DNA of 64,000 nt from Halogeometricum limi (lineage in GTDB: Archaea; Halobacteriota; Halobacteria; Halobacteriales; Haloferacaceae): contig NZ_FOYS01000002.1 of NCBI RefSeq assembly GCF_900115785.1, positions 372,001 through 436,000 on the forward strand, in the 5' to 3' direction. The notes beneath the pieces are model-generated. The model did no database searches. It had not been told where the DNA came from and saw only the letters and a list, made by a program, of their open reading frames with translations. The position numbers and the translations under genes were made by a program. Position 1 is the stretch's first letter; each line of letters begins with the position of its first letter. This document shows positions 1 to 64,000 of this stretch, piece by piece.

Positions 1-2520
1 GTGACGACGGCCGCGAACCGCTACGACCTGGAGAAGGCGGTGCCGATGGAGAAGAAGACGCACTTCCGCGAAGTCGAACGCTACTGGGTGAACAAGCCCC
101 ACTCGTTCGTCGTCGTCTTCCACTCGGTCAAGGAGAACGAGAAGAAGTACTACGTCATCGAACCCTACCAGAACCGCCTCGAAGCGGACCTGACGGAATT
201 TCTCACCGGCAAGTTGCGGACGGCCATCAAGTACGACGACGAGAGCACTGTCGGGACCGAAGAGGGGACGCGACGGCGAGTCATCGAACAGCAGTCGCTC
301 GAACTCCTCGAACGGTACGACCTGTTCGACCCCGGCCCGGACGGCTACTCCGACTCGTTCTCGCTCGCACCGCCGCGGACGACCGCCGAAGACGACGGCG
401 CGGACGGCGAAGACGACGGCGGCGGACTCTTCGACCGCTTCGGACTCGGCGGCGGGTCGGCGACCGATTCGGAGGCCGAAACGTCGGCGACCCGCGACGG
501 CGCACTCGCCTCGTTCGCGCGTCGCCTCGGCCTGTCCGAGGAGTCGCTCGGCGGCCGACTCGACGGCCTGTTCGCGAAACCGCCGCGCGACGACGGCCGA
601 CTCGACGGTATCGCCGTCCGGCCCGAACCCGCCCTCCTCGAAGAGGACGCCGACACGCTGACGGAGTACCAGGTCGAGAAACTGCTCTACTACCTCCGGC
701 GGGACTTCATCGGCTACGAACGCATCGACGGCATCAAACACGACATCAACGTCGAGGACATCTCGTGCGACGGCTACAACTCGCCGGTGTTCGTCTACCA
801 CTCGGACTACGAACAGATAATCTCGAACGTCGTCCACGGGGAGACGGAGTTAGACGACTTCGTCGTCAAACTCGCCCAGCGCTCCGGCAAGGGTATCTCG
901 AAGCGTCGCCCGCAGGTGGACGCCACGCTTCCCGACGGGTCACGCGCGCAGTTGACGCTCGGTCGCGAAGTCTCGGACCACGGGACGAACTACACCATCC
1001 GCCAGTTCAAGGACGTGCCGTTCACGCCCATCGACCTGGTGAACTGGAACACGTTCTCGCTCGACGAGATGGCGTTCCTGTGGCTCTGCATCGAGAACCA
1101 CAAGTCGCTCATCTTCGCCGGCGGGACGGCGTCCGGGAAGACCACCTCGCTGAACGCGGTGTCACTCTTCATCCCCTCGAACTCGAAAATCGTCTCCATC
1201 GAGGACACCCGCGAGGTGGAACTGCCGCAACGGAACTGGATCGCCTCCGTCACCCGTCCGTCGTTCTCCGACGACGACAAGGGCGACGTCGACGAGTTCG
1301 ACCTCCTCGAAGCGGCACTCCGCCAGCGACCCGACTACATCGTCATGGGCGAGATTCGGGGCGAGGAGGGGCGGACGCTGTTTCAGGTCATGTCGACGGG
1401 CCACACCACGTACACGACGTTCCACGCCGACAGCGTCGGCGAGGTCCTGAAGCGCTTTACGACCGACCCCATCAACGTCTCGAAGACGATGTTCTCCGCG
1501 CTCGACCTGGTCTCGATTCAGACCTCGACGCGCGTGCAGGGGAACAAGGTCCGACGGAACAAGTCGCTGACCGAGATAAACCACTACGACGCCGAGAACG
1601 ACGAGATAAACGTCCAGGACGTGTTCCAGTGGCAGGCCGAAGACGACGAGTTCCTCCGGATGGGTTCGTCGAACACGTTAGAGGAGATTCGGTTCGACCG
1701 CGGGTGGTCCCACGAGACGCTCGAACGCGAACTGTTCGTGCGACAGGTGGTCCTCGCGTACCTCATCGAACGCGGCCTCAACACGTACACGCAGGTGGCC
1801 GCGACGCTGCAGGCGTTCATCAACGACCCCGACACCATCCTCGCACTGATGGCGCAAGACGACCTCGAACGGAGTCTCGAAGACCTCCGCGAGATGGAGT
1901 CGGTCCACATCAACGTCGACCCCGAGAAGGAGAAGATGGTCCCGCGCCCCGACCCGCCCGAGGACGTCCTCGAACTCTGCCGGGAGATACTCGCCCGCGC
2001 CGAGGAGGAACTGTTCCCCGACTACCGCGGACGCGACGCCGACGAGGTCGCCGACGCCCTGCGTCACATCGCGGAGGACCCCGACGTGAACGCGGGATAC
2101 GAGGAGCACGCGGAACTCGACGCGCTGGACGAAGCGACGCGAGACGACCCCGAACTCGCCGCGGGCGAGGACGGACCGGCGGAACTGGACGAGGGGGACG
2201 ACCCCGGACCGAGCGAACTGGAGGGCGACGACGCGCCGGCGTTAGGGTCGGGCGACGCCGAGGACGCTGGTGGCGGTGACGGTGTCGCGGCCGACGACGG
2301 TGACGGCGGCGACGCTGAAACCGTCGAGGATTCCGCCGACACGGAGGACGCTACCGACGCGGAGACGACGTCCGGGGACGCCTCCGAGACGGGCGAGGGG
2401 AGAGAGCTGACCCTCGACGACGTCCTCTCCGACGAGGCGTCCAGAGAGATAGAAGAAGACGGATGGGGGTTCGGCGAGTTCGAGAACGCCGACCCCGAAG
2501 ACGCCGAGGGAGACGAGTAG
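1..2520 (+). CDS. Type II/IV secretion ATPase (archaeal pilus assembly, PilB-like)
   Basis: Cytoplasmic hexameric ATPase that would power assembly of a type IV pilus-like fibre with the membrane protein encoded next to it. The Walker A loop GGTASGKTT lies at residues 374-382 and the Walker B region DYIVMGEIRGEE around 445-456 with Glu451; an Asp-box-like TFHAD follows. Two stretches are unlike the core: an acidic Gly/Asp-rich insert at about residues 115-160, and a very acidic low-complexity tail from about residue 695 to the end. The 839 residues are therefore long for the family. The window opens exactly on a GTG codon, so the true start may lie upstream. The stop codon directly abuts the ATG of the next gene, implying one transcript. 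Family assignment is firm; which substrate it assembles is inferred from the neighbours. Confidence 0.93.
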   Translation: MTTAANRYDLEKAVPMEKKTHFREVERYWVNKPHSFVVVFHSVKENEKKYYVIEPYQNRLEADLTEFLTGKLRTAIKYDDESTVGTEEGTRRRVIEQQSLELLERYDLFDPGPDGYSDSFSLAPPRTTAEDDGADGEDDGGGLFDRFGLGGGSATDSEAETSATRDGALASFARRLGLSEESLGGRLDGLFAKPPRDDGRLDGIAVRPEPALLEEDADTLTEYQVEKLLYYLRRDFIGYERIDGIKHDINVEDISCDGYNSPVFVYHSDYEQIISNVVHGETELDDFVVKLAQRSGKGISKRRPQVDATLPDGSRAQLTLGREVSDHGTNYTIRQFKDVPFTPIDLVNWNTFSLDEMAFLWLCIENHKSLIFAGGTASGKTTSLNAVSLFIPSNSKIVSIEDTREVELPQRNWIASVTRPSFSDDDKGDVDEFDLLEAALRQRPDYIVMGEIRGEEGRTLFQVMSTGHTTYTTFHADSVGEVLKRFTTDPINVSKTMFSALDLVSIQTSTRVQGNKVRRNKSLTEINHYDAENDEINVQDVFQWQAEDDEFLRMGSSNTLEEIRFDRGWSHETLERELFVRQVVLAYLIERGLNTYTQVAATLQAFINDPDTILALMAQDDLERSLEDLREMESVHINVDPEKEKMVPRPDPPEDVLELCREILARAEEELFPDYRGRDADEVADALRHIAEDPDVNAGYEEHAELDALDEATRDDPELAAGEDGPAELDEGDDPGPSELEGDDAPALGSGDAEDAGGGDGVAADDGDGGDAETVEDSADTEDATDAETTSGDASETGEGRELTLDDVLSDEASREIEEDGWGFGEFENADPEDAEGDE

Positions 2521-4563
2521 ATGAGCCTCGACTCCTCGGCGGGCGGACTCGACCAGGGGACGGACGTCCTCGGCGACGCGTTCTACCCGCTCTTCGGTCT
2601 CCTCTTCGACGAGGACGGCGAGTTCGTCGGCGACGTCGAACGGAAACTCGAACAGGCGCGGATGCCCGCGACGGTGGAGTTGTACCTCTCGCGTGCGCTC
2701 GCCGTCGGCGTCCTCGTCGGCGGCGCGTCGTGGCTCGTCGGGTCGGTGGTCTGTTACGCGCTGTTCGCGTTCGGCGTCGTCTCGGCCGAGACGGTCAGTA
2801 TCGGCCTCCCGACGCCGGACGTACAGACCGCCGCGCTGTTCGAGTCGCTGACGATGCCGTTCGCCGTCCTCGTCTCCGGACTCGTGTTCGGCAGTCTTGG
2901 GTTCGGCGCGGGGTTCGGAACGCTCGTCGCCATCCCCTACTCGACGGCGTCGAGTCGGAAGCGCGAGATAAACATGCTCCTGCCCGACGCCGTCTCGTTC
3001 ATGTACGCGCTCTCGGTGGGCGGACTGAACCAGTTGGAGATTCTGGAGGCGATGGGACAGGCCGAAGACACCTACGGCGAAGTCGCCCGCGAGTTCCAGA
3101 GCATCGTGCAGGAGACGGAGTACTTCGGCACCGACTACCGGAACGCCATCCGCGACCAGGCCGTCGTCACGCCCTCCGACGAACTCTCGCAGTTCCTCAC
3201 CGACATGCTCTCTATCGTCAACTCCGGGGGGAACATGGAGCGCTTCTTGGACGACAAGAAGGACAAGCACCTCCGCACCGCAAAGCAGGAACAGGAGATG
3301 ACGCTGGAGACGCTGGAACTGTTCGGCGAGATGTACATGACGCTCTCGCTGTTTCCCCTCCTTCTCATCATCATCCTCGTCATCATGAGCATGCTCGGTC
3401 AGGCACAGCAGTCGCTTCTCTACGGGACGGTGTACGGGCTGATTCCACTGACCGGCGTGGGATTTCTCGTCCTCGTCTCGACGGTGAAGCAGGACGAACC
3501 CGGAGACGGCTACCTCCGACCCGACGGCGCGTCGGAGCGTCTCGAACAGAGCCACGAGGAGGGACTGATACACATGGGCCTCGTCGAGAGTTTTACCGGC
3601 GAGTTCGGCGTCTTCGACCGCATCCGCTCGCGAGAGGGGACGTACAAGACGAAGAAACTGCTCGAAGCCCCGCATCACTTCTTCCGCGACGAACCGCTCT
3701 TCACCCTGTTCGTCACCGTCCCCGCCGCCGTCGTCCTCGTCGGCACCGCCGTCGTCGGCGGGAGCGCACCGCTGTCGTGGGACGCGATGCTCAACCAACC
3801 CATCTGGGGCACGTTCGTCTGGTGGTACGTCCCCGTCTACGTCGTCGGGATTCCGCTGGCGTTCTTCCACAGTTGGAACGCGCGGTCACGAAAGGCCGTC
3901 GTCGGCAAACTCTCGGAGAACCTCCGGAAACTGTCGAGCGCGAACGACACCGGACAGACGCTCCTCGAATCGGTGAAGACCGTCTCCGACACGTCGTCGG
4001 GGAAACTCGCCGACGAGTTCGACGTGATGCACGCGAAGGTGAACTACGGCATGAGTCTCCGGTCCGCGCTCGTGGAGTTCAACAACAAGTACCACATCCC
4101 GCGGGTCGCGCGAACGGTCAAACTCATCTCGAAGGCACAGGAGGCGTCGAGTCAGATTACGGACGTGCTGACGACGGCGGCGCAGGCCTCCGAGAACCAA
4201 GACGACATCGAACGCGAACGGAAGTCGCGGACGATGATGCAAGTCGCCATCATCCTCATGACGTACCTGACGCTTCTGGCCGTGATGGCCATCCTGAAGA
4301 CGCAGTTCCTCGACGTGATGGCCGGACTCACCTCGCAGGCGAGTTCGTCCGGCGGGTCGCAGGCGGTGCAGGGCGGCCCGGACTTCGGCGGCGGCGTCGA
4401 CACCGACATGCTCTCGCTTCTGTTCCTGCACGCGGTGACGCTGCAGGCGACGCTGTCGGGTCTCATCAGCGGCTACATCCGCAACGCCGACATCGTCTCC
4501 GGCGTCAAGTTCGTCGTCATCCTCCAGACCATCGCGCTCGCGGTGTGGGCGGTGGTCGGATGA
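2521..4563 (+). CDS. Pilus assembly membrane platform protein (PilC/TadC-like)
   Basis: Polytopic inner-membrane protein of 680 residues, the platform on which the pilus ATPase works. It has two GspF/TadC-type halves: one with the segment LLPDAVSFMYALSVGGLNQLEILEAM near residues 155-180, the second with a similar amphipathic block near residues 460-540, each followed by paired hydrophobic helices. Hydrophobic segments are also seen near residues 60-90, 110-145, 275-310, 400-445 and at the C-terminus. It starts with no gap after the ATPase stop, and its own TGA overlaps the next ATG (ATGA). This ATPase-platform pair is the standard archaeal type IV pilus core. Confidence 0.9.
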   Translation: MSLDSSAGGLDQGTDVLGDAFYPLFGLLFDEDGEFVGDVERKLEQARMPATVELYLSRALAVGVLVGGASWLVGSVVCYALFAFGVVSAETVSIGLPTPDVQTAALFESLTMPFAVLVSGLVFGSLGFGAGFGTLVAIPYSTASSRKREINMLLPDAVSFMYALSVGGLNQLEILEAMGQAEDTYGEVAREFQSIVQETEYFGTDYRNAIRDQAVVTPSDELSQFLTDMLSIVNSGGNMERFLDDKKDKHLRTAKQEQEMTLETLELFGEMYMTLSLFPLLLIIILVIMSMLGQAQQSLLYGTVYGLIPLTGVGFLVLVSTVKQDEPGDGYLRPDGASERLEQSHEEGLIHMGLVESFTGEFGVFDRIRSREGTYKTKKLLEAPHHFFRDEPLFTLFVTVPAAVVLVGTAVVGGSAPLSWDAMLNQPIWGTFVWWYVPVYVVGIPLAFFHSWNARSRKAVVGKLSENLRKLSSANDTGQTLLESVKTVSDTSSGKLADEFDVMHAKVNYGMSLRSALVEFNNKYHIPRVARTVKLISKAQEASSQITDVLTTAAQASENQDDIERERKSRTMMQVAIILMTYLTLLAVMAILKTQFLDVMAGLTSQASSSGGSQAVQGGPDFGGGVDTDMLSLLFLHAVTLQATLSGLISGYIRNADIVSGVKFVVILQTIALAVWAVVG

Positions 4564-5087
4564 GTCCGAGCGTGCGAGGCGGCGAATCCGGGCGCGGGCA
4601 GACGACGCAGGACTTCGTCATCGGAATCAGCGTGTTCCTCCTCGTCGTCGTCTTCGTCCTCGCGTTCGTCCCCGGAATCTTCGACCCGTTCGAGGAGACG
4701 AACCGGACGCAGACCGTCGACAGGTACGGCGCGACGTTGGCCAGCGACGTCCTCGGCGACCCGTCGACGCCCGCGACGCTGAACGCGACGTGTACGTGGC
4801 ACTTCTTCCGGCAGATGCAGACGGGGACCGACACGACCGCAGCCTGTCGATTCGACGACGGGACAGACACCGTGGCCGCGACGCTCGGAAGCGACCGACT
4901 CGACGTGAACGTCACCGTCGTCGACGACGGGGCGGTCGTCTCGCTGAACGCTCCCGACGGCGTCGGCGGGTCGGCGCGCGAACTCCGGGCCGGGCCGCCC
5001 GTTCCGTCGCGGGGGTCCGTCGTGACGACGCGTCGCGTCGTCCTCTTGGAGGGACAGACCCGGCAACTGGTGGTGAGAGCATGGTGA
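4560..5087 (+). CDS. Pilin-like membrane protein 1 of pilus operon
   Basis: Small protein of 175 residues, probably a minor pilin or pilin-like subunit. The N-terminus is a short basic head ending ESGRGQTTQDF, followed by a single hydrophobic helix (about residues 18-40). The rest is hydrophilic, with two cysteines (TCTWHF and AACRF) that could form a disulphide outside the membrane. The RG-Q junction resembles the class III signal peptide cut by PibD, but cleavage is inferred. The start codon overlaps the platform gene's stop (ATGA) and the 3' end overlaps the next gene by 7 bases, so translation is probably coupled. I believe this is the haloarchaeal family DUF7287, from memory. Confidence 0.82.
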   Translation: MSPSVRGGESGRGQTTQDFVIGISVFLLVVVFVLAFVPGIFDPFEETNRTQTVDRYGATLASDVLGDPSTPATLNATCTWHFFRQMQTGTDTTAACRFDDGTDTVAATLGSDRLDVNVTVVDDGAVVSLNAPDGVGGSARELRAGPPVPSRGSVVTTRRVVLLEGQTRQLVVRAW

Positions 5088-5692
5088 CGTCGGCTTCGTC
5101 CGACCGACGCGGACAGGCGCACACGCTCGAAGCCATCGCAGCCGGCATCCTGCTGCTCTCCAGCGTCGCCTTCGCCCTGCAGGTGACGGCCGTGACGCCG
5201 CTGACCGGCAGCACGTCGAACCAACGAATCGAGGACCACCAAGCCGTCGTCGCAGAAGACGTCCTCGCCTCGCAGGCCGCCAACGAGACGCTCAGCGCGG
5301 GCCTCCTGTACTGGAACGACACGCGACGACAGTGGCACGGCGCGCCGTGGGACGGCTACCACGACGGCGCACCGGAGGCGACGGCGCTCGGCCGCGCGTT
5401 GAACGACGCGCTTCTCGACCGGGGGGTCGCCTACAACTTGAACGTCTACTTCTGGCGCAACGACCAGCGAATCCGCGAACAGGTGGTGTACCTCGGCGAA
5501 CCGAGCGACCACGCGTCCGTCGCGACGTGGACCGTGACGCTGTACGACGACGACGAGTTGCGAGACGCCGACGGCGACCCGACGGGGACGACGCTCGCGG
5601 ACGCCGGTGACGGCTACTTCGCCCCCGACGTGGAACCGGGCGGTCCGGTTCGTACCGTCGTCGTGGTGGAGGTGGTGACGTGGCGGATGTGA
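5081..5692 (+). CDS. Pilin-like membrane protein 2 of pilus operon
   Basis: 203 residues. The N-terminus runs basic, then RGQAHTLEAIAAG, then a hydrophobic helix to about residue 40. The remainder is a soluble, probably extracytoplasmic domain rich in Asp, Asn and aromatic residues. The pattern matches its operon neighbours: a short charged head, RG followed by Q or V, and one membrane helix. The Glu in LEAIA is placed like the conserved Glu of type IV pilins, which suggests it can pack in a pilus core; that is inference. It overlaps the gene before by 7 bases and the gene after by 13 bases. Probably DUF7288 (from memory). No cysteines are seen. Confidence 0.82.
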   Translation: MVTSASSDRRGQAHTLEAIAAGILLLSSVAFALQVTAVTPLTGSTSNQRIEDHQAVVAEDVLASQAANETLSAGLLYWNDTRRQWHGAPWDGYHDGAPEATALGRALNDALLDRGVAYNLNVYFWRNDQRIREQVVYLGEPSDHASVATWTVTLYDDDELRDADGDPTGTTLADAGDGYFAPDVEPGGPVRTVVVVEVVTWRM

Positions 5693-6672
5693 TTCGGCGG
5701 GACGACCGCGGGCAACTCATGCTCGTCACCGCCCTCGTGATGGCGACGCTGTTCGTCGTCCTCGCCCTCCTCGTGAACACGACCATCTACACCGGGAACG
5801 TGGCGACGCGGTCGGACGTCAGCGAGTCCGCACAGGTCGTCAACTACCGTTCCGAGGCGGTTTTCGCCGCCGGCGAGACGGTGAGGTACGCCAATCGAAA
5901 CGACAACGAGTCGACCCCCGACGTGGACGCCGCGTACGTCGCGTTGAACGAGTCTCTGCGGTCGAGCGTGAAAAACTGGAGCGACGAGGCCGCCAGACAC
6001 GACGCCCTGTCGGGAACGGCGACGCGAACGTGGGTGGTTGACGTGCGGAACGGGACGCGAATCGCACAGGAGGCGTCGACGCGGAACCTGTCGAGTCCCG
6101 CCGGTGCGACGTACTGGACGCCCGTCTCCGGCGTCACCGCGGTGCGCGGGCCGACGATGACGCTCGACGCGGCGTCGCTGGCGCCCGTCGACGACGACGG
6201 CGACGACGTGTCCGAACTCGAAGACGACGACGCGTTCCACGTCGAGACGGACGAGATAGACGGCGAGCGGCACACGCTGTACGTCTACGAACGGGACGAC
6301 GGCGACGTGGGCGTCACCGTCGTCGAACCGAGCGGCACCGTTCGGACCTGCGGGGCGGCGAACGACGGCGCGGTGTCGCTGGACGCGCACGCCGGGACGT
6401 TCGAAGGCGAGACGTGCCCCGCACTCGCCGCCTTCTCCGACGCGGACAACGCGTTCGCCGTCCGGTTCGACGACGCGCAGAACGCCGTCGGAACGTACTC
6501 GTTCGTCGTCGACGAACGGGCGGACACGGCGTCGGTCGACCCGTCGCTATCGCTGGACTCGGGGACGCCGTTCTACACGGCGGCGATATACGACGCGGAC
6601 GTGGCCGTCACGTACCGCAGTCCGAACACGAACTACAACGCGACGGTGGGGGTGCCGGATGCGACCGCGTGA
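5680..6672 (+). CDS. Pilin-like membrane protein 3 of pilus operon
   Basis: 330 residues, GTG start inside the 3' end of the previous gene. The head MADVIRRDDRGQ leads straight into a long hydrophobic helix (about residues 13-36). The large remainder has no further obvious membrane segment and includes an acidic run near residues 170-190 and two Cys (RTCGA, ETCPA). It probably forms an extracytoplasmic domain anchored by the pilin-like helix. It is the largest but one of the series and could sit at the pilus tip or act as a scaffold, but there is no direct sequence evidence for that. Its 3' end overlaps the next gene by 14 bases. Probably family DUF7261 (from memory). Confidence 0.8.
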   Translation: MADVIRRDDRGQLMLVTALVMATLFVVLALLVNTTIYTGNVATRSDVSESAQVVNYRSEAVFAAGETVRYANRNDNESTPDVDAAYVALNESLRSSVKNWSDEAARHDALSGTATRTWVVDVRNGTRIAQEASTRNLSSPAGATYWTPVSGVTAVRGPTMTLDAASLAPVDDDGDDVSELEDDDAFHVETDEIDGERHTLYVYERDDGDVGVTVVEPSGTVRTCGAANDGAVSLDAHAGTFEGETCPALAAFSDADNAFAVRFDDAQNAVGTYSFVVDERADTASVDPSLSLDSGTPFYTAAIYDADVAVTYRSPNTNYNATVGVPDATA

Positions 6673-7207
6673 AGGGGCCGACCGGGGCGTCTCGACGACC
6701 CTCGGCTACGTCCTCACGCTTGCGATAACGGCCATCCTCGTCTCCGGTCTCCTCGTCGGCACCGGTCAGTACGTCGACGACCAGCGACGGCAGGTGAGCC
6801 ACGAGGAGATGGCTGTCGTCGGCGAGCGAATCGCCGGTCGAACCGCCGACGTCGACCGGATGGTCCGGGCGGGCGAGGGGGTCGGCACGGTGCGCGTCCG
6901 CGCAGAGTTACCGCCGACCATCGCCGGGCAGTCGTACCGAATCGAGGTGTCGGAGCCGACCGTGACGACGCCGCGGACGCACGAGATAACGCTCACGACG
7001 ACGGCGGGCGACAGCGAGACGGTCACGGTTCGAACCGGCGTCGATATCGCCGAGGGGAGCGTCTCGGGCGGAACCGTCGTCATCGACTACGACCCGTCGA
7101 CCGACCGAATCGGTCTCGAATCGAACGAGTCGGTCTCTGCGTCACTCGTCGGACCCGACGTGGCGTTCGCGCCGTCGGTCGTCTCCCAGAGAGGTGTGAG
7201 CCGATGA
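6659..7207 (+). CDS. Pilin-like membrane protein 4 of pilus operon
   Basis: 182 residues. MRPREGADRGVSTTLGYVL opens the protein, and the hydrophobic helix runs to about residue 37. RGVSTTLGYVL is close to the usual haloarchaeal archaellin/pilin N-terminus (RGVSPVIGVIL type), making this one of the clearest pilin-like members. The body is Thr/Val-rich and looks all-beta, as expected for a small extracytoplasmic domain. It overlaps its upstream neighbour by 14 bases and shares ATGA with the next gene. Probably DUF7266 (from memory). Function beyond pilin-like is not visible. Confidence 0.82.
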   Translation: MRPREGADRGVSTTLGYVLTLAITAILVSGLLVGTGQYVDDQRRQVSHEEMAVVGERIAGRTADVDRMVRAGEGVGTVRVRAELPPTIAGQSYRIEVSEPTVTTPRTHEITLTTTAGDSETVTVRTGVDIAEGSVSGGTVVIDYDPSTDRIGLESNESVSASLVGPDVAFAPSVVSQRGVSR

Positions 7208-8685
7208 ATCGGACGTGGCGGACGGACGGGCGTGCCGTCTCGTCGACGGTCGCCGTCGTCCTCCTCCTCGGGATAACGCTCCTCGGAACCGGAATCGTCG
7301 TCGGCGTCGGGTCGTCGGCGCTGTCGGCGACCCAGCAGTCCGTCGACGTGGACCGCGCCGAACAGTCGATGACGCAGTTCGACGCCGTCGCGGCGATGGT
7401 CGGACTCGGACAGACGTCCCGGGAGTCGGTGTCGTTGCAGAGTTCGTCGGACGGCCAGTACGAGGTGTCGGACGACGACGGGTGGATACGACTCACGCAC
7501 TACAACTACTCCGGCGACTCGGACGAAGTGCTCTACAACGCGTCGTTGGGCACCGTCGAGTATCGAACCGGGAAGTCCACCGTCGTCTATCAGGGCGGCG
7601 GCGTCTGGCGACAGACCGAGGGCGGCACCTCGATGGTGTCGCCGCCGGAGTTCCACTACCGCGATGCGACGCTCACGCTTCCCATCGTCCGCGTGCAGAA
7701 CACCGACTCGGCGTCGGGTCGGGTCCGCGCCACCGTCTCGCGCAGCGACGACGTTCGGCGACTGTATCCGAAGCCCGCGGACCCCGGACCGGGATGGGAC
7801 ACGTACGACAACGGCGTCACGGAGTACCGCAACCCCGTCCGAAACGGGTCCGTGAACGTCACCGTCCACAGCGAGTTCTACCGCGGGTGGGCGGAGTACT
7901 TCCGCACGCGAACCACCGGGAACGTCACGGTGAACGACACGGCACGAACGGCGACGCTGGAACTGGCGACGGTGGGGATGGTCGGGTCGTTCGACCTCCC
8001 GGCGAAGAACAAGGGCGTCGAGATTCGCGGGATGGCCCCAGAGCACCCCATCAGACAGTTCGAGGTGTCGCTGGCGAAGTCCAACGGCGGCAACAACAAC
8101 ATGGACTTCTCCTTCTACACGACGAAGGGTTCGAGGGCGTACGAGACGGTGGTGCACGTCCCGAATGGGATCGGGAACTACTGCAAGAACGGGAAGGACG
8201 CCGACATGACGATGGTCGTCTACTATCGGAACGGGTCCGGCACACAGCACGTCTGGACGAACGACAGCATCCCGGCGGGCACCGGCCCGGTCAAGATAGA
8301 CTGCAGCGACGACACCATCGCGGTCAACTACACGAGTAGTATGGCGATGACCTACGACGGGTCGGGTGCGACCGACGAGACGTCGCTGACGTGGGACGAC
8401 CCCGTCGACCCCTCGCCGTCGTTCAACCACTCCGGCGTCGACGGCGAGAACGTGACGTTCGCGCCCGGCGACCAGACGACGAGTCGCCACCTGACGCGAC
8501 ACTACCTCAGCTACTTCGGGCCGGACTTCGGGCTGAACGTCTGGCACGGCCCCGGAAACAGCGGGAAGGCGCGACTCGACGTGGACGAGTCGACGGGCGA
8601 ACTCCGCTACGACACCACCACGTCGTCGCGGTACATCACGTACCTGCACGTGACGGAGAACAACGTCACCGTCGAACTCGACTGA
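7204..8685 (+). CDS. Pilin-like protein 5 with large extracytoplasmic domain
   Basis: 493 residues, last of the co-directional series. The N-terminus has TDGRAVSSTVAVVLLLG, the haloarchaeal pilin-type motif (GRAVS before the helix), with the helix ending near residue 40. The large remainder is rich in Tyr, Trp, Asn, Ser and Thr, carries many N-x-S/T sequons (for example YNYSG, RNGSG, VNYTSS) and has only two cysteines (NYCKNG, IDCSDD). This fits a glycosylated surface domain. It is far larger than an ordinary pilin and could be the tip or adhesive subunit. Probably DUF7289 (from memory). The start overlaps the previous stop by 4 bases. Confidence 0.82.
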   Translation: MNRTWRTDGRAVSSTVAVVLLLGITLLGTGIVVGVGSSALSATQQSVDVDRAEQSMTQFDAVAAMVGLGQTSRESVSLQSSSDGQYEVSDDDGWIRLTHYNYSGDSDEVLYNASLGTVEYRTGKSTVVYQGGGVWRQTEGGTSMVSPPEFHYRDATLTLPIVRVQNTDSASGRVRATVSRSDDVRRLYPKPADPGPGWDTYDNGVTEYRNPVRNGSVNVTVHSEFYRGWAEYFRTRTTGNVTVNDTARTATLELATVGMVGSFDLPAKNKGVEIRGMAPEHPIRQFEVSLAKSNGGNNNMDFSFYTTKGSRAYETVVHVPNGIGNYCKNGKDADMTMVVYYRNGSGTQHVWTNDSIPAGTGPVKIDCSDDTIAVNYTSSMAMTYDGSGATDETSLTWDDPVDPSPSFNHSGVDGENVTFAPGDQTTSRHLTRHYLSYFGPDFGLNVWHGPGNSGKARLDVDESTGELRYDTTTSSRYITYLHVTENNVTVELD

Positions 8686-8714
8686 GGGCGCGAGTCGAGA
8701 GACGGACGGGGCCG

Positions 8715-8733
8715 CGGCGTCGTCGCGACGCCG
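8715..8733. terminator. Possible hairpin between convergent genes
   Basis: GGCGTCG (8716-8722) and CGACGCC (8726-8732) form a perfect 7-bp stem with a 3-nt loop, extendable by one C-G pair. It lies in the 77-bp space between two converging genes. No T-run follows on either strand, so a terminator role is only suggested. Confidence 0.35.
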
Positions 8734-8762
8734 TCTCGGCGACGCTCTCGGTCACACCAACC

Positions 8763-9527
8763 TCACTCGAACGTCGTCTCGACGGTGACGCGAACGACGG
8801 ACACCCGGGAGATGCCGTCCGCGTCGCAGACGACGTTCGTCGAGGACGCGGTGTACGGGTCGCAGTCGAACCCCTCGGACTCGAAGTAGTCGCCCCACGC
8901 GGCGGCGTACGGCGAGGAGACGTTGAACCGAAGCGTCACGGGGTTCTCTCTGGCCAACAGCGTCGAACGGGACGTCTGGACCGTCCGAATGCGGGCGATT
9001 CGTTCGCCGCCGACCTGTCCGGTCTCCCCCGGAAGGGTCCGGATCAGTTGGACGACGGCCCTGTCCTCTTCGAGGACGAAGTCGGGTTCGTGAACCATCC
9101 GGGGTCGGCCGTCGCCGTCGACTCGGACGACGGCGCCCGAGGCGTATCTGAGTTCGCTGCCGTCGTGAAGCGTCATCGAAACGGGCGACACCGAGACGGG
9201 ACCCGTCGAGTTGTTCACGTCCGCGCCCGGCCCCGGTGTCGCGTCGAGCGTGACGTTCATCGTCGTCTCGCCGTGTTCGAGCGAGGAGTCGGCGAGTTTG
9301 AGTTCGGTTCCCCGACTGGGCGCGCCGCGGAGGGCGACGTCGGCGACGTTGTCGGCGAACACCTCGAAGGCGCGTTCGGCGTTGTTCACGCGTTCGTAGT
9401 CGCGTACGTCGCGGAGTTCCCCCACCCCGAAGGCGTACACCGTTCCGACGGAGGCGAGGACGAGTCCGAATATCAGGACGAACCCGATGACCTCACTGAC
9501 TCCACGACTGTCTGCCTGCAGAGACAC
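8763..9527 (-). CDS. Archaellin/type IV pilin N-terminal domain protein (convergent)
   Basis: 254 residues, facing the pilus operon. MSLQADSRGVSEVIGFVLIF is a near-canonical haloarchaeal pilin N-terminus (RGVSEVIG), and the hydrophobic helix ends near residue 33. The extracytoplasmic remainder contains one close cysteine pair (DCDPYTASSTNVVC) near the C-terminus. It resembles pilin-like protein 5 in design but not in length. Because it is transcribed separately and convergently, it may be regulated independently of the machinery. The function as a pilin or minor pilin is inferred from the N-terminus and location. Confidence 0.8.
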   Translation of the reverse strand: MSLQADSRGVSEVIGFVLIFGLVLASVGTVYAFGVGELRDVRDYERVNNAERAFEVFADNVADVALRGAPSRGTELKLADSSLEHGETTMNVTLDATPGPGADVNNSTGPVSVSPVSMTLHDGSELRYASGAVVRVDGDGRPRMVHEPDFVLEEDRAVVQLIRTLPGETGQVGGERIARIRTVQTSRSTLLARENPVTLRFNVSSPYAAAWGDYFESEGFDCDPYTASSTNVVCDADGISRVSVVRVTVETTFE

Positions 9528-9609
9528 ATCGACTCGTACAGCGAGGGGGTAATTAACTGTGGTGTCGGCGATAACAAGATTGATACCGCGTACAGTTCAC
9601 TTGCCAGTC

Positions 9610-9912
9610 ATGTCCTCGACGCCCCCCACGCTCTCCCGTCGAACGAAAATCGCCCTCGCCCTCCTCTGTTTCCTCGTCCTCGCGTACGCAGTCGTCATCG
9701 CGGGACAGATTCTCTTGGGCGTCATGTTCTGTGCGTTCGTCTACAGTCTCGTCCTCGCGTACTACCTCGTGCAGGCGTTCTCCCGGTTCGTCGGCGGCGT
9801 CGAGCGAATCGCGAGTGCGCTCGAAGCCATCGCAGAGCGAGAAAATCCGACGTTCGTCGCCGGAGACGGCGGTGTCGTCGAAGAGTCGGCCGCCGAGCGA
9901 GACGAGACGTAA
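9610..9912 (+). CDS. Small two-helix membrane protein
   Basis: 100 residues with two hydrophobic segments (about residues 14-33 and 36-60), then an amphipathic tail ending in acidic residues. I do not recognise a family with a function. I chose ATG 9610 because an upstream in-frame ATG would put 17 unusual residues before a sequence that otherwise begins MSSTPPTLSRRTK. A weak TATA-like ATAACAAG lies at 9571-9578, about 30 nt upstream, compatible with a near-leaderless transcript. The gene converges on the transporter gene with only 6 bases between stops. Confidence 0.7.
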   Translation: MSSTPPTLSRRTKIALALLCFLVLAYAVVIAGQILLGVMFCAFVYSLVLAYYLVQAFSRFVGGVERIASALEAIAERENPTFVAGDGGVVEESAAERDET

Positions 9913-9918
9913 CATCCT

Positions 9919-10743
9919 TTACTCGACTTCCACGTCGTGTTCCTCGCCGCCGAGCGTGACGTGGCCGTAGTTGAGGATGCCAACGAAGACTGTCCCGCCG
10001 ACGACGTTGCCGAGCGTCGTCCAGAGCAGGAAGTGTCCGAGTCCGCCGACGCCGACGCCCGCTCCGAGAAGCACCGCCGTCAGCACCTCAGTCGTCCCGA
10101 GGATGCTGTGGTGGAACGGGCCGAACCCGATGGCCGCGGTGACGAGGAGGACGAACAGGACGCGCCCGACGGTGTCGCGACTGGCGGCGGCCAACCACGT
10201 CACGAGTCCCATCAGCCACCCGGCGACGACGCCGCTGAGGAGAATCACCCACCACGGGAACGGGACGAGTGCGCCGGCGAGCGTCCCGAACGACGACGGT
10301 TCGGCGACGTTCATCGCCGGGCCGAGGGTGACGGCGAGCACCGAGAACGCTCCGCATCCGAGGAGGTTCCCGACGTACGTGACGGCCCACACGCGCCCGA
10401 GTTCCGAGAGCGAGGCGCGCCCGTCGAGGACGGGGAGGACGGCCATCGTCGAGTGCGCGGTGAACAGTTCCGTCTGCCCGACGACGACGAAGAGGAACGC
10501 GACGGAGGAGACGCCGCCGAGGACGAGTTGCTGGACGAACGTCGACTCGAACCCGCCGGAGAACGTCAGCGCCATCGCCATGAACAGCGCGCCGAAACTC
10601 AGGTTGAGTCCCGCGGCGAACGCCGAGAGGAAGACGCCGCCGACGGGGCGGTGTATCTCCCGCAACGCGTTCTCCATCTCCCGTTCGAGGATGCGCCGAT
10701 AGGAGAGCGAAGCACCCGACGGGTCCGGAGAGTCAGAACTCAT
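9919..10743 (-). CDS. Formate/nitrite transporter family protein
   Basis: 274 residues with six predicted membrane helices. This is a FNT-family pentameric channel for small monovalent anions such as formate, nitrite or hydrosulphide. Recognisable are the N-terminal cytoplasmic ILEREMENALREIHRPVGGVFLSAFAAGLNLSFGALF, the P-loop-like AVTYVGNLLGCGAF and the late FLLWTTLGNVVGGTVFVGILNYG that marks the family. The open frame extends 74 codons further upstream, but those residues are basic and Ser/Arg-rich; ATG 10743 gives the family's usual length. It is monocistronic between a convergent and a divergent gene. The substrate cannot be told from sequence. Confidence 0.9.
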   Translation of the reverse strand: MSSDSPDPSGASLSYRRILEREMENALREIHRPVGGVFLSAFAAGLNLSFGALFMAMALTFSGGFESTFVQQLVLGGVSSVAFLFVVVGQTELFTAHSTMAVLPVLDGRASLSELGRVWAVTYVGNLLGCGAFSVLAVTLGPAMNVAEPSSFGTLAGALVPFPWWVILLSGVVAGWLMGLVTWLAAASRDTVGRVLFVLLVTAAIGFGPFHHSILGTTEVLTAVLLGAGVGVGGLGHFLLWTTLGNVVGGTVFVGILNYGHVTLGGEEHDVEVE

Positions 10744-10867
10744 CTGTCGTGTTCGCGCTGTTCTCGGTGGCGCGTGTACACTCTTTCGGCCGACGAGAGT
10801 GCCGAGGGAGAAACGCGGGCGACGCCGCGTCCCAACAGCAAAGGTGCTCCCGTGCGGACAGATAGCG

Positions 10868-12040
10868 ATGACCGAGCGCACCGTGTCGGACCGCGTCGCC
10901 GGAATCGAACCCCAGCAGATTCGACGCCTGTTCGACCTCGCCGCCGAACACGGCGGCGACGACACCGTCCACCTCGAAGTCGGCGAACCCGACTTCCAGA
11001 CGCCCGACCACGTCGTCGAAGCCGCCGTCGATGCCGCACGCGGCGGCGAGACGAACTACACGCCGAACGCCGGTATCGACCCCCTCCGCGAGGCCGTCGC
11101 GGCGGAGTTCCGCGACCGCGGCATCGACGCCGACGCCGACCGCGTGGTGGTGACGACGGGCGGCGTCGAGGCCCTCTACCTGACGCTCCTGACGGTGACC
11201 GACCCCGGCGACGAGGTGGTCGTCCCGACGCCCGCGTGGCCGAACCCGCTCTCGCAGGCGGAGTTGGCTGGCGCAACTCCCGTCGAAGTGCCCCTGCCCG
11301 CGGAGGACGGCTTCGCGTTCGACGCCGACCGCGTGATAGCGGCGCTCACCGACCGGACGGCCGCCGTCGTCCTCACCTCGCCGTCGAACCCGACGGGCAG
11401 GGTGTTCGACGTCGACGAGATGGACCGGGTCGTCTCCGCGGCCGCCGACTACGACGCCGTCGTCGTCGCCGACGAGGTGTACCACCGACTCGCTTACGAC
11501 GACGCCCAACCGAGTCTCGCCGCCGTCACCGACCACCCCGAACGCGTCGTCACCGTCGACTCCTGTTCGAAGACGTACGCGATGACCGGGTGGCGCGTCG
11601 GATGGCTGACCGGCCCCGAACCGGTGACGACGGCGGTGACGAAGATTCACGAGAGCACCACCTCCTGTGTGAACTCGCCCGCGCAGTACGCCGCACTCGC
11701 GGCACTCACCGGTCCCGAGGAACCCGCCCGCGAGATGAAGTCGGCGTTCGAACGCCGGCGTGACCGGTTCGTCGCCCGCCTCGGAGAGATTCCGCGCGTC
11801 TCGATGGCGCGACCGGAAGGGGCGTTCTACGCGTTCGTCGACGTGAGTGCGCTGTCGGGGACGAGCATGGACGTCGCGGAACGACTGCTGTTCGACTACG
11901 ACGTGGTCGCCGCACCCGGAAGCGCCTTCGGCGACGCGGGCGAGGGCTACCTCCGATTCAGTTTCGCCAACGACGTCGAACGAATCGACGCGGGCCTCGA
12001 CCGATTCGAGGCGATGGTCCGCGCGGAGCCACGACGCTGA
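10868..12040 (+). CDS. Pyridoxal-phosphate aminotransferase, class I/II
   Basis: 390 residues, fold-type I aminotransferase of the aspartate aminotransferase superfamily. The Schiff-base lysine is Lys235 in DSCSKTYAMTGWRVGW. SPSNPTG (171-177) supplies the substrate/PLP Asn, and ADEVYH (201-206) the PLP Asp and Tyr. It transfers an amino group between an amino acid and a 2-oxo acid in the cytoplasm. Substrate specificity (aspartate, aromatic or branched-chain) cannot be decided here. Start ATG 10868 is chosen because the upstream 23 in-frame codons are Arg-rich and the family starts shortly before the SDRVAGI region. It is transcribed away from the FNT gene. Confidence 0.9.
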   Translation: MTERTVSDRVAGIEPQQIRRLFDLAAEHGGDDTVHLEVGEPDFQTPDHVVEAAVDAARGGETNYTPNAGIDPLREAVAAEFRDRGIDADADRVVVTTGGVEALYLTLLTVTDPGDEVVVPTPAWPNPLSQAELAGATPVEVPLPAEDGFAFDADRVIAALTDRTAAVVLTSPSNPTGRVFDVDEMDRVVSAAADYDAVVVADEVYHRLAYDDAQPSLAAVTDHPERVVTVDSCSKTYAMTGWRVGWLTGPEPVTTAVTKIHESTTSCVNSPAQYAALAALTGPEEPAREMKSAFERRRDRFVARLGEIPRVSMARPEGAFYAFVDVSALSGTSMDVAERLLFDYDVVAAPGSAFGDAGEGYLRFSFANDVERIDAGLDRFEAMVRAEPRR

Positions 12041-12168
12041 ACGCGGCCGAGGGACCGTCACGCCACGAATTCGAATCAGCCACCCGACGTTAGACGGTGA
12101 CAGAACGGGTCCGACGGCCGAGGTATCGACCGAGTAACCTTCGGTGGTGCTGCCCTCGCGGTCGACAA

Positions 12169-12819
12169 ATGAGACGCTCACTGCCCGTCGCCGTCCTCCT
12201 CGTCGTCCTTCTCGCGGGATGTGTCTCGACGGGGTCGACCGTCAGTTCGGGAGAGACGGTGACTCAGTCAAGCACCGGGGAGGTCGCCGACGTGACCGCG
12301 ACAGCGACAGACGACTTCACCGTGCGGGACACGGACGCCGACTCCGACGACCGACCGTCCACGCCGGCGTCCGACAGCGAGACCGAGACGTCCGACGCGG
12401 ACACGGCGTCGCCACCGAACGACGCGGAGACCCCGACCGAGAACGACGCGTCTACGCCGACCGACCGCGACCGCACGACGACCGCCGAGCGAGACACCCG
12501 GACAGAGACGGATACGCGGACAGAGACGGATACGCGGACGGAGACCGAACGACCGACACCGACGGTGGCACCGACCGAGACGGCCATCGAGACGCCGACG
12601 GAGACGGAGACTGCGACCGAAACCGCCACCGAGACGGAGACTGCGACCGAGACGCAGACGAACACAGAGACGGCGACCCAAACCGCCACAGAGACGGCGA
12701 CAGAAGCGGAGACGGCGACCGAGACAGCGACGGAGACTCCAACGGAGACGCTGACGGAGACACCGACGAACACGTCGGCGGCGCTCCGGTGGGCCACCGT
12801 TCCGGAGAACCTACGATAG
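12169..12819 (+). CDS. Lipoprotein with Thr-Glu-rich repeat stalk
   Basis: 216 residues. MRRSLPVAVLLVVLLAGCVS is a signal peptide with a lipobox (LAGC, Cys19), so the protein is probably membrane-anchored outside the cell. After residue 20 it is almost entirely Thr, Glu, Ala, Ser and Asp. TET/TAT repeats from about residue 105 to 205 suggest an extended, possibly O-glycosylated stalk. There is no catalytic domain: the protein ends soon after the repeats with ALRWATVPENLR. The next gene (a methyltransferase) begins 19 bases downstream. It may act as a spacer or cell-surface coat component; function unknown. Confidence 0.75.
   Translation: MRRSLPVAVLLVVLLAGCVSTGSTVSSGETVTQSSTGEVADVTATATDDFTVRDTDADSDDRPSTPASDSETETSDADTASPPNDAETPTENDASTPTDRDRTTTAERDTRTETDTRTETDTRTETERPTPTVAPTETAIETPTETETATETATETETATETQTNTETATQTATETATEAETATETATETPTETLTETPTNTSAALRWATVPENLR
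12470..12780 (+). repeat. Degenerate 6-bp-based repeat tract in lipoprotein gene
   Basis: The coding tract is built from short GAGAC(G/A)-type units encoding Thr-Glu-(Thr/Ala). Clear local duplications are an 18-bp unit at 12499-12516 repeated exactly at 12517-12534, and a segment beginning GAGACGGAGACTGCGACCGA at 12601 and again at 12631. Such tracts can change length by slippage, so copy number may vary between strains. Confidence 0.85.
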
Positions 12820-12838
12820 CGACGTACGGAGTACCGGG

Positions 12839-13570
12839 ATGGACGTTCCGACCACGGTCAAGACGGCGCTCGCAGACCAACCCGTCGAGGGTGCGGTCTG
12901 TCTCGAAGCCGGTGCAGGCGTCGGCAACACGACGTGCGGACTGTTAGACGCGGGGGCGCGCCACGTCTTCGCCGTCACGAACGACGCCGACCACGCGCGA
13001 CTCGTCCGCGACCGACTCGACGCCGAGCAGTCGACGCGGACGACGGTCCTCCGCGCCGACATTCGCGCGCTTCCCCTCCCTGACGACGCCGTCGAACTCG
13101 TCACGGCGCACGGCCTCCTGAACGTCGTGCCCGCCTCATCGCTCGGGTCGCTCGTCGGCGAGTTGCGCAGAGTCGCCGCGCCCGGAAGCCGCCTCGTCGT
13201 CGACGACTACGAACCGCTTCCCGACGACGCGGCGATGCGCGAACTCGTCTCGCTCGCGAACGCCGCCCGCGAGTTGGCCGACGGGCGTCCGGCGCTCACC
13301 TTCTACGCCGCGGAGACGGTCCGTGACCTCTTCGTCGGCCGCGGTTGGCACTTCGACCGACGACGGACGTTGTTAGACCCCGTCCCGTGGACCCGACACC
13401 ACGTGCTCGTCCACGCGAACATGGTTCGCGACGCGGCGGACAGCCTCCCAGACGAGTTCGCCGACCCGTTCAGAAGAGAGACCACGCGTCTCGTCCACGA
13501 CATCGGGTCGGAGTCGGCGGGCGAGATGTACAGTCTCGCGTTCCGCCTTCCAGAACAGACCGAACCGTGA
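12839..13570 (+). CDS. Class I SAM-dependent methyltransferase
   Basis: 243 residues, Rossmann-type methyltransferase. Motif I is CLEAGAGVGNTT (about 21-32). The acidic end of strand 2 is replaced by VTNDADHARLVRDRL, motif III is LRADIRALPLPDDAVELVTAHGLLNVVP (64-91), and a post-motif VAAPGSRLVVDDYEPL follows. The substrate is unknown; a small molecule, lipid or quinone is possible. It follows the repeat lipoprotein gene by 19 bases and may be co-transcribed, but no functional link is evident. The start at ATG 12839 begins close to the fold, as usual. Confidence 0.83.
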   Translation: MDVPTTVKTALADQPVEGAVCLEAGAGVGNTTCGLLDAGARHVFAVTNDADHARLVRDRLDAEQSTRTTVLRADIRALPLPDDAVELVTAHGLLNVVPASSLGSLVGELRRVAAPGSRLVVDDYEPLPDDAAMRELVSLANAARELADGRPALTFYAAETVRDLFVGRGWHFDRRRTLLDPVPWTRHHVLVHANMVRDAADSLPDEFADPFRRETTRLVHDIGSESAGEMYSLAFRLPEQTEP

Positions 13571-13579
13571 CCGCGTCCG

Positions 13580-13825
13580 TCAGTCCGCCGAGACGGACGA
13601 GGGCGCGACGCGGCCACTCTCTTCTTCTTCGTCTTCCTGCCCGCCGCTCTCTTTTTCTCCACCTTCGTCGCCTTCTTCGCCTTCCTGTTCGCCGCCCGCT
13701 TCTCCGCCGCCTTCTTCGTCGTCGCCGCCGGAGGACGTACAGCCTGCGAGTCCGACGCCCAACAGGGTCGCTCCGACGCCGCGGAGGAGCGTTCGTCTGT
13801 CGTACCGTGAGTCGTGTCTACTCAT
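13580..13825 (-). CDS. Small Tat-exported lipoprotein, Glu/Gly-rich
   Basis: 81 residues. MSRHDSRYDRRTLLRGVGATLLGVGLAGCTSSG shows a twin-arginine motif (DRRTLL) and a lipobox ending at Cys29, so it should be exported folded and lipid-anchored. The mature part is nearly all Glu, Gly and Asp with a few Ser and Gln, without any domain I recognise. The open frame continues 39 codons upstream, but ATG 13825 gives the correct signal peptide. It converges with the methyltransferase gene. It may simply be a surface acidic peptide. Confidence 0.68.
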   Translation of the reverse strand: MSRHDSRYDRRTLLRGVGATLLGVGLAGCTSSGGDDEEGGGEAGGEQEGEEGDEGGEKESGGQEDEEEESGRVAPSSVSAD

Positions 13826-13917
13826 CGACTCGTCCGAATTGCCGGGCGTCAGTAAGTGTTGTTGCCGAAATCCGACGGATGAGTTCCCTGCTCCCCTACG
13901 AACATTTATGTTAACTG

Positions 13918-13928
13918 AATAACAATTA
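13918..13928 (+). promoter_or_regulatory. TATA box for small secreted protein gene
   Basis: AATAACAATTA sits about 27 nt upstream of ATG 13950 in a locally AT-rich stretch, placing transcription start at or next to the ATG. The transcript is therefore probably leaderless. Confidence 0.55.
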
Positions 13929-13949
13929 CTGCCTCGGGGCAAGATACCA

Positions 13950-14282
13950 ATGAAAATACACTACGTCGTGCTGGCATTCGCGTTACTGTTGGTCGCCGCC
14001 TTCGTCGGCGTCGGAGCCGCGGCCGCCGAGGAACATCCCGCTTGTGAGGGGACGAAAGGAACCATCAGTGCGGAGGGTGCAGAGGAGGGGTCGAAGTTCA
14101 TCACGAAGCCGGTCTGTAGCGACAGCGGCACCGTCGAGATGGACGAGGACAAACCCGCGAACGACAAGCTGAGCGTCCCCACCAATCGTGGAACGCAAGT
14201 GCGCTGCCACGACACCGCACGGGAGAACTCCCCGAAGTTCACCGAGGCGAACCCGCAGAGCGGATGGTGTGCTGACGTCTGA
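13950..14282 (+). CDS. Small secreted four-cysteine protein
   Basis: 110 residues. MKIHYVVLAFALLLVAAFVGVGAAAAEE is a classical Sec signal peptide with a probable AAA cleavage site near residue 26. The mature part of about 84 residues contains four cysteines (HPACEG, KPVCSD, QVRCHD, GWCADV), allowing two disulphides. Codon choice is less GC-extreme than its neighbours at the start (AAAATACAC). It could be a halocin-like or other small secreted protein, but I recognise no family and the antimicrobial idea is speculation. It stands alone upstream of the tRNA gene. Confidence 0.68.
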   Translation: MKIHYVVLAFALLLVAAFVGVGAAAAEEHPACEGTKGTISAEGAEEGSKFITKPVCSDSGTVEMDEDKPANDKLSVPTNRGTQVRCHDTARENSPKFTEANPQSGWCADV

Positions 14283-14567
14283 ACTGCGCCTCTCTCCTTC
14301 TTCGCTACTGATTCTCGCGCGATCCGCAGAGACTGTCGTTTTGTGAACTCGCTAGGTCGGACTTGGGCTGGCGTCGCTCCCTTCGGTCGCTCCTGCGGTT
14401 CAAATCTCGGACAGGCACGATTTCACTCGGCACACGCGACTCGCACCGCTCGTCGATAGTGTCGAGAGAAAGCATCGGTGACTCGTCGGGAGTGCCGCGA
14501 GCGAAGTGAGTGGCACTACGGCGAGTCCACGAACGACTGACGGAGCGTAGCGACGGAAGGATGTGAG
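14283..14567. other. Non-coding tRNA-flanking stretch
   Basis: 285 bases with no convincing gene. It holds several short imperfect palindromes common in haloarchaeal intergenic DNA: AGTGCC/GGCACT near 14490-14516, and GAGCGAAGTGAGTGG-type strings. A fragment, GGTTCAAATC at 14397-14406, looks like a tRNA T-arm but cannot be extended into a tRNA. Confidence 0.5.
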
Positions 14568-14577
14568 TGGACTCGCC
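14520..14577. repeat. Inverted repeat of tRNA-Ala 3' end
   Basis: GGCGAGTCCAC at 14520-14530 is the exact reverse complement of GTGGACTCGCC at 14567-14577. The second copy covers the last bases of the tRNA gene plus one flanking base. In the tRNA precursor the trailer could pair with the acceptor 3' strand. It may act in termination or 3' processing, or be a remnant of duplication. Confidence 0.6.
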
Positions 14578-14639
14578 GGGATTTGAACCCGGGGCCTCTC
14601 CCATGCCAAGGGAGTGATCTACCACTGATCTACGAGCCC
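14568..14639 (-). tRNA. tRNA-Ala, anticodon GGC
   Basis: A full cloverleaf of 72 nt on the minus strand. Acceptor GGGCTCG pairs with CGAGTCC and includes the G3-U70 pair that identifies alanine tRNA. The D-stem is GATC/GATC with loop AGTGGTA, anticodon stem CTCCC/GGGAG with loop TTGGCAT (anticodon GGC, reads GCC/GCU), and T-stem CCGGG/CCCGG with loop TTCAAAT. Discriminator is A and CCA is not encoded. No intron. Confidence 0.97.
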
Positions 14640-14669
14640 GCGAACGCATTCAATCGTTCCCCGGTCCCG

Positions 14670-14678
14670 GTATTAAGG
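14670..14678 (-). promoter_or_regulatory. TATA box of tRNA-Ala
   Basis: On the minus strand this reads GGCCTTAATA, a TATA-type element centred about 36 nt upstream of the mature tRNA 5' end. Initiation about 10 nt before the tRNA would fit a short 5' leader. Confidence 0.5.
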
Positions 14679-14869
14679 CCTTCGACTCGAACTTCGCACG
14701 GCGAGTGTCGCAACCCTTTTCACTCGGTCGGAGGTGGGTACACACGGGAACAGCACGGCCGCAAATCTGACTCGCCACGACTCGTGGCTTGGGATTGCGG
14801 AAGTGTCCGACCGACAGTCGTCGGTCGCGAATACGCCTTTCTGCGGTCTGTGCCGTTCCAATTTCAACA

Positions 14870-15334
14870 ATGGCACGAATGCACACCCGCCGCCGCGGCA
14901 CGTCCGGTTCGGACAAGCCCGTGGCAGACGAACCCCCGGAGTGGAGTGACGTCGACGCAGAAGACATCGAAGCCCGCGTCGTCGAACTCGCGGAGCAGGG
15001 TCACGACCCCAGCCAGATTGGGCTGAAGCTTCGCGATGGAGGCGTCAAAGGTACCCCCGTCCCCGACGTCAAACTGGCGACCGGTAAGAAAGTCACCACC
15101 ATCCTCGAAGAGAACGACGCCGCACCCGAGCTTCCGGAGGACCTTCGGAACCTCATGGAGCGCGCCATCCGTCTCCGCGAGCACATGGAAGAGAACGCGC
15201 AGGACAAGCAGAACAAGCGCGCACTCCAGAACACCGAGTCGAAGATTCGCCGCCTCGTCAACTACTACCGTGGCGACGAACTCGACGAGGACTTCACCTA
15301 CAGCTACGACGTCGCCGTCGAACTCCTCGAATAA
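14870..15334 (+). CDS. rps15: 30S ribosomal protein S15
   Basis: 154 residues, archaeal/eukaryotic-type S15 (S13 in eukaryotes), which binds 16S rRNA in the platform of the small subunit. It opens MARMHTRRRGTSGSDKP, and the core contains the family block GHDPSQIGLKLRD and the C-terminal ALQNTESKIRRLVNYYR RNA-binding helix region. Archaeal proteins have the extra N-terminal extension seen here. ATG 14870 gives the conserved MARMH start. It is the first gene of a tight cluster (DHH-like protein, pcc1, rps3ae), with 7 bases to the next GTG. Confidence 0.97.
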   Translation: MARMHTRRRGTSGSDKPVADEPPEWSDVDAEDIEARVVELAEQGHDPSQIGLKLRDGGVKGTPVPDVKLATGKKVTTILEENDAAPELPEDLRNLMERAIRLREHMEENAQDKQNKRALQNTESKIRRLVNYYRGDELDEDFTYSYDVAVELLE

Positions 15335-15341
15335 CTGAGAC

Positions 15342-16535
15342 GTGTCCGCACGACCCGACCCGACCAACGCGCCGGACGCCCCCGCATCGAGCGTCGCGGC
15401 TACGCTCTCGGACGCCTCGTTCGTCCGAGTCGTCTGTCGCGCCGACGGCGACGCACTCGCCGCCGGGGGGCTGCTCGCTCGCGCACTCCGACGCGCGAAC
15501 GTGCCGTTCCACGTCCGCGCCGGTGCCTTCGCCAGCGAGGCGGGCGCACCGTCGGACGACGGGGTACTGGTCGCCGTCGGACTCGACGTCCCGGGCGCGG
15601 ACGCCACCGTCGCACTGGGCGACGGAACGACGAGCCTGCGTGCGCACGAAGTCGCCGAAGCGTTGACACCCGAGGGCGAGTCGGGGCCGGACCCCGTCCT
15701 CGCACTCGCGGGCGTCGTCGCCGCCGGCGAACACCCGGGCGCGGCGGACGGCAGTCTGCTCTCCGTCGCCGAAGAGACGGGTGCCGTCGGGCGGCGACCC
15801 GGCGTCGCCGCTCCCGTCTCGGACCTCGCGGACGGACTCGCGCACACGACGCTCGCGCACGCGTCGTTCTCGGGTGACCGGGAGGCGGCCACCGCCGTCC
15901 TCGCGGAACTCGACCTGCCCGCGGAACTCGACGCCGCGGCGCATCGGACGCTGGCGTCGCTCGTCGCACTGGACGTGGCCGGCGACGACGACGCGACCGA
16001 ACGCGCCGCCGAGGCGGTCGAACGCGCACTGCACCCGTACACGACGCCCGACGCGCCGTTCACGACGCTCGGCGGCTACGCCGACGTGTTGGACGCCGTC
16101 GCGCGGGAACGGCCCGGTACCGGCGTCGCTCTCGCACTCGGACACGACGCGCGCGTCCCCGCGCTGGAGGCGTGGCGCGACCACGCCGCCGCCGCACACC
16201 GCACGCTCCGCGAGGCGCACACGGGCCGCTACGAGGGCGTCCACGTCGTTCGCGCCACCGACGAGGTGGCCGAACACGTCGGCCGTCTCGCCACCGTCGC
16301 CCGACTCGCCCGCGACTTCCGCGCACCCGAACCGACGACACTCGTCGTCGGCCGCGGGGTGGCGGCACTCGCCGCGGTCGAACGCGGCGCGGCGGACGCG
16401 GCGTCCACCCTCGCCGAGGAGTTCGGCGGTCAGGACGGCGCGTGGACGGGCGACGCGACGCGAGCGGTCGTCAGGTTCGACGCGGACACCGAGGAGGCGG
16501 ACATCATCGCAGCAGTGAGGGAGGCATCGACGTGA
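15342..16535 (+). CDS. RecJ/Cdc45-like protein lacking the DHH motif
   Basis: 397 residues, GTG start 7 bases after rps15. It aligns in outline with archaeal RecJ-like proteins (strand-loop VVCRADGDALAAGGLLARAL where active RecJ has an H-x-D-x-D motif), but neither the DHH triad nor an intact first motif is visible. It is probably a non-nuclease paralogue like those that join GINS and MCM (GAN/Cdc45 role) or regulate a catalytic RecJ. The assignment rests on the pattern and on the known haloarchaeal gene order rps15-RecJ-like-pcc1-rps3ae; both are from memory. Very Ala/Asp-rich. The stop overlaps the next GTG by 4 bases. Confidence 0.7.
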   Translation: MSARPDPTNAPDAPASSVAATLSDASFVRVVCRADGDALAAGGLLARALRRANVPFHVRAGAFASEAGAPSDDGVLVAVGLDVPGADATVALGDGTTSLRAHEVAEALTPEGESGPDPVLALAGVVAAGEHPGAADGSLLSVAEETGAVGRRPGVAAPVSDLADGLAHTTLAHASFSGDREAATAVLAELDLPAELDAAAHRTLASLVALDVAGDDDATERAAEAVERALHPYTTPDAPFTTLGGYADVLDAVARERPGTGVALALGHDARVPALEAWRDHAAAAHRTLREAHTGRYEGVHVVRATDEVAEHVGRLATVARLARDFRAPEPTTLVVGRGVAALAAVERGAADAASTLAEEFGGQDGAWTGDATRAVVRFDADTEEADIIAAVREAST

Positions 16536-16804
16536 CGAACGCACACAACGAGCGAGACGGAAGCGGGGCAGAGTCCCCCTCTCGCACCGCCCGCCTGCGG
16601 ACGACGCACGACGCCGCCGACGTGGTGGCGGCCGCGCTTCGTCCGGACAACACCGACTCCATTCGGATGACCGTCGAGGGAGACACCCTCGTGACGGACA
16701 TCGAACGGGAGACGACCGGCGGGCTTCAGTCCACGGTGGACGACACCGTGGTCAATCTGACGGTGGCAGACGCCGTCATCGACACAGTAACCAACAACAT
16801 ATGA
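16532..16804 (+). CDS. pcc1: KEOPS complex subunit Pcc1
   Basis: 90 residues, GTG start overlapping the previous stop (GTGA). Pcc1 dimerises and holds Kae1 in the KEOPS complex, which makes the t6A37 modification in tRNAs reading ANN codons. The alternating beta-alpha sequence with RTTHDAADVVAAALRPDNTDSIRM, EGDTLVTDIE and the C-terminal LTVADAVIDT helix fits the family. The ATGA overlap with rps3ae indicates coupling with ribosomal protein synthesis. The N-terminal 15 residues are a haloarchaeal acidic extension. Confidence 0.85.
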   Translation: MTNAHNERDGSGAESPSRTARLRTTHDAADVVAAALRPDNTDSIRMTVEGDTLVTDIERETTGGLQSTVDDTVVNLTVADAVIDTVTNNI

Positions 16805-17448
16805 GCGAACGATCAGTCTCGAAGCAGAAGCGTGGCAAGCGATGGTACACTCTCATCGCGCCGGAGCAGTTCGACCGCGAAGAACTGGGAGAGACCATGG
16901 CCGACGAACCGGAGAAGGTCGACGGTCGAACCATCGAGGTCACCCTGGGTGACCTCACCGGCGACCAGGGCGCGAACAACACGAAGCTCACCTTCAAGGT
17001 GAACGACGTGTCCAGCGACGCGGCGTACACCGAGTTCGTCAAGCACGAACTCGCGCGCGACTACCTCCGTAGTCTCGTCCGCCGCGGCGCGTCGAAGATT
17101 TCGGCCAGCATCACGGTGCTGACGAAGGACGACTACCGCGTCCAGATTCAGCCCGTGGCGTTCACGACGAAGAAGGCCGACCGCAGTCAGGAGAAGGCGA
17201 TTCGCCGTGTCATGATCGACTACGTCGAAGAGGCCGCCGAAGAGCGCACCTTCGAGGAACTCGTCGACAGCGCCGTCGTCGACGGACGCCTCTCCTCGGC
17301 CATCTACGGCGAGGCCAAGACCATCTACCCGCTCCGCCGGGTTGAGGTCCAGAAGCTCACCCTCGAAGCGCGTCCCGAAGAGGTCGCCGCCGAGGAAGAG
17401 GCCGCCGTGGACGTCGACGAAGAAGACGTCGCCGTCGACGAAGCGTAA
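16801..17448 (+). CDS. rps3ae: 30S ribosomal protein S3Ae
   Basis: 215 residues, archaeal homologue of eukaryotic S1/S3a. Diagnostic blocks are KRGKRWYTLIAPEQFD near the N-terminus, GRTIEVTLGDLTGD, and the C-terminal YPLRRVEVQKLTLEARPEE. An acidic haloarchaeal tail closes the protein. It is the last gene in the rps15 cluster; the start overlaps pcc1 by 4 bases. 130 non-coding bases follow before the convergent halocyanin gene. Confidence 0.96.
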   Translation: MSERSVSKQKRGKRWYTLIAPEQFDREELGETMADEPEKVDGRTIEVTLGDLTGDQGANNTKLTFKVNDVSSDAAYTEFVKHELARDYLRSLVRRGASKISASITVLTKDDYRVQIQPVAFTTKKADRSQEKAIRRVMIDYVEEAAEERTFEELVDSAVVDGRLSSAIYGEAKTIYPLRRVEVQKLTLEARPEEVAAEEEAAVDVDEEDVAVDEA

Positions 17449-17578
17449 GCGTCTTCGACAGCGACTCGACACCCGATTCTCACCATTTCTCACGGCCGCC
17501 AGCGACCGCTCTCTGACTCGCACGACGTACTCACCGCCGTCGCAGCACTGACCCTCGCGCAGGTCGACGCCGCGTCGA

Positions 17579-18040
17579 CTACGCGGAGTCGGTCGTCGTC
17601 TCGCCTGCTTCCTCGACGACGATAGTGCCGACCATCCCGCTCTGTTCGTGGGGAATGCAGAGATACTGGTACTCGCCGGGCACCTCGAACGTGTGCGAGA
17701 ACGACTCGCCGCTCTGGATGAGTCCCTCGACGCGGTTGTTGAACGCGTCGCGGGCTTCCTCGGTGTTCTCGAACCCGCCGGTGGCGAAGAACTCCGCCTC
17801 TTCGGGAATCCGGTCGTCGTAGGCGGTGACGGTGTGGCCGCGCGAACTCGTGTTCCGCCAGACGACTTCGTCGCCGACGGCGACGGTGAGCGTCGGGGGG
17901 TCGAACGCGACGGCGGTCATCCCCACGTCGTAGTCGCCCTGTCCGGCGGTCGTACAGCCAGCCAGTCCCGCGGCGGCGACGGAGCCGAGACCGGCGAGAA
18001 ACCGGCGGCGCGACGCCTCGACGCGGTTCCGTTCGTACAT
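17579..18040 (-). CDS. Halocyanin-like blue copper protein
   Basis: 153 residues, a type I copper electron carrier attached to the outside of the membrane. There is a Tat signal (ASRRRFLAGLGS) and a lipobox LAGC with Cys29. The cupredoxin copper ligands are His69 (RGHTVTAY), Cys128, His131 (LCIPHEQ) and Met136 (SGMVG). An insertion at residues 75-110 (EEAEFFATGGFENTEEARDAF) is longer than in plastocyanin. It probably shuttles electrons to a terminal oxidase. ATG 18040 gives a normal signal peptide length. Confidence 0.92.
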   Translation of the reverse strand: MYERNRVEASRRRFLAGLGSVAAAGLAGCTTAGQGDYDVGMTAVAFDPPTLTVAVGDEVVWRNTSSRGHTVTAYDDRIPEEAEFFATGGFENTEEARDAFNNRVEGLIQSGESFSHTFEVPGEYQYLCIPHEQSGMVGTIVVEEAGETTTDSA

Positions 18041-18153
18041 GGTCGGACGTCAGGGGTCGACGGATAAATGCGGCGCGGTCGGCGTCTCGAATTCGGTTCG
18101 CGAACGGGTGGCGTGTCCGCGAACGGGCGTCGAGTCCGTGCTCCGCCCGCGGT

Positions 18154-18163
18154 CGATATAAAA
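18154..18163 (+). promoter_or_regulatory. TATA box upstream of pssA
   Basis: GATATAAAAA, a strong archaeal TATA box centred about 36 nt before ATG 18195, so the transcript would carry a leader of roughly 10 nt. Confidence 0.6.
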
Positions 18164-18194
18164 ACGTAAAGCGTCGGTCGTCCACGCCGACTGT

Positions 18195-18896
18195 ATGAAG
18201 CCCCGCTTCGTCGGCAAGATGGGCCTGGCCGACGCGGTGACCGTCGCTAACGCCGCCCTCGGCTTCCTCGCCGCCGTCGCGGCGACGGTGAGCGTCACGC
18301 TCGCGGCCCGCCTCATCCTCCTCGCCGCCATCGCCGACGCCCTCGACGGGGTCATCGCCCGTCGACGCGGCGGAACGTCGGTCGGCGAGTACCTCGACTC
18401 GCTGGCCGACGTGGCCTCGTTCGGCGTCGCACCGGCCCTCCTCGTCGCCGTCGGCGTGCTGGAGGTGTGGCGCTCCGACGACCTGCTCGTCGCCGTCGCC
18501 CTCGCCGGGTCCGCGCTGTTCGTCGCCGCGGCGGTCACGCGATTGGGACTGTACACCGCCTACGACAGCGACCTCGCCGAGACGGAGGGCGTCCAGACGA
18601 CGCTCGCGGCGACTATCCTCTCCGCGGGCGTCCTCGCGGGGTTCACGCAACCGGTCGTGTTGGTTCCGCTCGTCTACCTCCTCGCCGTCCTGATGGTGAC
18701 GACCATCACCTACCCGGACCTGCACGCGCAGGACGCAGTCGTGATGGGCGTCGTGCAGGCGCTGGCGATTCTGCTCTCGGGCGAGTGGGGGCGGCGCGTC
18801 GCCGGGGAGTTAGGAGAGGGGTTCGCGTTCGGACTGCTGTTCCTCGCGCTCTCGTACCTGTTCTTGGGGCCGATGTTCTACTGGCGTCGGGACTGA
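18195..18896 (+). CDS. pssA: Archaetidylserine synthase (CDP-alcohol phosphatidyltransferase)
   Basis: 233 residues, integral membrane enzyme joining L-serine to CDP-archaeol to give archaetidylserine, a precursor of archaetidylethanolamine. The CDP-alcohol transferase signature runs from Asp48 to Asp72: D48xxDG, AR55-56, G64, D68, D72. About six to eight hydrophobic helices surround it. In Haloferax the PssA enzyme is also needed for lipid anchoring of archaeosortase (ArtA) substrates. The serine specificity is inferred from similarity to that family. It has its own TATA box. Confidence 0.87.
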   Translation: MKPRFVGKMGLADAVTVANAALGFLAAVAATVSVTLAARLILLAAIADALDGVIARRRGGTSVGEYLDSLADVASFGVAPALLVAVGVLEVWRSDDLLVAVALAGSALFVAAAVTRLGLYTAYDSDLAETEGVQTTLAATILSAGVLAGFTQPVVLVPLVYLLAVLMVTTITYPDLHAQDAVVMGVVQALAILLSGEWGRRVAGELGEGFAFGLLFLALSYLFLGPMFYWRRD

Positions 18897-18924
18897 GTCG
18901 GTCGGAGACCGGCCCGGTCGACGG

Positions 18925-19200
18925 TTACATCCCCATGTCTTCGGCGTCTTCGGGCACGGGCAGGTCGTGCGGCGAGACGCCGAGGAGTTCGGCGGCGTGG
19001 TCGAGGGCCATGTCGAACCCGTAGTAGCGTTCGAGTTCGTCGCCGTCGGGGGCCGGACGAACCTTCAGCATCGCGTACCCCTCGCGGTTCTGCGCGACGG
19101 CGGCCGTCTGTCCGCCTCTCTCGAACGTGAGCATCCGTTCGGAGTCGGTCTCGTAGTAGCGGGCGGTGATGTCGTTCGCCGTCACCTCGCTGTCGGTCAT
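18925..19200 (-). CDS. Conserved haloarchaeal protein of unknown function
   Basis: 91 residues, no recognised domain. Sequence MTDSEVTANDITARYYETDSERMLTFERGGQTAAVAQNREGYAMLKVRPAPDGDELERYYGFDMALDHAAELLGVSPHDLPVPEDAEDMGM is best described as a small alpha/beta cytosolic protein; residues 1-60 look like a beta-sheet and the end is an acidic helix. ATG 19200 is preferred over an upstream in-frame ATG at 19284 because the extra residues overlap the promoter region of the divergent PadR gene. It converges on pssA. Confidence 0.62.
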   Translation of the reverse strand: MTDSEVTANDITARYYETDSERMLTFERGGQTAAVAQNREGYAMLKVRPAPDGDELERYYGFDMALDHAAELLGVSPHDLPVPEDAEDMGM

Positions 19201-19286
19201 GGGTCGACGTAGGGAGTCGCGGTAATCGAAACTACCGGTTCGCGCGGGAACGAAAGTGTCGTGTGTCCCTCGGCCGATGTCCACCC

Positions 19287-19607
19287 ATGCCGTGGTTCCA
19301 GAGCGGACGTCGCCGCGACCTCTGCGCTATCCTCTACGACGCGGGCGAACTCCGTGGACAGAAACTGAAGACACGACTGGAGTCGTACTACGACGCCCGA
19401 ATCGACCCGCAGTCGTTCTACGGAACGCTCGACGCACTCGTCTCGAAGGGACACCTCGAACGCCGCACGGAGGGCATCTACGACGTGTACGCGCTCACCG
19501 ACTACGGGGCGGCGACGGTGGAGGCGTACCACGCGTGGCTTTCGGAACGCGTCCGGGATGGGACGGCGACGGAAGAACGGACGGTGACGGAAGAGCGAGA
19601 CGACTGA
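19287..19607 (+). CDS. PadR family transcriptional regulator
   Basis: 106 residues with a winged helix. The characteristic segments are RRDLCAILYDAGELRGQKLKTRLESYY (helix 1 to recognition region), DPQSFYGTLDALVSKGHLERR (helix 3) and YALTDYGAATVEAY (wing and start of the dimer helix). It lacks the long C-terminal domain of larger PadR proteins. ATG 19287 gives MPWFQSGRRR, a sensible start. It is divergent from the 91-residue gene, with an 86-base shared promoter region, so autoregulation of both is plausible. The ligand is unknown. Confidence 0.8.
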   Translation: MPWFQSGRRRDLCAILYDAGELRGQKLKTRLESYYDARIDPQSFYGTLDALVSKGHLERRTEGIYDVYALTDYGAATVEAYHAWLSERVRDGTATEERTVTEERDD

Positions 19608-20756
19608 CTACTTCTCCGCGCGGAGTCGGTCGCCGATGGTGTTCCTGAGAATCTCGCTCGTGCCCTCGTATATCTCGTTGAGTTTGGCGTCGCGGTAGTA
19701 GCGCTCCGCGGGGAAGTCGCTGGTGTAGCCGTAGCCGCCGTGAATCTGTATCCCCTCGTTGGCGACTTCGCGGCTAATCTCCGAGGCGTACAACTTCGCC
19801 TGCGCGGCCTCCTTGATGTACGGTTCCCCGCGGATTTTCAGGTCGGCGGCCTTGTGCATGAGCAACGTGGCGGCCTGCACCTTCGTGTCCATGTCGGCGA
19901 GTTTGTGCTTGATAGCCTGGAACTCGGCGATGGGTTGGTCGAACTGCTCTCTGTCGTCGGCGTACTCCAAGGCGTCTTCGAGGGCCGCGCGCGCGATGCC
20001 GACGGACCGCGCCGCGATGGTGATTCGCCCGCCGTTGAGCGTCTTCAGGGCGTGGACGAACCCGCGCCCCTCCTCGCCGAGCAAGCGGTCCTCGGGGATG
20101 CGCATGTCGTCGAAGCGGAGTTCGGCCGTCGGACAGCCCTTGTCGCCGAGTTTGTGCTCCGTCCCCTCGACGACGAAGCCGTCGTCCTCCTCGGGGCGGA
20201 CGACGAACGAGGAGATGCCCTTGTTACCCGCGTCGGGGTCCGTCTTCGCGAACAGCGTCACCGTGTCGGCGACGGAGCCGTTCGATATCCACAGTTTCCC
20301 GCCGTTGACGACGTACTCGTCGCCGTCTTTCGTCGCCGTCGTCGTCATCGCGGGGACGTCGCTGCCCGCGCCGGCCTCCGAGAGGGCGAACGCGCCGATG
20401 TCCTCGCCGGTGTTCAACGGCGTCAGGTACTCCTGCTTCTGTTCTTCGTTCCCGAACTCGTACAGCATGTTGCCCGCCAGCGAGGTGTGCGCGGCGACGA
20501 CGGTGCCGAGGCCACCGGAGCCTCGCGAAATCTCTTCGAGGCCGATGGCGTACGAGTGGTAGTCCAGTCCCGCGCCGCCGTACTCCTCCGGGAACGGCAT
20601 CCCCATGAGGCCGAGTTCGGCCATCTCCGACACCAGGTCCGCGGGGAACTCGTCCGTCTCGTCTATCTCCGCCGCACGGGGCCGAATCTCCTCGTCGACG
20701 AACTCGGCCACCATGTCGCGTATCTGTCTCTGCTCCGCGGAGAGCGCGAAATCCAT
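19608..20756 (-). CDS. Acyl-CoA dehydrogenase
   Basis: 382 residues, FAD flavoenzyme of fatty-acid or branched-chain acyl-CoA oxidation, passing electrons to ETF. Family landmarks are GLMGMPFPEEYGGAGLDY, AFALSEAGAGSDVPAMTT (flavin and substrate binding), KLWISNGSVADTV, GYGYTSDFPAERYYRDAK and IYEGTSEILRN at the C-terminus, which usually carries the catalytic Glu. MDFALSAEQ is chosen as the start at 20756 rather than the ATG five codons upstream, because a TATA-like ACGTAAAG sits about 26 nt upstream and would give a leaderless mRNA. The stop directly abuts the PadR stop. Confidence 0.93.
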   Translation of the reverse strand: MDFALSAEQRQIRDMVAEFVDEEIRPRAAEIDETDEFPADLVSEMAELGLMGMPFPEEYGGAGLDYHSYAIGLEEISRGSGGLGTVVAAHTSLAGNMLYEFGNEEQKQEYLTPLNTGEDIGAFALSEAGAGSDVPAMTTTATKDGDEYVVNGGKLWISNGSVADTVTLFAKTDPDAGNKGISSFVVRPEEDDGFVVEGTEHKLGDKGCPTAELRFDDMRIPEDRLLGEEGRGFVHALKTLNGGRITIAARSVGIARAALEDALEYADDREQFDQPIAEFQAIKHKLADMDTKVQAATLLMHKAADLKIRGEPYIKEAAQAKLYASEISREVANEGIQIHGGYGYTSDFPAERYYRDAKLNEIYEGTSEILRNTIGDRLRAEK

Positions 20757-20777
20757 ACGAGAGTCTATCATCGTCGT

Positions 20778-20785
20778 TACTTTAC
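20778..20785 (-). promoter_or_regulatory. TATA box of acyl-CoA dehydrogenase
   Basis: On the minus strand this reads ACGTAAAGTA, centred about 26 nt before the MDF start codon. It supports ATG 20756 and a leaderless transcript. Confidence 0.5.
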
Positions 20786-20827
20786 GTTGTCTCTCCGGAC
20801 CGGCCGAGAGCGACTGAATCCCCACGA

Positions 20828-20836
20828 AACTTTTTA
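20828..20836 (+). promoter_or_regulatory. TATA box of squalene synthase gene
   Basis: AACTTTTTAG ends about 30 nt before ATG 20867. It lies in the 110-bp region shared with the divergent acyl-CoA dehydrogenase promoter. Confidence 0.5.
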
Positions 20837-20866
20837 GTCCCCATTCCGTAGGGAGTTACACTCCGA

Positions 20867-21937
20867 ATGTCTCAGCAGGATGAACGTCCCCAGGTCGACC
20901 GAACTGACCTCGAATGGTGTCACGAGGCGGTTCAGGGGGTCTCTCGCACTTTCGCACTGACCGTGGACGTCCTCGACGAACCCATGTCGTCTTACATCTG
21001 CGTCGGCTACCTCGTCTGCCGAATCGCCGACACCGTCGAGGACGCCTCTCACATTCCGCCGTCGGCACAGGCGGATATCTTACGAACGTACGACGCCGTC
21101 TTGGCTCCCGACGACGACACCGCCGTCGAGGAGTTCGTGGCCGTCGTGGAGCCGCATCTCCCCGAGGAGATGAACGAAGACTGGCGCGTCGTCCGCGACT
21201 CGCCCCGCGTGATTCGCACGTTAGAGGGCCTCCCGGAGGACGTCCGCGAGGCGGTGACACCCCCCGCCCGCGAACTCGTCCAGGGGATGGCGCTGTTCGT
21301 CGACCGGTACGACGACACCGGCGGCCTGCGAATCCAGTCAGGCGACGAACTCGAAGAGTACTGCTACTACGCGGCGGGCACCGTCGGCAACCTCATCACG
21401 AACCTCGTCACCCGCGGCGACATCGCGGCGGAGCGTCGTCGGCGTCTGTACGACACGGCCGAACAGTTCGGTCTGTTGCTCCAACTCGTCAACATCTCGA
21501 AGGACGTCTACGACGACTACACCGCCGAGAACAACGTCTACCTCCCGGCGGAGTGGCTGAACGAAGAGGGCGTCCCGCAGGACGAAGTCGTCGCCCCCGA
21601 ACACGAGGAGGCGGCGTCGTCCGTCGTCCGCCGCACCGCGGAACATGCCTCGTCGTTCCTCGACGACGCGCAGACGTATCTGGAGACGGTGCCCACCACC
21701 GACGGCAACACCCTCGCGGCGTGGGCGGTGCCGTTCCTCCTCTCGGTGGGGACGCTCAGAGAACTCCTCGCGCGGCCGGAGGACGCCCTCTCGAAGACAG
21801 GCGTGAAGGTGTCCCGACAGGAGGTGTTCGCCGTCGTCTCGGAGATGTCCGGCGACGCCGGGCGCGACGCACTCGCGGAGATGCGCGAACAGATAGCGGC
21901 CGAACCGTACCACCGCGTGCCGACGCGGGCGGACTGA
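20867..21937 (+). CDS. Squalene/phytoene synthase family (squalene synthase-like)
   Basis: 356 residues, head-to-head prenyl transferase. The first aspartate-rich motif is CRIADTVED (Asp55, Asp59) and the second NISKDVYDDYTAENNVYLP in the C-terminal half. SRTFALT sits in the usual place before motif one, and YCYYAAGTVGNLIT resembles the YCHYVAG segment of squalene synthase more than phytoene synthase. The likely product is squalene from two farnesyl diphosphates, using NADPH, feeding membrane neutral lipids. A phytoene role is the alternative. It has its own TATA box and is divergent from the dehydrogenase. Confidence 0.85.
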   Translation: MSQQDERPQVDRTDLEWCHEAVQGVSRTFALTVDVLDEPMSSYICVGYLVCRIADTVEDASHIPPSAQADILRTYDAVLAPDDDTAVEEFVAVVEPHLPEEMNEDWRVVRDSPRVIRTLEGLPEDVREAVTPPARELVQGMALFVDRYDDTGGLRIQSGDELEEYCYYAAGTVGNLITNLVTRGDIAAERRRRLYDTAEQFGLLLQLVNISKDVYDDYTAENNVYLPAEWLNEEGVPQDEVVAPEHEEAASSVVRRTAEHASSFLDDAQTYLETVPTTDGNTLAAWAVPFLLSVGTLRELLARPEDALSKTGVKVSRQEVFAVVSEMSGDAGRDALAEMREQIAAEPYHRVPTRAD

Positions 21938-22020
21938 CGTTCGGACGGCGACGGCATCCCCCCGGACGGCGACGGCACTTCTCCCGGTCGCACGTCCGCC
22001 GACCCCCACCGCGACTTGGG

Positions 22021-22030
22021 AGGATTTTTA
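22021..22030 (+). promoter_or_regulatory. TATA box of heme-copper oxidase subunit III
   Basis: AGGATTTTTAG, centred about 28 nt before ATG 22055, which indicates a leaderless mRNA and supports the short start. Confidence 0.55.
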
Positions 22031-22054
22031 GTAGTTCGCTGGCTAGTCCCGCCT

Positions 22055-22924
22055 ATGGGTACCGAAGAAGCACACGACGACCACGGGCACCACCTCCCCG
22101 CCGTCGAGGACTGGCCTCGCGGGTTCGGTGAGGCGAGTTGGTGGCCGTTCGTCACCGCAATCGGCGCGGCAGGAATCTACGCCGGTGCGGGTCTCTACAT
22201 CCTCAGTCGCGGGGACAACGCAATCGTCGGTTCGCTGGTTGGACCTGCCGCGTTCGTCGCGAGTATCGGCATCTTCCTCGCCGGCCTGTACGGGTGGGTC
22301 TACCACGCGTTCGTGAGCCACTTCTGGTCGCGCGACGCCTCGGAGAAGGGCGCGAACAAACTCCGCTGGGGAATGGTCGCGTTCCTCGGGTCCGAACTCG
22401 GCACGTTCGGCGCACTGTTCGGGTACTACTTCTACATCAGAGCGGGCGACTGGTCCGAGGTGCTGGTCGGCGTCCCCGAGTTGACGGGGTCGCTCGTCCT
22501 CATCAACACCGCCATCCTGATCGTCTCGTCCGTCACGCTCCACTGGGCGCACGGTGCGATTCGAAATAACGACCGGAAGAAGTTCCTCGGCTGGCTCGCA
22601 GCCACCTTGCTCCTCGGTGTCATCTTCATCGGCGGGCAGGTGTACGAGTACTACGAGTTCATCATCCACGAGGAGTTCACCCTCGTCTCGGGACTGTTCG
22701 GGTCGGCGTTCTACGGCCTGACGGGCCTGCACGGCCTGCACGTCAGTCTCGGCGCGGTCCTCCTCGGTATCGTCTTCGTCCGCGCACTCGCCGGACAGTA
22801 CTCCGCGGAACGTCACGTCTCCGTCAGTACGGCGTCGATGTACTGGCACTTCGTGGACGTGGTGTGGGTGTTCCTCGTCGTCGTCCTCTACGTCGGCGCG
22901 GAGATCGGCACCGGCGCGTTCTAA
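22055..22924 (+). CDS. Heme-copper oxidase subunit III
   Basis: 289 residues with about seven hydrophobic helices, the cytochrome c/quinol oxidase subunit III family. Recognisable are the GMVAFLGSELGTFGALFGYYFYIR helix, TLHWAHGAIRNNDRKKF, the Glu in GQVYEYYEF, GLTGLHGLHVSLGAVLLG and the final TASMYWHFVDVVWVFLVVVLYV typical of the family. The protein stabilises subunit I and may feed protons or oxygen; no metal cofactor is expected. Subunits I and II are not in the window, so this subunit gene is detached or the rest lies elsewhere. ATG 22055 is supported by the upstream TATA element. Confidence 0.92.
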   Translation: MGTEEAHDDHGHHLPAVEDWPRGFGEASWWPFVTAIGAAGIYAGAGLYILSRGDNAIVGSLVGPAAFVASIGIFLAGLYGWVYHAFVSHFWSRDASEKGANKLRWGMVAFLGSELGTFGALFGYYFYIRAGDWSEVLVGVPELTGSLVLINTAILIVSSVTLHWAHGAIRNNDRKKFLGWLAATLLLGVIFIGGQVYEYYEFIIHEEFTLVSGLFGSAFYGLTGLHGLHVSLGAVLLGIVFVRALAGQYSAERHVSVSTASMYWHFVDVVWVFLVVVLYVGAEIGTGAF

Positions 22925-22987
22925 CCGCGTCGACCGCCGGCGCACCGCGACCCCGAAACTTTCGTTCTCCCGGGACGACGCTCCACC

Positions 22988-23563
22988 GTGACTGCTCAGT
23001 CTCTTCGCCGCGTCTCCCGCCTCGCCGGCCCGGTCGGTGCCGTCTTCGCGCTCTCGGCCATCCTCGTCGCCACCGCCGTCTCGGCGACGTTCTCGTGGGC
23101 CGAGAGCGCGCTCTCGGACCTCGGCGTCGCGCCCGCGACGGCACTCCTCTTCAACGGTGGTCTCGCCGTCGGCGGCCTCGTCGCTCTCGGCTACTCGCTC
23201 GCGCTCTGGACGGCCGACCGCGCCGTCGCCGTCTGCTACACGCTCTGCGCGGTGGCGATGATTCTCGTGGGCGTCTTCCCCTCCGACACCGCGGCGCACT
23301 ACCCCGCGGCCGTCTCGTTCTTCCTCCTGCTCACGCTGACGCTCGGCGTCGACGGCGTGCGTCGCCGCGAGACGACGACCGGACGCGTCTCGTTCGTCCT
23401 CGCCGCCGTCTCCCTCGCGGCGTGGCCGCTCTGGTGGACGCTCGACGTCGGGTCGGGAATCGCCGTTCCGGAGTTCGTCGGCGCGGTGTCGCTCGCGGTG
23501 TGGGTGGTCGGACTCTCGCCCGTCGCGCCGCTTCGGACGCGGGTCAGCCGCAGACGGCGTTGA
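22988..23563 (+). CDS. DUF998 family membrane protein
   Basis: 191 residues with about six hydrophobic helices and a basic tail. The WAESALSDLGVAPATALLFNGGLAVGG segment, with its conserved SDLG after a periplasmic loop, matches DUF998. Family function is unknown. GTG 22988 is the start. The last 20 bases overlap the 3' end of the potassium-channel gene on the other strand. Confidence 0.82.
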   Translation: MTAQSLRRVSRLAGPVGAVFALSAILVATAVSATFSWAESALSDLGVAPATALLFNGGLAVGGLVALGYSLALWTADRAVAVCYTLCAVAMILVGVFPSDTAAHYPAAVSFFLLLTLTLGVDGVRRRETTTGRVSFVLAAVSLAAWPLWWTLDVGSGIAVPEFVGAVSLAVWVVGLSPVAPLRTRVSRRRR

Positions 23564-25196
23564 ACTCGTTGATGTCGTCGTCGGTCCCGGCGACGACGAG
23601 GGTGTCGTCGGTCCGGACAACGAACTCCGGGCCGATCTCCGTGAGGAGGTCGCCGTCGCGTTCGACGGCGATGACCGTGCAGTTCGTCCGCGCGCGCACG
23701 TCCGCCTCGGCCAGCGTCTGCCCCGCTAGCTGCGGGGCGGACGTCCGCACGATTTCGACCTGCGACTGCGGGGCGATGACCTCCTCTTCGGTGAGGTTCG
23801 ACGCGAGGATACGCCCGCTGACCGTCGAGAGCGCGAGGACGTACTCCGCGCCCGCCCGGTAGAGTTTCGCGATGTTCTCGGCGTCGTTCGCGCGGGCGAT
23901 GACCTCCGTCTCGGGGGACACCTGCTTGACGACGAGCGTCGCGAAGATGGCCGTCGTGTCGTCGTCGAGTGCGAGGACGATGCTCTGCGCCTCGTGGATA
24001 TCCGCCGAGAGAAGCGTCTGTCTGTCCGTCACGTCGCCGACGACGTCCACGCCCGGCATCTCGCGTTCGTCGACGACGACGCTCGGGACGTTGCCGGAGA
24101 CGAGGGCGTCCGCCGCCGTCGCCCCGACTTCGCCGTAACCCGCGATGACGACGTTCCCGCGGCTGAACCGCCGCGTCTCCGAGCGCGTGAGCGCGTTCAG
24201 ACGCTCCAGTTGCCGTTCGCGACCGGTGACGAGGAGGATGGTGTGTTCGTCGACGACGGCGTCGGGGTCCGGCGGCGTGACGAACTCGCCGCGGAACCAC
24301 GCGCCGATGATGTTCACGCCGGTCCGGCGGCCGATGTCGCTCTCGGCGATGGTGTCGCCTTCGAGCGCGGACCCGCGCTGGACCAGCATCTCGGCCACCT
24401 CGAAGTCGTCCCCTATCTCGACGGCGTCGTCGATGTCCGAGGCGATGGGCGAGGCGGCTTTCCGCGCGAGGCTCTCGCCGAGGATGCGCCGCGGCGAGAC
24501 GACTTCGTCCGCGCCCGCGTAGCGGTGGTAGTCCGAGAGCGTCGCGTCTTCGATGAGGCTGATGACGCGCAGGTCGGGGGCGGCCTGCTTGGCCGAGAGG
24601 ATGATGGAGGCGTTCGTCTCGTCGTCGTCGTCTGCGACGAGCGCTATCGCCGCCGCCGCGTTCGCGTCTTCGAGCGTGTCCACCGACTCGGGGTTGCCGT
24701 GGACCACCTCGTAGCCGTCCGCCGACAGGCGTTGGGCCGTCGCGCGGTCCTCCTCGACGACGACGTACGGCACGTCGCGCGACTCCAGTTCCTCGACGAG
24801 GGTGTCGCCGCGGGAGGTGAACGTGCAGACGATGACGTGACCCGTTCGGTCCGTCGTCGTCGGCGGCGCGGTTCGGAGCGCCTCCTCGACCAACGGGACG
24901 AGAAACAGCGGGAGGGTGAGAAAGATGACCGTGACGCCCGACAGCATCATCGGAATCGTGATGAGTTTCATCGCGTCGGTCGTCCACTGCGAGGCGTCCT
25001 CGCCGTACCCCGTCGTCGTGAACGTCTCGACGACGACGTGTAAGGCCTCGACGAACGTCACGGGGCGTCCCTCGAACGTCGCCATCCCCCACTGATAGAG
25101 GAGCGCGTACGAGAGCATCAGCACCGCCACCGCAGAGAGATACAGCAGGAGGCGTCGCTTGGCACCCGACAGCGTCTCAGAGGGGCCGTCGACCAT
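23544..25196 (-). CDS. Potassium channel with two RCK (TrkA) modules
   Basis: 550 residues. Two hydrophobic segments (about 16-38 and 75-100) frame one pore loop with the selectivity sequence TTTGYG (residues 60-65). An RCK N domain begins GHVIVCTFTSRGDTLVEELESR (Rossmann), followed by an RCK C domain, then a second Rossmann GNVVIAGYGEVGATAADAL near residue 345 and a second RCK C to the end. RCK domains bind NAD(H), nucleotides or Ca2+, and several RCK C domains bind cyclic-di-AMP. It likely moderates K+ flux in this salt-in organism. Start ATG 25196. Confidence 0.9.
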   Translation of the reverse strand: MVDGPSETLSGAKRRLLLYLSAVAVLMLSYALLYQWGMATFEGRPVTFVEALHVVVETFTTTGYGEDASQWTTDAMKLITIPMMLSGVTVIFLTLPLFLVPLVEEALRTAPPTTTDRTGHVIVCTFTSRGDTLVEELESRDVPYVVVEEDRATAQRLSADGYEVVHGNPESVDTLEDANAAAAIALVADDDDETNASIILSAKQAAPDLRVISLIEDATLSDYHRYAGADEVVSPRRILGESLARKAASPIASDIDDAVEIGDDFEVAEMLVQRGSALEGDTIAESDIGRRTGVNIIGAWFRGEFVTPPDPDAVVDEHTILLVTGRERQLERLNALTRSETRRFSRGNVVIAGYGEVGATAADALVSGNVPSVVVDEREMPGVDVVGDVTDRQTLLSADIHEAQSIVLALDDDTTAIFATLVVKQVSPETEVIARANDAENIAKLYRAGAEYVLALSTVSGRILASNLTEEEVIAPQSQVEIVRTSAPQLAGQTLAEADVRARTNCTVIAVERDGDLLTEIGPEFVVRTDDTLVVAGTDDDINEFNAVCG

Positions 25197-25248
25197 ACCC
25201 GGCCGGTAGAACCCGGGGGGCTAAAACCCCATCATCCCTCCGTCCGGT

Positions 25249-25578
25249 ATGGGCCGTCGTCGTGACGCAGTCGCGGCACTCGCCGTGCTCGTCCCCACCG
25301 TCGCCGTCGTCGTCGCTCTCGACGCGCCCGTGACGCCGTTCGCCGTCGCCGTCGGTGCACTCGGCGCGCTCGCCCTCGAAGCGCTCCTGTCGCTCCGTGC
25401 GGCCCGCGTACGGGCCGTGTGGGACCGTCCGCGGGTCCAACTCGCCTCGGTCGCCGTCGGACTCCTCGGCGTCGCCGTCGCCGTCGCCCTCGTCGGTTCC
25501 GTCGCGGCCACCGTCCTCGCCGCCGGACTCGCCGCGTATCTGCTGTTCCTCGCGGTGCTCACGTCGCTCGGTCGCTGA
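25249..25578 (+). CDS. Small hydrophobic membrane protein
   Basis: 109 residues, with about four hydrophobic stretches (residues 6-24, 28-46, 62-84, 86-105) and an Arg-rich loop (LRAARVRAVWDRPR). No recognised family. It is divergent from the potassium-channel gene with a 52-base gap and sits upstream of the acylase gene. Compact haloarchaeal membrane proteins of this type are common and usually uncharacterised. Confidence 0.6.
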   Translation: MGRRRDAVAALAVLVPTVAVVVALDAPVTPFAVAVGALGALALEALLSLRAARVRAVWDRPRVQLASVAVGLLGVAVAVALVGSVAATVLAAGLAAYLLFLAVLTSLGR

Positions 25579-25611
25579 GTCGTCACGCGGAAACGGACAA
25601 CTGTCGCAATG

Positions 25612-25620
25612 GTTATTCAC
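25612..25620 (+). promoter_or_regulatory. TATA-like element of the acylase gene
   Basis: GGTTATTCAC lies about 26 nt upstream of ATG 25642, consistent with a leaderless transcript. Confidence 0.45.
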
Positions 25621-25641
25621 CGTTGACACCTCGGTACGGGA

Positions 25642-28089
25642 ATGAACACCGCTCTCAGAGCCGTCGTGGCCGTCGGGTGCGCCGCCGCCGTCGTCGCCTC
25701 GACGGTTCTCGGCGGGTCGTACCTCGGACTCGCCGCCCCGTTCTCCGGCGACGCGTTCGACAGCGTCCAGCAGGGCCCGGCCACGGGTGCAGAACGCGTC
25801 GCGAGTCCGTACGGGACGGCGACGGTCCGCTACGACGACTACGGCGTCCCGCACGTCGACGCCGAGAACGAGGAGGCGCTGTACTACGCCGTCGGCTACG
25901 TTCAGGCGCGGGACAGACTGTTCCAGATGGACCTCCAGCGCCGCCTCGTCGGCGGCACCCTCTCGGCGGCGTTCGGCGAACGGGCCGTCGAGTCGGACCG
26001 CTTCTACCGACAGATGGACTTCCAGACGGCCGCGGCGGCGTCGTGGGCGGAGTTGCGGCGGACCGAGGCGGGCCCACACCTCGAAGCGTACACCGCCGGC
26101 GTGAATCGCTACGTCGACGCCGGAGCGCATCCGCCGGAGTTCGCCCTCCTCGGCTACGAACCGACGCGCTGGCACCCGACAGATACGCTCCTCGTCGGCA
26201 AACTCATCTCCTGGCGGCTCTCCGGTAACTTCGCCGACCTCCGCCGAGCGACGGTTCGGTCCCGACTCGGCCCCGAGGCGACGGCCGAACTCTACCCGGA
26301 CGCGTTGGCGCACGACGTCCCGGTGGTCAGAGGCGAGTCGGACGCCGACCCGTTCGACGCCGAAGCCGTCGCGGTGAACGCACGGGACGGGGCGGCCGAC
26401 GGTGACTCGGCTGGCGACTTCGCGGCGCTCTACGAGGCTCTCGAACCGTTCGAGACGGAGCAGGGCATCGGGTCGAACAACTGGGTGTTGTCGGGCGCGG
26501 CGACGGCGACGGGCAGGCCGATGCTCGCGAACGACCCGCACCTCTCGCTGACCGTCCCGTCCGTCTGGTACGAGATGCACACCAGCGTCGGCGGCGGCGT
26601 CGCGGACGACTCGACGAACGCGCGCGGCGTCACCTTCCCCGGCGTCCCGTTCGTCATCATCGGCCGGACGACCGACGTGGCGTGGGGCGTCACGAACGTC
26701 GGCGGCGACTTCACCGACGCCTACACCTACGAGACGCGGGACGGGCAGTACCTGTACGACGGCGAGTACCGCGACTACGACACGAAGACCGAGACCATCT
26801 CCGTCGCCGGCGCGCCCGACGTGACCGTCGAGGTGCGAAAGACGGTCCACGGCCCCGTCGTCGAACGCGAGGGTCGGGAGGTCGCCATCGCCTGGCCCGG
26901 GTTCTCCGCGACGAACGAATCGCTCGGCGTCTACCGACTGAACCGCGCGGAGACGATGGCCGACGTTCGCGACGCCCTCCGCATCTGGGACGTGCCTGCG
27001 CAGAACTTCGTCGCGGCGACGCGAGACGGCCGGACGCTGTACTACCCCGCCGGACGCTATCCGCTCAGGGTGACGGACGGCGACGTCGTCCGCGGCGACC
27101 GGATATTCGACGGTTCGGCGGGCGAGGGCGAGTGGCCGGGCTACACGCCGTACGGCACCTCCTCGTGGTCGGGGTTCGTCCCGTTCGAGTCGATTCCGCA
27201 CGTCGACGACCCGGCGGTGCTCGCCTCCGCGAACCAGCGAACGATAGACGACCCGCCGTTCTACGTCGGAACGAGTGCGACTTACGCGGAACCGTACCGC
27301 GGCGCGCGCATCTACGACCGACTCGACGCCGTCGCCGACGCCGGGGCGACGGCGGACGACATGCAGACGCTCCAGCGAGACGCGGCGTCGCGGGCGGGCG
27401 CGTCGTTCGCGCGAATCGCACGCACCGCCGACGGTCTCTCGCCCGAGGCCCGGGAACTCGTCGCCGAACTCGACCGCTGGGACGGCGAGATGCGCGCCGA
27501 CAGTCGGGGAGCGCTCGTCGCCCGTCTGTTCAGAGCCGAGTTCGTGAACGCGACGTTCGGCGACGAGTTCGGTGCCGTCGGACTGGACGACTCGTACCAC
27601 CCGACCCCCTACGTGACCGAGACGCTCCCCGCGGACGCGCGGTGGTTCGACGACGTGCGAACGGCGGAGACGGAGACGCGCGCCGACGCGGCGGCGACGG
27701 CGATGGAACGGGTCGCCGAGCGAATCGACCAGGACGGAGACGAGACGTACGGCGACGTGAACCGACTCGACCTGGCCCACCCGTTCGACCGCGCGTTCTT
27801 GAACTGGCCGGAGCGACCGATGGACGGGTCGGCGTACACCGTCTCGAACTACCGCGCGGGCGACAGTCCCGTCGGGAGCAGTTGGCGGATGGTCGTCGCG
27901 TTCGGCGAGACGGCCGACGAGGACGTTTCGCTCGGCGTGATTCCGGGCGGCCAGAGCGGCGTCTTCTGGTCGCCGCACTACCACGACCAACTCGACGAGT
28001 GGGCGACGGGCGCGTACAAGCCGATGTCGCTGGACGCGCCGACGGGTCCCCCGGACATCGTCTTCGGGACCGAGGAGGCGTCGACGTGA
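25642..28089 (+). CDS. Penicillin acylase family Ntn-hydrolase
   Basis: 815 residues, an amidase that self-cleaves to expose an N-terminal serine. The catalytic Ser278 is in GIGSNNWVLSG after an alpha-subunit-like region and a linker (about 225-275). N-terminal landmarks DDYGVPHVDAENEEALYYAVGYVQARDRLFQMDLQRR and downstream NDPHLSLTVPSVWYEMH are typical. The N-terminus is a single hydrophobic segment (residues 5-32), so the enzyme is probably exported and membrane-tethered or a cleaved precursor. Natural substrates in archaea are unknown; acyl-homoserine lactones are used by some relatives. The next gene overlaps the stop. Confidence 0.91.
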   Translation: MNTALRAVVAVGCAAAVVASTVLGGSYLGLAAPFSGDAFDSVQQGPATGAERVASPYGTATVRYDDYGVPHVDAENEEALYYAVGYVQARDRLFQMDLQRRLVGGTLSAAFGERAVESDRFYRQMDFQTAAAASWAELRRTEAGPHLEAYTAGVNRYVDAGAHPPEFALLGYEPTRWHPTDTLLVGKLISWRLSGNFADLRRATVRSRLGPEATAELYPDALAHDVPVVRGESDADPFDAEAVAVNARDGAADGDSAGDFAALYEALEPFETEQGIGSNNWVLSGAATATGRPMLANDPHLSLTVPSVWYEMHTSVGGGVADDSTNARGVTFPGVPFVIIGRTTDVAWGVTNVGGDFTDAYTYETRDGQYLYDGEYRDYDTKTETISVAGAPDVTVEVRKTVHGPVVEREGREVAIAWPGFSATNESLGVYRLNRAETMADVRDALRIWDVPAQNFVAATRDGRTLYYPAGRYPLRVTDGDVVRGDRIFDGSAGEGEWPGYTPYGTSSWSGFVPFESIPHVDDPAVLASANQRTIDDPPFYVGTSATYAEPYRGARIYDRLDAVADAGATADDMQTLQRDAASRAGASFARIARTADGLSPEARELVAELDRWDGEMRADSRGALVARLFRAEFVNATFGDEFGAVGLDDSYHPTPYVTETLPADARWFDDVRTAETETRADAAATAMERVAERIDQDGDETYGDVNRLDLAHPFDRAFLNWPERPMDGSAYTVSNYRAGDSPVGSSWRMVVAFGETADEDVSLGVIPGGQSGVFWSPHYHDQLDEWATGAYKPMSLDAPTGPPDIVFGTEEAST

Positions 28090-28406
28090 TGGACGCGGTC
28101 CGGACGGGGCGCTACGCCGAACTGGCTCTCCTCGCCGTGTTCGTCGTCGGACTCCTCGCCGGCAGCGTCCACTGGACGGGCATCGTCGCCGCGGGCGTTC
28201 TCGTCGGTGTCGTCTCGTCTTCGGTCACCCGAGCGTTCGTCCTCGGCCTCACCTTCTCGTTCGTCCTCGTCGCCGCGTTCGCCGCGTGGTTGGCGTGGAA
28301 CGGCGCGCTCGGCGTCTGGGTCGAGGCGGGACCGGTTCCGCTCCTCACACTCGTCGCGGCGTTGCTCGCACCCGTCGCAGCGGTCGGGACCCGGGCGCTG
28401 GGTTAG
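28089..28406 (+). CDS. Small membrane protein downstream of acylase
   Basis: 105 residues with four hydrophobic stretches (about residues 10-26, 28-43, 46-68, 78-100). Its ATG overlaps the acylase stop (TGATG); a GTG one codon earlier is an alternative start. It ends 4 bases inside the 3' end of the convergent DUF547 gene. It is probably co-translated with the acylase and might be a membrane partner, but no family is recognised. Confidence 0.68.
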   Translation: MDAVRTGRYAELALLAVFVVGLLAGSVHWTGIVAAGVLVGVVSSSVTRAFVLGLTFSFVLVAAFAAWLAWNGALGVWVEAGPVPLLTLVAALLAPVAAVGTRALG

Positions 28407-29173
28407 TCGGACGACTCGGGCGAATCGGAGTCCCCGCCGCGGCGGTCCGTCGCGTACTCGCCGAGCGACAGCGACCAGTCGTAGCCGTGGTAGCGAAGTT
28501 TCGGCGAGGCGTCCTCGGGTACCCGGTCGTACCGTCGGAGAATCTCTCTGATACCCGCTCCGCCGCCGAAGTCGCCCCGGTACCACAGAAACAGTCGCGG
28601 GACGCGGGCGACGCCGGCGCCGGCGTCGTAGTCGACGGCCGACCGGAGGTAGCCCTCCGTCGCCCAGTCGAGGTCACGGTCTATCGTCTCGGGGCCGTAC
28701 ACCGCGATGGGCGGGCAACTCGCCGCGCCGCAGTTCAGCGCGAAGTGAACCCGGAAGTCGCGTTCGTCCACGCGGTTCGCGCGCTCGAACCCGTCGGGGA
28801 ACGGCCGCGGGAGGTCGCCCAGTCCCCACGAGAGCATCGACCGTCGGAGGATGCCGTGTTCGACGTCGTCGAGACTGAGTAGGCGGCCCGCGACGGGAAC
28901 CTGGTCGCGGCGGAAGAACCGGGTCCGCCGGTCGAACGCCTCCGGACGCTCGGTGAGACGCTCCTGCACGACGGCGTTGTAGACGTTCAGCCAGAACGCC
29001 GTCCGGTGGGCGTCGTCGGGGAGGCATCGCGAGAGCGTCGCGGGGTCGATAGCGGAGAGTCGTTCGCGCGCGTCGGTCGCGGCGGCTCCGTCGCCGGTGC
29101 GGACCGCGAGGAGGTACCGCGCCGACAGCGACGCGGGGTCGACGGAGGGCGAGGAGAACGACGGAGCGTACAC
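28403..29173 (-). CDS. DUF547 domain protein
   Basis: 256 residues. The DUF547 hallmark FALNCGAASCPPIAVY is present in the middle, after AFWLNVYNAVVQERLTE and HGILRRSM. It resembles transglutaminase-like domains in fold, but the two Cys of NCGAASC are the only obvious catalytic candidates. No signal peptide is visible, although some family members are exported. The tail is acidic. The family is of unknown function. It is convergent with the small membrane protein by 4 bases. Confidence 0.87.
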   Translation of the reverse strand: MYAPSFSSPSVDPASLSARYLLAVRTGDGAAATDARERLSAIDPATLSRCLPDDAHRTAFWLNVYNAVVQERLTERPEAFDRRTRFFRRDQVPVAGRLLSLDDVEHGILRRSMLSWGLGDLPRPFPDGFERANRVDERDFRVHFALNCGAASCPPIAVYGPETIDRDLDWATEGYLRSAVDYDAGAGVARVPRLFLWYRGDFGGGAGIREILRRYDRVPEDASPKLRYHGYDWSLSLGEYATDRRGGDSDSPESSD

Positions 29174-29315
29174 GCGCGTCGGTTAGAACGACAGTCGATT
29201 AAACCGACTGGGCGTGTGCGCGTCAGACGCACGTCACGCTTCGGGCCGTTCGACGCCCGTTCTGACTATATTCTGACCGTTTCTGAGGTGAAACGAGGGT
29301 GTTTCTCCGGAAAGT

Positions 29316-29326
29316 ATTTGATGCGG
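29316..29326 (+). promoter_or_regulatory. TATA-like element of the coiled-coil gene
   Basis: AAAGTATTTGA lies about 26 nt upstream of ATG 29347, which fits a leaderless mRNA and supports the shorter start. Confidence 0.45.
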
Positions 29327-29346
29327 ATTCTGTGATATACCGCCAA

Positions 29347-31497
29347 ATGGATAGTCAGATTATCGACGCGGTAACTGGGTGGGAGACGGTCCCCGTCTCC
29401 GCGGGGTACGAGGGACTCCACCAACTCGCCGACGATGGGTTCTCCGGGGCCGTCTCGTCGGGGACGACGTGGGCGTTCGTCCTCAACGGGCGGTTCATCG
29501 GTGTCTTCGAGGGAGACATCGAGTCGTTCGACGGCGCGGAGTTGACGGCCTACCGCGCGCCCGACCCGGCGCTCTCGCTTCTGTACACGATGCAAGAGAC
29601 CGGCGGCGAGACGCGCGCGAGTTACTACACGAACAACACGCCGCTGGCCGACGCCGACGAGACGCTCTCGTCCGGGGGGTTCACCGGCTACGTCGAACTG
29701 TCGGAGAACGTTCTCTCGGGGGATTACTACGTCGTCTACTACGGCGGCAAGTCGATGAGCGCGGCGTTCGTCGGCAGCAGCGAGCGTCTCGTCACGGGCG
29801 ACGACGCGTTCGAACGGGCCAACGACGAGGTGGGAATCTACGAGGTCAAAGAGGCCGACATCTCCATCGTCGACCTGCCCGAACTCGCCTCGGACGACGA
29901 ACCAGCGTCGGTCGCGGCCGACGAGGCGGCGGACGACGCGTCCGACGTGGCGGACGACCCCACACCCGAGACGGCCGCGGACGAACGCGAAGACGAGGCG
30001 GCGGCAGACTCGGCGTCCGCCGAGACGCCCGCGCCGGAGGCGTCCGAGGCCGGCGAGGACCCGGTCCGACCGGACCCCGACGCCGACGCCGGCGACGAGG
30101 ACCCCCGCGACGCCGACCCGGCGGAGGCGGAGACGCCCGACCCGACGACCGCCGACGGCGACGCCCCGGCGGCAGACTCGGCGTCCCCCACCGAACCGAC
30201 CGCATCGACCGAGGCGTCGAACGCGCAGGCGCAGTCCGACGCACTCGCCGACCCGCAGTCCGAGGCCGCGGCCGCGACCGCGACCGAGAAGACCGGCGAC
30301 GACCCGTTCTCCGCGGAAGAGAAGTGGCGCGAGGCGCGGTCGATTCCGTCGCTCGACCCGAGCGAGTCCAGCACGCAGAACGGCGAATCGGGCGTCGGAG
30401 CGCCGACCGCACAGAAACAGCGAGACAAGCCGTCGAAGCGGCAGCAGAAACGGCGAAAGCAGCGCCAGGAAGCCCAAGAGCGTCGACGACGGGAAGAGCA
30501 ACGGGCGAAGCGTCGCCGCGAGGAAGCCGCCGCCGCCGCGGAAGAGACGGCGAAGGAGGCGTCCGAGTCGGCCGAGGCCGTCGCGGAACTCCGCGACCAA
30601 CTGGACGAGGCGGAGTCGCGGCGCGACGAACTCGCGAGCGAACGCGACGAACTGGAGGCCGAACGCGACGAGTTCCGTGACCGCGCCGAGCAACTGGAGG
30701 CGCGCGTCGAGACGCTGGAAACGGAGATAGACCGCTTGGAGTCGCAGTTGGAGGCGGCGAACGGCGGTTTCGTCGCCGAGGAGTCGATGTCGCCGCAGAA
30801 CGCCCTCTCGGGGACGAACCTGTTCGTCCGCTACCAGCGGAAGGGGCAGGCGACGCTGGAACACGCCCACGACGGGCAGGCCTCCCGACAGGAGGTCATC
30901 GACAACCTCCGACTCGAACACCACACGACGTTCGACACCGAGGGACTCGCCGTCGAGGACAGACCGTACGAGGAGTTCCTCCACGACAGCACGGAGTACG
31001 GCTTCGCGAAGTGGGTCGTCACCGACCTCCTGTACGAAATCGGCGAGACGGGGAACCGAAACGCGCTGGCGGACCTGTTCGACGCCCTCCCCCGAATCGA
31101 CCGCATCGAACTGCACGGCGTGGTGGGGTTCCAGACCGAAGAGGGGGTCGAAGACCGGGCGTTCGACGTCATCTTCCGCGACCAGATGGGTGACGCCCTG
31201 TTCGTCGCCGACATGAACACCTCGCGCAACGCCGCCACCGAGGCGATGGTCGCCTCACTCGTCGGCAACGCCCGCGCGGTGGCCGAGAGCGACGACGCGT
31301 TGGCGACGGCGTTCTACGTCACGGAGTCGTTCTTCGAACCCGAAGCGCTGGAGAAAGTCGCCGAGGAGACCGGCGGCGGCTTCCTCTCCCGTTCGAAGCG
31401 GAAGTCGTTCGTGAAACTCTCGCGGAAACAGGGCTTCCACGTCTGTCTCGTCGAGGCGCGGAACAACGAGTTCCACGTCAACGTCCCGGACCTCTGA
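29347..31497 (+). CDS. Large coiled-coil protein with nuclease-like C-terminal domain
   Basis: 716 residues in four parts. Residues 1-180 form a beta-rich domain opening MDSQIIDAVTGWETVPVSAG. Residues 185-350 are acidic and disordered (Ala, Asp, Glu, Pro). Residues 355-470 form a long Arg/Glu-rich coiled coil. Residues 480-716 are a folded domain whose FDVIFRDQMGDALFVADMN looks like the beta-hairpin of PD-(D/E)xK nucleases but has Asn where Lys is expected. It may be the haloarchaeal DUF7527 family (from memory). ATG 29347 is preferred because a TATA-like AGTATTTGATG lies about 26 nt upstream. Likely a cytosolic scaffold; function unknown. Confidence 0.72.
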   Translation: MDSQIIDAVTGWETVPVSAGYEGLHQLADDGFSGAVSSGTTWAFVLNGRFIGVFEGDIESFDGAELTAYRAPDPALSLLYTMQETGGETRASYYTNNTPLADADETLSSGGFTGYVELSENVLSGDYYVVYYGGKSMSAAFVGSSERLVTGDDAFERANDEVGIYEVKEADISIVDLPELASDDEPASVAADEAADDASDVADDPTPETAADEREDEAAADSASAETPAPEASEAGEDPVRPDPDADAGDEDPRDADPAEAETPDPTTADGDAPAADSASPTEPTASTEASNAQAQSDALADPQSEAAAATATEKTGDDPFSAEEKWREARSIPSLDPSESSTQNGESGVGAPTAQKQRDKPSKRQQKRRKQRQEAQERRRREEQRAKRRREEAAAAAEETAKEASESAEAVAELRDQLDEAESRRDELASERDELEAERDEFRDRAEQLEARVETLETEIDRLESQLEAANGGFVAEESMSPQNALSGTNLFVRYQRKGQATLEHAHDGQASRQEVIDNLRLEHHTTFDTEGLAVEDRPYEEFLHDSTEYGFAKWVVTDLLYEIGETGNRNALADLFDALPRIDRIELHGVVGFQTEEGVEDRAFDVIFRDQMGDALFVADMNTSRNAATEAMVASLVGNARAVAESDDALATAFYVTESFFEPEALEKVAEETGGGFLSRSKRKSFVKLSRKQGFHVCLVEARNNEFHVNVPDL

Positions 31498-31796
31498 GCG
31501 GCGCGGCGTTTCGACCGACGGTCCGGACCGCCGGACCACGCTTTCTCAGCCCGAAGCGAAGACAGTCGACTCCTCGTGCGTGCTCGCTCGGAACGAGTGC
31601 GTACCGAATCGCGTCGCCGTCGCCGTTGCTGTCGCTGTCGCGCAGAACGTAGATGATGTGAGGAGGGTCACCGCGTGGTCAGTCCGGAGTCCGCCTGCCG
31701 CGAGAGGAGGCCGGTCCCGGTCTCGTCGAAGAGAGAAGACGAGTCGGCCTCGGTATCACTGGCGCGGCGGTACGACGCGGGACCGTCGGGCGAGTC
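31498..31796. other. 299-bp intergenic stretch
   Basis: No supportable gene. It contains the hairpin described separately and otherwise GC-rich sequence of mixed composition. Both adjacent genes end here (converging 3' ends), so no promoter is expected. Confidence 0.5.
31520..31537 (+). terminator. Hairpin after the coiled-coil gene
   Basis: GGTCCGG (31520-31526) pairs perfectly with CCGGACC (31531-31537) around a 4-nt loop, 22 bases after the stop codon, followed by ACGCTTTC. Position and stem suggest a transcription terminator or 3' mRNA stabiliser, although the T-run is weak. Confidence 0.45.
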
Positions 31797-32102
31797 TCAG
31801 TTCTCGATCTCGGCCGCTTCTTCGATCTTCATCGTCTCCAGTTTCTCGACGATTTCGTCGAGTTTCTCGTCGAGTTCGTCGACGAACTCTTCGGTGCGCT
31901 CGGTCGTGATCGCACCCTGACTGGAGGGCTCGATGAGGTTCTCTTCTTCGAGAACGCGGAGAGAGTAGCGGACCTTGTGGTGTGGGTAGCCGGTCTCGTT
32001 GGACATCTTCACGATTCCGATCGGTTCGCTCTCGATGACCATCTTCAGCACCTGCAAGTGCCGCTCCAGCATATCCACTTCCTTCTCAAGTCGGTCTATC
32101 AT
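31797..32102 (-). CDS. Winged-helix transcriptional regulator with C-terminal coiled coil
   Basis: 101 residues. The first 20 (MIDRLEKEVDMLERHLQVLK) form a helix, then VIESEPIGIVKMSNETGYPHHKVRYSLRVLEEENLIEPSSQGAITTERTEEFV is a winged helix, and the end is a heptad-like helix (VDELDEKLDEIVEKLETMK) for dimerisation. No ligand domain is present, so it probably binds DNA constitutively or through partners. Strongly conserved in haloarchaea in my recollection. ATG 32102 is chosen because TTTAAAAG lies about 30 nt upstream on the minus strand. It is divergent from purA with 318 bases between. Confidence 0.78.
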   Translation of the reverse strand: MIDRLEKEVDMLERHLQVLKMVIESEPIGIVKMSNETGYPHHKVRYSLRVLEEENLIEPSSQGAITTERTEEFVDELDEKLDEIVEKLETMKIEEAAEIEN

Positions 32103-32420
32103 GCCATTTGTTAACTCGTCTTTGCAGCTTTTAAATGTTACTCTCCGTCGGGGACGTTCGAAGAGAAATCGCGTCTCGCTGCACGTCCTCGAACGCCCGC
32201 TCACAGACGCCGCAGCGTGAGCGAGCAATCTGGTGTAGACGCGCTGTGGCTGCCGTAGGCTTGCGCACACTGGCTCATAACCGTTTGGGTAGGGTACTCG
32301 TATCGTGGATGCACGTCGGTGGGTAGCACCTCGACTCCGACACCGATTCGTTGCACGACTGTGCGTATCTGACGGTCGCGTACCGTAATCGGTTTGAAGC
32401 CTGCCACAGAACCGCCGAGT
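32103..32420. other. Divergent intergenic region before purA
   Basis: 318 bases without a supported gene. The minus-strand side has a TATA-type AAGCTTTTAAATG region (about 32129-32140) for the regulator. The purA side has only a weak GGTTTGAAG element near 32390. The length allows regulation of purA by the neighbouring factor, which is inference. Confidence 0.5.
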
Positions 32421-33758
32421 ATGACCGTCACAATCGTCGGTTCCCAGTTGGGAGACGAGGGCAAGGGTGCGCTCGTCGACCTATGGGGAGGCGACGCCGA
32501 CGTCGTCGCCCGCTATCAGGGCGGAGACAACGCAGGCCACACCGTCGTCGAAGACGGCGAGGAGTACAAGCTCTCTCTCGTTCCGAGCGGGGCCGTCCGC
32601 GACAAGGTCGGTGTGCTCGGAAACGGCTGTGTCATCAACCCGAACACGCTGTTCTCGGAGATAGATACGCTCCGCGAGCGCGGACTCGACCCCGACGTGC
32701 GACTCGCCCGTCGCGCACACGTCATCATGCCGTACCACCGCCGTCTCGACAACGTCGAGGAGGAGGCGAAGGCGGATTCGGACGAGGAACTCGTCGTCGG
32801 AACCACCGGGCGCGGCATCGGTCCGACCTACGAGGACAAAGCCGGCCGGCGCGGCATCCGCGTCGGCGACCTGTTGGACCCCGAGGTGCTCCGACAGCGA
32901 CTCGAGTACGCCGTCCCGCAAAAGCGCGCGCTCATCGAGGACGTGTACGGCCTCGAAGCGGGCGAGGAGTGCGACGTCGAGAAACTCGTCGAGGAGTACA
33001 CAGAAATCGGTCGTCGCCTCGCCGAGGACGACATGACCGTCAACTGCGGCGACTTCCTCGCGCGACGGCGCGAGGCCGGCGAGAACGTGATGTTCGAGGG
33101 CGCACAGGGGACGCTCATCGACATCGACCACGGAAGCTACCCGTACGTCACCTCCTCGAACCCGACGGCCGGCGGGGCGGCGACGGGCACCGGCGTCGGA
33201 CCGAGCGTCGTCGGCCGGGGGGAAGTCGTCGGCATCGTCAAGTCGTACCTCTCGCGCGTCGGCGAGGGGCCGATGCCGACCGAACTGAAAGACGACGACA
33301 GAGAGGAGGAACTCGCGGACTTCATCCGCGAGAAGGGCGGCGAGTTCGGAACCGTCACCGGTCGCCCCCGCCGCATCGGATGGCTCGACATCCCGATGCT
33401 CCGCCACGCCGCCCGTGTCAGCGGGTTCACCGGCATCGCCGTCAACCACCTCGACGTCCTCGCCGGTCTGGACGAAGTGAAGGTGGGTCACTCCTACGAG
33501 TTGGACGGCGAGGAACTGCTGACGATGCCCGCGACGACCGAGCGCTGGGCGAAGTGCGAACCCAACCTCCGCGAGTTCGACCCGTGGCCGGAAGTCGACT
33601 GGTCGTCGGTCGCCGAGGACGGCTACGACGCCGTCCCCGAGAACGCGCGCGAGTATCTCGACTACGTCTCCGGCGAGATGGACGTCCCCATCTACGCCGT
33701 CGGCGTCGGGCCGGACCGCGCGGAGACGGTCGAACTCGCGAACCCGTTCGAGCAGTAA
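32421..33758 (+). CDS. purA: Adenylosuccinate synthase
   Basis: 445 residues, cytosolic enzyme joining IMP and aspartate with GTP, the first committed step from IMP to AMP. The N-terminus MTVTIVGSQLGDEGKGALVDL contains the GDEGKG loop with catalytic Asp12 and Lys15, and QGGDNAGHTVV supplies the catalytic His. GTTGRGIGPTYEDKAGRRGIRVGDL (IMP binding) and EGAQGTLIDIDHGSYPYVTSSNP are textbook segments. The start is chosen for this N-terminus. It is monocistronic. Confidence 0.98.
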   Translation: MTVTIVGSQLGDEGKGALVDLWGGDADVVARYQGGDNAGHTVVEDGEEYKLSLVPSGAVRDKVGVLGNGCVINPNTLFSEIDTLRERGLDPDVRLARRAHVIMPYHRRLDNVEEEAKADSDEELVVGTTGRGIGPTYEDKAGRRGIRVGDLLDPEVLRQRLEYAVPQKRALIEDVYGLEAGEECDVEKLVEEYTEIGRRLAEDDMTVNCGDFLARRREAGENVMFEGAQGTLIDIDHGSYPYVTSSNPTAGGAATGTGVGPSVVGRGEVVGIVKSYLSRVGEGPMPTELKDDDREEELADFIREKGGEFGTVTGRPRRIGWLDIPMLRHAARVSGFTGIAVNHLDVLAGLDEVKVGHSYELDGEELLTMPATTERWAKCEPNLREFDPWPEVDWSSVAEDGYDAVPENAREYLDYVSGEMDVPIYAVGVGPDRAETVELANPFEQ

Positions 33759-33785
33759 CGCGCGGGCGTCACCGCGGACGGCGCG

Positions 33786-34154
33786 TCACCCGTCGTTACT
33801 CACGATATCGCTTCGGTACGCTTCGACGGCGTCGACGACCGCCGCCCGGTCTTCTTTCGGAACCTCGAACTCGCCGAGAGCGTCGTCGAGATGCGTCTCG
33901 ATGGCGTCGTAGTCCTCGTGGTCGATGTCGAGGTGCGCGTGGGCGCGGTCCATCTCCGCTCCGTCGTAGTCCACCGGGCCGCCGGTGACCGCGGCCAGAA
34001 ACTGCGTCTGGTGGGCCCGTTGTGCCGCCATGTCCACGTCCTCGAAGAACGGCCGGAGTCGGTCGTCCGCGAGGACGCGGTCGTAGAACTCGTCGACGAC
34101 GGCGGCGATGGCGTCTCGTCCGCCGAGTCGTCGGTAGAGCGTGGTCTCCGACAT
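33786..34154 (-). CDS. Truncated haemoglobin, group I-like
   Basis: 122 residues, two-over-two globin fold. Distal Tyr24 follows FYDRVL (B helix), and the proximal haem-binding histidine is probably His72 in MDRAHAHL. GGPVDYDGAEM is the conserved turn before it. Such proteins bind O2 and NO and can detoxify NO. Start ATG 34154 (MSETTLYRRLGG) matches family N-termini; the open frame upstream is noise. It converges with purA, with 27 bases between the two stops. Confidence 0.9.
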   Translation of the reverse strand: MSETTLYRRLGGRDAIAAVVDEFYDRVLADDRLRPFFEDVDMAAQRAHQTQFLAAVTGGPVDYDGAEMDRAHAHLDIDHEDYDAIETHLDDALGEFEVPKEDRAAVVDAVEAYRSDIVSNDG

Positions 34155-34265
34155 GCGTTTCGCTGTCGTCGGACGGAGGACAAAAACGTCGGTGGCGATT
34201 CTCGATTCGCGGGACGCGGCGGTGAACCCGTAGTCTTTTGTCGCATCGAAGCCCAACAGCCGAGT

Positions 34266-34454
34266 ATGAAAGAGTCTCTGATGGACATCCTCTGTGACCC
34301 ACTCGACAAGAGCGACCTCGAACTCGAAGTGACCGATCGCGACGGTGACGAGATAATCACCGGTCGCCTCGTCGGCACCGTCACGGGCGAGGAGTACCCC
34401 ATCGAGGACGGCATCCCGAACCTCCTGCCGCCGGACATGCGAGACGACGAGTAG
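34266..34454 (+). CDS. Trm112 family methyltransferase activator
   Basis: 62 residues. Trm112 proteins activate several methyltransferases that modify tRNA, rRNA and release factors; in Haloferax volcanii a Trm112 has many partners. MKESLMDILCDPLDKSDLELEV and EEYPIEDGIPNLLPPDMR are family-typical. Only one Cys (Cys10) is visible, so the zinc knuckle of eukaryotic Trm112 is absent, as expected for short archaeal forms. It is divergent from the haemoglobin gene and 32 bases from the next gene in the same direction. Confidence 0.85.
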   Translation: MKESLMDILCDPLDKSDLELEVTDRDGDEIITGRLVGTVTGEEYPIEDGIPNLLPPDMRDDE

Positions 34455-34486
34455 GCCCGCACGGACCTGAACGCTTTTCAGTCGTC

Positions 34487-35083
34487 GTGTCGACTCACAC
34501 AGACGTGACTGGGTCGTTGGAAGTCGAACTGAACGGGGACGGACTCCACTCCGTCGAGGCGCCGCCATCGTTCTCGGCCACCGGCGCGTTCGACATCGTG
34601 TTGGAGAACGTCGGGCAGGCGGTCCACGTCCACGTCCACCTCGACGACGAACTGTCGACCGCCGCGAGTATCGACACCGGAAACCACTACGTGACGGGGG
34701 GTGACGTGCAACGGGTCCACGTCCGAACCGCGTCGCTCTCTGAACCCGTCTCCGGGCGACTGAAGATAGTCACCGGGTACGGCGCCGAGACGGCGTACGT
34801 CACCGTCAGAATCGAACCGGCGGCCGAGAAGAAACCGGGAATCGACGTCGACGAGACGCTGAGTCGCCCGCCGAAACGGGAACCGGAACCCAGCATCGGC
34901 GAGCAACTCGCCGACCTCCTCCCTTCGCAGACGGTCCTCCCCGCCGTCGCACTGGGCCTCCTCGTCTTGGTCGTCGCCGGCGTCGTCGTCACCGTCGTTC
35001 AGAACACCGTCGTCGTCCTCACCGTCGGCGCCATCCTCGGCGCCGTCGCCGTCGCGGCCGCGTTCGTCCTGCGAGAGGCCTGA
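34487..35083 (+). CDS. Membrane-anchored protein with beta domain
   Basis: 198 residues, GTG start. Residues 1-110 look like a soluble beta-sandwich (VEAPPSFSATGAFDIVLENVGQAVHVHVHLDDELST), then a proline-rich linker (about 118-140), then two hydrophobic helices (about 147-170 and 174-193). The N-terminal domain is probably cytosolic or external, anchored by the C-terminal helices. No signal peptide. Possibly DUF7524 (from memory). It follows Trm112 by 32 bases and may be co-transcribed. Confidence 0.65.
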   Translation: MSTHTDVTGSLEVELNGDGLHSVEAPPSFSATGAFDIVLENVGQAVHVHVHLDDELSTAASIDTGNHYVTGGDVQRVHVRTASLSEPVSGRLKIVTGYGAETAYVTVRIEPAAEKKPGIDVDETLSRPPKREPEPSIGEQLADLLPSQTVLPAVALGLLVLVVAGVVVTVVQNTVVVLTVGAILGAVAVAAAFVLREA

Positions 35084-35100
35084 GAGCCGGTGCGAACGCC

Positions 35101-36231
35101 TTACTCGTCGTCTTCTCCGCCGTCCCCGTCCTCCGCGGCGTCCGTCGGCGTCCCCGACAGGTTCCCGTCCTCGTCGAATCGCTTCGCGCGGAGGAACCGC
35201 GTCCGGTAGCGGTTTGCGCCCTCGTAGATGTCCGCCTCGCGGATGTCGTCGACGCGGCCGTCGGCGACGGCGTCGATTATCGCTTCGACTTGTTCTTTCT
35301 CCGACGGCGTGAGGTCGAACTCGTACGTCCGCGACTGTTCGCCTTCCAGTCGCGTCCACTTGCGCGAGGCGGCGATGACCACGGAACACGGCTCTCGACA
35401 GGGGAACGCGCCGTCGCCGCCGTCCACGTCGAGTTCGGTGTTCTCGTCGTACTGCCACTCGCGCCGCTTCAGACACTGCGAGTCGTCACAGCAGGCCTCG
35501 GCGACCCAGTTCACGTGTTCGTGTCCCTCGCCGCGGTTCCACGTCTTGACGACGCCGTAGATGCCCGTCTGTCGCTCGATGGTCTCCTCCCAGTGGCTCA
35601 CGTCGAGTTCGCCCTCGCGTTCGAGGTTCCAGTTGGCGACGGTCGCCGGGTAGAACGTGTCGACCGTCTCCACGAGGTCACGCCCGTCCAGCGCCGGAAA
35701 CACCCAGCCGTCGACGAGCGTCGGTGCCGTCTTGAGCGGTCGGTAGCGACCCCGTTCGTCGGACGTGGCTAGCTCTCTGGCGTTCAGCGGGTCCGTGTAC
35801 TCGTCGAGTTCGGCGGCGTCGACAGCCTCGTCGGCCTCGTGTCTGACCTCGTAGCGTCGGTCGCCGTCGTCGCCGAGCGTGGCCGTGATTCGGAGTTGCC
35901 CCCACTCGGTGTGCATCCCGTCTCGCAGTTCGTCGTACCGACGGCCGACCGAGAACTCGTCTGCGGCCTCCAGTTTCCGGAGAAACGCCCGGCGGTGACG
36001 GCCCCGGTGGCCGACGACTTCCTCCCAGTAGTACCAGTTCGTCACGTACGGGGCGGCGTCGGCGGCCGCCTCGTGGAGTCCCGCCTCCGAGAGGCCGTCG
36101 TGGCTGCCGTCGGGCGTCTCGAACGCGTAGCTGTCGTCCTCGCGGGCGACGTACAGACCGTCGAAGTCGACCGGTTCCTCCTCGACGCGGCGGACCAGCG
36201 ACTCGAACTGCTCTGCCCGCACGTCAGTCAC
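35101..36231 (-). CDS. DR2241 family 4Fe-4S protein
   Basis: 376 residues. Four or more cysteines, EACCDDSQCLKRREW and FPCREPCSVV around residues 245-290, are suited to a 4Fe-4S cluster. The N-terminal half has YVTNWYYWEEVVGHRGRHRRAFLRKLE, matching the DR2241 stabilising domain as I recall. The family is found with CbiX-type chelatases and is thought to act in cobalamin or sirohaem synthesis. The ATG lies 8 bases inside the upstream cbiX-like gene, so they form an operon. The tail is acidic. Confidence 0.85.
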   Translation of the reverse strand: MTDVRAEQFESLVRRVEEEPVDFDGLYVAREDDSYAFETPDGSHDGLSEAGLHEAAADAAPYVTNWYYWEEVVGHRGRHRRAFLRKLEAADEFSVGRRYDELRDGMHTEWGQLRITATLGDDGDRRYEVRHEADEAVDAAELDEYTDPLNARELATSDERGRYRPLKTAPTLVDGWVFPALDGRDLVETVDTFYPATVANWNLEREGELDVSHWEETIERQTGIYGVVKTWNRGEGHEHVNWVAEACCDDSQCLKRREWQYDENTELDVDGGDGAFPCREPCSVVIAASRKWTRLEGEQSRTYEFDLTPSEKEQVEAIIDAVADGRVDDIREADIYEGANRYRTRFLRAKRFDEDGNLSGTPTDAAEDGDGGEDDE

Positions 36232-37099
36232 CCGCCGTCGGCGTCTCGCGGGTCTGTTCGCGCACTCGTTCCACCGCCGCCCCGACGTCCGCGCCCGCCT
36301 CGGCCGCGCGTTCGAGGACGACGTCGGCCATCAGCCCCTCCGTGCCGACGGCCCCGGCGTACCAGATTCGGTGACCGTCGACGACGGTGGGGACGTCGTA
36401 GCCGGTTCGGTAGTCGTCGGTGAGGCCCATGTCCTCCGGGATGTCCTCTTGGGTGTGGAAGCCGTCGGCGATGAACAGGGGGACGACGACGACGTCCTCG
36501 GAGTCGAAGTGGTCGGTCACGTCGTCCACTTCCGGTTCCTCGTCCATGTAGAGCGCACGCACCTCGTCGAACCGGTCCATCTCCCGGATGCGGTCGGCGT
36601 GGTACTCGATGGCCTTCGCGGAGTTCTCGTTGCGTTCGGTGCCGTGGCCGACGACGGCGAAGCCGAACCCCTCGCCGACGTCCGGGTCGCCGGTCACCGT
36701 CTCCGCGCGGCGAACGAGGACGTCGGTCATCGACTCGTGCGTGCCGACGGGGCCGCAGTAGTGGACGACCTGACCGGTGTCCGTCGCCGTCAGCGTCGCC
36801 GTGTCGGCGCTCAGGCCGTCTGAGTCCCACTCGGAGACGTCCCAGCCGTCGAGACGGAGTTCGCGGGGGATGACCTGTTCGGTGAAGTAGCCCTCGCTGA
36901 TGAACAGGGGGACGACGAACACTTCGTCGGACTCGACGGTCCGAAGCACCTCGCGGAGCGAGGGCTCTTCCTTCCAGTACCCCGTCTTCACCTCGTCGAA
37001 CGCTCCCGTCGCGCGGATGGTGTCCGCGTGACGCTGAGTCGGCGAACTCGAATCCGGGTTCAAGTGCGACCCGTGCGCCACGATGACCAGCGCTTGCAT
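36224..37099 (-). CDS. cbiX: CbiX-type sirohydrochlorin chelatase (duplicated)
   Basis: 291 residues, two CbiX-like halves in tandem. Active-site histidines are His9 in VAHGSH and His152 in VVGHGTE, both at the start of a half. It inserts Co2+ (or Fe2+) into sirohydrochlorin in the anaerobic cobalamin or sirohaem pathway. Metal preference is not readable from sequence. It overlaps the DR2241 gene by 8 bases, which strengthens the role. ATG 37099 is directly in front of the fold. Confidence 0.93.
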   Translation of the reverse strand: MQALVIVAHGSHLNPDSSSPTQRHADTIRATGAFDEVKTGYWKEEPSLREVLRTVESDEVFVVPLFISEGYFTEQVIPRELRLDGWDVSEWDSDGLSADTATLTATDTGQVVHYCGPVGTHESMTDVLVRRAETVTGDPDVGEGFGFAVVGHGTERNENSAKAIEYHADRIREMDRFDEVRALYMDEEPEVDDVTDHFDSEDVVVVPLFIADGFHTQEDIPEDMGLTDDYRTGYDVPTVVDGHRIWYAGAVGTEGLMADVVLERAAEAGADVGAAVERVREQTRETPTAGD

Positions 37100-37190
37100 G
37101 GTCGTACGTACGCGAGAACGGCCTTAGTGACTTCGCATTACGGAAAAGAATCTTGCCGATTTCCGGCGTCGAGTTCGAATCGAGCCAGCG

Positions 37191-37196
37191 AAAAAA
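37191..37196 (-). terminator. T-tract downstream of the subtilisin-like protease gene
   Basis: On the minus strand a TTTTTT run lies 27 bases after the protease stop. Archaeal termination often needs only a U-tract, so this is a likely terminator. Confidence 0.5.
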
Positions 37197-37222
37197 CCGT
37201 CCGCGGCGTCGGTTCGTCGGTC

Positions 37223-39664
37223 TCAGCCGAGGTGACGACGGTAGACGGAGCCGTCGATACCGAGCGTGAACAGGTCGAGGTCGCCGTCGCCCTGTGAACT
37301 CGCGAGGTGCTTACGCACCGGGCCGCCCACGCGTTCGAGTCCGCCCCAGCCGTCGGCCTGCGTCCACGTGCGGTGGTAGAGGCTCCGGTTCGGCATCGTG
37401 ACGAACAGGTCGAGGCCGTCGGGCGCGCGCGACGCGAGACTCATCTCGACGGCGCGGCCGGCGACGTACTCCCAGTTGCCCCAGCCACCGCCGGTGGTGA
37501 GCGTCCGACGGTACAGCCGCCTGTTCGACGCCTCTATCATCAGGTCGACCGTGTCGTCGTCGCGGGCGGCGACGGCCATCTGCTGGACGGGTCCGTAGAC
37601 GGCCTCCCAGTTGCCCCAGCCACCGGACGCGGTCCACGGACGGCGGTAGACGTGGTCGTTCCCGTAGTGGATGAACAGGTCGAAGCGGTCCGTGCCGCGC
37701 GGCACGGCGATGGCGTCGTACACCGGACCGACGATGCGGTCCCAGTTGCCCCAGCCACCCGACTCGGTCCACGGGCGGCGATAGAGCGTGCCGTTGCCCG
37801 TGATGGTGAAGAAGTCGAGGCTGTCGGCGGACCGAGAGAGCGCCGAACTCTTCAGGACCGGGCCGACGACGCGCGTCCAACTTCCCCACTGGCCGCCCTT
37901 GCGCGCCCGGTGGTAGACGTGCTGGTTGCTCGCCGTGACGAACATGTCGAACCCGTCCGTGCCTCGGGTCGTCGCCGTCACGTCGAACGCCGGCTTGTAG
38001 AGCCGTTCCCAGCGGCTCCACCGCTCTTTCACCGCGTCGTAGGCCGCCTTGGCCTGCAGGATGCCGGACCCGGAGTGCTGGTCGTGCCCGGACGGACCGA
38101 TGTCTTTCGCCGTCTGCTTCATCGCCGCCTTCGCCGCGTCCTGGTCCATCGCGGGGTTCGCCTGCTTCATCAGAGCGAGGACGCCCGCGGTGATGGGCGT
38201 CGCGGCGGACGTTCCGCTGTCGCTGTTGAAGTAACCCTCGAAGTGCGTGATGCCGCAGATGTCGGGCTTCTCGGCCGAGAGCGCGGCGGGGCCTTGACTG
38301 CTGTAGCCGACGAACTGCTCGTCTTTGTTCACCGCGCCGACGGTGATGACCTTCGGGTGGCCGTTCGCGCCCCAGATGCTGCGGCCCGGTCCGTTGTCGG
38401 ACCCGCACCGGCCGTCGGGGCACGTCGCACCGCAGTTGCCCGCGGCGAAGGTGACGAGGATGCCCTCGTCGATGGCTTCGACCACTTTCCGGGTGACCGG
38501 GTGGTTCGGGTTGCGCGCGTAGTCGGCGTCCCACGACTCCTGGAAGATGCCGTTCGAGAACGTCAGGATGTCGGGGTCACCGGTCTGCTGGTGCTTCGTG
38601 ATGGCCCAGTGGATGCCCGCCAGCATCGCGGACAGATAGCCGCCGGACGAACCCGCGACGCGGATGTCGTAGAGTTCGGTGTCGGGGGCCATCCCGCGGA
38701 CGTCGGTGGCGCACATCTCGCCGTGTCCGCTCCAGTGGGCGACCTGTCCCCAGTTGGACGGGTAGCCGTCGGTGACGTTGTCGAACGCGCCACCGCTGAC
38801 GCGTCCGCTCGCTCTGATTCCGCCGTCGACGACGCCGACGACGATTCCCTGACCGGTGATTCCCTCGTCGTGGATGGCGTCCACGCCGAGGTACGCCGCG
38901 ACGTCCTGAATCGTCCCTTTCGCCGTCCCCGGCGAACAGTCACACGACCCGATGGGGCAGGAACTGGCGTCCTCGCTCATCGGTTGGACCTGCGCTTCGT
39001 CGTGTTCGACGAGTTTCTGTCCCGGAACGGCTTCGACGGCGAGTTCGGGCGACTCCGCCGCATCGGCCGACGCTACCGCACCGCTTGCGGCCGCCGTCTC
39101 GTCGTCTCTGTCTTCGAGTTCCGGCGCGGACATCGGCGCGATTCGCGAGTCCTTCCGGACGCTCAGGACGTTCGGTCGCGACTTCAGTTCGTCCAGTTTT
39201 TCGCGGTCCACCTCGCCGCAGAGGACGACTATCTGTTCGGTTCCGGCGTCGATGTCCGCCGCGAGTTGGTCCTCGGAGGCGGAGATGGGTATCACGCCGT
39301 AGTCGGGGTTCAACTCGAACCCCGTCGACGCGAGCGACGTCTCAGCCATCGCCATGTCTGCGTCGACGTCGAGCGGAAGTTTCACTTCGACGAGGACGCG
39401 CTCTTTGCCGCCGTCACCGTCTATCTCGCCGCTCTCTTCGCCGAGATGTCCCCCCGGCAGTTCGTCGACCGTCTCGACGTCCACCTCGGCGTGCGGCGGT
39501 GCGTCCGCTCCGCCCATCTTTCCGGCGTCGAACTCCTCGGCGTCCGGTAGTTCGTCGAGTTCTTCGGGCGTACTGTCTCCCCCCGGCGGGACGTCGGAGA
39601 TTTCCGCTCCCTCGCTCGCGCTCACTCGCCACTCTTCGGGGTCGTCCGTCTCTTTCTGGTACAT
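37223..39664 (-). CDS. Subtilisin-like serine protease with C-terminal propeller repeats
   Basis: 813 residues. Residues 1-85 are acidic and lack any visible Sec or Tat signal. Residues 87-177 resemble a propeptide/inhibitor-like domain. A short Cys-rich link CPIGSCDC follows, then the S8 catalytic domain: Asp280 (VVDGG), His314 (SGHGE), Asn410 (AAGNCG), Ser486 (SGTSAATP). From residue 549 six 45-residue repeats (WGNW...GPV...DLF...YRRPWT...GG) look like a lectin-type beta propeller. Start ATG 39664 is chosen: a GGGAGGG element sits 9 nt upstream, and a TTG three codons earlier lacks spacing. Flanks are AT-rich. The substrate is unknown. Confidence 0.87.
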   Translation of the reverse strand: MYQKETDDPEEWRVSASEGAEISDVPPGGDSTPEELDELPDAEEFDAGKMGGADAPPHAEVDVETVDELPGGHLGEESGEIDGDGGKERVLVEVKLPLDVDADMAMAETSLASTGFELNPDYGVIPISASEDQLAADIDAGTEQIVVLCGEVDREKLDELKSRPNVLSVRKDSRIAPMSAPELEDRDDETAAASGAVASADAAESPELAVEAVPGQKLVEHDEAQVQPMSEDASSCPIGSCDCSPGTAKGTIQDVAAYLGVDAIHDEGITGQGIVVGVVDGGIRASGRVSGGAFDNVTDGYPSNWGQVAHWSGHGEMCATDVRGMAPDTELYDIRVAGSSGGYLSAMLAGIHWAITKHQQTGDPDILTFSNGIFQESWDADYARNPNHPVTRKVVEAIDEGILVTFAAGNCGATCPDGRCGSDNGPGRSIWGANGHPKVITVGAVNKDEQFVGYSSQGPAALSAEKPDICGITHFEGYFNSDSGTSAATPITAGVLALMKQANPAMDQDAAKAAMKQTAKDIGPSGHDQHSGSGILQAKAAYDAVKERWSRWERLYKPAFDVTATTRGTDGFDMFVTASNQHVYHRARKGGQWGSWTRVVGPVLKSSALSRSADSLDFFTITGNGTLYRRPWTESGGWGNWDRIVGPVYDAIAVPRGTDRFDLFIHYGNDHVYRRPWTASGGWGNWEAVYGPVQQMAVAARDDDTVDLMIEASNRRLYRRTLTTGGGWGNWEYVAGRAVEMSLASRAPDGLDLFVTMPNRSLYHRTWTQADGWGGLERVGGPVRKHLASSQGDGDLDLFTLGIDGSVYRRHLG
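37226..38020 (-). repeat. Six 135-bp repeats encoding propeller blades
   Basis: The word CCCAGTTGCCCCAGCCACC recurs at 37471, 37606 and 37741 (plus-strand coordinates), exactly 135 bases apart. Diverged copies occur near 37336, 37876 and 38011. Each unit codes for one 45-residue blade. Confidence 0.9.
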
Positions 39665-39717
39665 GTTTACCAACCCTCCCGGCGACTCTTCGCGACGAAG
39701 AGACCGCTAGTAAACAT
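39663..39717 (-). promoter_or_regulatory. Structured 5' leader or operator of the protease gene
   Basis: Between the TATA region and ATG 39664 lie a 7-bp hairpin (CTCTTCG at 39686-39692 with CGAAGAG at 39696-39702) and the purine-rich ribosome-binding element. An 8-bp perfect inverted repeat (ATGTTTAC at 39663-39670 and GTAAACAT at 39710-39717) flanks both. If transcribed, it would sequester the start codon; if not, it is a possible operator. Confidence 0.5.
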
Positions 39718-39720
39718 ATG

Positions 39721-39741
39721 TATTTAATATTATATAAATAA
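39721..39741 (-). promoter_or_regulatory. TATA region of the protease gene
   Basis: A 21-bp run of A/T (TTTATATAATATTAAATA on the minus strand), unusual for this genome. The best TATA match is at about 39731-39738, placing initiation near 39709 and giving a leader of about 45 nt. Confidence 0.6.
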
Positions 39742-39883
39742 TTCTAGCAAATAGGAGACGTTCACGAGCGCGTGCTTCTACTCCGTTTTCACGATTCGAC
39801 AGATTATCGCTCTCGATTGACATTTTGGCAGTTCGCCGGAGAGACCCGAACGATTTTCGCCGTCGGCGGACCAGAGTCGAGCC

Positions 39884-40387
39884 ATGTCACTCGCCGCCGA
39901 GACGCGAGACGCCGTCAGAGCGCGACCGTACCTGCTGTCAGCACTTCGGACGGGTGTCGTCAACTACGCGGCCGCCGCGGAGACGCTCGACGTCGACGGG
40001 GACGCCGATTCGGTCGCGACGGCGCTCAGACGCTTCGCGGAGGACCTGCCGCCCGTCGAACTCGAACGCCGAGACGTAACCGTGCGGATGCGAAGCGGCG
40101 TCGGGATGGCGGGCGAGGACGTCGATGCCGGGACGGACGACGAACCCGTCCTCGCCGTCGGCGGCGTCTCACTCGTTGCCGCCGGGGGGGCGTTGACCGC
40201 ACTCGTCGCCACCGGCGAGGTGGACGCGCACTCGCTCGCCGTCGTCTGCGACCGACTCGCCGCGGAGAACGTCGTCGTCGACGCCGCGGGCGTCGCCGGG
40301 GACGAACTGGTGGTCGTCGTCCCGCGGCGACAGGGCGCGACGGCGCTTCGTCACGTGGAGTCCGTCTTCGAGTCGCTCCCGGCGTGA
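39884..40387 (+). CDS. Putative regulator: helix-turn-helix plus ACT-like domain
   Basis: 167 residues. Residues 1-50 (AVRARPYLLSALRTGVVNYAAAAETL followed by SVATALRRFAEDL) resemble a helix-turn-helix with a short wing. Residues 85-165 have the beta-alpha-beta ACT-like order (VLAVGGVSLVAAGGALTALVATGEV then ELVVVVPRRQGATALRHVESVFESL). It may sense a small molecule. Possibly a haloarchaeal family of unknown function (DUF7523 in my recollection). It stands alone, 220 bases from the divergent protease gene, so it could regulate that gene; no direct evidence. Confidence 0.6.
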   Translation: MSLAAETRDAVRARPYLLSALRTGVVNYAAAAETLDVDGDADSVATALRRFAEDLPPVELERRDVTVRMRSGVGMAGEDVDAGTDDEPVLAVGGVSLVAAGGALTALVATGEVDAHSLAVVCDRLAAENVVVDAAGVAGDELVVVVPRRQGATALRHVESVFESLPA

Positions 40388-40432
40388 GTTGCGGGCGACA
40401 CGTTCTCGTGGTTCGGTCCCGTCCGTGTCCAC

Positions 40433-40639
40433 ATGTCCACGACCATCGAGACGCCCGACGCCGAGGAGCGCTGTGCGTACTGCGACTCGCGAATCTTCGA
40501 CCACGACCCCATCTGCGTGCGCGACTGCGACGCCGACTGCGGTTCGCCGACGTACTTCTGTAACTACGCCTGTCTGTCGGCGCACGTCGACAGCGAGGGA
40601 CTGACGACCGGTGCGTCGTGCGAGTGGTCGCCCGAGTGA
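40433..40639 (+). CDS. Small cysteine-rich zinc-finger-like protein
   Basis: 68 residues with eight Cys (CAYC, ICVRDCDADC, YFCNYAC, ASC) and two His (DHD, AHV). Pairs CAYC and FCNYAC give a plausible one-or-two zinc fold, and the family resembles the short haloarchaeal zinc-finger proteins with CPxCG-type knuckles. Binding partner unknown. ATG 40433. It precedes cysS by 86 bases in the same direction. Confidence 0.72.
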   Translation: MSTTIETPDAEERCAYCDSRIFDHDPICVRDCDADCGSPTYFCNYACLSAHVDSEGLTTGASCEWSPE

Positions 40640-40725
40640 CCCGGGCCGACGACGAGTCCGACCGGTCGCGCGTCGGACCGACCGTTCCGACGGGTTGAAA
40701 CCCGACGACGGAGTATCCGACGGCG

Positions 40726-42213
40726 ATGACGCTGTCCGTGACCAACACCCTGACGGGAGAACGCGAGGAGTTCGAACCACAGGACGACGACGACGTGTTG
40801 CTCTACGTCTGCGGACTGACGGTCTCGGACGACGCCCACCTCGGCCACGCCCGCCTCTGGATGCACGCCGACGTGATGCACCGGTGGCTGGAACACGAGG
40901 GCTACACCGTCCACCACGTCGAGAACTTCACCGACGTGAACGAGAAGATAGCCGCGCGCATCGGCGAGGACGACGTCGGCGACACCGAACCCGAGGTGGC
41001 CAAACACTTCGTGGACCACGTCGTCCGAGACATGCGCGGGCTGAACCTCAAGCGCGCGGAGGTGTATCCCCGCGTCTCCGAACACGTCCCGCAGATAATC
41101 GACCTCATCGAGACGCTGGTGGCGAAGGGCTACGCCTACGAGTCGAACGGGTCAGTGTACTTCGACGTGACCGCCTTCGAGGAGTACGGCAAGCTCTCGA
41201 ACCAACGGATCGACGAGATAGAGGCGCAGGGCGAGACGGACGAACGCGCCGAGAAGCGCCACCCCGCCGACTTCGCCCTCTGGAAGGCCGGTGCCGTCTC
41301 CCCCGAGGCGATAGCCGAACACCGCCACGACGGACTGGACGCCGTCGACGAACCGTGCGGGCAGACGTGGGAGTCGCCGTGGGGCGAGGGTCGCCCCGGA
41401 TGGCACATCGAGTGCTCGGCGATGTCGATGACGCACCTCGGCGACACCATCGATATCCACGTCGGCGGGCGCGATTTGGTGTTCCCGCACCACGAGAACG
41501 AGGTGGCGCAGAGCGAGGCGGCGACGGGCCAGACGTTCGCGCGCTACTGGCTCCACGTCGGCCTCCTCCAGATGGAAGACGACAAGATGTCCTCCAGTCT
41601 GGGTAACTTCTTCACCGTCTCGGACGCCTTAGACGAGTTCGGCGTCGACGTGATTCGGACGTTCTACCTCTCGACCGGTTACGGCGCCGAACAGACGTTC
41701 AGCGACGAGGCGATGGCCGAAGCCGAAGAGCGCTGGGACCGCCTCGAACGCGCCTACGAGACGGCCGTGGACGCGTGCGACGGCCCGGACGCGTACGCCT
41801 CCGTCGAATCCGCGGCGCTCAGAGACGCCGTCGAGACGGCGCGCGCGCAGTTCCGCGAGGCGATGAACGACGACTTCAACGTCCGCGAGGCGATGGCCGC
41901 GCTCATCGAACTCGCGCGGGCCGTCAACACGCACGTCGGCGACGCGTCGGCGTACGACTATCGCGGCCTCCGAGAAGCCGTCGAGACGTTCGAGGAACTC
42001 GGCGGCGACGTGTTCGGACTCGGCTTCGGCGACCGAGACGAGGGCGGCGACGTGACCATCGCAGAGGACCTCGTCGAACTGCTACTGGAGGTTCGCGAGG
42101 CCGAACGCACGGACGGGAACTACGACCGAGCGGACGAGATTCGCGACGAACTCGCGGAACTCGGCGTCGAGGTGGGCGACTCCGCGGACGGTCCGACGTA
42201 TCGGTTCGAGTAG
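40726..42213 (+). CDS. cysS: Cysteinyl-tRNA synthetase
   Basis: 495 residues, class I synthetase. Zn/Cys-binding Cys29 (YVCGLT), HIGH-like HLGH at 38-41, WHIECSAMSM, HHENE and KMSSS at 287-291. The N-terminus lacks the common KxKEPF segment but contains the equivalent. The DALR-type C-terminal domain (AREAMNDDFNVREAMAALIELARAVN) binds tRNA. It charges tRNA-Cys; no SepRS route is needed if it is functional. It is followed 17 bases later by the opposite-strand DUF357 gene. Confidence 0.98.
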   Translation: MTLSVTNTLTGEREEFEPQDDDDVLLYVCGLTVSDDAHLGHARLWMHADVMHRWLEHEGYTVHHVENFTDVNEKIAARIGEDDVGDTEPEVAKHFVDHVVRDMRGLNLKRAEVYPRVSEHVPQIIDLIETLVAKGYAYESNGSVYFDVTAFEEYGKLSNQRIDEIEAQGETDERAEKRHPADFALWKAGAVSPEAIAEHRHDGLDAVDEPCGQTWESPWGEGRPGWHIECSAMSMTHLGDTIDIHVGGRDLVFPHHENEVAQSEAATGQTFARYWLHVGLLQMEDDKMSSSLGNFFTVSDALDEFGVDVIRTFYLSTGYGAEQTFSDEAMAEAEERWDRLERAYETAVDACDGPDAYASVESAALRDAVETARAQFREAMNDDFNVREAMAALIELARAVNTHVGDASAYDYRGLREAVETFEELGGDVFGLGFGDRDEGGDVTIAEDLVELLLEVREAERTDGNYDRADEIRDELAELGVEVGDSADGPTYRFE

Positions 42214-42230
42214 CGAACTGCTCGTCCTCC

Positions 42231-42518
42231 TCACTCCATCGTGAACAGGTGGGTGTCGTCGGGCACGGTGAACAGGCCCATCCTGACGCCGGCGTCCAAC
42301 CACCCGTAGCCGTAGGAGTACGACGCGAGCGCGTTCACCGGGTCGTCGTTCTCGCGGAAGTGTCGGCCGTCTTCCAAGTACGAGACGGCCATCTCCTCTA
42401 TCTCCGCGGCGGCGCCGCCGAGTGGCGTCTCGGCCGGAACGGCGACAGCCGCCTCTTCGAGGGCGTCCGCGAGCATCCGTCCGTAGCGGTCCGTCTTCTC
42501 GTCTAAGTCCGCGGGCAT
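42231..42518 (-). CDS. DUF357 domain protein
   Basis: 95 residues, all-helical. MPADLDEKTDRYGRMLADALEEAA and YLEDGRHFRENDDPVNALASYSYGYGWLDAGVRMGL match the archaeal DUF357 family, a helical bundle with a conserved N/A-SYSYG-x-WLD stretch. Function unknown. ATG 42518 is chosen; the open frame upstream reads into intergenic DNA of different composition. The gene converges with cysS. Confidence 0.85.
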   Translation of the reverse strand: MPADLDEKTDRYGRMLADALEEAAVAVPAETPLGGAAAEIEEMAVSYLEDGRHFRENDDPVNALASYSYGYGWLDAGVRMGLFTVPDDTHLFTME

Positions 42519-42606
42519 ACCCTCACGTCTGCGACCCGGGGGTATGAACGCGTCCCTCCGTTCCGTCTGACGGAGACTTATGTCGCTCCCGAGAGAAGTC
42601 ACGGCT

Positions 42607-43041
42607 ATGCGTCTGCGCCCTCCAGTTCGGTCGATAGCCGTCGGTGACGACGTCCGCGCGACCGGTCGGTACGTCGCACTCGCTGTCGCGCTTCTCCCGG
42701 CGGTTCTCCTCGCGTGTGAACTCCTGTTCTCGCAGCAAACCGGCGACGCGATGACGTTCCCGTCGTCGCTCACCGCCCTCGTCGTCGGCGGGTCGTCGCT
42801 CGCCGCGTACCGGACGCGCGGCGTCGCCGCACCGCTCTCCTTCGGGGTGTTCCCGCCGCTCGGACTCGCGGCGTTCTTCGGCCTCGGACTCCCGCAGGGA
42901 CCCATCGGCGAGCAACTGGCCGCCGTCGCGGCCGGCCCGACGCTCGGATTCGGCCTCGCCATCGCCGGGTTCGGGTGGCTGTTCGGCACGACGGCGCGGC
43001 ATCTCCTCGCCTCGATGTCGCCGCCGGCCGACCCGGCCTGA
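42607..43041 (+). CDS. Membrane protein of unknown function
   Basis: 144 residues with about four hydrophobic helices (about 22-40, 51-68, 77-95, 105-130). No recognised family. I chose ATG 42607 (MRLRPPVRSIAVGDD) over ATG 42580 because TTATG at about 42578 could serve as a TATA-type element 26 nt upstream, giving a leaderless mRNA. It is divergent from the DUF357 gene and upstream of the thioredoxin reductase gene. Confidence 0.6.
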   Translation: MRLRPPVRSIAVGDDVRATGRYVALAVALLPAVLLACELLFSQQTGDAMTFPSSLTALVVGGSSLAAYRTRGVAAPLSFGVFPPLGLAAFFGLGLPQGPIGEQLAAVAAGPTLGFGLAIAGFGWLFGTTARHLLASMSPPADPA

Positions 43042-43068
43042 CGTTTCGTGCGAAGTGCTATCTATCGC

Positions 43069-43085
43069 CGTGAGAAGCGCTCACG
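43069..43085. other. 6-bp inverted repeat upstream of trxB
   Basis: CGTGAG (43069-43074) and CTCACG (43080-43085) form an inverted repeat with a 5-nt loop, just after the previous gene and about 60 bases before ATG 43149. It may be a terminator for the membrane gene or an operator. Confidence 0.35.
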
Positions 43086-43116
43086 ATGCCGACGGCAATC
43101 GTGCACGACAGCGGAA

Positions 43117-43125
43117 CCTAAAAGG
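43117..43125 (+). promoter_or_regulatory. TATA box of the thioredoxin reductase gene
   Basis: CCTAAAAGG, centred about 27 nt before ATG 43149, the ideal distance for a leaderless transcript. Confidence 0.65.
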
Positions 43126-43148
43126 GTCGGTCTAGCGAACGTGGGGGT

Positions 43149-44204
43149 ATGAGCGAGGACGCTTTCGTCGAACACCGAAAACTCATCATCGCTGGGTCTG
43201 GTATCTCCGGCCTCTCGGCCGCCATCTACGCCGCCCGGTCGAACAACGAACCGCTCGTGTTCGAGGGCGACGAACCCGGCGGGCAGTTGACGCTGACGAC
43301 CGAGGTGGACAACTATCCGGGCTTCCCCGAAGGTATCTCCGGCCCCGAACTCATCCAGAACATGAAGACGCAGGCCGAACGGTTCGGCGCGGAGGTAGAC
43401 CACGGCATCGTCGAGTCCGTCGAGGCGGACGAGCGACCGTTCACGGTGACGATGAAGAACGGCGACGTCTACACCGCAGACGCCATCATCGCCGCCTCGG
43501 GCGCGTCCGCCCGGACGCTCGGCATCCCCGGCGAGGACGACCTGATGGGCTACGGTCTCTCGACGTGTGCGACCTGTGACGGCGCGTTCTTCCGCGACGA
43601 GAAGATTCTCGTCGTCGGCGGCGGCGACGCCGCGATGGAGGAGGCCAACTTCCTCACGAAGTTCGCCTCGACGGTGTACATCGCGCACCGCCGCGAGGAG
43701 TTCCGCGCGGAGGACTACTGGATCGACCGCGTGATGGAGAAAGTCGACGACGGCGAGATAGAACTCCTGCTCAACACCGAGGTGACGGAACTCCACGGGT
43801 CGCCCGAGGAGGGCGTCGACCACGTGACGATGGTCCGCCATCCCGACGGCCACCCGACGGACAAACTCGACGACCCCGAGACGGAGACGTTCGACTTCGA
43901 CTGCGGCGCGGTGTTCTACGCCATCGGTCACACGCCGAACGCCGACTACCTCGAAGGGACGGGCGTCGAACGCGACGCCGACGGCTACGTCGTCGCGAAG
44001 GGTGGGAAGGGGGCCAACCAGACGGCCACGGACGTCCCCGGCATCTTCGCCGCCGGCGACGTCGTGGACTTCCACTACCAGCAGGCGGCGACGGCGGGCG
44101 GCGACGGCGTGAAGGCCGCCCTCGACGCCGACGACTACCTCGAAGAACTCGAACGCGAAGAGCGAGCAGAGCCCGAACCCGCGGCGGCCGAATCCGACGA
44201 CTGA
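43149..44204 (+). CDS. trxB: Thioredoxin reductase-like FAD/NAD(P)H oxidoreductase
   Basis: 351 residues. FAD Rossmann loop IAGSGISGLSAAIYAAR near residue 13, redox pair Cys140/Cys143 in TCATCDGAFF, second dinucleotide loop VVGGGDAAMEEA near residue 155, and C-terminal FAD contact GIFAAGDVVDFHYQQAATAGGDG. It reduces thioredoxins with NAD(P)H. The C-terminal tail of about 20 residues beyond the core is acidic and typical for haloarchaea. NADPH preference cannot be fixed without structure. Confidence 0.93.
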   Translation: MSEDAFVEHRKLIIAGSGISGLSAAIYAARSNNEPLVFEGDEPGGQLTLTTEVDNYPGFPEGISGPELIQNMKTQAERFGAEVDHGIVESVEADERPFTVTMKNGDVYTADAIIAASGASARTLGIPGEDDLMGYGLSTCATCDGAFFRDEKILVVGGGDAAMEEANFLTKFASTVYIAHRREEFRAEDYWIDRVMEKVDDGEIELLLNTEVTELHGSPEEGVDHVTMVRHPDGHPTDKLDDPETETFDFDCGAVFYAIGHTPNADYLEGTGVERDADGYVVAKGGKGANQTATDVPGIFAAGDVVDFHYQQAATAGGDGVKAALDADDYLEELEREERAEPEPAAAESDD

Positions 44205-44259
44205 CGTCGCGTTTCGACGCCGTTCTCTCCGTCTCGCCTCGTTGCCAGATTCCCACAGA

Positions 44260-44267
44260 CCCTTAAG
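44260..44267 (+). promoter_or_regulatory. TATA box before 94-residue gene
   Basis: CCTTAAGT is centred about 26 nt from ATG 44289, which indicates a leaderless mRNA. Confidence 0.55.
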
Positions 44268-44288
44268 TAGAGAGGACCCAGTGAGGCT

Positions 44289-44573
44289 ATGGTCGAAACC
44301 GAGACCTACACCATCGAAGGACCGGACGGAGACGTCGAAGAGGTCGAACTCCCGGAGGGACTCGTCGACGTGTTCACAGAACAGGGCGAGGAGGCGACGA
44401 ACGTCGTCGGTGACCTCGTCGTGCAGTCGTTCGCACAGCAGGCGCACGTCGCCGTCCACCACGCCGAGGGCGACACGCCGGCGGACCTCGCGGAACTCAA
44501 CGAGAAGATGGAAGAACTGTTCGAAGAACGGTTCGGCCTCTCGCTCTCGGACGCGATGGGTCACAGTCACTAA
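44289..44573 (+). CDS. Conserved haloarchaeal acidic protein
   Basis: 94 residues, very acidic, cytosolic, no cysteine. Sequence begins MVETETYTIEGPDGDVEEVELP, and the second half (FAQQAHVAVHHAEGDTPADLAELNEKMEELFEERFG) is helical and ends in GHSH. Possibly DUF7545 (from memory). Function unknown. It lies between trxB and the ZIP gene and converges with the latter. Confidence 0.68.
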   Translation: MVETETYTIEGPDGDVEEVELPEGLVDVFTEQGEEATNVVGDLVVQSFAQQAHVAVHHAEGDTPADLAELNEKMEELFEERFGLSLSDAMGHSH

Positions 44574-44618
44574 CGACGCACGCCCGTCGCCGTGCCGTCT
44601 TCTCGCGACTCGACCGAC

Positions 44619-45461
44619 TCACACGAACAGCAACGGCACCATCGCGACGACGCCGCCGACGACGCCCGCGAGGAGTTCCGGGCGGCCGCCGCTGGGGAGT
44701 TCCGCGCCGCGTTCGAGCGCTTCGGGGATGAACTCCGTGAGAACGAGGTATATCATCGCTCCGGCGGCGAAGCCGAATCCGACGGGGAGGAACTCGCGGG
44801 CGAGGCGCACGAAGTAGAACGCGACGACGGCGCCGATGGGTTGCGGGAGACTGGAGAACACCGACCACCAGACGAGTCGCCAGTTCGAGACGCCCATCGC
44901 GCGCAGGGGGATAGAGATGGCGACGCCCTCGGGGACGTTGTGGATGGAGATGGCGACGGTCATGAACACCGCGAGGAGGGGGACGGCGACGCCGAACAGG
45001 CGGAGTCCGCCCTCCAATCCGAGGTCCGCGAACGCGACGCCGACGGCGACGCCCTCGGGGAAACTGTGGACGGTGAGGACGCCGAGGATGAGGAGGAGTT
45101 TCCGGAAGTCGGCCTCCTCGTAGCGCTTCGGGTCCACCTCCGCGCCGTCGATGACGCGGTGGGCGACGACGACGAGGGCGACGCCGGCGAGGAGGCCGAC
45201 GCCGAGGAGGAGAAGCGTCCGCGCGGGCACCGCCGTCGCCGACACTCCCGAGAGCGACACGCTGACGTACTCGGCGAGCGCCTCCAACACGAGTCCGAAG
45301 ACGGACGCCGACAGCATGATGCCCGACGCGAGACCCCACAGTGCGACGTTCCAACGGTCGCTCACCTCCTTGACGAAGAAGAACGGGAGCGCACCGAGTC
45401 CCGTCGCCAAGGCGGTGACGAGTCCGGCGACGAAGACGAAGAGGAAACTCCCGACAGACAT
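44619..45461 (-). CDS. ZIP family divalent metal transporter
   Basis: 280 residues, eight predicted membrane helices. The binuclear metal site is visible as HSFPEGVAVG and HNVPEGVAIS, one in helix IV and one in helix V, with YLVLTEFIPEALERG in the seventh. It moves Zn2+ or another divalent cation, usually into the cytosol. A charged His-less loop (residues 105-120) replaces the His-rich loop of eukaryotic ZIPs. ATG 45461 gives MSVGSFLFVF. It converges with the small acidic gene. Confidence 0.92.
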   Translation of the reverse strand: MSVGSFLFVFVAGLVTALATGLGALPFFFVKEVSDRWNVALWGLASGIMLSASVFGLVLEALAEYVSVSLSGVSATAVPARTLLLLGVGLLAGVALVVVAHRVIDGAEVDPKRYEEADFRKLLLILGVLTVHSFPEGVAVGVAFADLGLEGGLRLFGVAVPLLAVFMTVAISIHNVPEGVAISIPLRAMGVSNWRLVWWSVFSSLPQPIGAVVAFYFVRLAREFLPVGFGFAAGAMIYLVLTEFIPEALERGAELPSGGRPELLAGVVGGVVAMVPLLFV

Positions 45462-45611
45462 ACCGACCGTTGGCTCCCGACGCGGATAAACGTACCATAT
45501 TTCTGATGTTTTCGGCGGCCCTAAACCCGACGCTCGGAGGGGCGAGTCTCGAAAAACCGAACCGGTCGAATCGATTGAACCGACCGAACCGAAACGTTCG
45601 CGAGCGACGAC

Positions 45612-46373
45612 TCAGTCGTCCATCGGGTCGGCGTCGACGTGGCCGCCGTCGGCCATCGCGCCGTCGCCCGCGCGGTCCGACCGCGTCGCGGCGTAGTTGA
45701 CGTTGCCCATCCAGCGGCCGATGTTGGAGGCGACGTAGTCTTTGCCACCCCATCCGAGGGCGATACCCGCGCCGATGGCGAAGGCGGCGGCGAGGCCCCA
45801 CGCGAACGCCTGCGCGATGGTGAACAGGAGTTCGACGTTGATGCCCATCGTGCTGAGGCCGATGACGACGGCGGTGAAGTAGAGGAACATCCGAGTTCCC
45901 GTCGCGAAGATGCCCGTGTAGCGCGTCTCCGTCGCCGCCTGCGTGCGGAGGATGGCGTCGCCGATGAAGTCGGCCACCACGAAGCCGACGACGATGACGA
46001 GGAGGCCGGCGACGAACGCCGGGAGGTACGAGACGGCCGTGCTCACCCACTCCGAGAGGAGGGCGATGGCGAGGACGTTCGCCGCGGCGAGGATGGCGAC
46101 GGCGAACACGAACCAGCGTGCGAGCGTCCCGAACGCCGTCGAGACGGCCCGTTCCGTGCCGCCGAGCATCGCACCGAGGGGCGTCTTCAGCGTCGCCTTG
46201 TCGAGTTCGACGCGGTCGGCGATTCTCGTGACGACTCTCGCGGCGATTCCGCCGAGGAACCACCCGACGAGGAGCACGAGGAGTGCACCGATGAGACGCG
46301 GCGTGAACGCGATGGTCTCCGCGATGACCTCCTGAAGGAATTCGGGTACTGCGAGTTGGAGTACTGTCTGCAT
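45612..46373 (-). CDS. Mechanosensitive-channel-like membrane protein
   Basis: 253 residues. Several hydrophobic helices (about 28-48, 84-102, 118-140, 155-172, 182-205) include two copies of the conserved TM-helix repeat known from small conductance mechanosensitive channels (LPAFVAGLLVIVVGFVVADFIGDAIL and AFAWGLAAAFAIGAGIALGWGGKDYV). It may have a regulatory role in turgor control, but lacks the full MscS C-terminal beta domain. ATG 46373. A long 236-bp region precedes it. Confidence 0.8.
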   Translation of the reverse strand: MQTVLQLAVPEFLQEVIAETIAFTPRLIGALLVLLVGWFLGGIAARVVTRIADRVELDKATLKTPLGAMLGGTERAVSTAFGTLARWFVFAVAILAAANVLAIALLSEWVSTAVSYLPAFVAGLLVIVVGFVVADFIGDAILRTQAATETRYTGIFATGTRMFLYFTAVVIGLSTMGINVELLFTIAQAFAWGLAAAFAIGAGIALGWGGKDYVASNIGRWMGNVNYAATRSDRAGDGAMADGGHVDADPMDD

Positions 46374-46609
46374 AGGACGTCGTCAGGATACGACTCAGGA
46401 GAACGTAGGTATGATTCGAGAACCGTCGTGCCGACTTTCCGTCACGTTCCTAAATATCGCCGTAACCGAGAGACACCCGGCGGGGAGACTATCTGACGGA
46501 GCATCAGAACTCGTGTGCGCACGTTAACACACCGTTTCTCTCGGTTTCGTCACTCGATTCGGACGGCAATGCGGGAGGGCTTAATACGTCTCCTCGACGG
46601 ATGTTCTGT
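46374..46609. other. Divergent intergenic region
   Basis: 236 bases between the channel-like gene and the MazG-like gene. A CTTAATACG element at 46579-46587 is the likely TATA box of the plus-strand gene. CCTAAATATC near 46447-46456 is another AT-rich element of unclear direction. Confidence 0.5.
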
Positions 46610-46930
46610 GTGACGAGCGACCCGCAACGACGCGTCGCGGACTTCCTCGACGCGAACGACCTGCACGCGCCGCCCGCCTACCGCCTCTTGGACCTCGCGA
46701 GCGAAGTCGGCGAACTCGCCGCGGACGCGACGAACTCCACGGCGTACGGGTCGACCCCCGAGAACCTCGACGTGAACCGCGACGAACTCGGCGACACACT
46801 GTTCTGTCTGTACGCACTCGCCGAGGAACTCGGCGTCGACGCCGAGGCGGCCGTCGACGAGTCGTTGGCGAAGTACGAGTCGCGCATCGACGACAGCGGC
46901 GACCCGGGGTCTGGCGTGCCGGAAAAGTGA
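46610..46930 (+). CDS. MazG-like nucleotide pyrophosphohydrolase
   Basis: 106 residues. LLDLASEVGELAADATNST and NRDELGDTLFCLYALAEELGVDAEAAVDESLAKYESR give the MazG all-alpha fold with the EVGE and ELGD acidic metal sites. It hydrolyses non-canonical or excess NTPs to NMP and PPi. The start is GTG 46610; an ATG nine bases earlier would overlap the expected transcription start given the TATA box centred near 46582. It precedes the YbaK-type gene by 35 bases. Confidence 0.8.
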   Translation: MTSDPQRRVADFLDANDLHAPPAYRLLDLASEVGELAADATNSTAYGSTPENLDVNRDELGDTLFCLYALAEELGVDAEAAVDESLAKYESRIDDSGDPGSGVPEK

Positions 46931-46938
46931 GTTTTTAG
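46931..46938 (+). promoter_or_regulatory. TATA element before the deacylase gene
   Basis: GTTTTTAG starts right after the MazG stop, about 30 nt before ATG 46966. It gives an independent promoter and supports the shorter start. Confidence 0.5.
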
Positions 46939-46965
46939 CGGCCCCATCGCGTGCGGGTGGACAGC

Positions 46966-47445
46966 ATGCACCGCAGAGCGCGCGAGTTCGCGGACGCCGC
47001 GAACGAACGGTACGGGTTCGAGGTGACCGTAGAGGAGTTCCCCGAAGGAACGAAGACGGCCGAAGACGCCGCCGCGGCCGTCGGATGCGACGTGAGTCAG
47101 ATAGCCAGCAGTCTGGTCTTCGACGCCGACGGGTCGCTCGTCGTCGTCGTCACGAGTGGCGCGAACCGCGTGGACGAGAGGCGACTCGCCGACCACCTCG
47201 GCGTGTCGCCCGCGGCGGTGTCGATGGCCGACCCGGAACGGATTCGGGACGTCGTCGGGTGGGCTATCGGCGGCGTCCCGCCGTTCTGCCACGCGTCGTC
47301 GCTCCCCGTCCTCTTCGACGAGACGCTGACGACGCACGACACCGTCTGGGCGGCGGCGGGAACGCCCGAAGCCGTCTTCCCCGTCGACCCGTCCGAACTC
47401 CGTCGACTCGCCGACGCGGACGTCGTCGCGGTGGCAGAAGAGTAG
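46966..47445 (+). CDS. YbaK/EbsC-type aminoacyl-tRNA deacylase
   Basis: 159 residues, single-domain editing protein that hydrolyses mischarged aminoacyl-tRNA (Cys-tRNA-Pro in YbaK; Ala or others in relatives). The conserved alpha/beta core is seen in GCDVSQIASSLVFDADGSLVVVVTSGANRVDERRLADHLG and GWAIGGVPPFCH, the latter containing the GGVPP motif diagnostic of the family. ATG 46966 is used; an upstream in-frame GTG at 46951 would precede the expected transcription start. Specificity unknown. Confidence 0.88.
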   Translation: MHRRAREFADAANERYGFEVTVEEFPEGTKTAEDAAAAVGCDVSQIASSLVFDADGSLVVVVTSGANRVDERRLADHLGVSPAAVSMADPERIRDVVGWAIGGVPPFCHASSLPVLFDETLTTHDTVWAAAGTPEAVFPVDPSELRRLADADVVAVAEE

Positions 47446-47469
47446 CATTTCTCTCACATAACTTTATTT

Positions 47470-47483
47470 TTAGACGCGTCTAA
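47470..47483. promoter_or_regulatory. 14-bp perfect palindrome, candidate metal-regulator operator
   Basis: TTAGACGCGTCTAA reads the same on both strands and directly follows the AT-rich ACTTTATTTT core promoter. Its TTAG/CTAA ends resemble DtxR/MntR/SirR-type operators, as expected before a metal transporter. The regulator is not in the window. Confidence 0.5.
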
Positions 47484-47495
47484 TCTTTGAGTGAG

Positions 47496-47558
47496 ATGAC
47501 TACTATTATCTGCGCTTCGGAGGACGACGTACCTCTCGGAGGGGGAGTCTATGTCTGA
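47496..47558 (+). CDS. 20-codon leader ORF upstream of the putative manganese transporter
   Basis: ATG at 47496, stop at 47558, encoding 20 residues beginning MTTIICASEDD and ending GGGVYV. The stop overlaps the transporter ATG by 8 bases. The likely TATA region (47461-47470) is about 27-30 nt upstream of this ATG, so it would be the leaderless first cistron. A GGAGG-type ribosome-binding site (about 47538-47545) lies before the transporter ATG. Its role could be translational coupling or a metal- or Cys-sensitive switch. Whether it is translated is not proven. Confidence 0.5.
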   Translation: MTTIICASEDDVPLGGGVYV

Positions 47559-48771
47559 GCTGTTCGATATCTTTCTCGGGTCGGTGCGCGACGGTTTCGT
47601 GCAGGTGAGCGCGTTCGTCGCCGTGACCGTCCTCCTCTTCAGTTACGTCCAGTACCGGACGGACGGCCGCCTCGTGAAGAAGCTAGAGGAGAACCGCCGC
47701 GCGGGGCCCATCGTGGGTGCGCTGATGGGTCTGACACCGGGGTGTGGCGGCGCAATCGTGATGATGCCGCTATACATCCGCGGGTCCGTCTCGTTCGGGA
47801 CGGTGGTGGCGACGCTCATCGCCACCGCGGGTGACGCGGCGTTCGTTATTCTCGTCCTCGCGCCCGAGGCGGCCCTGTACGCCTATGGCATCGCACTCGT
47901 CACGGGCGTCGTGTTCGGTTACGCCATCGACGCGTTCGGACTGGGCGTCGGCCGCGTCGACAGAGCGGTGAGACAACTCCGTCCCACCCTGACAGACGGC
48001 GGTGTCGCGACGCCGGTAGCCGGAAGCAAGGTCCACCACTACGACGAGGGAGTCACCTGCGAACGCCACGACCACGGCCCGACTCGCGAGTCCGGGACGA
48101 TGCGTTCCGTGACGCTCGCCGCCCTCGCGGCGTGGTGGGTCGCCGCCGCCGCCGGCCTCGGCGCGGGCGTCCTCTATCTCCTCCGCGGCGCACCGGACGT
48201 GCCGATGGTCGCCGGACTCTCCTTCGCGGGCGTGTTCACCGTCGCCGGGATTACGGGAACGACGCTGTCGGCGTATCTCTACTTCGTCGGTCGGACGTAC
48301 ATCGGCCACGGCGACGTCGGGCGAGCGAAGGACACCTTCGGGAGCGTCTACGAGACGCTGACGCACGCCGCGATGGAGACGTCGTTCGTCACCGTCTGGG
48401 TCATCGGCGCGTACCTCCTCTACGAGTACACCATCCTCTTCACTGGGTTGGACATCGGTTCCGCCGCCGCCGCGGCGGGCGTCCTCGCGCCCGTCGCGGG
48501 CGCCGCCGTCGGCCTCATCCCCGGATGCGGGCCGCAGATTATCCTCTCGGCGGCGTACGCGCAGGGCGCGATTCCGTTCTCCGCGCTGACGGCGAACGCC
48601 ATCAGTCAGGACGGCGACGCGTTGTTCCCCCTCATCGCCATCGACAAGACGGCCGCCGTCGTCGCCAGCATCTACACGACGATTCCGGCCGTCGTCGTCG
48701 GCGTCGCCCTCCACTACACGTGGACGGCCGTCTTCGGCTTCCCGATGTTCGGCTTCGGCGTCATCGGCTGA
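47551..48771 (+). CDS. Putative manganese transporter (ArsP_2-like permease)
   Basis: 406 residues, two homologous halves each with PGCG: MGLTPGCGGAIVMMPLYIRG near residue 57 and GLIPGCGPQIILSAAYAQG near residue 325. The central loop has the metal-like run HHYDEGVTCERHDHG. About ten hydrophobic helices. The family is annotated as a putative Mn transporter, with export suggested in bacteria by Mn riboswitch association. ATG 47551 has a good ribosome-binding site and overlaps a leader ORF. Confidence 0.82.
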   Translation: MSELFDIFLGSVRDGFVQVSAFVAVTVLLFSYVQYRTDGRLVKKLEENRRAGPIVGALMGLTPGCGGAIVMMPLYIRGSVSFGTVVATLIATAGDAAFVILVLAPEAALYAYGIALVTGVVFGYAIDAFGLGVGRVDRAVRQLRPTLTDGGVATPVAGSKVHHYDEGVTCERHDHGPTRESGTMRSVTLAALAAWWVAAAAGLGAGVLYLLRGAPDVPMVAGLSFAGVFTVAGITGTTLSAYLYFVGRTYIGHGDVGRAKDTFGSVYETLTHAAMETSFVTVWVIGAYLLYEYTILFTGLDIGSAAAAAGVLAPVAGAAVGLIPGCGPQIILSAAYAQGAIPFSALTANAISQDGDALFPLIAIDKTAAVVASIYTTIPAVVVGVALHYTWTAVFGFPMFGFGVIG

Positions 48772-48813
48772 GTCGGCGGCGGACTTTTCTCCCACGCGGC
48801 GGACGTCGACACC

Positions 48814-49104
48814 ATGAGCGCCGATTCCGAATCCGAAGCGACCACCCGCGTCTGGTTGGTCGAGCGGACCTACTCCGACGACGAGCAGAACATCATCATC
48901 CTCGTCTACGCGACGCCCGACGGGTCGCAGTACCTCCGCAAAGAGCGCTCGCTCACGAGTTTCTCGGACGTCCGCGACACGACGGCCGCCCTCGACACCG
49001 ACGCCGACCACCTCGGAACCGTCGAAGACGACGAGACGAGAGCCCGGTACGCCGACGCCGTCGCGGAGATGCGCGCGGCGCACGCCCCCGACGACGTGGT
49101 GTGA
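48814..49104 (+). CDS. Conserved haloarchaeal protein of unknown function
   Basis: 96 residues. MSADSESEATTRVWLVERTYSDDEQNIIILVYATPDGSQYLRKERSLTSF forms a beta-rich core, then a helical C-terminus rich in Asp and Ala. No cysteines, no signal, no recognised family. Co-directional with the transporter and 42 bases behind it, so it may belong to the same transcript. Confidence 0.65.
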   Translation: MSADSESEATTRVWLVERTYSDDEQNIIILVYATPDGSQYLRKERSLTSFSDVRDTTAALDTDADHLGTVEDDETRARYADAVAEMRAAHAPDDVV

Positions 49105-49217
49105 CGCCCGCCTCGCCGCCCGAAGAGAGAACCGAACACATCTACAGAAATTCGTGAACGAACGAAAAATCGTGAGGGAGACGTGGCCGCACGGCCCATG
49201 TAAAACTATACATACCC

Positions 49218-49227
49218 GGATTTAAAC
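49218..49227 (+). promoter_or_regulatory. TATA box of ADP-forming acetyl-CoA synthetase
   Basis: GGATTTAAAC, centred about 27 nt before ATG 49252, indicates a leaderless mRNA. A second AT-rich element, TAAAACTATACAT, lies 15 bases upstream. Confidence 0.6.
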
Positions 49228-49251
49228 GGCGAGAGCGAGTAGTTCGCGGCG

Positions 49252-51345
49252 ATGGGAGAGTTATCCGAGTTGTTCGCACCGCGACGCGTCGCCGTCGTGG
49301 GTGCGACAGAGCGCGAAGGGTCCGTCGGTCGCGCCATCATGGAGAACCTCGTCGACGACTTCGAGGGGGACGTCGTCCCCGTGAACCCGAAGTACGACGA
49401 GGTCTTCGGCGTCCCGGCGGTGGCCGGTGTCGGCGAGTCCGACGCCGACCTCGCGATAATCGTCGTCCCGCCGCACATCGCGGTGGACGCGGTTCGCGAG
49501 GCCGGTGAGGCGGGCGTCCAGAACGTCGTCGTCATCACCGCCGGGTTCGGCGAGACGGGGAGCGAAGGCGCCTCCCGCGAGCAAGAACTCGTCGACGTGG
49601 CGACCGAGTACGGCCTGAACCTCGTCGGTCCGAACAGCCTGGGCGTCATGTCGACGCCGAAGCAGATGAACGCCACGTTCGGCCCCGAGAACGCGACTCC
49701 CGGCAACATGTCGTTCATGAGCCAGTCGGGCGCGTTCATCACGGCCGTCCTCGACTGGGCGAACGACCAGGGAATCGGCTTCAAAGACGTGGTGTCGCTC
49801 GGGAACAAAGCCGTCCTCGACGAGGCTGACTTCGTCGACGCCTGGGGCGACGACGAGGACACCGACGTCATCATCGGCTACCTCGAAGGCATCTCCGAGG
49901 GCCGCGAGTTCATCGACACCGCCCGCGAGGTGACCCAAGACACGCCTATCGTCCTCGTGAAGTCCGGGCGGACGGACGCGGGCGCGCAGGCGGCGTCGAG
50001 TCACACGGGCACCATCGCCGGGTCCGACCAGGCGTACGAAGCGGGGTTAGAGCAGGCGGGCGTCATCCGCGCCGAGTCGGTGCAGGGCCTGTTCGACGCC
50101 GCGCGAGTGCTGGAGAGCCAACCCCTCCCCGACAGCGACGACGTGGCCGTCATCACGAACGCGGGCGGTCCCGGCGTGATGACCACGGACGCCGTCGGCG
50201 ACTCGCGCCTCTCGATGGCGTCGTTCACCGACGACACCCTCGACGCGTTCTCCGAAAAACTCCCCGCCGAGGGGAACATCTACAACCCCGTCGACATCGT
50301 CGGCGACGCCGACAACGAACGCTTCCGAAACGCACTCGACTTGGCACTCGCCGACGACAACGTCGGGAGTGCCATCGTCCTGACGTGTCCGACGGCGGTG
50401 CTGGACTACCAGCAACTCGCCGCCGATACGGTGGAGTTACAGGAGAAGTACGACAAGCCCGTCGCCGCCTGTTTCATGGGCGGCGAACGCGTCAAACCGG
50501 CCGCGGAGGCACTCACCGAGGCGGGCATCCCGAACTACTTCGACCCCGCCCGCGCCGTGCAGGGACTCGACTCGCTCTCTCGGTTCCGCGACATCTCCGA
50601 ACGCGAGTACGACCGGCCGACGACGTTCGACGTGGACGAAAAGCGGGTCCACGAGATTCTCTCCTCGGTCGAGGACCGCGACGACACGCGCCTCGGCGTG
50701 GAAGCGATGGACCTGCTCGACGCCTACGGCATCGAGACGCCGCAGGGCGACATCGTCGACGCCCCCGCGGACGCGCTCGAAGTCGCAGAGCGCATCGACG
50801 GCGACGTCGTGATGAAAATCGTCAGCCCCGACATCCTGCACAAATCCGACATCGGCGGCGTCAAAGTCGGCGTGCCGAACGAGGAGGTGTACGACGCCTA
50901 CGAGGACCTCGTGACCCGAGCGCGCAACTACCAACCCGACGCCAACATCATCGGCGTGCAGGTGCAGGAGATGGTCGACCTCGACAGCGGCGTCGAGACC
51001 ATCGTCGGCATGAACAAAGACCCGCAGTTCGGTCCGCTTCTCATGTTCGGCCTCGGCGGTATCTTCGTGGAAGTCCTCGAAGACACGACGTTCCGCGTCG
51101 CTCCCGTCGCGGAGTCCGAAGCGCGCGCGATGACAGAAGAGATAGACTCCGCACCGCTGCTTCGCGGTGCGCGTGGCCGCGACCCCGTCGACGTGGAGGG
51201 CGTCACCGAGACCATCCAGCGTCTCTCCCAACTCGTCACGGACTTTCCGGCCATCCTCGAACTGGACATCAACCCCCTCGTCGCAACCCCCGACGGCGTC
51301 AAAGCCGTCGACGTGCGATTGACGGTAGACCCCGACCAACTCTGA
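49252..51345 (+). CDS. acd: ADP-forming acetyl/acyl-CoA synthetase
   Basis: 697 residues, single chain with alpha and beta parts. The CoA-binding Rossmann (VAVVGATEREGSVG) opens it, catalytic phosphohistidine His251 lies in SSHTGTIAG, and the ATP-grasp part (DVVMKIVSPDILHKSDIGGVKVGV, then GPLLMFGLGGIFVEVLED) closes it. It converts acetyl-CoA + ADP + Pi to acetate + CoA + ATP, the main acetate-forming route of haloarchaea. The next gene follows after 3 bases. Confidence 0.94.
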   Translation: MGELSELFAPRRVAVVGATEREGSVGRAIMENLVDDFEGDVVPVNPKYDEVFGVPAVAGVGESDADLAIIVVPPHIAVDAVREAGEAGVQNVVVITAGFGETGSEGASREQELVDVATEYGLNLVGPNSLGVMSTPKQMNATFGPENATPGNMSFMSQSGAFITAVLDWANDQGIGFKDVVSLGNKAVLDEADFVDAWGDDEDTDVIIGYLEGISEGREFIDTAREVTQDTPIVLVKSGRTDAGAQAASSHTGTIAGSDQAYEAGLEQAGVIRAESVQGLFDAARVLESQPLPDSDDVAVITNAGGPGVMTTDAVGDSRLSMASFTDDTLDAFSEKLPAEGNIYNPVDIVGDADNERFRNALDLALADDNVGSAIVLTCPTAVLDYQQLAADTVELQEKYDKPVAACFMGGERVKPAAEALTEAGIPNYFDPARAVQGLDSLSRFRDISEREYDRPTTFDVDEKRVHEILSSVEDRDDTRLGVEAMDLLDAYGIETPQGDIVDAPADALEVAERIDGDVVMKIVSPDILHKSDIGGVKVGVPNEEVYDAYEDLVTRARNYQPDANIIGVQVQEMVDLDSGVETIVGMNKDPQFGPLLMFGLGGIFVEVLEDTTFRVAPVAESEARAMTEEIDSAPLLRGARGRDPVDVEGVTETIQRLSQLVTDFPAILELDINPLVATPDGVKAVDVRLTVDPDQL

Positions 51346-51348
51346 CCC

Positions 51349-52446
51349 ATGAACACGTTACTCGTCACCTCGACCCACGAAAGCACCGGCAAGACGGCAG
51401 TCACGCTCGCACTCGGCAAACTCGCGCAGGAACGCGGCCGCTCGGTCGGCTACATGAAGCCGAAGGGCACGCGCCTGCAGTCGAACGTCGGCAAGACGCT
51501 CGACGAAGACCCGATGCTCGCCCGCGAGGTGCTCGGACTCGACGCCGAGATGCACCAGATGGAACCCGTCGTCTACTCGCCGACGTTCGTCGACGGCGCG
51601 ATTCGCGGTCAAGAAGACGGCGACGAACTCGGCGAGATAATCGAGGAGTACTTCGAGCAGCTCTCGGCCGACAAGGACCTGATGCTCGTCGAGGGCGGCG
51701 GCGTCTGGAGCACCGGCGGCATCGTCGACCTGACGGACGTCGACGTGGCCGAACGACTCGACGCGGGCGTCTTGCTGGTGAGCCACTACGAGAAACCCGG
51801 CGACGTCGACGACGTCCTCGCCGCCGCCGAGCAGTTCGACGACCGACTCGCGGGCGTCCTCTTCAACGGCGTCTCCGACGCCGCCTTCGACGAACTCGAA
51901 CAGGAAGTCGTGCCGTTCCTCGAAGGCCGCGGCGTCCCCGTCCTCGGCGTCGTCCCGCGCGAGCGAGAACTCGCCGGCGTCACCGTCGACGGACTGGCCG
52001 ACGAACTCGGCGCCGACGTGGCGACGCAAGGCGGAAGCGACGCCTACGTCGAACGGTTCCTCGTCGGTGCGATGGGCGGCGACGCCGCCCTGCGCTACTT
52101 CCGACGGACGAAGAACGCCGCGGTCATCACCGGCGGCGACCGCTCGGAGATAATCACGGCCGCCATCGAAGCGCCGGGCGTGAAGGCCATCATCCTCACC
52201 GGCGGCCACCGCCCGTCTCCGGCCGTCCTCGGGAAGGCCGAAGAGCGGGGCGTCCCCGTCCTCCTCGTCAACGGCGACACGCTGTCCGTCGTCGACAGAG
52301 CGGAGGACGTGATTCACTCGGGCCGCACCCGCGACGAGGAGACGGTGGCGCGGATGCGTGACCTCCTCTTCGAACACACCGACGTCGACTCGCTCGTCGG
52401 TGGCGACGTGAGCGGCGACGACGAGACGGCCGACGAAGCCGAGTAG
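51349..52446 (+). CDS. BioD-like P-loop protein with DRTGG domain
   Basis: 365 residues. The BioD-like P-loop is TSTHESTGKTAVTLAL at the N-terminus, with LVEGGGVWSTGG as switch-like acidic region. A DRTGG domain follows in the last 150 residues (ITGGDRSEIITAAIEAPGVKAIILTGGHRPSP). Annotated as 'phosphotransacetylase family', but the PTA catalytic domain itself is absent, so it probably regulates or assists the neighbouring acyl-CoA synthetase. Three bases separate the genes. The tail is acidic. Confidence 0.87.
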   Translation: MNTLLVTSTHESTGKTAVTLALGKLAQERGRSVGYMKPKGTRLQSNVGKTLDEDPMLAREVLGLDAEMHQMEPVVYSPTFVDGAIRGQEDGDELGEIIEEYFEQLSADKDLMLVEGGGVWSTGGIVDLTDVDVAERLDAGVLLVSHYEKPGDVDDVLAAAEQFDDRLAGVLFNGVSDAAFDELEQEVVPFLEGRGVPVLGVVPRERELAGVTVDGLADELGADVATQGGSDAYVERFLVGAMGGDAALRYFRRTKNAAVITGGDRSEIITAAIEAPGVKAIILTGGHRPSPAVLGKAEERGVPVLLVNGDTLSVVDRAEDVIHSGRTRDEETVARMRDLLFEHTDVDSLVGGDVSGDDETADEAE

Positions 52447-52456
52447 TCCGGCGACG

Positions 52457-52642
52457 TCAGCGACTCGATTTTTCGCTCGGACCGTCCAGATAGCCGTTGA
52501 TACCCGACGGGACGACGAATCCGACCGAGAGAAGCGTCGCTCCCGCCAGCGGAAACGACCCGGTGGCGACGTAGACGAGATACGTCGTCGGAATCGAGAG
52601 GACGACGCCGGCCAGTACGACTCGCTGCGCTCTGGTGAGCAT
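52457..52642 (-). CDS. Small two-helix membrane protein
   Basis: 61 residues, two hydrophobic helices (about 8-27 and 30-48) and a basic/polar tail ending EKSSR. No recognised function. Its 3' end lies 10 bases from the stop of the synthetase operon partner, so the two genes converge. The composition and codon use match genuine coding sequence in this genome. Confidence 0.6.
   Translation of the reverse strand: MLTRAQRVVLAGVVLSIPTTYLVYVATGSFPLAGATLLSVGFVVPSGINGYLDGPSEKSSR
52469..52473 (+). terminator. T-tract behind the acetyl-CoA synthetase operon
   Basis: TTTTT lies 23 bases after the stop codon of the BioD/DRTGG gene on the plus strand. The position fits U-tract termination; it lies inside the end of the convergent small gene. 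Confidence 0.35.
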
Positions 52643-52710
52643 ACGCTCCCGTGGCGTTCCCCGGACAAACCGTCTTCTATCCGCGAGCGAACCGCCTCGA
52701 GCCGCCTACC

Positions 52711-53826
52711 TCAGCACTCCCAGCCGCGGTCGGTGTCGTTCAACCGCTCACGGCCGTTCTCGGTGACGACGACCAGGTCTTCGATGCGGACGCCGAACTC
52801 GCCGTCGAGGTAGACGCCGGGTTCGACGCTGAACACCATCCCCAGTTCGAGTTCCGTGTCGTTCCCGGCGACGATGTAGGGGTCTTCGTGCACGTCCAGT
52901 CCGACGCCGTGTCCCGTCCGGTGGACGAACGCGTCGCCGTAGCCCGCCTCGTCGATGACCTCGCGGGCCGCGCGGTCGACCGACGCCGCGGTGACGCCGG
53001 GTTCGACGGCGTCGACGGCGGCCGCCTGCGCCTCGCGGACCACCTCGTGCACCTCGCGGAATCGCTCGCCGGGGTCGCCGTCGAAGACGAGCGTTCGCGT
53101 CTGGTCGCTCGGATAGCCGTCCACGCGCGTGCCGAAGTCGAGAACGACCGGGTCGCCCGCGGTTATCTCCCGGTCACCGTGGTGGTGGTGCGGCATCGCG
53201 CCGTTCGGCCCCGACCCGACGATAGTCTCGAATGAGACGCCCGCGCCGCCCGCCTCCGCGAGGTACGTCTCGATGCGGGCCGCGAGTTCGGTCTCGGTCA
53301 TCCCGACGGCGTCCGCGCCGAGTTCCCGGACGGCGTCGACCGCTTCGTCCGCGGCGACGCCCGCCCGACGGAGTGCGTCGAGTTCGGCGTCGTCTTTCCG
53401 GACGCGAAGCGGAGCGACCACGTCGCTCGCGAGGCCGAACGTCGCCTCGGGCAGGACGGCGCGCAGGTCGTGGGTGAACCGCGCCCACATCGTGTCGTCG
53501 ACGAGGACGTGCGGGGCCGACGGGAGGTCCATCGCGTCGAGTGCGTCGGCGGTGGCGGCGACGGGGTCGGCGTCGTCCGCCCACGTCCGCACCTCGTCGA
53601 CCCACGAGGCCGACCGCACCTGCGTCTCGTACAGGTCGGGGACGAGAAACACCGGGTCGCCGTCGGCCGGAACGAGATAGAAGAGGTGGCGTTCGCCGGG
53701 TGCTTCGTCGAACCCCGAGAGGTAGAACAGGTTTCGGCTGGGGAAACAGACGAGAGCGTCTGCCTCCGCGTCTGCGAGTGCGGCCTGCGCGTCGCGCGTC
53801 CGGCGCTCGAACGGTGTAATCGCCAT
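52711..53826 (-). CDS. M24 family metallopeptidase (Xaa-Pro peptidase-like)
   Basis: 371 residues, creatinase/prolidase fold. The N-terminal domain covers residues 1-125 with LVCFPSRNLFYLSGF. The C-terminal pita-bread domain holds the metal ligands: Asp in VLDFGTRVDGYPSDQTRT (two Asp), His in RTGHGVGLDVHEDP, Glu in FSVEPGVYLDG and the late Glu in GVRIEDLVVV. All five are present, so it should be active with Mn or Co. It cleaves X-Pro peptides in the cytoplasm. ATG 53826 is preferred over a start 9 codons upstream. Confidence 0.92.
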   Translation of the reverse strand: MAITPFERRTRDAQAALADAEADALVCFPSRNLFYLSGFDEAPGERHLFYLVPADGDPVFLVPDLYETQVRSASWVDEVRTWADDADPVAATADALDAMDLPSAPHVLVDDTMWARFTHDLRAVLPEATFGLASDVVAPLRVRKDDAELDALRRAGVAADEAVDAVRELGADAVGMTETELAARIETYLAEAGGAGVSFETIVGSGPNGAMPHHHHGDREITAGDPVVLDFGTRVDGYPSDQTRTLVFDGDPGERFREVHEVVREAQAAAVDAVEPGVTAASVDRAAREVIDEAGYGDAFVHRTGHGVGLDVHEDPYIVAGNDTELELGMVFSVEPGVYLDGEFGVRIEDLVVVTENGRERLNDTDRGWEC

Positions 53827-53881
53827 ACCGTGACGTTCCGCCGCACCGTACAAGAACCTGCGGGGGGTCGGCCGACCTGCC

Positions 53882-53889
53882 GTTTTATC
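53882..53889 (+). promoter_or_regulatory. TATA box before polytopic membrane gene
   Basis: GTTTTATC, about 26-28 nt before ATG 53914, is consistent with a leaderless mRNA and with the chosen start. Confidence 0.6.
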
Positions 53890-53913
53890 CGCTCACGCGA
53901 CCCATCGGTACGT

Positions 53914-54975
53914 ATGTCGTGGCACTCGATTGACTCCTTGGACGACGCGCGCGCGGCGACGACGGGACTCCTCCGCCCGTTCAGCCTCGGGACGTGGGCC
54001 CGCCTCGCTCTCGTCGCCGTCTTCGTCGGCGGGACGGCGAGCAACGCCTCCGTGAACTTCAACCTCGGCGGAACGACGACGCCCGGACTCCCGCAGTTCG
54101 GACCGCTCGGTCCGTTCGACCTCCCGTTCGACGGTCTCCCGCCGTTCGACCCCGGGGTGGTGACCGGTCAGCGCGTGCTCCTCGGCGTCGCCGCCCTCGT
54201 CGGCGTCCTGTTCCTGTTCGCCCTCGCGTTCTCGCTCGTCGCCGCGGTGATGCAGTTCGTCTTCGTCACCGGACTCGCCGACCGCGAGGTGCGCATCCGC
54301 GGCCCGTTCCGCACGCATCTCGGGAACGGGCTCCGTCTGTTCGGCTTCCAGTTCGCCGTCGTCGCCCTCACCCTCCTCGTCGTCGGTGGCCCCCTCGCGC
54401 TCACCGTCTTCGGCGGTGCCACCGTCAACCCGGGACTCCTCGTCGTCCTCCTCCCCGTCGTCCTCGTCGGCGTCGCACTCGCACTCGTCGTCGCCCTCCT
54501 GTTCCAACTGACGACGGACTTCGTGGTGCCGACGATGCTCGCCGCCGACGTCGGCGTCCTCGACGGCTGGCGGCGCTTCTTCCCCACGCTCCGCACCGAG
54601 TGGGAGGAGTTCGCGCTGTACGTCATCATCCGGTTCTCGCTCGGCATCCTGGTCGGTGCGCTCGTCGCGGCGGCGACGCTGTTCGTCGCCGTCCTCGTCG
54701 CCCTTCCGTTCGTGATTCTCGGCGGCGCGGTGTTGCTGGCGTTCTCCGCACCGGGTGCGCTCCCCCTCGTCGCGTGGGCGCTCCTCGCCGTCGTCGGTCT
54801 CTGTTACGCGCTCACCGTCGCCGTCGCGGGCGCGTTCCTCCTCGTCCCCGTCGTGACGTTCTTCCGGTACTACTCGCTGTACGTCCTCGGGCGTCTGGAC
54901 GACGGACTCGACCTCGTGGGCGCGTCGCCGCAGGAGACGACCGGCGACAGCCCCGGCGGCTCCGTGGCCGCCTGA
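53914..54975 (+). CDS. Polytopic membrane protein of unknown function
   Basis: 353 residues, about six to seven hydrophobic helices (about 28-45, 88-120, 145-170, 172-200, 240-265, 268-295, 300-325), with charged heads MSWHSIDSLDDARAATTGLLRPFSL and a polar C-terminal tail. It resembles haloarchaeal glycerophosphodiester-transporter-like or DUF7544-type proteins, as I recall. The PFDLPFDGLPPFDPG loop is distinctive. No catalytic motif. Function unknown. Confidence 0.68.
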   Translation: MSWHSIDSLDDARAATTGLLRPFSLGTWARLALVAVFVGGTASNASVNFNLGGTTTPGLPQFGPLGPFDLPFDGLPPFDPGVVTGQRVLLGVAALVGVLFLFALAFSLVAAVMQFVFVTGLADREVRIRGPFRTHLGNGLRLFGFQFAVVALTLLVVGGPLALTVFGGATVNPGLLVVLLPVVLVGVALALVVALLFQLTTDFVVPTMLAADVGVLDGWRRFFPTLRTEWEEFALYVIIRFSLGILVGALVAAATLFVAVLVALPFVILGGAVLLAFSAPGALPLVAWALLAVVGLCYALTVAVAGAFLLVPVVTFFRYYSLYVLGRLDDGLDLVGASPQETTGDSPGGSVAA

Positions 54976-55064
54976 CCCCGTGGTAGGGTCGGCGGAACGG
55001 ACCTCCTCGTGTGGGATGAACTACAGTTATTCTCGCCGCTCGCGTCTGTGCACCCGGTGAAAGC

Positions 55065-55877
55065 ATGATCGACATCGACGATATCCGGTCGGTCACGGAA
55101 CTCGACGCCGACGGCTGGAGCGTTCCGGTCGGTACGTTCGACGGGGGAGACGGTATCTTCGGCGACGGTGCGGAGGCGTGGGACGTCGACGGACTCGTCG
55201 ACCCGACGACGACCGAGTTGATATCTCGGCCGTCCATCGACGACTTCGACGTCTCGACGCTGTTCGCGGGCGCGACGGACGGCAGCACGCTGGCCGGTCA
55301 TCCCTCGACGTACTTCCAGCAGGTGTTCACCGAGAACGAGAGCGCGATTCGAAAACCCGAGACGTTCCAACTGTTCGAGCGAGCGAGAACGACCGACAGC
55401 GGGGAACCGTTCGCCGTCTTCAAACGGCAGTTGGCGCAGGCGCAGGGACGGAACACCATCCCGGGCCTGCTGAAACTGGCGCTCGATACGGCCGAGGAGT
55501 TGGGAATCGACGAGTCGCATCGCGGAACGGTCGAGAACGTGCTGGGTGTGTCTCCGTTCCTCGAAGACCAACTCGTACGAGTGCTGAAACAACACGGCGT
55601 CAGACCGAAGTACGCGAAACTCGCGGCGTTCGGAACCACGCTCGTCCTCGCGGACGGGGCGATTCACGCGATGGGCGTCTCCGACGCCGACATCGAATCG
55701 CTCACCGCGACGCTCGTAGACGCCGTCAGCATCGACACGGTCGAACACGAACTCTGTCTGGCGTTCGTCCTCGCTCTCGGTTCCGAACTGTCGAGGCGGG
55801 CGCGCACGATAGACGTCAAACACCTCGTGAGCGTCCTCGAACACGTCCTGCGCGCTCGCTCCGGGCGACGGTCCTGA
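55065..55877 (+). CDS. Conserved protein of unknown function
   Basis: 270 residues, soluble, mostly helical from residue 85 to the end. MIDIDDIRSVTELDADGWSVPVG begins it; GRNTIPGLLKLALDTAEELGIDESHRGTVENVLGVSPFLEDQLVRVLKQHGVRPKYAKLAAFGTTLVLADGAIHAMG is the helical core. I do not recognise a family. A GGTGAAAGC ribosome-binding-like element precedes ATG 55065. It converges with the EcsC-like gene by 18 bases. Confidence 0.66.
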   Translation: MIDIDDIRSVTELDADGWSVPVGTFDGGDGIFGDGAEAWDVDGLVDPTTTELISRPSIDDFDVSTLFAGATDGSTLAGHPSTYFQQVFTENESAIRKPETFQLFERARTTDSGEPFAVFKRQLAQAQGRNTIPGLLKLALDTAEELGIDESHRGTVENVLGVSPFLEDQLVRVLKQHGVRPKYAKLAAFGTTLVLADGAIHAMGVSDADIESLTATLVDAVSIDTVEHELCLAFVLALGSELSRRARTIDVKHLVSVLEHVLRARSGRRS

Positions 55878-55895
55878 CAACCTCGTCCGCTCCGC

Positions 55896-56513
55896 TCAGT
55901 ACGTCGAGAACGCCTCCTTTTCGGCGTAGTAGTGCTCGGCGACGTCCGCTATCGACCGGACGAAGTAGGCGTTGACGCCGCCACAGGCTATCGGTCCGAC
56001 GACGGGGATGTGGTGACCGACGACTTTTCCCGCCACCTTCGCGCCGATCTTCGCAGCCACTTTCGTCGAGACTTTCTTGAGGAACTGTCTGGAGACTCCG
56101 TGCTGACTGTCTCGGAACTCGACGATAGACTCTCTGGCCAACTGCATCCGCACGTCCGCGGGGTCGACGTGTCCGGACCAGACGGCGAGAATCAACGCTA
56201 AGTCGGTGGCGGCATCTATCGAACAACCGCGTATCACTCCGACACCCCACGCAGTCGTCATCATCGTCCGAACGAGGTAGATGACGTCCACGGGTCCGAG
56301 AACCCAATACGCGCCGGGGACTGCACCCGCACCCGCGCCTGCAACGAACGACTTCCGCGCCTGGTGGACGACCCACTCCTCGGTGTCGTCGTACCGACTG
56401 GCCGACCGTATCGCGTCCGTCGCGTCGCTTCCGAACTTCTCTAACGTCTCGGTGATTCGGTTCGGTTCGACCACGTCGCTCGAGACCGTTCGTCTACGCC
56501 CGAAGAGAGCCAT
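55896..56513 (-). CDS. EcsC-like membrane-associated protein
   Basis: 205 residues. VVHQARKSFVAGAGAGAVPGAYWVLGPVDVIYLVRTMMTTAWGVGVIRGCSIDAATDLALILAVWSG resembles the helical core of EcsC family proteins; a later GHHIPVVGPIACGGVNAYFVRSIADVAEHYYAEKEAF completes it. The function of EcsC proteins is unclear (linked to secretion in Bacillus). Start ATG 56513 (MALFGRRRT) is chosen over a longer frame. Confidence 0.6.
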   Translation of the reverse strand: MALFGRRRTVSSDVVEPNRITETLEKFGSDATDAIRSASRYDDTEEWVVHQARKSFVAGAGAGAVPGAYWVLGPVDVIYLVRTMMTTAWGVGVIRGCSIDAATDLALILAVWSGHVDPADVRMQLARESIVEFRDSQHGVSRQFLKKVSTKVAAKIGAKVAGKVVGHHIPVVGPIACGGVNAYFVRSIADVAEHYYAEKEAFSTY

Positions 56514-56634
56514 AATATTTCGCTGACAGGTACGTCGCCGGTGGAGATAATCTGCGTTGCTCCCGGACTGACTCGTCTCGCCGGCGCGGGGTCCGGCGGC
56601 GTCGTCATCCGTCACGAGTCGAGACCGACCGCGT

Positions 56635-57969
56635 TCAGTCCACCGACTCCGCGTCTCTCGACTCACCCTGACCGACCAGTAGCGACGCGTCCAGTCGCAA
56701 CAGGAGGGCGACGATGGGTATCATCAACGCGCCGCCGAGGACGAACGGGGCCCAGAAGTCGACACCCGTGTAGAGCAGTCCGGCGAGTGCGGGGCCGAAC
56801 GTCCGCGCGAGACTGCCGGCGCTCTGGGTGAGTCCGAACGCGCCGCCCTGGTCGTCGGCCGTCGCCGAACGCGAGACGAGGGTGTTCAGAGAGACGTTCG
56901 TGATGGCGTTGCCGAACGCCAGCGGCGTCACGACGAGAGCGAGGGCGACGATGGCGGCGGGGAGCGTCGGACCGACGGGGAGGAGGGGGCCGACGGCCGG
57001 GAGGTACGACCCGATTTTCGGCGCGAACGGGACGGCGGCGAGGGTGAACACCTGTATCGCCGCGCCCGCGATGGCGACGCGGTACTCGCCGTAGCGGTCC
57101 GTGAGCGGGCCGATGAGGCCGCCCTGAACGACGGCGATGACGACGCCGAAGTAGGTGAGAAGCAGGGCGTTCTCCGTCGCGCCGTAGCCGTACTGCTCGT
57201 TCGTGAGAAAGATGAACTGACTCTCCAGCGCCGAGAAGGCGAACGAGACGAGGAAGAAGGCGACGACGAGCGTTCCGAGCGCGGGCGTTCGCAGGGCGGC
57301 CAACAGTTCCGCGACGCGCGACTCGCGTTCTTCCGCACGGCTCTCTCCACGGGCCTCCGGCGGGCGAGATTCGGGGAGGAGGAAGTACGCGGCGACGAGG
57401 TTCGAGGCGGTGATGGCGGCGGCGGCGAAACTGGGCAGCGAGAACTCCGTCGCCGGGAGCCACGCCGGAAACACGGACTGCGCGGCGGTGACGACGGCGT
57501 CGCTGGCGAAGAACCCTCCCATCGCGGGGCCGAAAATGAAGCCGAGGCCGAACGCCGCGCCGAGGAGTCCGAGTCCCCGAGCGCGCTCTTCCGGCGGCGT
57601 CACGTCGGCGATGTACGCCTGCGCGGTGGCGATGTTGCCGCCCATCGCACCGGCGAGCATCCGCGCGAAGAAGAGGACGGCCAGCGACCCAGCGAGGCCG
57701 AACAGCGTCCACGCGAGGACGGACCCGGTGAGCGAGAGCAAGAGGACGGGACGACGGCCACGGGTGTCCGACAGGCGGCCGAGGAAGGGGGCTGCGAGAA
57801 ACTGCATCGCGGAGTAGGAGGCGATGAGGAGACTGCCGACGAACTCCGTCGCGCCGAACGAGAGCGCGTACAGGGGGATGACCGGAATCAGAATGCCGAA
57901 CCCGAGCAGGTCGACGAAGACGATGACGAAGACGACGGCGAGCGCCCGCCGAGAGTTGTCCACACCCAT
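56635..57969 (-). CDS. Major facilitator superfamily transporter
   Basis: 444 residues with twelve helices, TetA/DHA1-like exporter. Motif A is LGRLSDTRGRRPVLL in loop 2-3, and GLIGPLTDRYGEYRVAI is the matching motif in loop 8-9. It probably exports drugs or metabolites with proton antiport; the substrate is unknown. ATG 57969 (MGVDNSRRAL) gives a normal N-terminus; the reading frame continues upstream for 55 codons but overlaps a zinc-ribbon gene on the other strand. Confidence 0.9.
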   Translation of the reverse strand: MGVDNSRRALAVVFVIVFVDLLGFGILIPVIPLYALSFGATEFVGSLLIASYSAMQFLAAPFLGRLSDTRGRRPVLLLSLTGSVLAWTLFGLAGSLAVLFFARMLAGAMGGNIATAQAYIADVTPPEERARGLGLLGAAFGLGFIFGPAMGGFFASDAVVTAAQSVFPAWLPATEFSLPSFAAAAITASNLVAAYFLLPESRPPEARGESRAEERESRVAELLAALRTPALGTLVVAFFLVSFAFSALESQFIFLTNEQYGYGATENALLLTYFGVVIAVVQGGLIGPLTDRYGEYRVAIAGAAIQVFTLAAVPFAPKIGSYLPAVGPLLPVGPTLPAAIVALALVVTPLAFGNAITNVSLNTLVSRSATADDQGGAFGLTQSAGSLARTFGPALAGLLYTGVDFWAPFVLGGALMIPIVALLLRLDASLLVGQGESRDAESVD

Positions 57970-58069
57970 CGACCGGAACTCGGGCCGACCCGGGAATGAA
58001 GCCACCGGTACGGGCCACGCGCGGCGGTAAGTGGTCGATAACAAAGACTGTCTTCTCCCATGATACCCC

Positions 58070-58246
58070 ATGGCATTCGAATGGACCTCGTACTTCGAGT
58101 GTGCGGCGTGCGGTGAACTCGAACGGGCCGACACCGTCGGCTACGACAGTCTCGGCTACCCCGAGTGTCCGGACTGCGGCGCTCGAACCGGCCCCCTCGC
58201 GGGCGTCGAAGCGGCCACGTGGGCGCAGACGAAAGCGCTCGACTAG
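58070..58246 (+). CDS. 58-residue zinc-ribbon protein
   Basis: A short gene on the plus strand: MAFEWTSYFECAACGELER, then PECPDCGARTGPL. Cys-x2-Cys (FECAACG) and Cys-x2-Cys (ECPDCG) form a rubredoxin/CPxCG-type zinc ribbon. It lies in the upstream extension of the minus-strand MFS gene. Start ATG 58070, stop TAG 58244-58246. A TATA-like ATAACAAAG at about 58039-58047 lies roughly 27 nt upstream. Relatives of CPxCG proteins in haloarchaea affect gene regulation or motility, but function here is unknown. Confidence 0.85.
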   Translation: MAFEWTSYFECAACGELERADTVGYDSLGYPECPDCGARTGPLAGVEAATWAQTKALD

Positions 58247-58347
58247 AGCGCCCCACGGACCGCCTCGCGTCGCTCGTGGGCGCTCGTCGGCCGTCTCCGT
58301 CGGACCAGAGAGCAAGACACAGGTAGGCCCGTCGCGGACGGACAGCC

Positions 58348-58581
58348 ATGAGTTGGCAGGAAGTCCGCGCGGACGGTCAAATCACCGAGTGGGAGCGAAG
58401 CGACGGCACCGCGACGATTCGGCTCCGTCGCCGCGTCGACGAGACGTTCGTGGTTCGGTTGGACCGCCTCTATCAGTCCGACGAGGGGCGCGGCTACCGG
58501 AGAGAGCGTTTCGACAGCGAAGACGAGGCGCTCGCGCTGGTCGAGGAGTGGCGCGAGGAGTACGACGTGGACGACCGGTAA
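58348..58581 (+). CDS. Conserved haloarchaeal acidic protein
   Basis: 77 residues, MSWQEVRADGQITEWERSDGTATIRLRRRVDETFVVRLDRLYQSDEG then FDSEDEALALVEEWREEYDVDDR. A five-stranded beta domain with a C-terminal helix is suggested. Possibly DUF7543 (from memory). No function known. It converges with the CBS-ParB gene by 16 bases. Confidence 0.7.
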   Translation: MSWQEVRADGQITEWERSDGTATIRLRRRVDETFVVRLDRLYQSDEGRGYRRERFDSEDEALALVEEWREEYDVDDR

Positions 58582-58597
58582 GCGGTGCGTACCGGCG

Positions 58598-59386
58598 TCA
58601 GTCCCGTTGGAGACGGCGGGTCGTCTCGACCAGCGGATGTCGGCCGTAGTCGACGACGTCGATGTCGCCGATAGACCGCAGTCCCTCCTTCTCGGCCGTT
58701 CGCTGCATCCCGAGTTCGATTGGGTCGTCCACGACGATGACGTAGGCGTCCATCTCCTCGATACCGGTGCGGTGGGCGGCCATCACGCGGTGGTGACCGT
58801 CCGCGAGGAGGAGGGTGCCGTCGTTGTCGATGACGACGAGTGGTTCCGCGAGACCGCGGTCGAGTTCGTAGCGCCGGCCCTCCAGTTCATCGGCGTAGAC
58901 GCGCGCCTGCGTCGGGATGAGGTCGTCGAGGTGGACCGTCGCCTTCTCCTGATGGACCGTGATTCCGTGAATCTGTTCGAGCGTGCGCATCAGTTTTCCG
59001 ACTTTCTCGGGCGTCGCGCGCTCTATCTGCGAGCGAATCACGTCCGTGTTCGAGATGATGCCTACGAGGTTCCCCGCATCGTCGACGACGGGCAGTTTCT
59101 GGATACCCGACCGGAGGATGACCCGCGCGGCGTCGGTGACGGCCATGTCGGGATGCGCGACGATGATGTCCTCGGACATGACCGTGAAGATGGGTGCGTC
59201 GTCGGTTTCGAGGAGGAGGTCACGGGCGGTGACGAACCCCTCTACTTTCCGCCCGTCGCAGACGGGAAAGCCGTTGTGTCCGTCGCTCTCGACGATTCGT
59301 TTCGCCACGTCTGCGACGGTGTCGGTGGGAGACACCGTCTGTACCTCTCTGGTCATGTAGTCCTTGACGGCCGCCTTCCCGCTCAT
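58598..59386 (-). CDS. CBS-pair protein with C-terminal ParB/Srx-like domain
   Basis: 262 residues. Two CBS domains occupy residues 1-125 (VKDYMTREVQTVSPTDTVADVAKRI and VMSEDIIVAHPDMAVTDAARVILRSG), which usually sense adenosine nucleotides. A ParB/sulfiredoxin-like domain follows, with LADGHHRVMAAHRTG near residue 205. The same DGHHR motif occurs in SerK, the free-serine kinase of Thermococcus, so serine kinase is an attractive hypothesis; a DNA-binding role is the alternative. ATG 59386 gives MSGKAAVKDYM. Confidence 0.85.
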   Translation of the reverse strand: MSGKAAVKDYMTREVQTVSPTDTVADVAKRIVESDGHNGFPVCDGRKVEGFVTARDLLLETDDAPIFTVMSEDIIVAHPDMAVTDAARVILRSGIQKLPVVDDAGNLVGIISNTDVIRSQIERATPEKVGKLMRTLEQIHGITVHQEKATVHLDDLIPTQARVYADELEGRRYELDRGLAEPLVVIDNDGTLLLADGHHRVMAAHRTGIEEMDAYVIVVDDPIELGMQRTAEKEGLRSIGDIDVVDYGRHPLVETTRRLQRD

Positions 59387-59430
59387 CGTGGGGGGTACGC
59401 GAGGGACTGTCAAAAGCGTGGCCCCGGCGT

Positions 59431-60900
59431 TCACCACTCGTCCATCGGGAACTCGAAGGCGAGGTCGGTTCCGTCTTCGTCCACGTCGAGCGTCCGCGTC
59501 GCGTCTTCGAGCGTCTCGAACAGGCGACCGGAGATGACGTCGGTGACGACGCGCGAGAGCGACTCGCGGGAGTCCTCACCCACGTCCGCCAGGATGCCGA
59601 GCGGAATCTGCGCGCCGGCCATGTCGGCGTGTCCACCCGCGCTGCCGATGGGGCCGAGGGCGTCTCTGAGCGTCTCACCGAGGTCCACGTCCGTCCCGCG
59701 CGCCCGCCCCGAGACGTAGACCGTCCCCTCTTTGAAGCCGTAGACGACCGTCACGCGGGTCCCCTCCATGTCGAGGAGGCGGTCCGCCGCCTGCGCGAGG
59801 GCGTCGCGGTCGCGAATCTCGCCGACGTTCGTCGCTAAGACGTCGCCGCGGACGTCGCGGTTCTGAATCGCCCGTGCCAGCGTCTCCAACACCTCCGAAC
59901 TCATGCTCGGCGACTCGACGCGCTGGAGCGTCGAGAGGTTCGCGTGTGGCACCAGCCACGCCGCGGCCTCGAAGTCGGTGACGGACACCTCGCGAGTGAA
60001 GTCGCGCGTGTCGACGCGGATACCGAACAGGAGCGCCGTCGCCACCGTCTCGCCGGGTTCGACGCCGAGGCGACGAAGGTAGTCGGCTATCAGCGTGCTC
60101 GTCGCCCCGATGTCGCGCCGAAGGTCCAGAAAGCGGGCCTCGACGGGCGCTCTGGGCGGGTGGTGGTCGACCACGATGTCGACTTCGGTGTCCTCGGGGA
60201 GGCCGTCGTTCACGCCCGGACGCGAGTGGTCGACGAGGGCGACGCCGCCGTACCCCGACGTGTCGGCCCCGCGTTCGAGGTTGGTGAGAGACACTTCGAG
60301 GAGGTTGACGAGCGCGCGGTTCTCCTGGTGCGATATCTCGCCGAAGTAGCAGGGCTCTGCTCGCACTCCGACGCTCTCGGCGATGCGGGCGAGTGCGAGG
60401 GCGCTGGCGATGGCGTCCGGGTCGGGGTTGTCGTGCATGACGACGGCGAGGGTGCCGTCGACGCTCTTGAGGACGCGGAGCAGACGGTGCAGACGCTCGG
60501 CCGAGTCGTCGTCGGTCAACTCGGACAGTCGGTCCGCGAGCGCCCGTCGCGCGTCGACGAGGCGGTCCGTCGACGCGTCGAGCGCCTCGCGAACGTCGGC
60601 GTCGGCGTCGGTGCCGACGTAGGCGACGAGGTACGCGTCCGGGAACCGTTCGGCCGCCGTCCGGACCGCTTCGAGGTTCGCCGCCGCGTCGTCGCTGGCG
60701 GCGAACACCAGGTCGGCCGCGTCGGGGTACGCTTCCTCGTCGTCGAGCGCGGACCGTCTCGCCTCGACGCCCTCCTCTCGGAACGAGTCGACGACGCTCT
60801 TTCGGGGCGAGAGAACCGTCAGCGTCCCCGGCCACCCGGCAACCTCCTCGACCACGCCCCGTGCGGCCGACCCGCATCCGAGGACCAACCGCCGTTGCAT
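59431..60900 (-). CDS. TrkA-N/DHH/DHHA1 phosphoesterase, candidate cyclic-di-AMP phosphodiesterase
   Basis: 489 residues. Residues 1-110 form a Rossmann TrkA-N-like domain (VLGCGSAARGVVEEVAG). DHH-domain metal ligands are His156, Asp160 and Asp162 (HDNPDPDA), Asp224 (DHS) and Asp245-His246-His247 (DHHPP), with Asp297 further on. The DHHA1 GGHADMAGA follows near residue 450. Such TrkA-DHH-DHHA1 proteins resemble GdpP/aPDE enzymes that degrade cyclic-di-AMP or oligonucleotides. It is divergent from the 132-residue gene and upstream of the CBS-ParB gene, 44 bases apart and co-directional. Confidence 0.85.
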   Translation of the reverse strand: MQRRLVLGCGSAARGVVEEVAGWPGTLTVLSPRKSVVDSFREEGVEARRSALDDEEAYPDAADLVFAASDDAAANLEAVRTAAERFPDAYLVAYVGTDADADVREALDASTDRLVDARRALADRLSELTDDDSAERLHRLLRVLKSVDGTLAVVMHDNPDPDAIASALALARIAESVGVRAEPCYFGEISHQENRALVNLLEVSLTNLERGADTSGYGGVALVDHSRPGVNDGLPEDTEVDIVVDHHPPRAPVEARFLDLRRDIGATSTLIADYLRRLGVEPGETVATALLFGIRVDTRDFTREVSVTDFEAAAWLVPHANLSTLQRVESPSMSSEVLETLARAIQNRDVRGDVLATNVGEIRDRDALAQAADRLLDMEGTRVTVVYGFKEGTVYVSGRARGTDVDLGETLRDALGPIGSAGGHADMAGAQIPLGILADVGEDSRESLSRVVTDVISGRLFETLEDATRTLDVDEDGTDLAFEFPMDEW

Positions 60901-61020
60901 GTCCGTCCCGTGGTTCCCCCCCGGCAAAACCCTACCGTCCGACCGGCCGGAGTGCGCCCGGGCGGCCGGTTTCGTCCGGGCGATGGAATTATGACTCGTC
61001 CACGTGTGATAACGCACGTC

Positions 61021-61419
61021 ATGGATGCCGACCCTGACCTCGTAGACTCCGAGTTCTCGGAGTCGATTCGTGCCGCCTGTCGAACCGCCGTCGGGGACAG
61101 TCTCCGAAGTATCACCTACTTTACGCCCTCGGCGTTCCAGCAGGTGTACCTTCGGTCTGACCTCGACTCCGATGCCGACTTGGCGGGATTCGTCGAACAC
61201 GAGACGGACGGGTTTCACGCGACACGCGCCTACCGCGGGTCCGAACTCGGCGACTACCAGTTCACCATCCGCGCGTTCGAGAACGGCTACATGACGCGCA
61301 TCACCCACGGCGACCACGGGGTGTTCGTCACGACGGACGGGTTGACGATGCGTCGCTCCGAAGACGTCGCGAGCGCGCTCGGAGAGTTACTGGAACGACA
61401 GCTCTCGGAGGCGGTGTAG
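61021..61419 (+). CDS. Conserved haloarchaeal protein of unknown function
   Basis: 132 residues, MDADPDLVDSEFSESIRAACRTAVGDSLRSITYFTPSAFQQVYLRSDLDSDADLAGFVEHETDGFHA... A mixed alpha/beta soluble fold with a helical start and end. One Cys (Cys20). Possibly DUF7522 (from memory). ATG 61021 is preferred to ATG 60991, since AATTATGAC near 60987 lies at TATA distance. Function unknown. Confidence 0.68.
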   Translation: MDADPDLVDSEFSESIRAACRTAVGDSLRSITYFTPSAFQQVYLRSDLDSDADLAGFVEHETDGFHATRAYRGSELGDYQFTIRAFENGYMTRITHGDHGVFVTTDGLTMRRSEDVASALGELLERQLSEAV

Positions 61420-61461
61420 CGCGTCTCCGACCGAACGCGAACGCGTCGTCGAACCGAACGC

Positions 61462-61478
61462 AAAAAATCCGAATCGGA
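61462..61478 (-). terminator. T-tract terminator of the nuo operon
   Basis: On the minus strand a short palindrome (TCCGA/TCGGA, 61468-61478) is followed by TTTTTT, about 20-35 bases after the nuoN stop. Good position and shape for transcription termination. Confidence 0.55.
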
Positions 61479-61496
61479 ATTCTTCGCCGAAAGCGC

Positions 61497-63014
61497 TCAG
61501 AAGAGCGCCGTGGCGACGGTTTGTGCCGTCTCGATGACGGGCTGGAACGCCGGGAGCAACAGCAGCGTCCCGACGGCGGCGAAGATGACGGCCGTGTAGA
61601 GGCCGACGGGCTTCGAGCCGAGTTCCAGCGTCGGAGCGGCGTCTTCTATCCACATCGCCTTCACGACGCGGCTGTAGTAGAACAGCGACAGTGCGCTGTT
61701 GACCGCGCCCACGGCGGCGAGCCACCAGAACCCGGCCTCGATGGCCGAGTAGAACAGGACGTACTTCGAGAAGAAGCCGCCGAACGGTGGCAGACCGGCG
61801 AGACTGAACATGAAGACGCTCATGGCGACGCACGCCATCGGGGCGCGCGCGCCGAGGCCGTTGTAGTCCTCGAACGTCGTGCCGACGCCCCAGTACTCGA
61901 CCAGGGCGATGAACAGGAACGCGCCCGTGTTCATGAAGCCGTACACGAGCAGGTGCGCCATCGACGCACCGAGGACGTTGGCGTTCGGTCCGCCGGCGGT
62001 GAGCGCGGCGAGGCCGATGAGCGCGTAGCCCGCGTGTCCGATAGAGGAGTACGCGAGCATCCGCTTGACGTTCTCTTGGGTCGCCGCGGCGAAGTTACCG
62101 AGCGTCATCGTGACGACGGCAAGCACCTGGAACGCGAGCACCCAGTCGACGCCCGCCGGGAGTTGCCCGAGCGGGAACGCTTCGACGAAGACGCGGAACG
62201 CGATGGCGAACCCGGCGGCCTTCGAGGCCGACGAGAGGAACGCCGATATCGGTGCGGGCGCACCCTCGTACGCCTCCGGCGCCCAGAAGTGGAACGGGAC
62301 GGAGGCCGTCTTGAACGCGAACCCGCCGAGGAGCATCAGTACGCCCATCCCGAGGATGCCGGTCATCCCGTCGGCGTCGCCGAGCGAACTGGCGATGTCC
62401 GAGAGGAGCAGCGAACCGGTTGCGGCGTAGACGAGACTGATACCGAACGCGAACACCGCAGACGACAGCGCGCCGATGAGGAAGTACTTCAGCGCCGCCT
62501 CGACGCTTCCTCTGTTGTCCTTCAGGTACGCCACGAGCGCGTACGACGGAAGCGAGGCGAGTTCGAGACTGATGAACGCCGTCGCCAGCGAGTTCGACAT
62601 CGACATGAGCGTCATGCCGGTCGCGGCGAACAGCACGAGCGAGAAGAACTCCGCTTGGTGGCGCTGTTCTGCGACGTAGTCGAGCGACGCGATGCAGACC
62701 ATCGCGGCGACGATGGTGAAGATGAGCGTGAAGAACAGGCTCATCCCGTCGACGACGAGCGCGTCACCGTACAGCGATATCGCCCCGCCGGTCGCCGCCT
62801 GTCCGGTCCCTTCGACGAGGAACCAGCCCGCGACGCCGAACGCGAACAGCGACCCGACCGTCGAGAGGCCGGCCAAGAGGACCGTGTTGTCTGAGTCGGA
62901 GTCGATACTGTCGATGACGAAGAGCAGCAGTCCCGTCAGCGCGAGGATGAGCGCCGGCGAAACCGCCGTCCAGTCCGGAAGCGGGCCGCTCTGGAGCGCG
63001 AGTGCGCCAGCCAT
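61497..63014 (-). CDS. nuoN: NADH-quinone oxidoreductase subunit N
   Basis: 505 residues, antiporter-like subunit of complex I with about 14 helices. The central region LGIGALSSAVFAFGISLVYAATGS-type sequence and PVPFHFWAPEAYEGAP are diagnostic (Lys and Glu of the proton channel lie in KYFLIGA and the ELASLPSYA segments). It translocates protons (or Na+). The ATG shares one base with the nuoM stop (TGATG), showing operon organisation. It is the last gene, with a T-tract terminator behind it. Confidence 0.96.
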   Translation of the reverse strand: MAGALALQSGPLPDWTAVSPALILALTGLLLFVIDSIDSDSDNTVLLAGLSTVGSLFAFGVAGWFLVEGTGQAATGGAISLYGDALVVDGMSLFFTLIFTIVAAMVCIASLDYVAEQRHQAEFFSLVLFAATGMTLMSMSNSLATAFISLELASLPSYALVAYLKDNRGSVEAALKYFLIGALSSAVFAFGISLVYAATGSLLLSDIASSLGDADGMTGILGMGVLMLLGGFAFKTASVPFHFWAPEAYEGAPAPISAFLSSASKAAGFAIAFRVFVEAFPLGQLPAGVDWVLAFQVLAVVTMTLGNFAAATQENVKRMLAYSSIGHAGYALIGLAALTAGGPNANVLGASMAHLLVYGFMNTGAFLFIALVEYWGVGTTFEDYNGLGARAPMACVAMSVFMFSLAGLPPFGGFFSKYVLFYSAIEAGFWWLAAVGAVNSALSLFYYSRVVKAMWIEDAAPTLELGSKPVGLYTAVIFAAVGTLLLLPAFQPVIETAQTVATALF

Positions 63015-64000
63015 CAGAGCCCACCTCCCGTCTCGAGAATCGGATTAACCGCTTGTTGAATCATCGTGAAGAAGATGTCCGGGTCGACACCGAGGACGAT
63101 GACGAGCAAGAGGAGCACGGCGAGGGGTGCCACGTCGTGGAACGCCGCCTCCGTGACCTCGTAGTCGCCGTCGAATCGGAACGGCCCGAACAGCGTGCGC
63201 TGCATCGCCGACAGCAGGTAGCCGGCGACGATGACGATACCGAACATCGCCGCCGCCGTGAACAGCGGCATCGCGGAGTGGACGGTGGACTGGAACGAGC
63301 CCTGGAAGATGAAGAACTCCCCGGCGAAGCCCGCCATCAGCGGCAGTCCCATGTAGCCGAACGCGCCCGCGACGAAGATGCCCGAGGTGACGGGCATCCG
63401 GTCGGCGATACCGGACATGTCGCCGAGCATCCGCGTGTGCGTCGTGTTGTAGATGACGCCGACGGCCATGAACATCAGACCGGAGATGAGGCCGTGTGCG
63501 ATCATCTGGAACGTCGCGCCGCCGACGCCGTACGTCGTGTACGCGACGAGGCCGAGGATGACGTAGCCCATCGAAGACACAGAGGAGTACGCGACGATGC
63601 GCTTGAGGTCCTGCTGTGCCAGCGCGAGAATCGCGCCGTAGATGACGCTCAGCACCGCGATGACGGCGATGGGAACGACGAGCGCCTTCGCCACGTCGGG
63701 CATCATCGTGAAGTTGAACCGAAGCAGGGCGTACGTCCCCATCTTCAGGAGGACGCCGGCCAGCATCACCGACGCCGGCGTGGGAGCCTCGACGTGAGCG
63801 TCCGGCAGCCACGTGTGAAGCGGCACGACGGGCACCTTCACGGCGAATCCGAGGAACATCGCGACGAACGCGACGAGTTTCAGCGCGTCCGCGCTGAGTC
63901 CGGCGAAGCTCCCGAGTTGGTCCGCCCTGAGCGCCTGCGCGATTTCGGGCAGGCGCATCGACGACACGGAGTCGCCGAGGCCGAACACGAGCGCGATGAA
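63014..64000 (-). CDS. nuoM: NADH-quinone oxidoreductase subunit M (partial)
   Basis: The 3' part (about 328 codons) of the antiporter-like subunit; the 5' part is beyond the window. KVPVVPLHTWLPDAHVEAPTPASVMLAGVLLKMGTYALLRF is the signature, with the channel Lys in the PVVPLHTW and LLKMG blocks. The following helices (VIPIAVIAVLSVIYGAILALAQQDLKRIVAYSSVSSMGY) complete the proton path. Overlaps nuoN by one base. Confidence 0.95.
   Translation of the reverse strand, partial: FIALVFGLGDSVSSMRLPEIAQALRADQLGSFAGLSADALKLVAFVAMFLGFAVKVPVVPLHTWLPDAHVEAPTPASVMLAGVLLKMGTYALLRFNFTMMPDVAKALVVPIAVIAVLSVIYGAILALAQQDLKRIVAYSSVSSMGYVILGLVAYTTYGVGGATFQMIAHGLISGLMFMAVGVIYNTTHTRMLGDMSGIADRMPVTSGIFVAGAFGYMGLPLMAGFAGEFFIFQGSFQSTVHSAMPLFTAAAMFGIVIVAGYLLSAMQRTLFGPFRFDGDYEVTEAAFHDVAPLAVLLLLVIVLGVDPDIFFTMIQQAVNPILETGGGL

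Follow-up and report, generated by a model that had tools for sequence, protein, structure and literature searches.

A short open reading frame (ORF) precedes a predicted heavy-metal transporter gene in the haloarchaeon Halogeometricum limi, which raises the question of whether the frame arose by chance, encodes a sensing peptide, or serves the translation of the gene on which it ends. A sequence-only reading of the locus had raised the second possibility, an archaeal counterpart of leader-peptide control in which Cys and acidic residues of the leader might sense metal or charging state. We examined the locus and followed the leader through the orthologues of the transporter across the haloarchaeal class. 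Here, the window is the whole 64,000-nucleotide stretch of DNA that was analysed, and coordinates refer to it unless stated otherwise.

Leader ORF and transporter

The transporter gene, single-copy in its own genome, matches Pfam family PF11449 (ArsP_2, 'putative 10TM heavy-metal exporter') with 374.8 bits, above the curated cut-off of 32.5, and also NCBIfam NF037962, of the 'arsenic efflux' subfamily. Manganese had been named as its substrate; literature searches found no papers connecting PF11449 with this metal. A gene for a YbaK-type tRNA-editing protein lies upstream of the transporter, and a ZIP-family metal transporter gene (44619-45461, minus strand) lies approximately 2 kb away.

The leader and its surrounding elements are listed in Table 1. 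Both the 20-codon frame and its 8-base overlap with the transporter start, as first described from the letters of the window, are present in the sequence. In the mechanical ORF list the same frame opens further upstream, at TTG 47487; we prefer ATG 47496 as the start because it fits the spacing to the TATA box and is retained in relatives. Inspection of the locus revealed no Shine-Dalgarno (SD) motif upstream of this ATG and an AT-rich stretch, ctattat, 3′ of it. The assertion that only the transporter has a ribosome-binding site also held class-wide, with SD-like motifs at 106 of 120 transporter starts versus 18 of 120 leader ATGs.

Table 1. Positions of the leader ORF, the transporter gene and associated elements in the window.
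Feature	Position	Strand	Description
Predicted TATA box	47463..47472	+	TTTATTTTTA; last three bases are the operator's first three
Palindromic operator	47470..47483	.	TTAGACGCGTCTAA; perfect 14 bp; overlaps 3′ end of TATA region
Leader ORF	47496..47558	+	MTTIICASEDDVPLGGGVYV; ATG 47496-47498; 20 codons; TGA stop 47556-47558
Shine-Dalgarno-like GGAGG	47538..47542	+	Within leader ORF, 8 nt 5′ of transporter start
Stop/start overlap, leader and transporter	47551..47558	+	ATGTCTGA; 8 nt
PF11449 (ArsP_2) heavy-metal transporter	47551..48771	+	406 aa; Pfam E 6e-112

Within the window, the PF11449 gene alone combines such a leader with a strong and suitably spaced TATA box. A weaker candidate occurs on the minus strand (39717-39664), where a 16-codon ORF, MFTSGLFVAKSRREGW, follows an AT-rich promoter and stops 2 nt short of the start of a subtilase-family gene (37223-39664, minus strand). 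From this arrangement, a second coupled leader is possible. We did not find a full-length orthologue of the subtilase-family gene in the genus.

Promoter and operator

The best AT-rich 7-mer upstream of the leader, TTTATTT (47463-47469), is centred 30 nt 5′ of the leader ATG, and this distance predicts a transporter mRNA with its 5′ end at that ATG or shortly upstream. The adjoining palindrome, which had escaped the earlier reading, is a probable candidate for the binding site of a metal regulator. Class-wide, the exact sequence TTAGnnnnnnCTAA occurs no more than 120 nt from the orthologue start at 89 of 125 loci, and at 74 of these the palindrome itself contains an ATG. The H. limi genome has three exact TTAGAnnnnTCTAA sites, another of them upstream of a ZnuA-like importer gene: on contig C7 (L171, 1501-1514), an exact TTAGACTTCTCTAA precedes the TATA box of a gene for a ZnuA-family metal-binding protein. 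The shared motif suggests that this gene and the PF11449 transporter belong to one metal regulon. Literature searches found no published motif comparable to the palindrome. Metal control is probably transcriptional and exerted through this element at the promoter.

Three promoter layouts recur among the loci, with the leader ATG within the operator, 12-14 bp past it (as here), or approximately 55-60 bp past it, separated from it by the TATA box. Palindromes of this genus and its sister genus are generally without an ATG, and the leader ATG follows 12-14 bp 3′ of them; in L048, from the sister genus, the palindrome does hold an ATG, but upstream of the predicted transcript start. This embedded ATG was rejected as the leader start because the L048 TATA box overlaps the operator and points to transcription from further 3′, where a 21-codon leader opens. 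In several other clades the palindrome, or a weaker version of it, stands 5′ of the TATA box, with the leader ATG on the 3′ side of that box. Despite these differing layouts, the distance from TATA box to leader ATG is 30-32 nt in 77 of 120 cases class-wide. Four operators without an ATG (L049, L050, L051 and L064) are followed by the transporter's own ATG as the first AUG.

Conservation of the frame and its end point

Orthologues were gathered from a genome collection and at the levels of family, genus and class, and further upstream regions were added. The class-level set covered 120 of 391 genomes and 46 of 86 genera; 125 loci from 45 genera were analysed. An ORF was scored as a match if it ended between -9 and +19 nt relative to the transporter start. 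The base rate of matching is approximately 20%, a window estimate in which out-of-frame codons were taken arbitrarily at 30-110 nt before 43 predicted genes. A null built by swapping leaders and starts between genera gave 51% matches and was discarded as uninformative, since most loci share one frame class. Loci and neighbouring genera share ancestry, so none of the counts below represents independent trials.

At loci with an ATG in the palindrome, that ATG was taken as the start irrespective of where its frame stopped. L048 was left out because its TATA box places the transcript start downstream of the operator ATG, leaving 73 loci. The frame ends on the transporter start at 72 of these 73 related loci, as opposed to 9 of 73 for the other non-transporter frame; at the sole exception, L086, a nearby upstream ATG opens a 21-codon frame that does terminate there. 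In the interval from operator ATG to transporter start, the leader frame contains 2 in-frame stops in 832 codons and the two alternative frames 8 and 49; both stops of the leader frame come from a single genus, in which the stop sits 1 nt before the transporter start.

For the remaining loci, the first ATG 3′ of the best TATA string was used, and 37 loci matched, 7 gave the transporter's own start and 8 missed. By inspection, at least 6 of the 8 misses have a nearby ATG that gives a leader ending on the transporter start. A second ATG was needed for the leader in L065, L068, L070, L073, L075, L126 and L164, and no clear leader was found in L069. Class-wide there are 109 matches, among them L151, whose 59-codon match rests on a poorly chosen TATA string far upstream and is to be discounted. 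Leaders range from 5 to 47 codons (median 16), and the overlaps are mostly 4, 8 or 11 nt. These counts establish that a leader ORF before the transporter is more than chance. In the genomes compared, the first AUG of the predicted haloarchaeal transcript is nearly always either the transporter start or the start of a leader that ends on it.

This end point is reached in many ways. Approximately 37 distinct combinations of length and overlap occur among all matches, 18 of them within the operator set. Leaders with a spacing of 2 mod 3 end at ATGA or GTGA, those with 1 mod 3 at ATGTCTGA, GTGGCTGA, ATGGCGGGTGA and similar sequences, and the start context switches with the frame even inside one genus (g45). 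A leader of 20-21 codons with an ATGnCTGA overlap is kept in 5 of 5 genomes of this genus and 2 of 2 of the sister genus, while its peptides have diverged. Across the haloarchaeal orthologues of approximately 45 genera, sequence comparison indicates that the linkage is conserved more than the peptide.

Two further arrangements were observed. In L068 leaders occur in series: the TGA of MRATV overlaps the start codon (ATG) of a 33-codon ORF, and the TGA of that ORF in turn overlaps the transporter start, forming a chain of putatively coupled leaders. A diverged PF11449 paralogue of 44-45% identity (L166, L167 and L168) has a different palindrome (TTAGGGCAACCTAA or TTAGGGCGACCTAA); its leader is 30 codons long and has a 4-nt overlap. 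The peptide of this leader appears partly conserved (for example RLEWW) and might be a real small protein.

An upstream AUG could also act mainly by capturing ribosomes and lowering transporter output, the close stop limiting the harm of an AUG that the operator makes unavoidable. The frequent placement of an ATG by the operator (74 of 89) where the mRNA is predicted to begin is in keeping with such damping, as is L151 (genome G303), where the operator ATG has become ATT and the transporter carries an internal TAG; here the loss of the leader start may have accompanied decay of the gene. However, leaders persist where the operator supplies no ATG, namely in this genus, in the clades with the operator further upstream and in the paralogue with its different palindrome, and a single base change would remove the operator ATG, yet most lineages retain it. 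We consider damping improbable as the main role.

The leader peptide lacks a coding signature

The leader interior has a GC content of 0.65/0.67/0.65 at the three codon positions, compared with 0.71/0.46/0.84 in the transporter. Substitutions are similarly even, with 31/35/34% per codon position in leaders; for the N-termini of the transporters of the genus the figures are 26/12/63%. Within the genus alone, leader substitutions fall 29/31/41%, a mild third-position excess that does not suffice as evidence of selection on the peptide. The leaders average 3.1 basic and 2.1 acidic residues. Those of the sister species, MNHIFGFAARRSRVSEGDDV, MYHITAVAARDRRPRGANDD, MNHIAGFAARRSRVPGDDDV and MNHMPGFAARRNRVRRADDV, are rich in Arg and contain no Cys.

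These patterns bear directly on sensing or attenuation, in which ribosomes stalled in the leader by metal, by the charging of Cys-tRNA or by the nascent peptide would switch transporter expression. The window leader does have one Cys and several acidic residues, the gene upstream encodes the YbaK-type tRNA-editing protein, and Cys-rich leaderless leaders in mycobacteria have been proposed to act as attenuators (PMC4633059). However, Cys occurs in just 33 of 120 leaders, the Cys of the window leader is missing from its four congeners, and apart from their ends the leaders showed no conserved sensing or arrest residues, even within the genus. The region is no more structured than its shuffled counterparts (fold z +1.62), and positions 47300-47700 matched no Rfam covariance model at E up to 1, the yybP-ykoY manganese riboswitch included; on these two grounds a riboswitch or attenuator was rejected. 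Together with the flat codon-position GC and substitutions, these results leave very little room for sensing. Of the leader-control idea, then, a real and conserved leader ORF before an archaeal transporter stands, and the peptide as a sensor of metal or charging is not supported. Since the peptide is not conserved, ribosome delivery is the likelier role of the leader.

We also considered whether leader and transporter might be joined, by an N-terminal extension or a programmed frameshift. Relative frames of +1 and +2 both occur, so no single frameshift fits, and this was rejected.

A proposed model for ribosome delivery

Three features of the locus, an AUG without an SD motif at the predicted 5′ end, an SD motif before the transporter and a stop/start overlap, fit rules established in Haloferax volcanii, and the mechanism that we propose follows from them. 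With the mRNA beginning on the leader AUG or a few nucleotides away, ribosomes would start there in leaderless fashion, as is normal in haloarchaea; in H. volcanii, 72% of coding transcripts are leaderless (PMC4983044). They would then read 20 codons of arbitrary peptide and stop on a codon overlapping the transporter start, where the SD motif inside the leader would help them to reinitiate. The leader would thus be a ribosome-delivery frame in which the start, the absence of stops and the end point are selected and the amino acids are not.

Overlapping gene pairs in H. volcanii are strictly coupled, and their SD motifs serve reinitiation and not de novo initiation at 5′-UTRs (PMC6728339); separating the genes by approximately 20 nt nearly abolishes coupling (PMC10666635). 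The anatomy of such pairs, overlapping stop and start codons with an SD motif within the upstream frame, is complete at our locus, although many overlaps in the class are 8 or 11 nt and fall outside the 1- and 4-nt pairs stressed in the Haloferax work. A review describes upstream ORFs of this kind as delivering the ribosome to the coupled gene (PMC12548453). We put the probability of leaderless initiation, termination on the transporter start and SD-assisted reinitiation, all under a metal-type operator, at roughly three in four.

A chance frame, in which transcription would begin within the leader (from TATTAT near 47507, for instance) and the transporter would be read from a short SD-led 5′-UTR, draws on the AT-rich ctattat after the leader ATG and the SD motif before the transporter, but is highly unlikely given the class-wide conservation of the frame, the avoidance of stops, the fixed TATA-ATG spacing and the inability of SD motifs to drive de novo initiation at Haloferax 5′-UTRs (PMC6728339).

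Returning to ribosome delivery, the broader proposal is a rule for the archaeal class, by which the operator sets an AUG at the mRNA 5′ end and a leader of indifferent peptide sequence brings ribosomes to the transporter; we regard this generalisation as an even bet. If true, derepression and ribosome loading would share one element, and the leader would be, going by the literature found, the first conserved leaderless delivery leader in archaea. Peptides of short archaeal leader ORFs need not be functional, a caution that suits a case in which conservation extends to the frame and its end point but not to the peptide. The proposed hand-over of a ribosome from a leaderless leader ORF to an SD-bearing gene is directly testable.

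Comparison with known systems

Each mechanistic step is already known. Their combination as a class-wide archaeal arrangement ahead of a single transporter family, frequently with the AUG in the operator, is not reported in the literature found, a search mainly of openly available papers. The nearest parallels within the same archaeal class are the termination-reinitiation pairs of H. volcanii (Huber et al. 2019, PMC6728339; 2023, PMC10666635), which share the overlapping stop and start and an SD motif within the first of the two frames. Both members of those pairs are full genes, whereas the upstream member in our case is a short leader (median 16 codons) whose peptide is not conserved. Upstream ORFs of 15-31 codons also precede haloarchaeal genes in Table 2 of Babski et al. 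2016 (PMC4983044). As described in the excerpted text, they lie in UTRs of 150-250 nt and have low isoelectric points; the table does not name the transporter, and that excerpt does not describe a stop/start overlap.

Among bacteria, a Salmonella Mg2+ transporter gene is likewise preceded by a short ORF. In the excerpted text of PMC8092293 the account of that case centres on mRNA structure near the start, whereas our locus has neither excess structure nor a conserved peptide. Closest in logic are the leaderless coupled small ORFs of mycobacteria (Shell et al. 2015, PMC4633059), where a small ORF on a leaderless transcript ends on the annotated start (RTGA), the linkage seems to be selected more than the peptide, and ribosome delivery has been proposed. 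The mycobacterial case is bacterial; ours is archaeal, concerns one transporter family across a class, often has its AUG in the operator and includes overlaps of 8 and 11 nt.
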